A stretch of 35,850 nt of DNA from an uncultured Clostridia bacterium (GTDB taxonomy: Bacteria > Bacillota > Clostridia > Christensenellales > Aristaeellaceae). Position numbers and translations under genes: made by a program. The notes under the pieces are model-generated. The model was given only the letters and a program-made list of their open reading frames with translations, ran no database searches and was not told where the DNA came from. The DNA is taken from positions 1 to 35,850 of the forward strand of contig CAMHSI010000011.1 in the NCBI GenBank assembly GCA_946187775.1. The letters are read 5' to 3'. Positions 1 to 35,850 of this stretch are shown piece by piece (the stretch's first letter is position 1; every line of letters begins with the position of its first letter).

Positions 1-54
1 CGTGAAGGCGGCCGTACGGTTGGTTCCGGCGTTGTGGCCAAGGTCATTGAGTAA
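1..54 (+). CDS. tuf: Elongation factor Tu, C-terminal end (partial, gene begins outside window)
   Basis: Frame 1 translates to REGGRTVGSGVVAKVIE then TAA, the typical EF-Tu C-terminus; not in the ORF track because it is truncated. Confidence 0.9.
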   Translation, partial: REGGRTVGSGVVAKVIE

Positions 55-71
55 TTACAACGTGTCTTTCC

Positions 72-107
72 GGAACGCTCCCCTGTTCGGGAGCGTTCCT
101 TCTATTA
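72..107 (+). terminator. Intrinsic terminator after tuf
   Basis: ggaacgctccc-ctgttc-gggagcgttcc hairpin followed by ttctatt. Confidence 0.75.
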
Positions 108-125
108 TGCTTGGGAGGCTTTCCT

Positions 126-365
126 ATGTATCACTACCAGTGCAGGGGCACCTGCTCCACTTCCATTGACCTGGAAATCCGCGACGGGATTATCACCTAC
201 TGCAAAATCAATAATGGCTGCCGCGGAAATACCGCCGGCGTCGCCCGGCTGGCCGTCGGCCGCAGGGCGGACGAAGTGGCGGAAGAGCTGGCAGGCATTC
301 CCTGCCGGGGCGATACCTCCTGCCCGGATCAGCTTTCCAGGGCGATCCGCTCCTATCATGACTGA
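126..365 (+). CDS. TSCPD domain-containing small protein
   Basis: MYHYQCRGTCSTSIDLEIRDGIITYCKINNGCRGNT...GIPCRGDTSCPDQLSRAI with TSCPD motif; gggagg RBS at 113-118; ATG at 126 preferred over the TTG at 111. Confidence 0.85.
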   Translation: MYHYQCRGTCSTSIDLEIRDGIITYCKINNGCRGNTAGVARLAVGRRADEVAEELAGIPCRGDTSCPDQLSRAIRSYHD

Positions 366-388
366 ACCACCCGAAAGGAGATTTCCCT

Positions 389-1570
389 TTGTCCAAGGAA
401 CAACCAACACCGGTCACCTTTGAGTCCATGGATCTTTCCTCTGAAATCCTCAAAGCTGTCCGGGCCATGGGCTTTCAGGAGCCCTCCACCGTCCAGGCCC
501 GCACCATTCCGCTGATGATGTCCGGCACGGACATCAACGCCATCGCCCCCACGGGAACCGGTAAGACCTGCGCCTTCGGCATCCCCATGCTGGAATATGT
601 CCAGCTGAAGGACAGCCGGATCCAGGAAGTGGTTCTTGCCCCCACCCGGGAGCTGGCCCTGCAGATCGGCGAGGAACTGACCCGGCTGGCAAAGTACATC
701 AACGGCGTACGCATTGCCGTCATCTACGGAGGCCAGTCCATTTCGAAACAGATTTCCGCCCTGAAGCGCAATCCCCAGATCGTCATCGCCACCCCCGGCC
801 GTATGCTGGATCATATGCAGCGGGGAAATATCCGCCTGGACGCGGTGCACACCATGGTACTCGATGAGGCGGACGAAATGCTGAACATGGGATTTGTCAA
901 GGACGTGACAAAGATCATTGAGGCCACTCCCACCGAGCGCCAGCTGGTGCTTTTCTCCGCCACCACCAACCAGGATGTGCTGACCATCGCCTGGAAGTAC
1001 CAGCACGACCCGGTGGAAATTACCGTGGAGGCCACAAAGGAAGACCGGCCCCAGATCACCCAGTACGTCATTGCCACCGAGCCGGACCAGAAAACCAATC
1101 ACCTGCTGTACCTGCTCGATGCCGATGTGTACCAGCGGGTCATGATTTTCTGCAACACCAAATTCATGACCGACAAGCTCACCCGCCAGCTCTGCCGGGA
1201 GGGCTACAATGCCCAGTGCCTCCACGGGGATATTCCCCAGGCGAAGCGCAACGTGGTCATGAATGATTTCAAGCGGGGCAAGTTCCCGATCCTGGTCTCC
1301 ACGGATGTGGCCGCCCGCGGCATCGACGTGGATGACGTGGAAGCGGTCATCAATTACGACCTGCCCAACGAGAACGAGTACTACCTGCACCGCATCGGCC
1401 GCACCGGCCGGGCGCACAAGCACGGCGTCAGTTTCTCCCTGGTCACCTTCCGGGAAAGCGTGCGCATGGATGAAATCCTGAAGTACATGCTGACGGCACC
1501 CACCCCCCTGCACTTCCAGGATGAGATTCTCTGCCGGGAGGACGGCACCCCCTTCTTCGAGAACATCTGA
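389..1570 (+). CDS. DEAD-box RNA helicase
   Basis: APTGTGKT, VLDEADE, SAT, ARGIDV and HRIGRTGRA motifs; TTG start preceded by aaagga; short C-terminus. Confidence 0.93.
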   Translation: MSKEQPTPVTFESMDLSSEILKAVRAMGFQEPSTVQARTIPLMMSGTDINAIAPTGTGKTCAFGIPMLEYVQLKDSRIQEVVLAPTRELALQIGEELTRLAKYINGVRIAVIYGGQSISKQISALKRNPQIVIATPGRMLDHMQRGNIRLDAVHTMVLDEADEMLNMGFVKDVTKIIEATPTERQLVLFSATTNQDVLTIAWKYQHDPVEITVEATKEDRPQITQYVIATEPDQKTNHLLYLLDADVYQRVMIFCNTKFMTDKLTRQLCREGYNAQCLHGDIPQAKRNVVMNDFKRGKFPILVSTDVAARGIDVDDVEAVINYDLPNENEYYLHRIGRTGRAHKHGVSFSLVTFRESVRMDEILKYMLTAPTPLHFQDEILCREDGTPFFENI

Positions 1571-1576
1571 CCGCAA

Positions 1577-1610
1577 AAAAGGATCGGCCCGGCCGATCCT
1601 TTCTTTTTTT
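1577..1610 (+). terminator. Intrinsic terminator of helicase gene
   Basis: ggatcggcc-cggccgatcc hairpin followed by T-rich tract. Confidence 0.8.
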
Positions 1611-1619
1611 CCTGAAAAC

Positions 1620-1656
1620 ACAAGCCCGGAAGAGAATGCTCTCTTCCGGGCTTGTT
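1620..1656 (-). terminator. Intrinsic terminator downstream of zinc-ribbon gene
   Basis: acaagcccggaagag-aatgct-ctcttccgggcttgt near-perfect hairpin just past the minus-strand stop. Confidence 0.65.
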
Positions 1657-1668
1657 TGCGGCCTCCGA

Positions 1669-1947
1669 TTATCCGCGGCGAGCGGCAAAGCACTCGCTGC
1701 AGTATACGGGACGATCCTCTCTGGGTTCGAAGGGAACCTGAGTGGGCTTTCCGCATTCGGCGCAGATCGCATCATGCATCTCGCGCGGACCGCCGGCTGC
1801 GCGGCTGGCTTTGCGTGCCTGACGGCAAGCCTTGCAGCGGGTGGGCTCGTTCTGGAATCCTTTCTCGGCATAGAATTCCTGTTCACCGGCAGTGAAAACG
1901 AACTCAGCGCCACAGTCCTTGCATACCAGCGTTTTGTCTTCGTACAT
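1669..1947 (-). CDS. Zinc-ribbon domain protein (CxxC-x17-CxxC type)
   Basis: MYEDKTLVCKDCGAEFVF...RCKACRQARK...ICAECGKPTQVPFEPREDRPVYCSEC; two CxxC pairs, the second spaced by 17 residues. Confidence 0.85.
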   Translation of the reverse strand: MYEDKTLVCKDCGAEFVFTAGEQEFYAEKGFQNEPTRCKACRQARKASRAAGGPREMHDAICAECGKPTQVPFEPREDRPVYCSECFAARRG

Positions 1948-1950
1948 GGT

Positions 1951-2190
1951 TAGGCAACCCCCATAATGTTGATAGGCGAATCACTTCGGCTGACCTGGTT
2001 TTTGACCCCACACACGCCGTCCGGACATTTGCTCTGCGCCTTGGCGCCCTCACGCCTGCCTCTCGGGATTGCTCCCGGACGGACTTACATCTAGACCGCA
2101 CCATGCTCCCCGCCGCTTTGGGCGGATTACGTGGACCGTTTTGCCTGCGACTGGCTTCGGCTTGCAACCACAGACCCGAAGAATTCAACC
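1951..2190 (-). ncRNA. Candidate structured ncRNA or long 5' leader, family not identified
   Basis: About 240 nt between a strong promoter and the zinc-ribbon ATG; multiple stem-loops, including 8-bp CCGTCCGG/CCGGACGG (2017-2024 with 2075-2082), CTTCGG/CCGAAG (2155-2160 with 2176-2181), GCGC-CTTG-GCGC (2036-2047), CGAA-TCAC-TTCG (1977-1988) and CCGC/GCGG (2113-2125). Confidence 0.6.
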
Positions 2191-2196
2191 GGCGAC

Positions 2197-2225
2197 ATTA
2201 TAACGAACGCATTTTTAATATACAA
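2197..2225 (-). promoter_or_regulatory. Sigma-A-type promoter for the 1951-2190 RNA and zinc-ribbon gene
   Basis: Minus strand TTGTAT-17 nt-TATAAT (-35 at 2220-2225, -10 at 2197-2202). Confidence 0.75.
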
Positions 2226-2294
2226 TACTTTTTTCCTGTTTTTGGTAAAAGACAGGAAAAATGCAAGCGGCTCCGTTCCCGATTCAGGCCCTTC

Positions 2295-3002
2295 TCAGTC
2301 CTTTTTCTGGCCGTAATAGGCGTTGGGACCGTGCTTGCGCATGAAGTGTTTTTCCTTCACGTACTCGGGAAGGCATTCCCGGGTCTGGGCCATGGGAAGC
2401 GCTTCCGTATGCCAGGCCATCATGGCTACCTCCTCCAGCACCACCGCGTTGTGCACTGCTTCCATGGCATCCTTGCCCCAGGCAAAGGGACCGTGATGCC
2501 GGGCCAGCGCACAGGGAACATGCATCGGGTTCAGCCCGTTTTCCTCGAAATGGGCGGCGATCACCCGGCCGGTTTCCAGCTCATACGCGGATTCCACTTC
2601 TTCCTTCGTCAGGTCCCGGCAACAGGGAATGTTGCCGTAAATGTAGTCCGCATGGGTGGTTCCGTAGGCCGGAATATCCCTTCCGCTCTGGGCCCAGATG
2701 GTTGCCCACCGGGAATGGGTATGCACCACGCCCCCGATGGAAGGGAACCTTTTGTACAGTTCCGCGTGGGTGGGGGTATCCGAGGAAGGATTCAGCTTTC
2801 CCTCCACCTTGTTCCCCTCCAGGTCGATGACCACCATGTCCTCCGGTTTCAGCTCGTCATAGGGAACGCCGCTGGGCTTGATGACGAAAAGCCCCTTTTC
2901 CCGGTCGATACCGGACACGTTTCCCCAGGTGAAGGTCACCAGATGGTACGCCGGCAGCAGCATGTTCGCTTCGTAGACCTGTTGTTTCAGTTCCTTCAGC
3001 AT
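2295..3002 (-). CDS. araD: L-ribulose-5-phosphate 4-epimerase family (class II aldolase fold)
   Basis: [51 protein letters not shown]...[12 protein letters not shown]...HGPFAWG, typical AraD/UlaF/SgbE sequence. Confidence 0.88.
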
Positions 3003-3005
3003 TTT

Positions 3006-5789
3006 TTACTCCTCCTCTGTCGTTGTGGTTTCCCCGGCCGACTCCTCCCCTGCAGGGGTTGGATCCTTCTGTTCCGTTTCCTTCTGTTCCGCTTCCTGCG
3101 GCGCGCAGTCCAGGACAATCTGCCCGTCCCGGACAGTCAGCTTCACCGCTTGGCCGAGGCTGATCCGCCCCTGGAGCAGCTCCTCGCTCAGGGTATCCTC
3201 CACCGTGCGCTGAATCAGCCTGCGCAGCGGCCGGGCGCCGAATTTCGGATCATATCCGTCCTCCGCCAGCTTCCGCGTCACCTGTTCATCCCACAGCAGC
3301 CGGATTTCCTGCTCCTCCAGCCGTTCCGCCACCTGCCTGAGCATCATGTCCGTGATCCGGCGGATCTCCTCCTCCGTGAGCGTATGGAAGACGATGATCT
3401 CATCCACCCGGTTGATAAATTCCGGACGGAAGGTTTCCTTCACTTCCTTCATCACGGAGTCCTTCATGGCTTCATAGTCCCGGGCCTCGTCCTTCCGGGC
3501 GGATCCGAAGCCCATGGCCCGTCCGGTTCCCTTCAGGCTGGCGCCCGCGTTGGAAGTCATCACCACGATGGTGTTCTTGAAGCTGACGGTCCTGCCCGTG
3601 TTATCCGTCAGCCGGCCGTCCTCGAGGATCTGCAGCAGGACGTTGAATACGTCCGGATGCGCCTTCTCGATTTCGTCCAGCAGCACCACGCTGTAAGGCT
3701 TCCGCCGCACCGCTTCGGTAAGCTCGCCGCCCTCCTCGTATCCGACGTATCCGGGCGGTGAACCCATCAGGCGGGACACCGTGTGCTTCTCCATGAATTC
3801 GCTCATGTCCAGGCGGATCACGGCGTCTTCATCCCCGAACATCGCTTCACCCAGCGCGCGGCACAGCTCCGTCTTGCCGACGCCCGTGGGTCCCAGGAAG
3901 ATGAAGCTGCCGATGGGCCGTTTCGGATCCTTCAGGCCGGCCCGGGCCCGGCGGATTGCCCTGGATACAGCGCTTACCGCTTCCTCCTGCCCGATCAGCC
4001 GCTGGTGCAGGGTTTCCTCCAGGCGGATCAGCCGCTGGGCTTCCTGCTCCGTCATCCGGCTCACGGGAATTCCCGTCCACTGGGAAACCACCTGGGCGAT
4101 ATCCTCTTCCGTCACCACGTCCCTGGCGGTGGTCTGGGCGCGGCTCCATTCGGCCCGCTTTTCCTCAATTTCCCGGTTCAGGCTCCGCTCCTGGTCCCGC
4201 AGGGCGGCGGCTTTCTCGAAGTCCTGGTGGGAAACGGCTTCCTTCTTTTCAATCTGTATCGCTTCCAGGCGCTTCTCCTGCTCCCGGACGTCCAGGGGCG
4301 CCGTGCAGGCCTGGATGCGCACCCGGCTGGCCGCCTCATCCATCAGGTCAATGGCCTTGTCCGGCAGGAACCTGTCCGGAATATACCGGTCCGAAAGCTT
4401 CACCGCGGCCGACAGGGCCTCATCGGTGATGCGCACTTTGTGATGCGCCTCGTACCGGTCCCGCAGGCCGAAGAGAATGGACAGGGTTTCCTCCGCCGTG
4501 GGCTCGCCCACGTTCACCGGCTGGAACCGGCGCTCCAGGGCCGCGTCCTTCTCAATGTGCTTCCTGTATTCATCCAGGGTGGTGGCGCCGATGCACTGGA
4601 TTTCTCCCCGGCTCAGGGCGGGCTTGAGGATATTGGCAGCATCCAGGCTGCCCTCGGATCCGCCGGCGCCGATGATGGTGTGGATCTCATCGATGAACAG
4701 CAGCACGTTTCCCGCCTTGTGGAGCTCATCCATCACATTCTTCAGCCGCTCTTCAAACTCGCCCCGGTATTTTGTTCCGGCCACCAAGCTGCCCATATCC
4801 AGGCTCAGCACCCGCTTCCCCCGCAGCAGCTCAGGCACGTTGCCCTGCACAATCCGCTGGGCCAGGCCTTCCGCCACGGCGCTTTTGCCGACGCCGGGCT
4901 CGCCGATGAGCACCGGGTTGTTCTTCGTGCGCCGGATCAGGATCTGGATAATCCGCTGGATTTCCTTTTCCCGGCCGATGACCGGGTCCAGCTCGTTCTT
5001 TTCCGCCGCGGCGGTCAGGTCCCGGCTGAATTTGTCCAGCAGGCTCTTGCTCTCCTGGTTGTTACCGCTGGGACGGCTGCGCACCTGGGCAAAAATGCCG
5101 GGAATCGGCCGCATGGGATTCTCGTTTTCCGCGTTCTCCCGCATCTGGCGGAGCAGCTGCTCCCGGGCTGCGGAAAGATCCACCCCGGCCCGGCGCAGCA
5201 GGGCGCCGGCCACGCCGTCGTCATTCCCCAGCAGCGCCAGCCACAGGTGCTCCACCGTGACATAATTCTGCCCCAGCTTCCGGGATTCCATCATGCTGGT
5301 TTCCAGGGTTTTCTTCGCCCGGGGGCTCAGCTCGATGCGGGCGCCGGCGGTGGTTCCCTCCGGCTCGTTCAGGGCGGCGATTTCCTTTTTCAGCTCCTCC
5401 GTCACAGACTCAAAGCTCATCCGGGAAGACACCGCCTCCGGAACGGAAGCGTTGCTTTTCAGCAGGGCCAGCAGGATATGCTCCGTTCCAACATAGGGCT
5501 GCTGCAGCTCCGCGGCAATCCGCTGGGCCAGGGCAAGGGTCTGCTGGGCTTTCTGGGTAAAACGGCCGAAAATGGGCATCGAAAATTCCTTTCTGTTTTC
5601 ATTGCTTTCAGCTGTGGACCGAATGGCGTTGAGAACCGTGTTGATCAGGCTGTTCACGCCGCCCTTCATCAGGTCGGCGTTCATCCGGCTCATGCAGTCC
5701 GCGCACAGGTGCCGGACCGAGGTTTCTTCGCCATTCACCACAGATACGGTAAAGTTTGCTTCGTTGACGTGGCACTCTTCACACAGCAT
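3006..5789 (-). CDS. clpC: ClpC-type AAA+ ATPase with fused N-terminal McsA-like zinc finger
   Basis: N-terminus [32 protein letters not shown] (McsA-like CxxC...CxxC), then [22 protein letters not shown] (ClpC N-domain), two Walker A motifs ([18 protein letters not shown]), UVR segment, acidic C-terminal tail. Confidence 0.93.
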
Positions 5790-5810
5790 GGGCGTTCATC
5801 CCCTTCTCTC

Positions 5811-6281
5811 TTATTTTCCGTTCCGCGCCGCCACGGTCATCAGCATGGATTTCATCATGCGGGCCCGCAGCGCGTCCTTCATGGAATCCGGCACCGGGAT
5901 CCCCAGGGCCCGGCTGCTGAGGGCGGCGGCCATCAGGGAGGCTTCATCCGGGGTAACGATCCGCTGCTCCTTCAGCTGGCTGATGAGCCTTGCGCATTCA
6001 TTTTCCCCCAGGGAATCCCCGATCCGTTCGTTCACCAGGTACATCAGCCGCTGGGATCCGGATTCCACCACCCGCACAATCCGGATGTACCCGCCGCCGC
6101 CTCTCCGGCTTTCCGTCAGGTACCCGTGATCCGGGGAAAACCGGGTCGCCAGCACGTAGTTGATCTGGCTCGGGGCGCAGCCGAAGTATTCCGCAAGTTC
6201 GTTCCGCTTCAGCTCCACCTCCGTGGATTCCTCGTTCAGCATGGTTTTGATAAAGCTTTCGATTGAATCACTTAACCTCAT
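5811..6281 (-). CDS. ctsR: Transcriptional repressor CtsR
   Basis: MRLSDSIESFIKTML...ELAEYFGCAPSQINYVLATRFSPDHGYLTESRRGGGGYIRI; start at 6281 preferred (gaggggg RBS) over the track start at 6302. Confidence 0.93.
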   Translation of the reverse strand: MRLSDSIESFIKTMLNEESTEVELKRNELAEYFGCAPSQINYVLATRFSPDHGYLTESRRGGGGYIRIVRVVESGSQRLMYLVNERIGDSLGENECARLISQLKEQRIVTPDEASLMAAALSSRALGIPVPDSMKDALRARMMKSMLMTVAARNGK

Positions 6282-6314
6282 TTTTTCATGACCCCCTCGC
6301 ATGTCAAAGCGTCA

Positions 6315-6331
6315 TCTGACTTTCTTTGACC
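6315..6331 (-). promoter_or_regulatory. CtsR operator (heat-shock box)
   Basis: Minus strand GGTCAAA-GAA-AGTCAGA, one mismatch to the CtsR heptad direct repeat RGTCAAA-N3-RGTCAAA, just downstream of the -10. Confidence 0.8.
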
Positions 6332-6336
6332 TACGA

Positions 6337-6365
6337 AGTATACCATACTCTTTTCCTTTTTTCAA
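6337..6365 (-). promoter_or_regulatory. Sigma-A-type promoter of ctsR-clpC operon
   Basis: Minus strand TTGAAA-17 nt-TATACT. Confidence 0.78.
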
Positions 6366-7561
6366 GTTTCTTCCCTGTCTCCGGAAACGAAGGGGATTTC
6401 CGGAAGCCCCAGCACCTCCGCCACCGCCCGGTGCAGGCAGGCGTCCTTCTGGTGCACATATTTCACGGAGGAGGGGATCACCTCTCCGTCCGGCCAGCGG
6501 AAGCGGCCCGATCCGTCCGCTTCCAGGCCGTAATCCTCCAGGGTCTTTCCCGCTTCGGGAACCAGCACCGTCAGCCGGTTCTTCACCCGGTTTCCCAGGA
6601 ACACGGTGAACAGCCCCCGAACGGGATCCAGGGACACATGGTTCCCCGTGAATCCGCCGATGCCGAAGGCCTCCCGGCCCATATACGCGGGGATTTCGGA
6701 ATAATACTGCTCCGGGTGGCGCACGTAGCACTGCATCCCCAGGTACTGGGTATGGGTCCCGTCGGGCAGCCGGCGCCCCGTGCGGTTCACCGCCATTTCC
6801 CGGAGGGATTCCATTCCCACGATCCTTTCCTCCAGCACCGCCCGGCAAAAGCGGACCATATCCCCCAGGGTGGAAAACAGCCCGGCGTGGCCGCAAAGGT
6901 CCCCGGTATCCCCCTGCAGCACCGCGGCCTTCGGATCATGGGGCACCCCCCGCCGCAGCCCTTCCCGCAGGATATACCTTCCTTCCTCAATCCGGTGTTC
7001 CCGGTCATAGCTCTGGCAGTCCGCGATCCGGTCCTCCGGCACCTTTGCCCAGGTTTCCTTCATCCCCGCCGGATCCAGGACAATCCTCCGCACCGCTTCC
7101 ATGAAGGGCATGCTGGCAGCGGCTTCGATCACATATTTCAGGATCATGGCCGGGATATCGGAATATGCCCGCCGCCCGGTGCGGGGCACCGGCTCCGCGG
7201 CAAAAAGGGCCGCCAGGGCCTCCTCCCGGTCCCCGCAGGCGTCCACCCGCACCGGCGTGCGCACCGTCACGGCGAAGGTCATCAGGTCCCACACGGAAAC
7301 CCCGTCCAGGGCGCGGAAGCGGGAATCCCAGTAAGAAACAGGCCTGCCGAAATCCAGCAGGCCCTCCTCCCTCAGCTTCACGGCGCACAGCCCGGTGAAC
7401 AGCTTTGTGGCGCTGGCAAGGTCAAAAACGCTTCCTTCGTCCACATCCCCGTCCATGGCGGTTTCCGTCCGGTTCCCGGCGCCGCAGGCCACGGACAGCC
7501 CGGACAGGTATTCCCTTTCCCGGGTGAAAATCCGAATGCCTTCCAGCAGCCTTTCGTTCAT
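6362..7561 (-). CDS. Serine hydrolase (class C beta-lactamase / PBP-like fold)
   Basis: FDLASATKLFTGLCAVKL (SxxK), YSDIPAMIL, HAGLFSTLGDM, FGIGGFTG. Confidence 0.85.
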   Translation of the reverse strand: MNERLLEGIRIFTREREYLSGLSVACGAGNRTETAMDGDVDEGSVFDLASATKLFTGLCAVKLREEGLLDFGRPVSYWDSRFRALDGVSVWDLMTFAVTVRTPVRVDACGDREEALAALFAAEPVPRTGRRAYSDIPAMILKYVIEAAASMPFMEAVRRIVLDPAGMKETWAKVPEDRIADCQSYDREHRIEEGRYILREGLRRGVPHDPKAAVLQGDTGDLCGHAGLFSTLGDMVRFCRAVLEERIVGMESLREMAVNRTGRRLPDGTHTQYLGMQCYVRHPEQYYSEIPAYMGREAFGIGGFTGNHVSLDPVRGLFTVFLGNRVKNRLTVLVPEAGKTLEDYGLEADGSGRFRWPDGEVIPSSVKYVHQKDACLHRAVAEVLGLPEIPFVSGDREET

Positions 7562-8400
7562 CCTTCCACTCCTATGCGGGTGCAGGGAACCCGCCCTGCC
7601 GCCAGGTCCTGCAGGTGGTATCTGGCGTGGCCGATTACCACCGTCGTGCCCTTCTTCACGCAGGAAAGGGCGTATTCCAGCTTGGCTCCGGCGCCGTTGG
7701 CCCCGGCCCGGCTGGCGCCGACGCAGCAGCGCTGCAGCTCCCGGACCTTCCTTTCCACTTCCTCCGGATCCCGGCCGAAAACCTCCCGCACCAGGGTGTC
7801 CGGATTTCCGGCTTCCCTGTAGATTCCCTCCGTGGAGGTCATCAGCACCAGGACCTTCGCCTTCACAAGCTCGGCGATGACCGCGGCGGTTTCATCGTTA
7901 TCCACGCACTCGTGCACCTCGCCGCCAAGCTTCCGCCGGGCCGCCAGCTCCATCTTCCGGTTTTCCTCGTCGGACACCGGGTCGTTATAGTTGATGATCG
8001 GAATGGTGTTCTGCTGCGCCGCCCGGTTCAGCAGCTGCCGGATATGCTCCCGCTTTTCCGGGTCGTTGAAATGGGTATGCTCCACCAGGATCTGGCGGAC
8101 GCCGTATTCCGGCCGGATAAACTGCCGGTAATTCTGCATCAGGATCGCCTGTCCCTGGGAGGAGTAATCCGTTTTGTCCTGCTCCGGATCCCCGTTCAGC
8201 TCCCGGCCGGTCCGCTGGATATAGTCCAGCCGGCCGATTTCCGTGGCGCCGCTGGTTACCCAGATCATGCCCGGCCGCAGGTCCGCCCCCAGCCGGGAAA
8301 TGATATTGTAGTCTATGGCCTGGTCTTCCTTCCGGATCAGCGCCATGGATCCGATTTTGCCCACCAGCTCAAACTGATACTCCATCTTTTTCTCTCCCAT
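7558..8400 (-). CDS. Amino-acid kinase superfamily protein (glutamate 5-kinase-like, divergent)
   Basis: VTSGATEIG, SSQGQAILM, NDPV...VDNDETAAVIAELVKAKVLVLMTSTEGIY, GANGAGAKLEYAL; overlaps downstream serine hydrolase start by ATGA. Confidence 0.75.
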   Translation of the reverse strand: MGEKKMEYQFELVGKIGSMALIRKEDQAIDYNIISRLGADLRPGMIWVTSGATEIGRLDYIQRTGRELNGDPEQDKTDYSSQGQAILMQNYRQFIRPEYGVRQILVEHTHFNDPEKREHIRQLLNRAAQQNTIPIINYNDPVSDEENRKMELAARRKLGGEVHECVDNDETAAVIAELVKAKVLVLMTSTEGIYREAGNPDTLVREVFGRDPEEVERKVRELQRCCVGASRAGANGAGAKLEYALSCVKKGTTVVIGHARYHLQDLAAGRVPCTRIGVEG

Positions 8401-8407
8401 CCGCCGG

Positions 8408-8920
8408 TCAGAAGCGTTCCTGCACCAACCGCGTCAGCATATACACCGCCATATGGTATCCCTGGTCGTTCCGCACCGTGATATCCGCCAGGTCCCGGTA
8501 TACCGGCATCCGTTCCCCGTAGACCCGTTCCACCTCCGCCAGGCCACCGTCCCGCAGGGTGGGGCGCCGGTCCAGCTTGATATCCGAAAGGATTTCCTCC
8601 AGGGGCCGGTCGATCCACACGATCCGCCCCCAGCTCCGCATGATGTGCCGGTTTTCGGGGTTCATGACCGTGCCTCCGCCGGTGGAAATAATCATGGGCT
8701 TCTCCCGGGTCAGCAGCGCCAGGGCGTTGGTTTCCGCCCGGCGGAAAACCTCCTCGCCGTACTGCTCAAAAAACTCGTTCACCGTGCAGTCCGCGCTCTG
8801 CGCCACCATGGCGTCCGTATCCGCGAAGGGGATCCCGGTTTCCCGCGCCACGCGCTTGCCCAGGCTGCTTTTCCCGCAGCCCTGCATCCCGATGAGGAAG
8901 ATGTGTCTGTCCGGCATCAC
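8408..8920 (-). CDS. aroK: Shikimate kinase
   Basis: IFLIGMQGCGKSSLGKRVARETGIPFADTDAMV...ISTGGGTVM...DRRPTLRD. Confidence 0.88.
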   Translation of the reverse strand: MMPDRHIFLIGMQGCGKSSLGKRVARETGIPFADTDAMVAQSADCTVNEFFEQYGEEVFRRAETNALALLTREKPMIISTGGGTVMNPENRHIMRSWGRIVWIDRPLEEILSDIKLDRRPTLRDGGLAEVERVYGERMPVYRDLADITVRNDQGYHMAVYMLTRLVQERF

Positions 8921-8953
8921 CGGCCCCCCCTTTCCCTGATGTTTCCTTAAGCA

Positions 8954-10423
8954 TTATGCATGATTTCCCGCATCCGTCAAGCCGTCCCCCGGTGCTTCCG
9001 CCTTCTCCAGGGTGAAGCGGAAGGCCGCGCCGATATCCGTATCCAGCAGGCGCAGGCTCTGCCGGTGCATCTCCATGATCCGGCGGCAGATGCTCAGTCC
9101 CAGGCCGGTTCCCTTTCCCGCGGTGTGGGCCCGGTCCGCCGTGAAGAACCTGTCAAAGATCTTCTCCCGGTCCTCCGGATCCACGCCGGGGCCGCTGTCC
9201 CGCACGGTAATCTCCGCCACGGCGCCCCGAACCCTGGACGCCAGGGTAATCTTTCCCCCGTCCGGGGTGAATTTGATGGCGTTGTCCAGCAGGTTGGTCA
9301 CCACCTGATCAATCCGGTCCCGGTCCGCCCGCACATGGCAGGGATCTGTTTCCGGCTCGCAGGCGATCTCGATCCCGCGGCTTTCCACATCCGTCATCCT
9401 CCGGATCACCGCCTGCCGCAGCAGCTCGTTCACGTCGAAAACGGACCATTCCAGCTCCGCGTCCTCCCGCTCCAGCCGGCTCAGGGCCAGCAGGTCGTTG
9501 ACCAGGCCGGACATCCGTTCCGATTCCTCCGCCACCAGCTTCAGGTATTTCGGATGCTCCTCCGGGGGAATCACCCCTTCCGCCATGCCCCCGGCGAACC
9601 CGCGGATCGTCGTGATGGGGGTGCGCAGCTCATGGCTGACGTTGGCCACAAATTCCTTCCGGCCCTCCTCCACGTTCCGGAGCTTGTCCGTCATGGTGTT
9701 GAAGGCGTGGCTGACCTCCCGCAGCTCCCGTCCTCCCTTTCGCTCGTCCACCTGCACGGAGAAATTCCCCTCGGCAATACTTCCCGCCGCCGCCGTCATC
9801 CGCTTCAGCGGCTTCAGCGTGTAGCGGACAAAGAGGAAGACGGCGATCCCGGAAAGCACCAGCACTCCCGTGGTCACCAGCACGATCGTCAGCAGGATCT
9901 GTTCCAGCCCCGACTCGATCCGCTGGGCCCGGGTCTGGATGAACACCGCTCCGGACACGATCCCGTCCTGCACGAAGGGAACGCCCACGGTGAAGGTGGG
10001 GGCCTCCCCCTCATTCATCCGGATCCGGATGGTTTCTCCCCGCAGCACGGTCCTCAGCGCCTCGGTAATGTCCTCTCCGGAAAGGGACTCCACGAAGTCC
10101 GGATCCTCGCTGTACGCCGTCTGCACATTGTCCATGACCCGGCCGTAGCTGTCCACCACGGCGATATAGGCCCCGAATTCCCGGTTAACCTTGTCCGCCT
10201 TCAGGTTCAGGTGCTCCCTCGCCGTGCTGTTCCAGCTGCTGCCCCAAAGGGTGGTTCCTCCCAGGTCCGCCGCCAGGTAGGCGATATCCTCCGCCTCGGA
10301 AATCAGGTAATCCAGCCGGGCGTCAATCTGCTGGTTCCGGAGGGTGATCCACCAGATGCCGGAAAGACATACCGCGGTGATCAGGATTGCCGCCATCACC
10401 ACGGCCATAATCCGTGCAAACAT
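8954..10423 (-). CDS. Sensor histidine kinase (TM-HAMP-HisKA-HATPase)
   Basis: HAMP segment, FVANVSHELRTPITTIRGFAGGM, NLLDNAIKFTPDGG, GTGLGLSI. Confidence 0.93.
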   Translation of the reverse strand: MFARIMAVVMAAILITAVCLSGIWWITLRNQQIDARLDYLISEAEDIAYLAADLGGTTLWGSSWNSTAREHLNLKADKVNREFGAYIAVVDSYGRVMDNVQTAYSEDPDFVESLSGEDITEALRTVLRGETIRIRMNEGEAPTFTVGVPFVQDGIVSGAVFIQTRAQRIESGLEQILLTIVLVTTGVLVLSGIAVFLFVRYTLKPLKRMTAAAGSIAEGNFSVQVDERKGGRELREVSHAFNTMTDKLRNVEEGRKEFVANVSHELRTPITTIRGFAGGMAEGVIPPEEHPKYLKLVAEESERMSGLVNDLLALSRLEREDAELEWSVFDVNELLRQAVIRRMTDVESRGIEIACEPETDPCHVRADRDRIDQVVTNLLDNAIKFTPDGGKITLASRVRGAVAEITVRDSGPGVDPEDREKIFDRFFTADRAHTAGKGTGLGLSICRRIMEMHRQSLRLLDTDIGAAFRFTLEKAEAPGDGLTDAGNHA

Positions 10424-10446
10424 CTCTTTTCCTCCCGCCGTCTTTT

Positions 10447-11136
10447 TCAGGTGGCAAATTTATAGCCCACGCCCCGCACCGTGTACAGGGACCAGCCGTA
10501 CTTTTCGCTCTCCGGAAGCTTTTCCCGCAGCCGCTTGATATGGACGTCCACCGTGCGGCTGTCCCCGAAGAAATCAAATCCCCACACCTGGGCCAGCAGC
10601 TGCTCCCGGGTGAAAACCTGGTTCGGATGGGACGCCAGGAAATACAGCACCTCCAGCTCCTTGGGCGGCATTTCCAGCTTCTTTCCGTCGTAGTGAACAT
10701 CGTATTCCGCCAGGCTCACCGTCAGTCCCGGATAGGAGATGTCGGTATTCTTCTCCTCCTCCGCGCCCTGGGCCCGGCGCAGCACCGCCTTCACCCGGGC
10801 CACCATCTCCTTGCCGTCAAAGGGCTTGGTGATATAGTCGTCCGCCCCCAGCTCCAGGCACAGCACCTTGTCGAAGGTTTCCCCCCGGGCTGTTACCATG
10901 ATCACCGGAATGCTGCTGCTCCGGCGCACCGCCTTCAGCACCTGGTATCCGTCCATCCCGGGCAGCATCACGTCCAGCAGCATCAGGTCCGGGGGCATCC
11001 GCCTGAATTCCTCCACCGCTGTATCCCCCCGGTCCGCCAGGCGCACCTCGAAGTTTTCCTTCTCCAGGTACAGCTGCTCCAGCCGGCTGATATTCGGGTC
11101 GTCATCCACCACCAGGATACAAGGTCTGTCTTTCAT
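10447..11136 (-). CDS. OmpR/PhoB-family response regulator
   Basis: ILVVDDDPNISRLEQLYL...LMLLDVMLPGMDGYQVL...GADDYITKPF and winged-helix output domain. Confidence 0.94.
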   Translation of the reverse strand: MKDRPCILVVDDDPNISRLEQLYLEKENFEVRLADRGDTAVEEFRRMPPDLMLLDVMLPGMDGYQVLKAVRRSSSIPVIMVTARGETFDKVLCLELGADDYITKPFDGKEMVARVKAVLRRAQGAEEEKNTDISYPGLTVSLAEYDVHYDGKKLEMPPKELEVLYFLASHPNQVFTREQLLAQVWGFDFFGDSRTVDVHIKRLREKLPESEKYGWSLYTVRGVGYKFAT

Positions 11137-11187
11137 GCTTTCCCCATCCTTCCGGTCCGGATCCGGGATCCGGACGTTTCCGCGCGT

Positions 11188-13545
11188 TTATTTCAGGGTG
11201 ACGACGGTGACTCCGTCCTCTCCCTCTCCGTACATTCCCCTGCGGAAGCTCTTCACATATTTGTTTTTCCGCAGGTCCTGCTGGATTCCCGCCCGCAGGG
11301 TGCCGGTTCCCTTTCCGTGAATGATGTATACCTCGTTGAGGCCGGCCAGCACCGCCTCGTCCAGGTACAGCTCCACCGCGCCCAGGGCTTCCTCCAGGGC
11401 CATTCCCCGCACGTCGCATTCAGGACTCACCGTGCGGCTCAGGGTTCCGGTTTTCGCCTTCACCGTGCTCTTTTCCTTTTCCGGCGCGGCGTGCAGCAGC
11501 CGGATCTGGCTGAGGTTTGCCTTGAACTTCATGGCGCCGGCCTGCAGGGATACCTCTCCCCTGGCGTCCGGGGCAGCCAGCACGGTGCCCTCCGCCCCCA
11601 GCGTCAGGATCCGCACCCGGTCTCCGGGCTTCACGGTCTTCGGGGCTTCGGATTCCTCCGGGGTTTCCTGCCGCAGCCCCTCGGAAAGATCGTCGATCCC
11701 GTGCTCCAGCCTCCGCCGGAGCTCCGCCGCGGAGGCGTCCCCGGAGGCCGCGTTTTTCTTCATCTTTTTCAGCTCGGAAAGAACGGTCTCGCTCTCCCGC
11801 CGGGCCTGCTCCAGGATCCGTTTCGCTTCCTCCCGGGTTTTCCGCAGGGTCTGTTCCCGCCGGGCTTCCATTTCCTTCCGCAGCTTCTCCGCCTCATCCC
11901 GGAGGCGGATGGTTTCCTTGCCGGCCTCCTGGGCAATCTGCCGTTCCTTTTCCGCCACCTGCCGGTGGTACTCCGCGTTGGCGATCACGTCCTCAAAGCG
12001 CACCGCGTCCCCGGAAAGCAGCTTCCGCGCCGCGTCAATCAGGTTTTCCGGCAGCCCCAGCCGCCGGCTGATCTCAAAGGCGTTGCTCTTTCCCGGCACC
12101 CCGATGGAGAGCCGGTAGGTGGGCCGCAGGGTTTCCACATCGAATTCCACCGACGCGTTCTCCACGCCCCTGGTGGTCAGGGCAAAAATCTTCAGCTCGC
12201 TGTAGTGGGTGGTGGCCATGGTCCGCACGCCGATATGCAGCAGCCGCGTCAGGATGCTCTGGGCCAGGGCCGCTCCTTCCGTCGGATCCGTTCCGGCCCC
12301 CAGCTCATCGAAGAGCACCAGGTCCCGGGGAGTCACCTCATGCATAATCCGCACAATGTTCGTCATATGGCCGGAGAAGGTGGACAGGCTCTGCTCGATG
12401 CTCTGTTCATCCCCGATATCCGCGAACACCTGCTCAAACACCGCCAGCTCCGTTCCCGGATCCGCCGGAACCTGCAGTCCCGCCTGGGCCATCAGGGTAA
12501 AAAGACCTACCGTTTTGAGGGTTACGGTCTTTCCGCCGGTGTTCGGCCCGGTCACCACCAGGGTGGTGAATTCCCGACCCAGCCATACGGTTTCCGGAAC
12601 CACCTTTTCCGGGTCGATCAGGGGATGCCTTCCCCGGATGATATGCAGGTATCCCTCCCGGTTGATTTTTGGCTGGACGCAGGTAAAGCGGCGGCTCAGC
12701 AGCCCCTTGGCAAAAATGAAATCCAGCTCGGAAAGCAGCTCCACCGTATCCGCCATGCTCCTGGCGTAAGGCGCCGCCTCCGCGGACAGCGCCGCGAGGA
12801 TCCGGGCAATCTCCTGCTGCTCCTTCACTTCCCACTGCTTCAGCTCGTTTCCCATTTCCACCGCCGCCATGGGCTCTATGAACAGCGTGGCTCCGGAGGA
12901 GGACTGGTCATGCACCAGCCCGGGAACGCTGGAGCGGTACTCCGCCCGCACCGGCAGCACATACCGGTCTCCCCGCATGGTGATAATGGGATCCTGCAGG
13001 TATTTCTGCATGGCGGCGGAGTGGATCATCTGGTTCAGTTTTTCCTTGATCCGGTCCTGTGCGCCCCGCAGGTGCCGCCGGATATTCATCAGCTCGGAGG
13101 AGGCCCTGTCGGCAATCTCATCCTCGGAAAGAATGGCGTCCGTAATATCCTTCTCCAGGTTGCGGGCCGTGAAGATTCCCTCCGCCTTCCCCCGCAGCAC
13201 CGGGGTGTTCTCCCGGTCCGTTACCAGGGCGTCCCGGGCGGTCCGGGCGGCCCGCAGGAGCTCCGCCACATTCAGCAGCATCCCGGCGGAAAGGGTTCCT
13301 CCCTTTTCACAGGTGGACAGCGCCTGCCGGACATCCGGGAAGGGCGCCATGGGATGGCTGCCCACATACCGCAGGATAACGGCAGCCTCCTCCGTTTCCT
13401 CCTGGGCGGCCTGCACGGAAGCCAGGTCGTCCAGCGGCTCCAGCTGCCGGCACCTTTCGGCGCCGGTTTCCGTCAGGGCCCCTTCCGCCAGGAGTTCCCG
13501 GATCTTCGTGAACTCCAGCGTCCGCATCGTTCTTTCACTGATCAT
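11188..13545 (-). CDS. mutS2: Endonuclease MutS2
   Basis: TGPNTGGKTVTLKTVGL (Walker A), DELGAGTDPTEGAALA, C-terminal Smr domain VYIIHGKGTGTLR. Confidence 0.94.
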   Translation of the reverse strand: MISERTMRTLEFTKIRELLAEGALTETGAERCRQLEPLDDLASVQAAQEETEEAAVILRYVGSHPMAPFPDVRQALSTCEKGGTLSAGMLLNVAELLRAARTARDALVTDRENTPVLRGKAEGIFTARNLEKDITDAILSEDEIADRASSELMNIRRHLRGAQDRIKEKLNQMIHSAAMQKYLQDPIITMRGDRYVLPVRAEYRSSVPGLVHDQSSSGATLFIEPMAAVEMGNELKQWEVKEQQEIARILAALSAEAAPYARSMADTVELLSELDFIFAKGLLSRRFTCVQPKINREGYLHIIRGRHPLIDPEKVVPETVWLGREFTTLVVTGPNTGGKTVTLKTVGLFTLMAQAGLQVPADPGTELAVFEQVFADIGDEQSIEQSLSTFSGHMTNIVRIMHEVTPRDLVLFDELGAGTDPTEGAALAQSILTRLLHIGVRTMATTHYSELKIFALTTRGVENASVEFDVETLRPTYRLSIGVPGKSNAFEISRRLGLPENLIDAARKLLSGDAVRFEDVIANAEYHRQVAEKERQIAQEAGKETIRLRDEAEKLRKEMEARREQTLRKTREEAKRILEQARRESETVLSELKKMKKNAASGDASAAELRRRLEHGIDDLSEGLRQETPEESEAPKTVKPGDRVRILTLGAEGTVLAAPDARGEVSLQAGAMKFKANLSQIRLLHAAPEKEKSTVKAKTGTLSRTVSPECDVRGMALEEALGAVELYLDEAVLAGLNEVYIIHGKGTGTLRAGIQQDLRKNKYVKSFRRGMYGEGEDGVTVVTLK

Positions 13546-13564
13546 GGCTTCTCTCCGATCTTCC

Positions 13565-15871
13565 TCACTCCACCGGCCGGCTCCAGTGCCCCCCGGTGGC
13601 CTCCAGCCCGGTTTTGCGCCCGGCCTGCACCGCTTCCAGCACGCGTTCCGTTTCCTCCGGGCCCTCCGTTGTCAGCTCAACCGTCCTGCCGCGGATTTCC
13701 TTCCTGTCCGCCCAGTCTGTGGGCAGCATGTTCATCAGCCGGACCCGGCATCCCTCCGGAAGCCGCTGCCGCAGCAGCGGGAACCGGTGTCCCATGGTAT
13801 CCTCCAGGCAGTTCCCCCGCAGGGCCTCCGGGCTTCCTTCATCGCACATGGCGCATTCCCGGTGCCCGTCCCTCAATCCCAGCGCCGTCCGGGCGGGGCA
13901 GTGGTGCAGCAGCATCAGCTGGGTCCGTCCGTAAACCATAACCGCCACCGGCGGGTTTCCTTCCGTCAGCTCTTCCAGTTCCCTTCCTGTCAGCTCCGGG
14001 GACGCCGTTACGAATTCGCATCCCGCCTCCAGCAGGAAAGCCGCCGCCTGCCGGTTCATCACCGGGATCCCGGCGCCGGCCCCGAAGGGCACCGGCCATT
14101 CGGCCCCCAGCTGTCCGATGGACCCCAGCACAACGCCTCCCAGCTTCTGCCGGTATTTCTTCGTCAGCCTCCGGATGGCCTGCAGGGTGTTTTCCCCGCA
14201 GACCCGGGGAATCTGCAGCCAGTCCCCCTCCGGCATCTCTTCCAGCAGCCGCTCCAGCGCCGCTTCCCTGTAATCCTCCGGGTCACGGATCACCCGGTAT
14301 CCCCGTTTCCGGGCGGCTTCCGCCTGGGCTTCCGTGCGCACAATGGCCATCCGGGGCGGCTCCCCGGCGGGCAGCACGGCTTCCGGAAGGGTTCCTTCCT
14401 CCCCGCAGTCCGGCGCGAAGGCTTCCGCCCTGGCTTTTTCCAGCGCTTCCAGCGCCTCCCGCCGGATCCGGTTCACTTCGGACAGGGGAACAAAAGCCCC
14501 CTCCGTCTCCACTTCCGTTTTTCCGGGAACAAAAAGGGATTCCCCCGTCCGTCGCAGGTTCCGCTCCAGTTCCTCCGCCCGGGCCGGCCGGGTCCTGGCC
14601 GCCTCTGTTTTTTCTCCCCGGACCGTTACTTCGTTTTCCCCGTCGGACGCCCTCAGCTCCAGCGGTTCTCCCGCCACTGCCCGCAGGAACAGGTCCGCCG
14701 TTACCCGCCGTCCGGGCATCTCTCCCGCCTTCCGGATCTGGGCCGCTTCCGTCAGCCGGTAAACCGCGTCCCCGGCCTTTACCCGCATTCCTTCCCGCAG
14801 GCGCACCAGGGCCTTTTCCCCGGCGGGAGTATCCTTTCCGGCGTAAATCAGGCTCCCGGCGCCGCCCCGGGTCCGGAACTCAATCTCATCCCCGTCCCCC
14901 AGGCTCCTGGCCAGGCGCACCCGGGCGAACCGGGCGTCCGCCTGCTCCGTCCGGCCGATCTCCACCCCGCAGTGACTCACCCGCTCCGGGTAAATCACCT
15001 CCGCGTCCTCGCATCCGAAGGCGTATCCCTTCATGAATCCGCCCCGGTTGAAAATCTGCGCCAGGGCTTCCTTCTCCGCCTTTCCCGCTTTCCGGAAATG
15101 CCCCTCTTCCAGGCTGTCCAGCCCCCGGCGGTATTCCGCGGTCACCACCGCGGCGTACTCCGGCCGCTTGGCCCGGCCTTCCAGCTTCACGGAAGCGACT
15201 CCCGCGTCCTGCAGTGCCGGAAGCTCATCCCGCAGGCATACGTCCCGGGGACTCAGCCAGGCTCCCCGGCGCCCCCGCCAGAGGTATTCCTTCCGGCAGG
15301 GCTGTGCGCACCGTCCCCGGTTTCCGCTCCGCTCCCCCGCCATGGAGGAAAACAGGCACTGGCCGCTCACCGCCACGCACTGGGCCCCGTGGCCGAAAAC
15401 CTCGATCTCGATCCCGGTTTCCGCGCATCGCCGGATCTCCTCCAGGGAACATTCCCTGGCCAGCACTGCCCGGCTCATTCCCTGATCCCTGCACCAGGCT
15501 GCCCCCGTGCGGTTGTGTATGGTCATCTGGGTGCTGGCGTGCACCGTCAGTCCGGGGCACAGGCTCCGGATCATCCGCAGGATTCCCGCGTCCTGCACCA
15601 GCACCGCGTCCACCCGGATTTCCCGCAGGAAGCGGATCACCTCCGCGATCTCCGGAAGCTCCCTGTCCTTCACCAGCGTGTTGAGGGTCACATGAACCCG
15701 CATGTGCCGCGCGTGGGCATAGGCCACAGCTTCCGCCAGCTCCCGGCGGTCAAAGTTCCCCGCGCCGGCCCTGGCGCTGAAAGCGGCGTATCCCAGGTAG
15801 ACAGCGTCCGCGCCGGCGGCGTCCGCCCGCTCCAGGGCTTCCCGGTTTCCTGCCGGGGCAAGGTTTTCCAT
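13565..15871 (-). CDS. U32 family peptidase / tRNA-rRNA hydroxylation-type protein with C-terminal extension
   Basis: MENLAPAGNREALERADAAGADAVYLGYAAFSARAGAGNF...CLFSSMAGERSGNRGRCAQPCR. Confidence 0.9.
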   Translation of the reverse strand: MENLAPAGNREALERADAAGADAVYLGYAAFSARAGAGNFDRRELAEAVAYAHARHMRVHVTLNTLVKDRELPEIAEVIRFLREIRVDAVLVQDAGILRMIRSLCPGLTVHASTQMTIHNRTGAAWCRDQGMSRAVLARECSLEEIRRCAETGIEIEVFGHGAQCVAVSGQCLFSSMAGERSGNRGRCAQPCRKEYLWRGRRGAWLSPRDVCLRDELPALQDAGVASVKLEGRAKRPEYAAVVTAEYRRGLDSLEEGHFRKAGKAEKEALAQIFNRGGFMKGYAFGCEDAEVIYPERVSHCGVEIGRTEQADARFARVRLARSLGDGDEIEFRTRGGAGSLIYAGKDTPAGEKALVRLREGMRVKAGDAVYRLTEAAQIRKAGEMPGRRVTADLFLRAVAGEPLELRASDGENEVTVRGEKTEAARTRPARAEELERNLRRTGESLFVPGKTEVETEGAFVPLSEVNRIRREALEALEKARAEAFAPDCGEEGTLPEAVLPAGEPPRMAIVRTEAQAEAARKRGYRVIRDPEDYREAALERLLEEMPEGDWLQIPRVCGENTLQAIRRLTKKYRQKLGGVVLGSIGQLGAEWPVPFGAGAGIPVMNRQAAAFLLEAGCEFVTASPELTGRELEELTEGNPPVAVMVYGRTQLMLLHHCPARTALGLRDGHRECAMCDEGSPEALRGNCLEDTMGHRFPLLRQRLPEGCRVRLMNMLPTDWADRKEIRGRTVELTTEGPEETERVLEAVQAGRKTGLEATGGHWSRPVE

Positions 15872-15905
15872 CTTCCCGATCGCTCCTTCCGGATCCGGTT
15901 CGTTA

Positions 15906-16169
15906 TTATCTTTCCGCCTTTTTTTCCGTCATTTCTTCCATGCGCCGCTGCAGCTCCCGGTTCTCATCCTGGGTTTTCAGCAGCTCCTCCGCCAGGCGGA
16001 AGCAGGCCAGCACCGACGCCTGGGCCGAGGGCAGCCTTGTGGCGGCGGCCGTTTCGCTCAGCGTCCGGTCCACATAATCCGCCACCCGCTTCACATATTC
16101 CGGCGGATCCTCGGAAACCAGGGTGTAAGGCCTTCCCGCCACCGTTACCGTCATCCTGCGCTTTTCCAT
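15906..16169 (-). CDS. zapA: Cell division protein ZapA
   Basis: RMTVTVAGRPYTLVSEDPPEYVKRVADYVDRTL, coiled-coil C-terminus. Confidence 0.85.
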   Translation of the reverse strand: MEKRRMTVTVAGRPYTLVSEDPPEYVKRVADYVDRTLSETAAATRLPSAQASVLACFRLAEELLKTQDENRELQRRMEEMTEKKAER

Positions 16170-16193
16170 TGCTTTTCTTCTCCCTTTCTTCCG

Positions 16194-16226
16194 AAAAAAC
16201 GCGGAAGGGAGTGTTCTCCTTCCGCG
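16194..16226 (-). terminator. Intrinsic terminator of cyclophilin gene
   Basis: GCGGAAGG...CCTTCCGC hairpin; minus strand continues GTTTTTTCGG. Confidence 0.75.
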
Positions 16227-16241
16227 CCTGGATTACCGAAT

Positions 16242-16760
16242 TCAGATCTGCTCAAAGGGGTAAACCTGCCCGAAGGTGTCCACCCTCACGGATTCCATCA
16301 CCTGGGGCTCCAGGGGCTTGTCCGCCGGATCCCGGGGCGTTTTCACGATTTCCTCCGCCACGTCCATGCCCTCAAGCACCTTCCCGAAAGCAGCGTACTG
16401 TCCGTCCAGGTGGGGACTGTCGCTGGTCATGATGAAGAACTGGCTCCCGGCGGAATCCTTTGCCATGCTCCGGGCCATGCTCAGCACGCCGTAGGTATGC
16501 TTGATGGGATTGTCCACGCCGTTGGCGGCAAACTCGCCCTTGATGCAGTAGCCCGGCCCGCCGATGCCCATGCCCCGGGGATCTCCCCCCTGGATCATGA
16601 AGCCCGGGATCACCCGGTGAAAAATCAGTCCGTCATAAAAGCCGCTGTTGGCCAGGGCAATGAAGTTCCCCACTGACTGCGGAGCATATTCGGGGTACAG
16701 CTCGCCTTTCATTTCTTTTCCGTTGCGCATCTTGATGGTAAATACAGGATTCTGCGCCAT
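16242..16760 (-). CDS. Peptidyl-prolyl cis-trans isomerase, cyclophilin type
   Basis: [42 protein letters not shown]; aggagg 7 nt before the second ATG. Confidence 0.93.
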
Positions 16761-16831
16761 ATCCATACCTCCTTTGTAAAAACGGGGAAAACGCGTTTCC
16801 CGCCTGATCCGGGAAGGCCCGGAACAGACCT

Positions 16832-16860
16832 ATTTTATCAGTATTTTCCGCCCATGGCAA
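16832..16860 (-). promoter_or_regulatory. Sigma-A-type promoter for cyclophilin gene
   Basis: Minus strand TTGCCA-17 nt-TAAAAT. Confidence 0.65.
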
Positions 16861-16865
16861 GCGTT

Positions 16866-16894
16866 TTGACAAGCAGGGTAAAACCCGTTATAAT
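16866..16894 (+). promoter_or_regulatory. Perfect-consensus sigma-A promoter for GNAT gene
   Basis: TTGACA-17 nt-TATAAT. Confidence 0.88.
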
Positions 16895-16907
16895 GAAGGA
16901 ACTTTTC

Positions 16908-16950
16908 GCGCCGGCGGCGCTTTCTCTCCTTCGGGCGCTTTCCGCGCCCG
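16908..16950 (+). promoter_or_regulatory. Tandem GC-rich leader hairpins (possible attenuator)
   Basis: GCGCC-GGC-GGCGC followed by TTTCTCTCCTT, then CGGGCGC-TTTCC-GCGCCCG. Confidence 0.45.
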
Positions 16951-16974
16951 GGGCACCCGGAAAGGATCAGTACG

Positions 16975-17778
16975 ATGACGATTGTTCACCCCTCCCAGCC
17001 TGTCAACGGGCTGAATCCGGAAGATGTGTTCTACGCGGTTGACGACCTGGGAACGCAGACCGGTTACGGTTTTATCCTTTATCAATACCAGCCCGGCCTC
17101 TATCCGGACTGTCCTGTGAACCTTTATTTCTCCATTGACGGGGATGCCGCCTCCCGGTATCTGCTCTTCGGAGCCCTTGTGGCCCGCGCCCGGATTCTCC
17201 AGAGCGTGAACCCCCAGCTCCGGGCCCGCCTCTATACCAGCATTTCCCCGGCGGACACGCAGATGCGGGATTTCTACGTGCACAACGGCTTTGACTGCGA
17301 CGAGACGGACGACATCCTCCAGCTGACCATTCCCTTCGGGGACGGGCGGATTCCCATGAGCTGCACCGTGGCCCCCACGCCCCTGCACACCTGGGACGAG
17401 CAGAACAGCCTTCTCTACCGGCTCGGGATGAACGAAATCACCTTCGTGGACCTGAATTACCTTCAGTCCCTGATGCACATGCCCCATTTCATGACCCTGG
17501 GGCTCTACCGCAACGCGGTTCTCATCGGCGAGGCCATCATGGCCGGCCAGGGGAACTCCTGCGAGCTGGCCGCCATCTACATTGAGCCCGGAAGCCGGCG
17601 CCAGGGCATGGGCCGCGCCCTGCTTCACCGGCTGATGGCCATCATGGCCGCGGAGGGGGTTACCTCCGTCACCACCCGGATCATGAGCCGGAGCGTTCCC
17701 CAGCAAAAGCTGATGGCGGATTTCGGCGCCACGGTGCTGGGGGTCAACATGGTTTTCCCCGGGATGTACCTCAACTGA
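16975..17778 (+). CDS. GNAT family N-acetyltransferase (possible tandem GNAT domains)
   Basis: C-terminal half has IYIEPGSRRQGMGRALLHRLMAIMAAEG...RSVPQQKLMADFGA; N-terminal half has GNAT-like MRDFYVHNGFDCDETDD. Confidence 0.82.
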   Translation: MTIVHPSQPVNGLNPEDVFYAVDDLGTQTGYGFILYQYQPGLYPDCPVNLYFSIDGDAASRYLLFGALVARARILQSVNPQLRARLYTSISPADTQMRDFYVHNGFDCDETDDILQLTIPFGDGRIPMSCTVAPTPLHTWDEQNSLLYRLGMNEITFVDLNYLQSLMHMPHFMTLGLYRNAVLIGEAIMAGQGNSCELAAIYIEPGSRRQGMGRALLHRLMAIMAAEGVTSVTTRIMSRSVPQQKLMADFGATVLGVNMVFPGMYLN

Positions 17779-17790
17779 TCGGATCTTTCA

Positions 17791-17816
17791 AAAGGCGCCT
17801 TGCGGGGCGCCTTTTT
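17791..17816 (+). terminator. Intrinsic terminator after GNAT gene
   Basis: aaaggcgcc-ttgcg-gggcgcctttttc. Confidence 0.85.
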
Positions 17817-17876
17817 CGGTGTTTTTTCCTCCTTCGAGCGTCCCTCTCCCGCCCGTGCCCGGAAGCCCGGAATGTC

Positions 17877-17905
17877 TTGACGAAACAACACCCCATGACT
17901 ATAAT
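17877..17905 (+). promoter_or_regulatory. Sigma-A-type promoter of secDF
   Basis: TTGACG-17 nt-TATAAT. Confidence 0.8.
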
Positions 17906-17941
17906 AGGTCTATCTGTGTTTCGAAGGAGGCAACGACTGTC

Positions 17942-19261
17942 ATGAAATCCAACAAAAAGCGCGGCGGCGGCAAGACCGGTGCTGTCGTGGCGCTGTGCGT
18001 GGTGCTCGTTATCACGATCCTGCTTGGCTGGATCGGGCTGACCGGGCTGAGCATTCCCCCCCGCGGGCTGTATAAGGTGCTCCCCTGGCTTCCCACGACG
18101 AACGCCGACAACTGGCCTGAATCCCTGTCCCTGGGCCTGGACCTGAGGGGCGGTATGTATGTGGAGTATTCCGGCAAGGCGCCGGACGGCTCCGAAGCCA
18201 ATTTCGATGAACTGGTGGAAGGCACCATGTACATCATCCGCCAGCGCCTGGGCGACAAGGGCTACAACGAAGCCAATGTCCAGCGCATCGGCTCCGACGG
18301 GATCCGCGTTGAAATCCCGGACGTGCAGGATGATTCCGTGCTGGACCTGATCGGCGCCGCCGCCAAGCTGGAGTTCCTGAATCCCGACGGCGAAGTCTTC
18401 ATGACCGGCGACATGGTCAAGCGCGCCACCTACGCCTATTCCGAAGGTGACCACCAGATCGCCTTCCAGCTGACGGACGAGGGCTCCAAGCTCTTCGCCG
18501 ACGTCACCGCCGCCAATATCGGCAAAACCATCGCCATCAACCTGGACGGTGAGCAGCTCATCGCTCCCACGGTGCAGTCCGCCATCACCAACGGATCCGG
18601 CGTCATCAACGGCCTGGGTTCCGCGGAACGGGCCACCACCATCGCCGCCCAGATCCAGTCCGGCGCCCTGCCCCTGCAGCTGACGCAGCAGAAGGTGGAC
18701 AAGGTTTCCGCCACTCTCGGCCAGGACGCGGTTTCCTCTTCTGTCAAGGCGGCCCTGATCGGCATCCTGCTGATCATGGTGCTGATGATCTGCCGCTACC
18801 GGCTGAACGGCCTCATCGCCTCCTGGGCGCTGACGCTGTACATCATCCTCCTCTTCCTGCTGGTGGCCCTCTTCCACATCCAGCTGACCCTGCCGGGCCT
18901 GGCCGGTGTTGTCCTGGGTATCGGTATGGCGGTGGACGCCAACGTCATCATCTTCGAGCGCTTCAATGAGGAAGCCCGCAGGGGCCGCAGCGCCAAGGCC
19001 TCCGTCCGTGCCGGCTTCAAAAACGCCATGTCCGCCGTGCTGGACGCCAACGTGACCACCCTCATCGCCGCCATCGTGCTGCTGATCTTCGGCACCGGCT
19101 CCATCCAGGGCTTCGCCAAGACCCTGCTGCTGGGCGTTGTGGTGTCCATGTTCTCCGCCATCCTGGTGACCCGCTTCCTGATGAACCGTTTCGTGAACGC
19201 AGGGGCTACAAAGATGTCCCTCTATACGCGAGTAAACGCCGGAAAGGAGGTCGAGCAGTAA
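17942..19261 (+). CDS. secD: Protein translocase subunit SecD
   Basis: LSLGLDLRGGMYVEY...GMAVDANVIIFERFNEEARRGRSAKASVRAGFKNAMSAVLDANVTTLI; aaggagg RBS; ATG at 17942. Confidence 0.95.
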   Translation: MKSNKKRGGGKTGAVVALCVVLVITILLGWIGLTGLSIPPRGLYKVLPWLPTTNADNWPESLSLGLDLRGGMYVEYSGKAPDGSEANFDELVEGTMYIIRQRLGDKGYNEANVQRIGSDGIRVEIPDVQDDSVLDLIGAAAKLEFLNPDGEVFMTGDMVKRATYAYSEGDHQIAFQLTDEGSKLFADVTAANIGKTIAINLDGEQLIAPTVQSAITNGSGVINGLGSAERATTIAAQIQSGALPLQLTQQKVDKVSATLGQDAVSSSVKAALIGILLIMVLMICRYRLNGLIASWALTLYIILLFLLVALFHIQLTLPGLAGVVLGIGMAVDANVIIFERFNEEARRGRSAKASVRAGFKNAMSAVLDANVTTLIAAIVLLIFGTGSIQGFAKTLLLGVVVSMFSAILVTRFLMNRFVNAGATKMSLYTRVNAGKEVEQ

Positions 19262-20154
19262 TGGTTATCAAGAATCGTTCCAGAATCTGCCTGATCGTTT
19301 CCGCGGTAATTATCCTGGCCGCCCTGGTGCTGACCATTGCCGGCCGCGGTGTAAACCTGGGAATTGACTTTGAGGGCGGCCTCAGCATGCAGTACAACCT
19401 GAAGACCGCTGTGGAAAAAGCCGATGTGGACGCCGTGCTGAACGCCATGGGCGCCGGCACCTACACCGTCACCGTCCAGGGTGCCGAAAACAACGAAATC
19501 AACATCCGGATCAAGGATGTCGCCAAGGATGACATCCAGAAGGTACAGGATGATTTCGAAAACGGCATCAAGGAAAAGTATCCCGACGCCGAGTCCGTGG
19601 GTGATGTGAACTACGTCGGCCCCGTTGCCGGCGCCACCCTGGTGAAGAACGCCATCATCTCCGTGCTGCTGGCTTCCGTGCTGATGCTGGTCTACATCGC
19701 CATCCGGTTCGATCTCAACTCCGGACTTGCCGCGGTTTTCGGCCTGCTGCATGACGTGCTGATGATGCTCTCCTTCATGGTGATCTTCCGCTCCGTGATC
19801 CAGATGAATTCTTCCTTTATCGCGGCGGCGCTGACCATTGTCGGTTATTCCATCAACAACACCATCGTGATCTTCGACCGGATCCGTGAGAACGCGAAGA
19901 AGATGCCGACCACCGCCAAGGAAGAGGTTGCCAACATCTCCGTCCGGGAGAGCCTGGGCCGCACGATCTGCACCACCCTGACCACGCTGATCACCATTGT
20001 TGCCCTGTGCATCCTGGGCGTCGCCTCCATCCGGGAGTTTGCACTGCCCATCATCGTTGGTATCCTGTCCGGCGTTTACAGCGCGAACATGATCAACCCC
20101 TATATCTGGGCTTTCCTGGAGGAAAAGCGCCGCGCCCGCAAGGCGAAGGCCTGA
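19261..20154 (+). CDS. secF: Protein translocase subunit SecF
   Basis: GVNLGIDFEGGLSMQY...VGYSINNTIVIFDRIREN; TAATG overlap with secD. Confidence 0.95.
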   Translation: MVIKNRSRICLIVSAVIILAALVLTIAGRGVNLGIDFEGGLSMQYNLKTAVEKADVDAVLNAMGAGTYTVTVQGAENNEINIRIKDVAKDDIQKVQDDFENGIKEKYPDAESVGDVNYVGPVAGATLVKNAIISVLLASVLMLVYIAIRFDLNSGLAAVFGLLHDVLMMLSFMVIFRSVIQMNSSFIAAALTIVGYSINNTIVIFDRIRENAKKMPTTAKEEVANISVRESLGRTICTTLTTLITIVALCILGVASIREFALPIIVGILSGVYSANMINPYIWAFLEEKRRARKAKA

Positions 20155-20171
20155 TAAACCGATCCTTTCTG

Positions 20172-20210
20172 GAGGGGCTGTACGCGTTGCAGTCCCTCTT
20201 TAGATTTTTT
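20172..20210 (+). terminator. Probable intrinsic terminator after secDF
   Basis: GAGGGGCTG-tacgcgttg-CAGTCCCTC (one G-T) then TTTAGATTTTTT. Confidence 0.6.
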
Positions 20211-20248
20211 CAACCCGCCGGCGTTCCGGTGCAGGGAGGAGTTTGTCC

Positions 20249-21892
20249 ATGGAGTTTGTTCCCCGCGGCCCGGCGGATCCCGCCCCCCTGGGCGGCCTGC
20301 CCGGCTGGTTCAGCGCGATGCTCCGGCTCCGGGGCATCACAACGGAGGAGGAATCCCGCCGGTTTCTTTCCCCCTCCCTGGGGGACCTGCACGATCCTTT
20401 CCTCCTCCCCGGGATGACGGAAACCGTCCGGCTGCTGCGGGAGGCCGCCGCCCGCCGGGATCCCATCCTCATCTGGGGGGATTATGACGCCGACGGCATC
20501 TGCGCCGCCTCCATCCTGCTGGAAACGCTGAAGGAGGAAGGGGCAAACGTCAACTTTTACCTTCCCTCCCGCCACAGCGACGGCTACGGGCTGAACCCGG
20601 AGGGAATCCGCAAGGCAGCCGAAAAAGGGTTCCGGCTGCTGATTACGGTGGACTGCGGCATCTCCTCCCGGGAGGAAACGGCCCTGGCCCGCTCCCTGGG
20701 CATGACCGTTATCGTCACCGACCACCACGCCCTGCCCCCGGAGCTTCCGGAGGCCGACGCCGTTATGAACCCGCTGCTGGGGGGCTATCCCTGCCCCTTC
20801 CTGTGCGGCGCCGGCGTAGCCCTGAAGATCTGCCAGGCCCTGCAGGGGCCGGAAGGCCTCAGGAAGCGCCTGGACCTGGCCGCCATCGCCACGGTGGCGG
20901 ATGTGGTTCCCCTGCTGGGGGAAAACCGCGTCATCGTCCGGGAGGGCCTGGACTGCATTGCCCGAACCCGGCGCCCCGGGCTGCAGGCCCTGCTGAAAAG
21001 CGCCGGCATCGAAGCCCCCGTCACCACAGACCATCTCGGCTTCCGCATCGGTCCCCGGCTCAATGCCGCCGGCAGGCTGGAGGACGCACGTCCCGCGGCG
21101 CGGCTGCTGATGACCCGGGATCCGGTTCTTGCGGAAAGCCTGGCCAGTCACCTGGAGGAACTGAATTCCCGCCGCCAGGCCATGGAACGGGAAATCACCG
21201 GCCAGGCCCTGCAGCAGGTCCGGGAGCAGCCGGATTTCGGCACTGCCCGCTCCCTGGTGGTCTCCGGGGACTGGAACCCCGGGCTCATCGGCCTCACCGC
21301 CGGAAAACTGTGCGAGAAGTTTTACCTGCCCGCCGTTGCCCTGAGCCTGCAGGGGGATACCGCCGTCGGCTCCTGCCGCTCCATTCCCGGCGTACATATC
21401 TTCGGGATGCTGCAGCGCTGCGGCGACCTGCTGACCCGCTTCGGCGGCCACGCCCAGGCGGCGGGGCTCACCCTCCCCGCAGGGAATATCGCCGCCTTCC
21501 GGGAAAGGCTCAGCCGGGTCATTTCGGAATCCTGTCCCCCGGAGGTTTTTCGGCGGGAAATGGCCTACGACCTGGAGGTTCCCTTCCGCAGCTGGGATGA
21601 GGAGTCCCTGGGCCTGCTGGAGCAGCTGGAGCCCACCGGGGAAGGCAATCCCGCCCCCGTGTTCCTGCTCTCCGGCGCCTCGGTACAGACCATGCGCCGG
21701 GTAGGCCGGGACCTGAGCCACCTGCAGGTGACCCTGCTGGACCGGGACAATACCCCGGTTCGCGGAATCGCCTTCTCCCAGGGAGAGGAGGCGGACCGTC
21801 CCCGGGACGGGGCAGACCTGCTCTACAGGCCGTACCTCAATGAATTCCGCGGACGGCGTTCCGTTGAAGCCCGGATCTTTGCCATCCGGTAA
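20249..21892 (+). CDS. recJ: Single-stranded-DNA-specific exonuclease RecJ
   Basis: ILIWGDYDADGICAASIL, TVDCGISS, VTDHHALPPELPEADAVMNP, FGGHAQAAG; ATG at 20249 after gggaggag. Confidence 0.92.
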   Translation: MEFVPRGPADPAPLGGLPGWFSAMLRLRGITTEEESRRFLSPSLGDLHDPFLLPGMTETVRLLREAAARRDPILIWGDYDADGICAASILLETLKEEGANVNFYLPSRHSDGYGLNPEGIRKAAEKGFRLLITVDCGISSREETALARSLGMTVIVTDHHALPPELPEADAVMNPLLGGYPCPFLCGAGVALKICQALQGPEGLRKRLDLAAIATVADVVPLLGENRVIVREGLDCIARTRRPGLQALLKSAGIEAPVTTDHLGFRIGPRLNAAGRLEDARPAARLLMTRDPVLAESLASHLEELNSRRQAMEREITGQALQQVREQPDFGTARSLVVSGDWNPGLIGLTAGKLCEKFYLPAVALSLQGDTAVGSCRSIPGVHIFGMLQRCGDLLTRFGGHAQAAGLTLPAGNIAAFRERLSRVISESCPPEVFRREMAYDLEVPFRSWDEESLGLLEQLEPTGEGNPAPVFLLSGASVQTMRRVGRDLSHLQVTLLDRDNTPVRGIAFSQGEEADRPRDGADLLYRPYLNEFRGRRSVEARIFAIR

Positions 21893-21946
21893 CGGGATGC
21901 TTTCCCGGGCCGTAATCGTTTTATCAGTCAGAAAGGAGGTCCTCAG

Positions 21947-24151
<2,205 letters not shown>

Positions 24152-24179
24152 TTCTTCTTCATGAAAGGCGGCTGTCCCC

Positions 24180-24629
24180 ATGCGCTGTGTTGTGCAACGT
24201 GTCACCTCCTCCTCCGTCTCCGTCGGCGGGAAAACCGTCGGCTCCATCGGCCCCGGCCTCATGGTGCTCATCGGCATCGCTTCGGAGGATACGGAGGCGG
24301 ACCTGAAATACATGGCGGAAAAGGTACCGAACCTCCGCATTTTCGATGATGAGGCCGGCGTCATGAACCGTTCCATCCTCGACGCGGGGGGCAGCATCCT
24401 GGCTGTGTCCCAGTTCACCCTTTACGGGGACGCCCGGGGCGGCCGCCGGCCCTCCTATTTCCGGGCCGCCAAGCCGGATAAGGCGGATGACCTGTATGAA
24501 CAGCTGGTCGCCCGCTGGCGGGAGAAGGGAATCCACGTGGAAACCGGCATCTTCCGCACGGATATGCAGGTTTCCCTTGTCAACGACGGCCCCGTCACCA
24601 TCCTGCTGGACAGCGAAAAGAATTTCTGA
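24180..24629 (+). CDS. dtd: D-aminoacyl-tRNA deacylase
   Basis: MRCVVQRVTSSSVSVGGKTVGSIGPGLMVLIGI...SQFTLYGDARGGRRPSY...NDGPVTILLDS. Confidence 0.95.
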   Translation: MRCVVQRVTSSSVSVGGKTVGSIGPGLMVLIGIASEDTEADLKYMAEKVPNLRIFDDEAGVMNRSILDAGGSILAVSQFTLYGDARGGRRPSYFRAAKPDKADDLYEQLVARWREKGIHVETGIFRTDMQVSLVNDGPVTILLDSEKNF

Positions 24630-24640
24630 GGGGAAAGGCC

Positions 24641-25207
24641 ATGCAGATCCGAGAACTGACCGTAGGCCCTGTGGGCACCTGCTGCTATATTCTTTCCCGG
24701 GAGGGCGCCGGCGAATGCGTCGTCATCGATCCCGGGGATGAGGCTTCCCGGATCCGGGAAGCCTGCGGCGGCATGCGCATTGCCGCCCTCCTGCTGACCC
24801 ACGGCCACTTCGACCATATCGCCGCCGTTTCCGATCTCCTGCAGGCGGATACGAAGCTCCTGGTCAACGCCCTGGATGCTCCCCTGCTTTCGGATCCGGA
24901 CCGGAACGTTTCCCGCCTGTTCACCGGGCGGGCCGTTACCGCTCCTCCGCCCACGGGTTTCGTGAAGGAGGGGGACGTCCTTGCCCTGGCCGGCCTGGAA
25001 TTTACCGTTTTCCATACCCCCGGCCACACCCCCGGCAGCGTGTGCTACCGCGTCGGGGATCACTTCTTTACCGGAGATACGCTCTTCGATCACGGCTGGG
25101 GACGCACGGACCTTCCCGGCGGCGATGAGCACGCGCTTTTCGCCTCCCTCCGGCGCATCATGCCCCTGGCCCGCACCCTTTCCGTCCATCCCGGCCACGC
25201 CTCCTGA
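24641..25207 (+). CDS. MBL-fold metallo-hydrolase (glyoxalase II-like)
   Basis: LLLTHGHFDHIAAV, HTPGHTPGSVCY, GRTDLPGGD, ends at HPGHAS. Confidence 0.92.
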   Translation: MQIRELTVGPVGTCCYILSREGAGECVVIDPGDEASRIREACGGMRIAALLLTHGHFDHIAAVSDLLQADTKLLVNALDAPLLSDPDRNVSRLFTGRAVTAPPPTGFVKEGDVLALAGLEFTVFHTPGHTPGSVCYRVGDHFFTGDTLFDHGWGRTDLPGGDEHALFASLRRIMPLARTLSVHPGHAS

Positions 25208-25222
25208 AAGGCGGGCCCGATT

Positions 25223-26677
25223 ATGACGCCTATGAATGACGAACTGCATGAAGCCCTTGAAACCATCCGGCCCGAGCTGCTGGCCATGACCCGGCTCTTC
25301 GGCCTTCCGGATGCATACTGGGAGGAGCCCTCCCGCTATCTTCTCCGGGCGGAAACCCTGCCGGACAGCTACCGGATTTCCTTTTCCTTCGGGGACCTGC
25401 TCTCGGAGCGCGCCGCGCCCTTTTCCACGGAAACGGATCCCCGCGCCCGGCAGCTTCACCGCCGCCGGACGGCCCGCCGGCTCTGCAAGCAGACGCTTTA
25501 TGACCTGTGCCGGAAGATGACGGGGATCCATCCCCCCTGGGGCAGCCTCACGGGGGTCCGTCCCACCCACCTGATGCTGGAAGCCCTCGCCGAGGGGCTT
25601 TCCCCCCAGGCCGCGGTGGATCGCCTGGTGCGGGAGTATGACGTTACTCTCCCCAAGGCGGAGCTCCTGGCGGAAATCGCCGCGGTGCAGGGCGCCCTGC
25701 CGCCTCCCGGGGACGGCTTCATGGATGTGTATATCGGCATCCCCTTCTGCACAACGCGCTGCGCCTACTGTTCCTTCTCCTCCGGGGAAATCGGGGACGG
25801 ACGGCTTGTTCCGCCCTATATGGACGCCCTGGAAAAGGAGATCCGCGCCTGCGCGCCCCTCATCGCCGCCACCGGCCGGAAGCTCCGGGCGCTGTATGTG
25901 GGCGGTGGAACTCCCACCGCCCTGCCGGAAGACGACTTCCGCCGGCTGCTGGATCTCATCGGGGAATATTTTCCCGGAGCCCGGGAAACCACGGTGGAAG
26001 CCGGCAGGCCGGATACCCTGAGCCGGGAAAAGCTCCGGGCGATCCGCCTCTCCGGCATTTCCCGCATCTCCATCAATCCCCAGACCATGAACGACAGGAC
26101 CCTCCGGATCATCGGCCGGGCCCATACCGCCGGGCAGGTCCGGGAGGCGTATGCCCTGGCCCGGGAGGAAGGCCTTCCCCATATCAACATGGACATTATC
26201 GCGGGCCTTCCCGGGGAGGACGAGGCGGATTTCGCCCACACCCTGGAGGAAGCCGTCCTCCTTCACCCCGAAAGCCTCACCGTCCATACCCTGGCGCTGA
26301 AGCGCTCCTCCCGGATGTCCCTGGAAAACGCCCCCCTTCCCGACGGGGACATGACCGCCCGCATGGTGGACCGGGGGCTGCGCACCGCCCGTTCCCTGGG
26401 AATGGTGCCCTATTATCTCTACCGGCAGAAATACATGGCCGGCAACCTGGAAAACACGGGCTACGCCCTGCCGGGCCACGCCTGCCTCTACAATGTGGAT
26501 ATGATGGAGGAAACCTCCCATATCCTTGCCCTGGGGGCCGGGGGAATCTCCAAGCGCATCTGGCCCGATGAGGGACATATCACCCGGGCCCCGAATGTGG
26601 CCAATATTCAGGAATACATCTCCCGGGTGGATGAAATGGCCGCAAGGAAACGGGATCTTTTTGAAGCTGAAATGTAA
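25223..26677 (+). CDS. hemZ: HemZ-type radical SAM coproporphyrinogen dehydrogenase
   Basis: YIGIPFCTTRCAYCSFSS (CxxxCxxC), YVGGGTPTALPEDD, SINPQTMNDRTL; HemZ-specific N-terminal extension. Confidence 0.9.
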   Translation: MTPMNDELHEALETIRPELLAMTRLFGLPDAYWEEPSRYLLRAETLPDSYRISFSFGDLLSERAAPFSTETDPRARQLHRRRTARRLCKQTLYDLCRKMTGIHPPWGSLTGVRPTHLMLEALAEGLSPQAAVDRLVREYDVTLPKAELLAEIAAVQGALPPPGDGFMDVYIGIPFCTTRCAYCSFSSGEIGDGRLVPPYMDALEKEIRACAPLIAATGRKLRALYVGGGTPTALPEDDFRRLLDLIGEYFPGARETTVEAGRPDTLSREKLRAIRLSGISRISINPQTMNDRTLRIIGRAHTAGQVREAYALAREEGLPHINMDIIAGLPGEDEADFAHTLEEAVLLHPESLTVHTLALKRSSRMSLENAPLPDGDMTARMVDRGLRTARSLGMVPYYLYRQKYMAGNLENTGYALPGHACLYNVDMMEETSHILALGAGGISKRIWPDEGHITRAPNVANIQEYISRVDEMAARKRDLFEAEM

Positions 26678-26679
26678 AG

Positions 26680-26716
26680 GAAAAGCACAGCCGCGCCGGC
26701 TGTGCCTTCTTTTTTA
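26680..26716 (+). terminator. Intrinsic terminator after hemZ (possibly bidirectional with glyS)
   Basis: GCACAGCCG-cg-CCGGCTGTGC then cttcttttttat. Confidence 0.8.
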
Positions 26717-26728
26717 TCATTCCCGGAA

Positions 26729-28108
26729 TCAGAACCGCATCCGGTCCTCGATGTACTTCCTGACCTCGCTGAGGGGCACCCGCTCCTGCTGCATGGTATC
26801 CCGGTCCCGGATAGTAACGGACTGGGTTTCCTCCGTCTCAAAGTCCACGCAGATGCTGAAGGGCGTTCCGATTTCATCCTGGCGGCGGTACCGTTTGCCG
26901 ATGGAGCCGGTTTCATCGTATTCCACCGGGAAATACTTGCACAGCTCCGCATGGATGTTTCCGGCCAGCTCGCCCAGCTTGTTCTTCTGCAGGGGCAGCA
27001 CCGCGGCCTTGTAGGGAGCCAGCGCCGGATGCAGGTGAAGCACCGTGCGCACGTCTCCGCCCTCCAGCTCTTCCTCCTCGTAGGCGTTGCACAGGAAGGC
27101 CAGCACCATCCGGTCCACGCCCAGGGAAGGCTCGATGCAGTAGGGAATATAGCGTTCGTTGGTCACCGGATCCAGGTATTCCATGCTCTTTCCGGAATGG
27201 TTCTGGTGCTGGGTCAGGTCGTAGTCGGTGCGGTCCGCCACGCCCCACAGCTCGCCCCATCCGAAGGGGAACAGGAATTCAAAGTCCGTTGTCGCCTTGG
27301 AGTAGAAGGCCAGCTTCTCCGGCTCATGATCCCGCAGCCGCAGGCTTTCCTCCTTGATGCCCAGGCTCAGCAGCCACTCCTTGCAGAAGGAACGCCAGTA
27401 ATTGAACCATTCCAGGTCATCCCCGGGCTTGCAGAAGAACTCCAGCTCCATCTGCTCGAATTCACGCACCCGGAAGATGAAGTTTCCGGGGGTGATTTCA
27501 TTCCGGAAGGATTTGCCGATCTGGGCGATACCGGCGGGCAGCTTTTTCCGGGTGGTGCGCATGACGTTCTGGAAGTTCACGAAGATTCCCTGGGCCGTTT
27601 CCGGGCGCAGGTAAATCTCGTTGGCGCTGTCCTCGTTCACGCCGGCAAAGGTTTTGAACATCAGGTTGAACTGGCGGATGCCGGTAAAGTCCTTCTTTCC
27701 GCAGACCGGGCATACGATGTCATGCTCCGCGATGAATTTCTCCAGCTCGGCGTTGGTCCAGCCGTCGCCGGTCTCCGCGCCCTTGGTGAAATCCTCAATC
27801 AGCTTGTCCGCCCGGAAACGGGCCTTGCAGGCTTTGCAGTCCATCAGGGGATCATTGAATCCGCCCACATGGCCGCTGGCCACCCACACTTCCCGGTTCA
27901 TCAGGATCGCGCAGTCCAGCCCCGTGTTGTACTTGCTTTCCTGCACGAATTTCTGCCACCAGGCTTTTTTAACGTTGTTCTTGAACTCCACGCCCAGGGG
28001 GCCGTAGTCCCAGGTGTTGGCCAGGCCGCCGTAGATTTCCGATCCGGCGAAAATAAAGCCGCGGTTTTTGCACAGAGCTACCAGCTTGTCCATTGTCAGT
28101 TCAGCCAT
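26729..28108 (-). CDS. glyS: Glycyl-tRNA synthetase (single-chain alpha2 type)
   Basis: [46 protein letters not shown]...[32 protein letters not shown] (IGKSFRNEI motif). Confidence 0.94.
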
Positions 28109-28147
28109 GTTGTCTCCTCCAGTTTCTTCGCTTTCGTCAACGCGCCT

Positions 28148-28176
28148 ATTATGGATTCCGGCGCCCGTTTTGTCAA
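28148..28176 (-). promoter_or_regulatory. Sigma-A-type promoter of glyS
   Basis: Minus strand TTGACA-17 nt-CATAAT. Confidence 0.65.
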
Positions 28177-28186
28177 GGATTACGCG

Positions 28187-29101
28187 TCAGAACAGGGCTT
28201 CCACGAAGTCCTTCGCGTTGAAGGACTGCAGGTCGTCGATCCCTTCGCCCACGCCCACGTACCATACGGGAACATCCAGCTCCTGCCGGATCGCCAGGGC
28301 GATGCCGCCCTTCGCCGTCCCGTCCAGCTTGCTGAGGATAATGCCGTTGATTTCCGCAACCTCCTTGAAGGCCCGGGCCTGCATCAGGCCGTTCTGCCCG
28401 GTGGTGGCGTCCAGCACCAGGATGCAGCGGGTATCCGCTTCCGGATACTCCCGGTCGATCACCCGGCGCATCTTGCTCAGCTCGTCCATCAGGTTCTTTT
28501 TGTTGTGCAGCCGGCCCGCCGTATCCACAATCAGCAGGTCCGCCTGCTGGGCCTTGGCGCTTTTGATGGCGTCGAACACCACCGCCGCCGGATCCGCGCC
28601 TTCCGCGTGCTTAATGATGGGCACCCGTGCCCGCTCCGCCCACACGGTCAGCTGTTCCGCCGCCGCCGCGCGGAAGGTGTCTCCCGCACACAGCATCACC
28701 TTCCGGCCCAGGGCCTGGAAGCGCAGCGCCAGCTTGCCGATGGTTGTGGTCTTTCCAACGCCGTTCACGCCCACCAGCAGCATCACCATGGGCCACTTCA
28801 GCGGCGGCCGGGGAATATCCATCTGCTCCGTCATGATCTGCTTCAGGATGTTCCTGGCTTCCGCCGCGTCCTTTACCTTGCCGGCCTTCACCCGCTCCCG
28901 CAGCTCGTCGATGATCACCGTCGTGGCCTTGAGGCCGCAGTCGGCCATCAGCAGGATATCCTCCAGCTCCTCATAGAAGTCCTCATCTATTTTCCGGTTC
29001 TCGCGGACCATTTCGTCCACTTTCCCGGTCATGTTGCCCCGGGTCTTGCTCAGTCCCTCCCGCAGCCGGGCAAACAGTCCCTTTTTCTTCTCATCGCTCA
29101 T
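28187..29101 (-). CDS. ftsY: Signal recognition particle receptor FtsY
   Basis: LVGVNGVGKTTTIGKLA, DTFRAAAAEQL, VDTAGRLHNKKNLMDEL, LSKLDGTAKGG; ATG at 29101 after aaggaggg. Confidence 0.95.
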   Translation of the reverse strand: MSDEKKKGLFARLREGLSKTRGNMTGKVDEMVRENRKIDEDFYEELEDILLMADCGLKATTVIIDELRERVKAGKVKDAAEARNILKQIMTEQMDIPRPPLKWPMVMLLVGVNGVGKTTTIGKLALRFQALGRKVMLCAGDTFRAAAAEQLTVWAERARVPIIKHAEGADPAAVVFDAIKSAKAQQADLLIVDTAGRLHNKKNLMDELSKMRRVIDREYPEADTRCILVLDATTGQNGLMQARAFKEVAEINGIILSKLDGTAKGGIALAIRQELDVPVWYVGVGEGIDDLQSFNAKDFVEALF

Positions 29102-29178
29102 GGGGGTCCCTCCTTGCGTAGTGAGGACAGTGTACCACATTTTCCCTTTCAGGAAAAGCTTTCAAGGGCCTTTTTCCA

Positions 29179-29207
29179 TTGCTTTCTGCCTTTTGCTGTG
29201 CTATAAT
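29179..29207 (+). promoter_or_regulatory. Sigma-A-type promoter of alaS-like gene
   Basis: TTGCTT-17 nt-TATAAT. Confidence 0.6.
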
Positions 29208-29243
29208 TCTTCGGTTCAATCAAAAGCAAGGGAGAGTTGTCTC

Positions 29244-31076
29244 ATGATCACTTCCAAGGAACTGAGAAATGCCTGGATCCGCTTCTATGAAGAACGGGGA
29301 CATGTCAATATCGGCGCCGTTTCCCTCATCGGTGACGGAAGCACCGGCGTCATGTTCAATGTGGCCGGTATGCAGCCCCTGATGCCTTACCTGCTGGGGA
29401 AGGATCATCCCTCCGGAAAAAAGCGCCTGTGCAACGTGCAGGGCTGCGTCCGTACCGTTGATATCGAAAGCGTCGGCGATCCCACGCATTTCACCTTCTT
29501 CGAAATGATGGGCAACTGGTCCCTGGGGGATTATTTCAAAAAGGAAAAAACCCGCTGGAGCTACGACCTGCTGACAAAGGTTTTCGGCCTGGACGGAAAG
29601 GAGATCTGCTCCACCGTCTTTGAAGGAAACGACGCCGCTCCCCGGGACGAGGAAACCGCCAGTCTCCTGAAGGAAGTGGGCATCCTGCCGGAGCATATCT
29701 TCTACCTGCCCAAGTCGGACAACTGGTGGGAGCTGGAAGGCACCACCGGCACTCCCTGCGGCCCGGACAACGAATGGTTCTACCCCCGGCACAACAAGCC
29801 CTGCGGCCCGAACTGCGGGCCCAGCTGCGGCTGCGGAAGGTATGTGGAAATCGGCAACGATGTTTACATGCAGTATGTGAAAAACGCCGACGGCTATGCC
29901 CCCCTGGCCAACAAGAACGTGGATACCGGCTTCGGGCTGGACCGGATGCTGGCCTTCCTCAACGGCCTGACCGACGGTTACAAGACCGACCTGTTCCTCC
30001 CCGTGATCCGCCACCTGGAAGAGAAGTCCGGCCGCAGCTACGATGAGGACGCCGACGCCCAGAAGGCCATGCGGATCGTTGCGGACCATATCCGCACCTC
30101 CACCATGCTCATCGGCGATGTCAACGGGATCCTGCCCTCCAACGTGGGCGCCGGCTACATTCTCCGCCGCCTCCTCCGCCGGGCCATCCGCTACACCCGC
30201 CAGCTGGGGCTGGAATCCTCCGTCCTGGCCGAGGTCAGCAAAATCTTCATCGAGCAGATCTACGACGAAGCCTATCCCCTCCTGGTGGAGAAGGAAGCCT
30301 ACATCCTCGATGAAATCCTGAAGGAGGCCGCCCGCTTCGAAGCCACCCTGGCCACCGGCATGAAGGAATTCGGCAAGTGCATCTCCGGCATCCGCCGCAA
30401 AAACGAGTTCATGGCCCAGAAGGATCCGTCCTACAAGCCGGAAACGGAAATCAGCGGCAAGCAGGCCTTCCGCCTGTACGATACCTACGGTTTCCCGCTG
30501 GAGCTGACGGAGGAGCTGGCTGCGGAAGAAGGGCTCACCGTGGACGCCAACGGCTTCGCCGAAGCCTTCAAGGAGCACCAGAAGATCAGCAAGCAGGAAG
30601 CGAACGCCAAGAGCGGCCTTGCGGAGCAGAACGAGGAAACCGCGAAGCTGCACACCGCCACCCACCTGCTCCACGCCGCCCTGCGGAAGGTGCTGGGCAA
30701 TGAAGTGGCCCAGAAGGGTTCCAACATCACCACCGAGCGGCTGCGGTTCGACTTCAGCTTCGGCCGGAAGATGACCCCCGAAGAGCTGCAGGAAGTGGAG
30801 CGCCTCGTCAACGAAGCCATTCAGGCCGCCGTGCCCGTGGTCCGGGAGGAAATGACCGTTCCGGAAGCCAAGGAAAAAGGCGCCATCGGCCTGTTCGAAA
30901 GCAAGTACGGCGAGCGGGTCAGCACCTATAAAATGGGCGATTACTCCTTCGAAATCTGCGCGGGCCCCCACGCCTCCAACACCGGAGACCTGGGAACCTT
31001 CAAAATCAAGAAGGAAGAATCCTCCTCCGCCGGTGTCCGCCGCATCAAGGCAGTGCTCCTGCCCAAGGTTTCCTGA
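29244..31076 (+). CDS. alaS: Alanyl-tRNA synthetase, short form (610 aa; catalytic plus editing, no apparent C-terminal DHHA1/C-Ala region)
   Basis: NVAGMQPLMPYLLG, HFTFFEMMGNWSLGDYFKKEK, ELEGTTGTPCGPDNE, HTATHLLHAALRKVLG, CAGPHASNTGDLGTFKI; stop soon after the editing-domain motif. Confidence 0.9.
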   Translation: MITSKELRNAWIRFYEERGHVNIGAVSLIGDGSTGVMFNVAGMQPLMPYLLGKDHPSGKKRLCNVQGCVRTVDIESVGDPTHFTFFEMMGNWSLGDYFKKEKTRWSYDLLTKVFGLDGKEICSTVFEGNDAAPRDEETASLLKEVGILPEHIFYLPKSDNWWELEGTTGTPCGPDNEWFYPRHNKPCGPNCGPSCGCGRYVEIGNDVYMQYVKNADGYAPLANKNVDTGFGLDRMLAFLNGLTDGYKTDLFLPVIRHLEEKSGRSYDEDADAQKAMRIVADHIRTSTMLIGDVNGILPSNVGAGYILRRLLRRAIRYTRQLGLESSVLAEVSKIFIEQIYDEAYPLLVEKEAYILDEILKEAARFEATLATGMKEFGKCISGIRRKNEFMAQKDPSYKPETEISGKQAFRLYDTYGFPLELTEELAAEEGLTVDANGFAEAFKEHQKISKQEANAKSGLAEQNEETAKLHTATHLLHAALRKVLGNEVAQKGSNITTERLRFDFSFGRKMTPEELQEVERLVNEAIQAAVPVVREEMTVPEAKEKGAIGLFESKYGERVSTYKMGDYSFEICAGPHASNTGDLGTFKIKKEESSSAGVRRIKAVLLPKVS

Positions 31077-31118
31077 CTGTCCCCTCCCCAGGGAAAAACC
31101 AGAAAGCAGGAAAAAGCC

Positions 31119-31685
31119 ATGCAGTTCAACACCCGGGATGAAAACGGCCGGCTGCGGGAAATCCGCACCGGATCGGAAGAAATATTTGACGGACTCATCC
31201 TCCATGTGCAGCGGGACACCGTTGCCCTCCCCAACGGGAACAGCGCCGTCCGGGAAGTCATCCGGCACATCGGCGCCGTATGCGTAATTCCCGTGCTGGA
31301 GAACGGAGACGTCATCATCGAGCGGCAGTACCGCTATCCCCTGGACCGGATCATTCTTGAAATCCCCGCGGGAAAGCTGGACGCCCCGGACGAAGACCGG
31401 CTCTCGGCCATCCAGCGTGAACTCCGGGAGGAAACCGGCTATACCGCCGGAAGCTGGACGGTCCTCGGCGATTTCCATCCCGCCCCGGCCTACAGCGATG
31501 AATTCATCACCATGTACATGGCCCGGGACCTGAAAAAGGGAGACCGCCACCTGGACGAGGACGAGTTCCTGGATGTGTACACCGTTCCCCTGAAGGAGCT
31601 GGTGGAGGATGTGATGGCCGGCCGGATCTCCGACGCGAAAACCCAGGTCTGCGTCCTGAAGGCCGCCCGTATCCTGGGCATATAA
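31119..31685 (+). CDS. NUDIX hydrolase (ADP-ribose pyrophosphatase-like)
   Basis: IERQYRYPLDRIILEIPAGKLDAPDEDRLSAIQRELREETGYTAG. Confidence 0.92.
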   Translation: MQFNTRDENGRLREIRTGSEEIFDGLILHVQRDTVALPNGNSAVREVIRHIGAVCVIPVLENGDVIIERQYRYPLDRIILEIPAGKLDAPDEDRLSAIQRELREETGYTAGSWTVLGDFHPAPAYSDEFITMYMARDLKKGDRHLDEDEFLDVYTVPLKELVEDVMAGRISDAKTQVCVLKAARILGI

Positions 31686-31697
31686 ATCAGTTCACCG

Positions 31698-31728
31698 GAA
31701 GCACCGCGCCGCGGTGCTTCTTTTTTTG
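31698..31728 (+). terminator. Intrinsic terminator after NUDIX gene
   Basis: GAAGCACCGC-gcc-GCGGTGCTTC then TTTTTTT. Confidence 0.88.
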
Positions 31729-31984
31729 TCTCCGGATGATCCGCTTTTCCCACTTCCGCCACCAATACCGCCCTGTTTGCGTATTATTTTCCACTTTTAT
31801 TCCACCCATAACAGGTAATTCCTTAAAAATCCACCGTTCGTTTCCACTGCATGGATATTTCCCGCCCCTTTTGCCCCTGCGCGGTTCCGTAGGGGCTTTG
31901 CCCGGCGTCCACAGTTCCCCCTTCCCGTTTTGCCTGTTTTATAGTAGAATGCATGTAAGGGAATAATAACCGGGAGGAATGGTT

Positions 31985-33295
31985 ATGTTCAAAAACCTCA
32001 CAAAATCCGAGAAGGCCTGGGTTCTCTATGACGTTGGAAACTCCGCCTTCACCATGCTGGCCTGCTCGCTGATCCCCATCTGGTTCAAATCCCTGGCCAT
32101 CGGGGACGGTCCGGGGCAGATCAACGGCGACCAGGCTACCGCCTATTACTCCATCGCCATCGCCGTGGTCACGATTGTGGTGGCGCTGCTGGGGCCGGTG
32201 CTCGGTGCCATTGCGGACCATAAGGATACCAAGAAAATTTTCTTCACCACCTCCGTGGCCCTGGGCGTCACCGGCTGTATCCTGAACGGGTTCGCGGCCG
32301 GATGGGTCGCGTTCATCGTCATCTATGTGCTGACAAGGATCTGTTACGCCTCATCCCTCACCTTCTATGATTCCATGCTGAACGACGTGACCAACGATGA
32401 ACGGATGGACCAGGTTTCCTCCTACGGCTACGCCTGGGGCTATATTGGATCCTGCATTCCCTTCACCGTTGCCCTTGTGGCCTATGTGCTGGGTCCCGAC
32501 GCGCATATGCTGGGTCCGGTCAACGAGGCAGGCGTCAAAATGGGCATCCTGCCCGGAAACCTGTCCAAGATCATCGGCTTTGCCGTAACTGGCATCTGGT
32601 GGTTCCTGGTTACGATTCCGCTGATCAAAAACTATAAACAGGTCAACTACGTGGAGAAGGAAAAGGGTGCTGTCGGCGCCGCCTTCCGGAGGATCGGCCG
32701 CACCCTGAAGAACATTGCAGTCCACGATAAAAAGGTGCTCTTCTTCCTGCTCGCCTTCTTCCTCTACATCGACGGCGTGGGAACCATTATCGACAACTGC
32801 ATCAACATCGGTACCGACCTGGGGCTGGACACGGTGGGCCAGGTTATCTTCCTCCTGGCGACCCAGGTGGTCGCCTGGGTCGGATCCCTGGTGTTCGCCA
32901 GCCTGTCCAAAAAACATAAAACGGTGCCGCTGATCCTGGTGTGCATCGTCGGTTATTTCTGCGTCTGCCTCTACGCCCTGACGCTGAAAACCATCTGGCA
33001 TTTCGGCATCCTGGCCTTTGGGGTCGGCTGCTTCCAGGGCTCCATCCAGTCCCTTTCCCGGTCCTACTACTCCAAGATCATTCCGCCGGAAAACTCCGGG
33101 GAATACTTCGGCATCTATGATATTTTTGCCAAAGGCGCTTCCTTCCTCGGCTCCGCGGTGATCGCCTGGGTCAAGCTCGCCGGCGGAACCATCAACATCG
33201 CCGTGGCTTCCCTGGCTGTTTTCTTCGCCCTGGGCTTCGTCCTGCTGAAGATTTCCGACAGGCAGAAAGCCGCCAACGGCAACCCCTTCGTCTGA
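31985..33295 (+). CDS. MFS transporter, UMF1-like
   Basis: WVLYDVGNSAFTMLACSLIPIWFK and multiple hydrophobic segments; gggagga RBS 6 nt before ATG 31985. Confidence 0.88.
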   Translation: MFKNLTKSEKAWVLYDVGNSAFTMLACSLIPIWFKSLAIGDGPGQINGDQATAYYSIAIAVVTIVVALLGPVLGAIADHKDTKKIFFTTSVALGVTGCILNGFAAGWVAFIVIYVLTRICYASSLTFYDSMLNDVTNDERMDQVSSYGYAWGYIGSCIPFTVALVAYVLGPDAHMLGPVNEAGVKMGILPGNLSKIIGFAVTGIWWFLVTIPLIKNYKQVNYVEKEKGAVGAAFRRIGRTLKNIAVHDKKVLFFLLAFFLYIDGVGTIIDNCINIGTDLGLDTVGQVIFLLATQVVAWVGSLVFASLSKKHKTVPLILVCIVGYFCVCLYALTLKTIWHFGILAFGVGCFQGSIQSLSRSYYSKIIPPENSGEYFGIYDIFAKGASFLGSAVIAWVKLAGGTINIAVASLAVFFALGFVLLKISDRQKAANGNPFV

Positions 33296-33301
33296 GCGCA
33301 G

Positions 33302-33329
33302 GGAAACCCGGCCGGGAGGCCGGGTTTCC
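33302..33329. terminator. Strong hairpin after MFS gene
   Basis: ggaaacccggcc-ggga-ggccgggtttcc. Confidence 0.55.
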
Positions 33330-33338
33330 GGATATACC

Positions 33339-33366
33339 AAAGGGATCCCGCCCGGGATCCCTTTTT
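33339..33366. terminator. Bidirectional intrinsic terminator between MFS and J-domain genes
   Basis: aaagggatcccg-cc-cgggatccctttttatt. Confidence 0.8.
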
Positions 33367-33889
33367 ATTTCTTCAGGATGTTTTTGAATGCTTTTTTAAC
33401 CCTTCCGTGGAAGGTTCCCGCCTCCCGCTGGGCCACCACCGCGGCCAGGGCCCCGCTCCGGTACACATTGTTCTCCGGGCTCAGCCGAACCGCTTCCCGG
33501 AAGGCCTGGTGGGCGCTCTCATACTGGTCCATGGCCATGAGCACCTTCCCCTGCATGTAGTACCAGTCTCCGTCCCGCTTGTCGCAGTGCATCAGCTGCC
33601 GCAGGGCGCCCTCCGGATTGTCGCTGGCCAGGGCCCGCTCCGCCATCAGCACCGCCTCCGGCACGCTGATTTCCGGGCCGATGGCCGTCTGCGGCCGGGG
33701 AACGGCAAGCCGCAGCGCCTCCTCATAGGCAAGGTTCAACTGCACCATGCGCTTCTGCGCTTCCTCTTTCCGCTGAGGATCCTGAATCATATCCGGATGG
33801 CACTGTTTCACCAGGGTCCGGTAGGCCGTCCGGATTTCCTCCGGATCCGCCCACCCTTTCAGGCCCAGGACCTCGTATGGGTTCATCAT
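33365..33889 (-). CDS. J-domain protein with C-terminal TPR-like repeats
   Basis: NPYEVLGLKGWADPEEIRTAYRTLVKQCHPDM (HPD motif); YYMQGKVLMAMDQYESAHQAFREAVRLSPENN TPR. Confidence 0.88.
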   Translation of the reverse strand: MMNPYEVLGLKGWADPEEIRTAYRTLVKQCHPDMIQDPQRKEEAQKRMVQLNLAYEEALRLAVPRPQTAIGPEISVPEAVLMAERALASDNPEGALRQLMHCDKRDGDWYYMQGKVLMAMDQYESAHQAFREAVRLSPENNVYRSGALAAVVAQREAGTFHGRVKKAFKNILKK

Positions 33890-33907
33890 CTGTCTTCTCC
33901 CCTCCGG

Positions 33908-35173
33908 TTAAAGAACCGGCTCCCGCCTGATTTCTGCCCCAAGGGAGCGGAGTTTTTCCTCTATATGCTCATATCCGCGGTCGATGTATCCGGGTTCATA
34001 GATTTCCGATGTTCCCCGGGCCATCAGGCTGGCGATGATCAGCGCGGCCCCGGCCCGCAGGTCCGTAGCGGTCATGGGGGCGCTGTAGAGCTCGGAAACG
34101 CCCTCGATAATGGCGGAACGCCCCATCACCCGCACGTGGGCGCCCATCCGCCGGATCTCGTCCAGGTGGCGGAACCGCTGCTCAAAAATGGTTTCCGTCA
34201 CAATGCTGGTGCCCTTGGCCGTGGTCAGCAGGGCGCTCATGGGCTGCTGCAGGTCCGTGGGGAATCCGGGATATACCTGTGTTTTTACGTTGATTGCCCG
34301 CCGGGGGCCGACTACGTGCACCCGGATGGCGTCGTCCTGGTCTGTCACCTTCACGCCCATCTCAAGCAGCTTGGCGCTCAGGGCGTCCATATGGGTTGGG
34401 ATGCATCCGCTGATGATCACGTCTCCGCCGGTGGCGGCCGCCGCGATCATCAGGGTCCCCGTTTCAATCTGGTCCGGAATCACGGCGTAGGTGCTTCCGT
34501 GCATATACTGGGTGCCCCGGATCCGGATCACATCCGTTCCGGCGCCGCGGATCTTTGCGCCCATGCTGTTGAGGAAGTTGGCCAGGTCAACGATATGCGG
34601 CTCCTTCGCCGCGTTGTAGATCACGGTGGTTCCCTTGGCCTTGGAGGCCGCCAGCATCACGTTTACCGTTGCTCCCACCGTTACCATGTCAAAGAAAACA
34701 TCCCCGCCGGTCAGGTTGTCGCACTCTGCCCGCAGGATGCCGCCGATCTCTTCCGCCTCCGCGCCGATGGCCTGGAAGCCTTTCAGGTGCTGGTCCACCG
34801 GCCGGGTGCCGATTTCGCATCCGCCGGGGGTAGGCACCTTCGCCCGTCCGCAGCGGCCCAGCAGCGCGCCAAGCAGGTAGTAGCTCGCCCGGAGGCGCTG
34901 GGCGTTGTGGTAGGAAACAGAGGTTCCCTCCGCCGTCCGCGGATCCACGCGCATCATCTGCCCGGGAATATAATCCACCTTTGCCCCCAGCTCCCGCAGG
35001 ATATCCGCCAGAGCGTGAACATCCTCAATATCCGGAAGGTTCTCAATCGTACAGGGTTCATCGCAAAGAAGCGTAGCGGGAATCACAGCCACAGCCGTAT
35101 TCTTTCCGCCGCTGACCCGCACCTGGCCCTCCAGCGAATTACCGCCGGTTACCAGCATCCGCTCCTTACCCAA
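33908..35173 (-). CDS. murA: UDP-N-acetylglucosamine 1-carboxyvinyltransferase
   Basis: MLVTGGNSLEGQVRVSGGKNTAVAVIPA, VPTPGGCEIGTRPVDQH (catalytic Cys loop); TTG start at 35173 placed 7 nt after ggagg. Confidence 0.95.
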   Translation of the reverse strand: MGKERMLVTGGNSLEGQVRVSGGKNTAVAVIPATLLCDEPCTIENLPDIEDVHALADILRELGAKVDYIPGQMMRVDPRTAEGTSVSYHNAQRLRASYYLLGALLGRCGRAKVPTPGGCEIGTRPVDQHLKGFQAIGAEAEEIGGILRAECDNLTGGDVFFDMVTVGATVNVMLAASKAKGTTVIYNAAKEPHIVDLANFLNSMGAKIRGAGTDVIRIRGTQYMHGSTYAVIPDQIETGTLMIAAAATGGDVIISGCIPTHMDALSAKLLEMGVKVTDQDDAIRVHVVGPRRAINVKTQVYPGFPTDLQQPMSALLTTAKGTSIVTETIFEQRFRHLDEIRRMGAHVRVMGRSAIIEGVSELYSAPMTATDLRAGAALIIASLMARGTSEIYEPGYIDRGYEHIEEKLRSLGAEIRREPVL

Positions 35174-35209
35174 ACTCACACCTCCTGCCGGACATCGCGC
35201 TTAAGGGAT

Positions 35210-35238
35210 ATTATACACTTTTCCTCTTTTCATGACAA
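35210..35238 (-). promoter_or_regulatory. Sigma-A-type promoter of murA
   Basis: Minus strand TTGTCA-17 nt-TATAAT. Confidence 0.8.
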
Positions 35239-35260
35239 GCAAGCGCCGAAGAGCCTGTTT

Positions 35261-35850
35261 TCAGAACAGGTCCGCCGGATCCGTATATTCGTACCCGTGC
35301 GCCTTGGCCACGTTTTCGTTTGTCAGCTTGCCCAGGTAGCAGTTCAGTCCCGCCTTGACCGCCGGGTTTTCGCAGGCCTTTTCGACCCCTTTTTCCGCGA
35401 TCTGCAGGCCGTATTTCATCGTGGCGTTCGTCAGGGCGATGGTGCTGGTACGGGGAACCGCGCCCGGCATATTGCCCACGCAGTAATGCACCACGCCGTC
35501 CACGGAATACACCGGGTCGTCATGGGTGGTCACGCGGCTGCTCTCGCCGCAGCCTCCCTGGTCAATGGCCACGTCCACAAACACGGCGCCGTTCTTCATT
35601 TCCGGCAGGTACTTTTTCTTGAACAGCTTCGGCGTGGATCCTCCGGGAATCAGCACGGAGCCGATGACCAGGTCCGCGCCGATCACTGCCTTTTCAATGT
35701 TGCTGTCGGAGGAATACAGCGTCTGGATATGCGCGCCGAACATGTTGTCCAGCTGCTCCAGCCGCTTCAGGTTCACATCCAGGATCGTCACGTTGGCGCC
35801 CATGCCCACGGCGATCTTGCAGGCGTTCATGCCCACGGTGCCGCCGCCCA
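35261..35850 (-). CDS. ald: Alanine dehydrogenase, C-terminal part (truncated by window edge)
   Basis: GMNACKIAVGMGANVTILDVNLKRLEQLD...VLIPGGSTPKLFKKKYLPEMKNGAVFVDVAIDQGGCGESSRVTTHDDPVYSVDGVVHYCVGNMPGAVPRTST; coding continues to the window end. Confidence 0.93.
   Translation of the reverse strand, partial: GGGTVGMNACKIAVGMGANVTILDVNLKRLEQLDNMFGAHIQTLYSSDSNIEKAVIGADLVIGSVLIPGGSTPKLFKKKYLPEMKNGAVFVDVAIDQGGCGESSRVTTHDDPVYSVDGVVHYCVGNMPGAVPRTSTIALTNATMKYGLQIAEKGVEKACENPAVKAGLNCYLGKLTNENVAKAHGYEYTDPADLF

Follow-up and report, generated by a model that had tools for sequence, protein, structure and literature searches.

The closest described relatives of the RNA considered here are the raiA RNAs (Rfam family RF03072), known as ModT in C. 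difficile and as the raiA motif in C. acetobutylicum. ModT is transcribed from a SigA promoter, is very abundant and acts in trans, and DMS data suggest that it has a protein bound to it (PMC11706538). Its deletion in C. difficile was complemented from another locus, and the orthologues give a discrete, abundant and trans-acting transcript of about 210-260 nt (PMC11706538). In the known copies the next gene codes for the raiA/HPF protein or for a PTS antiterminator, and one known gene order is comFC, raiA RNA, raiA(HPF), secA. In the stretch of 35,850 nucleotides from an uncultured Clostridia bacterium that was analysed here (the window), the same kind of RNA, with P1, P3/pk-1, P6-P8, the conserved single-stranded blocks and a SigA-type promoter, stands instead before the gene of a small zinc protein, and not of the raiA/HPF protein that gave the RNA its name. 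In the genus of the window neither comFC nor HPF adjoins the RNA, unlike at the known loci, and of the known gene order only the RNA is retained, together with the zinc gene, with araD on one side and a DEAD-box helicase gene on the other.

Identity and fold of the RNA

The Rfam covariance models, run over the whole window, gave RF03072 (raiA) as the sole match, on the minus strand at 1981-2184, with 169.4 bits (curated cut-off 101.3 bits) and E = 4.8e-43, across the full length of the model. This segment is a raiA RNA, the RNA called ModT in C. difficile. A preliminary description made from the sequence had proposed a structured RNA with its own promoter 5' of a zinc-ribbon gene, which is borne out by this match and by a promoter conserved in the genus, and had mentioned a raiA-type RNA as one possibility, which the Rfam search turned into an identification. 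It had also envisaged a new switching RNA or a 6S-like RNA. The size, the promoter and the stems are indeed similar to those of such RNAs, but raiA is the only match and a strong one, and when 1900-2300 was searched at E up to 1, nothing besides raiA was returned, 6S, SRP, RNase P and tmRNA included; this explanation can be considered practically eliminated. By the criterion that the description had itself set, such a strong match to a known family makes the RNA known rather than new, and the raiA RNA of the window is a further member of its family. The features of the locus are the following.

2197-2225, minus strand: sigma-70/SigA-type promoter TTGTAT-17-TATAAT, read directly; found at the same position and with the same spacing in 23 of 23 genus loci
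1981-2184, minus strand: raiA (ModT) noncoding RNA, full length (RF03072 positions 1-209)
2166-2184, minus strand: P1 5' strand including the conserved GGUCUGUGGUU block, from the Rfam alignment; its inner pairs form in 180-186 of 186 homologues
2146-2152, minus strand: P3 loop with the first half of pk-1, AGUCGCA, pairing with 2094-2100
2094-2100, minus strand: pk-loop with the second half of pk-1, UGCGGUC, from the homologue alignment and the cryo-EM description
2078-2082, minus strand: P6 5' strand, pairing with 2017-2021
2064-2077, minus strand: P7 hairpin CGGGA-GCAA-UCCCG, from the Rfam alignment; compatible with P6
2017-2021, minus strand: P6 3' strand, from the homologue alignment
1981-2000, minus strand: P1 3' strand including ACCAGGUCAGCC, from the Rfam alignment
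1958-1962, minus strand: Shine-Dalgarno sequence GGGGG of the zinc gene, read directly, 10 nt before the ATG; GGGGG also in genus loci
1669-1947, minus strand: gene of a 92-aa two-module treble-clef zinc protein (zf_Tbcl PF13451 and PF23477/TIGR04272 CxxC-x17-CxxC)
1614-1655, minus strand: terminator-like 16-bp stem (1655-1640/1635-1620) with the tail GTTTTC, read directly, 3' of the zinc gene

The genome assembly (63.6% complete) holds a single copy of raiA, and one copy per genome was likewise found in the genus wherever the RNA is present, that is in 32 of 37 genomes, the window's own counted. Among sampled genomes the RNA is present in 100 of 347 from the order and in 57 of 291 from the class; in the sample from the phylum it is present in 35 of 300, in part with scores below the cut-off.

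The structure was compared over an alignment of 186 distinct homologues. P1 is formed with the conserved strands GGUCUGUGG and ACCAGGUCAG. The 7-bp stem 2152-2146/2100-2094, which is assigned to pk-1 from the published cryo-EM structure, has six of its seven pairs standard here, and in 185-186 of the 186 homologues, with changes on both sides at 2150-2096, 2149-2097 and 2146-2100. P6 is paired in 185-186 of the 186 and also shows changes on both sides, for example GC/AT/TA at 2080-2019. These comparative pairs support P6 and pk-1 of the predicted raiA fold. Counts of the P7 and P8 hairpins taken from the plain alignment were low, seemingly because of variable loop lengths; P7 was therefore rechecked sequence by sequence, and a hairpin of at least four pairs starts at the exact site in 147 of the 186 homologues, while the P8 counts are those of the plain alignment. 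The RNA thus has the P6 stem with P7/P8 that characterises variant 2 of raiA. Minimum free energy was dropped as evidence of a structured RNA (z = +0.53 against shuffled sequences), and by folding energy alone the raiA RNA would have gone undetected.

An 8-bp long-range stem, 2075-2082/2017-2024, had been described as mutually exclusive with the hairpin at 2064-2077, as in a switching RNA. The stem exists in the sequence and its outer five pairs are the conserved P6, but the other three are not conserved: this extension is contiguous in only 14 of the 186 homologues. Judging from the alignment, the three conflicting pairs are a chance extension in the window's sequence. As P6 and P7 both belong to the raiA consensus and to one fold, nothing points to the proposed switch, and the switching RNA was rejected on the rarity of the three clashing pairs.

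Promoter, linker and zinc gene

The promoter (-35 TTGTAT at 2225-2220, a 17-nt spacer and -10 TATAAT at 2202-2197, minus strand) lies exactly where the preliminary description had placed it, and transcription would start near 2190. A TATAAT-like box no more than 25 nt from the RNA start was found in all 23 scored genus loci, with at most 3 mismatches over the 12 hexamer positions, where shuffled sequence mostly gives 4-6. The raiA RNA has, in other words, its own SigA-type promoter, whose conservation supports independent transcription of the RNA. Direct reading confirmed that the approximately 240 nt before the ATG at 1947 hold no credible ORF. It had also been stated that no U-tract terminator precedes the ATG, and the consensus scan of the minus strand agrees, finding no recognisable terminator between the raiA RNA and the zinc gene; a terminator at this place was rejected, and its absence distinguishes the locus from the best-studied raiA copies. 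The stem at 1614-1655, past the gene, was not listed by the same scan, probably because its T run is short. Promoter, RNA, zinc gene and terminator look like one transcription unit.

The zinc protein has both modules and all eight cysteines of the zf_Tbcl/CxxC-x17-CxxC proteins (PF13451, PF23477, TIGR04272), and at least 118 of the 119 RNA-linked homologues have retained these cysteines. Its relatives in the PDB are limited to a weak LIM-domain similarity. In one genus member (L023, at about 1740-1960), the zinc gene that follows the RNA is split over two frames, which suggests a frameshift or an assembly error.

The RNA and the zinc gene across Clostridia

Within the order, the zinc gene lies on the same strand and 3' of the RNA in 67 of the 100 raiA-bearing genomes and in 10 of 13 taxonomic families (given here under anonymous labels), the families without this linkage being f17, f21 and f31; the distance from the end of the raiA model to the start of the zinc domain is 34-56 nt. 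Both members are zinc-linked in 1575 of the 3888 between-family locus pairs of the order. Any upstream gene within 1.3 kb is common to 51 of 1471 such linked pairs (3.5%), and any gene within 1.3 kb past the zinc gene to 19 of 1489 (1.3%); the 79 linked loci have 29 groups of upstream neighbours and 41 of downstream neighbours. As so few flanking genes are shared between families, the RNA and the zinc gene stay together, without a recognisable terminator in between, while their flanks change. Outside the order the linkage was seen in families f52 (11 of 11) and f73 (6 of 6), also in f68 and f81; of the 29 newly fetched loci from the phylum-level sample, 18 show it as well. Conversely, of the zinc protein's 80 closest relatives in named GTDB genomes, 38 are encoded directly downstream of a raiA RNA. 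The RNA and the zinc gene are a median of 33 nt apart; all 138 of the 138 gaps contain a Shine-Dalgarno-like sequence, and the linkers vary in sequence from family to family. With HPF as the next gene, the gap is longer, 161 nt at the median, and T runs are frequent in it.

In several families of the same order (L002, L029 and L180) the arrangement is comFC, raiA RNA, zinc gene, HPF, secA, which links the zinc arrangement to the known comFC/raiA neighbourhood. HPF, FliS, FlgN and the ComFC phosphoribosyltransferase domain were confirmed with Pfam. In the literature searched we found no mention of zinc with the raiA motif and no report of the zinc-gene pairing, the main gene-neighbourhood study (PNAS 2024) lying outside this coverage, so that an earlier notice is possible. 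In f31, a family of the same order (L218-L226 and L033-L055), the raiA RNA has no linked zinc gene; HPF lies just 3' in most of these loci, and secA is upstream and divergent in several.

Each partner also occurs without the other. Among the 347 genomes of the order, 89 have both, 11 the RNA only, 56 the protein only and 191 neither (raw counts, relatedness ignored). No PF13451 match was found in 13 of the 29 raiA-bearing genomes from unlinked families, some near-complete raiA-bearing genomes lack the zinc protein, and the protein without the RNA is also seen in Oscillospirales-type loci. An obligate RNA-protein partnership was rejected on these absences (13 of 29 unlinked genomes, and 11 of 100 in the order).

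Some relatives of the zinc gene that lack a raiA RNA (L096, L098, L100, L102, L106, L110, L115, L119, L129, L130, L134 and L135) have in front of them a tRNA-like element that spans some 70 nt, at about 2390-2475; most belong to hosts with Oscillospirales-type names. The element has the pattern GCCC..GTAGCTTA..AGAGCGTTG..CAAAGGTGTCGGT..AATCCGTC..GGGC. ARAGORN called 0 tRNAs among those scanned, and the Rfam tRNA model matches three, weakly; the consensus fold has stems like those of the acceptor, D and T arms, with no compensatory changes.

Reduced raiA RNAs of 110-121 nt occur in families f143 and f195 (L276, L277, L278, L280-L284, L287, L288 and L291-L299), scoring 42-59 bits where scored, against the cut-off of 101.3. 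They retain P1, the P3 hairpin and, in most cases, a pk-1 partner (GCCGC/GCGGC or GCCG/CGGC), most of P4-P8 being gone, and every distinct one has a zinc gene 32-41 nt 3' of it. A model built from eight of them matches 19 of the 22 genomes of the small order to which they belong. These short versions suggest which parts of the raiA RNA are dispensable.

Mode of action and the place of the zinc protein

We consider it highly probable (about 0.9) that the whole locus is explained by a raiA/ModT RNA that is transcribed from the promoter at 2197-2225, is likely to act in trans and is probably followed by read-through into the zinc gene. A housekeeping-type promoter would start the transcript near 2190, and the transcript would fold into the compact raiA structure, with P1, P3 and pk-1, P4/P5 and P6-P8. 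Transcription would most likely continue through the short linker into the zinc gene and stop at the stem just past it, giving a single RNA-plus-mRNA unit from which a discrete RNA may be released. This abundant and stable RNA would most likely act in trans on the transition between growth phases, like its counterparts in C. difficile and C. acetobutylicum, trans action of raiA RNA being known only from other species.

The same arrangement might be read as a cis-regulatory leader, in which the raiA RNA senses a ligand or a state and controls the zinc gene as a riboswitch does. Rfam labels RF03072 as 'Cis-reg; riboswitch', the RNA makes up the entire 5' leader of the zinc gene at a tightly kept distance, and refolding of ModT in vivo has been reported. 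A riboswitch would however be expected to carry an expression platform, either a terminator switch or a masked ribosome site, and none was found at this locus, where the scan shows no terminator before the gene and homologues do not keep the alternative stem that had been proposed. Control in cis is less likely than action in trans, because there is no such platform, because the linkers vary between families and because elsewhere the same RNA precedes HPF or other genes; moreover, deletions of orthologues are complemented in trans (PMC11706538). Such a leader is, in our judgement, improbable. Far more weight should be given to the idea that the zinc gene does no more than use the strong raiA promoter, the RNA being functionally unlinked to it, to which we would grant a little under an even chance. 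This is a narrower reading of the same transcription unit and leaves the identity of the RNA unchanged. The protein is dispensable for the presence of raiA and vice versa, each being found alone, and the two may have stayed adjacent because of common expression requirements instead of a physical partnership. Yet the pair survives in many families whose other neighbouring genes have all changed, including those with an RNA shortened to 110-121 nt; one would expect a gene without a link to the RNA to be separated from it more often.

Beyond the raiA RNA with read-through into the zinc gene, one might speculate that the RNA and the protein serve one process. In much of Clostridia, the raiA RNA and the CxxC-x17-CxxC protein could work as a single functional unit in which the protein is a conditional partner, binding the RNA or acting with it, and the two would be maintained as one operon of RNA and gene despite repeated genome rearrangement, even with the reduced RNAs. 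We regard this as tentative and rather doubtful. If it were true, the raiA RNA would gain a candidate protein partner; as a neighbour retained in many families, while comFC, HPF and all others change, the zinc protein is a concrete one to test. The literature offers, as an analogy only, the OLE RNA with OapA, a large structured RNA with a small protein; neither has any sequence relation to the raiA RNA or the zinc protein, and the partner here is a candidate.

Elsewhere on the minus strand of the window (3006-5789), an ORF of 927 aa joins, with no intervening stop, a McsA-like N-terminal part rich in cysteine to a ClpC-like AAA+ protein, an apparent McsA-ClpC fusion, and adjoins a CtsR-like gene (5811-6302).
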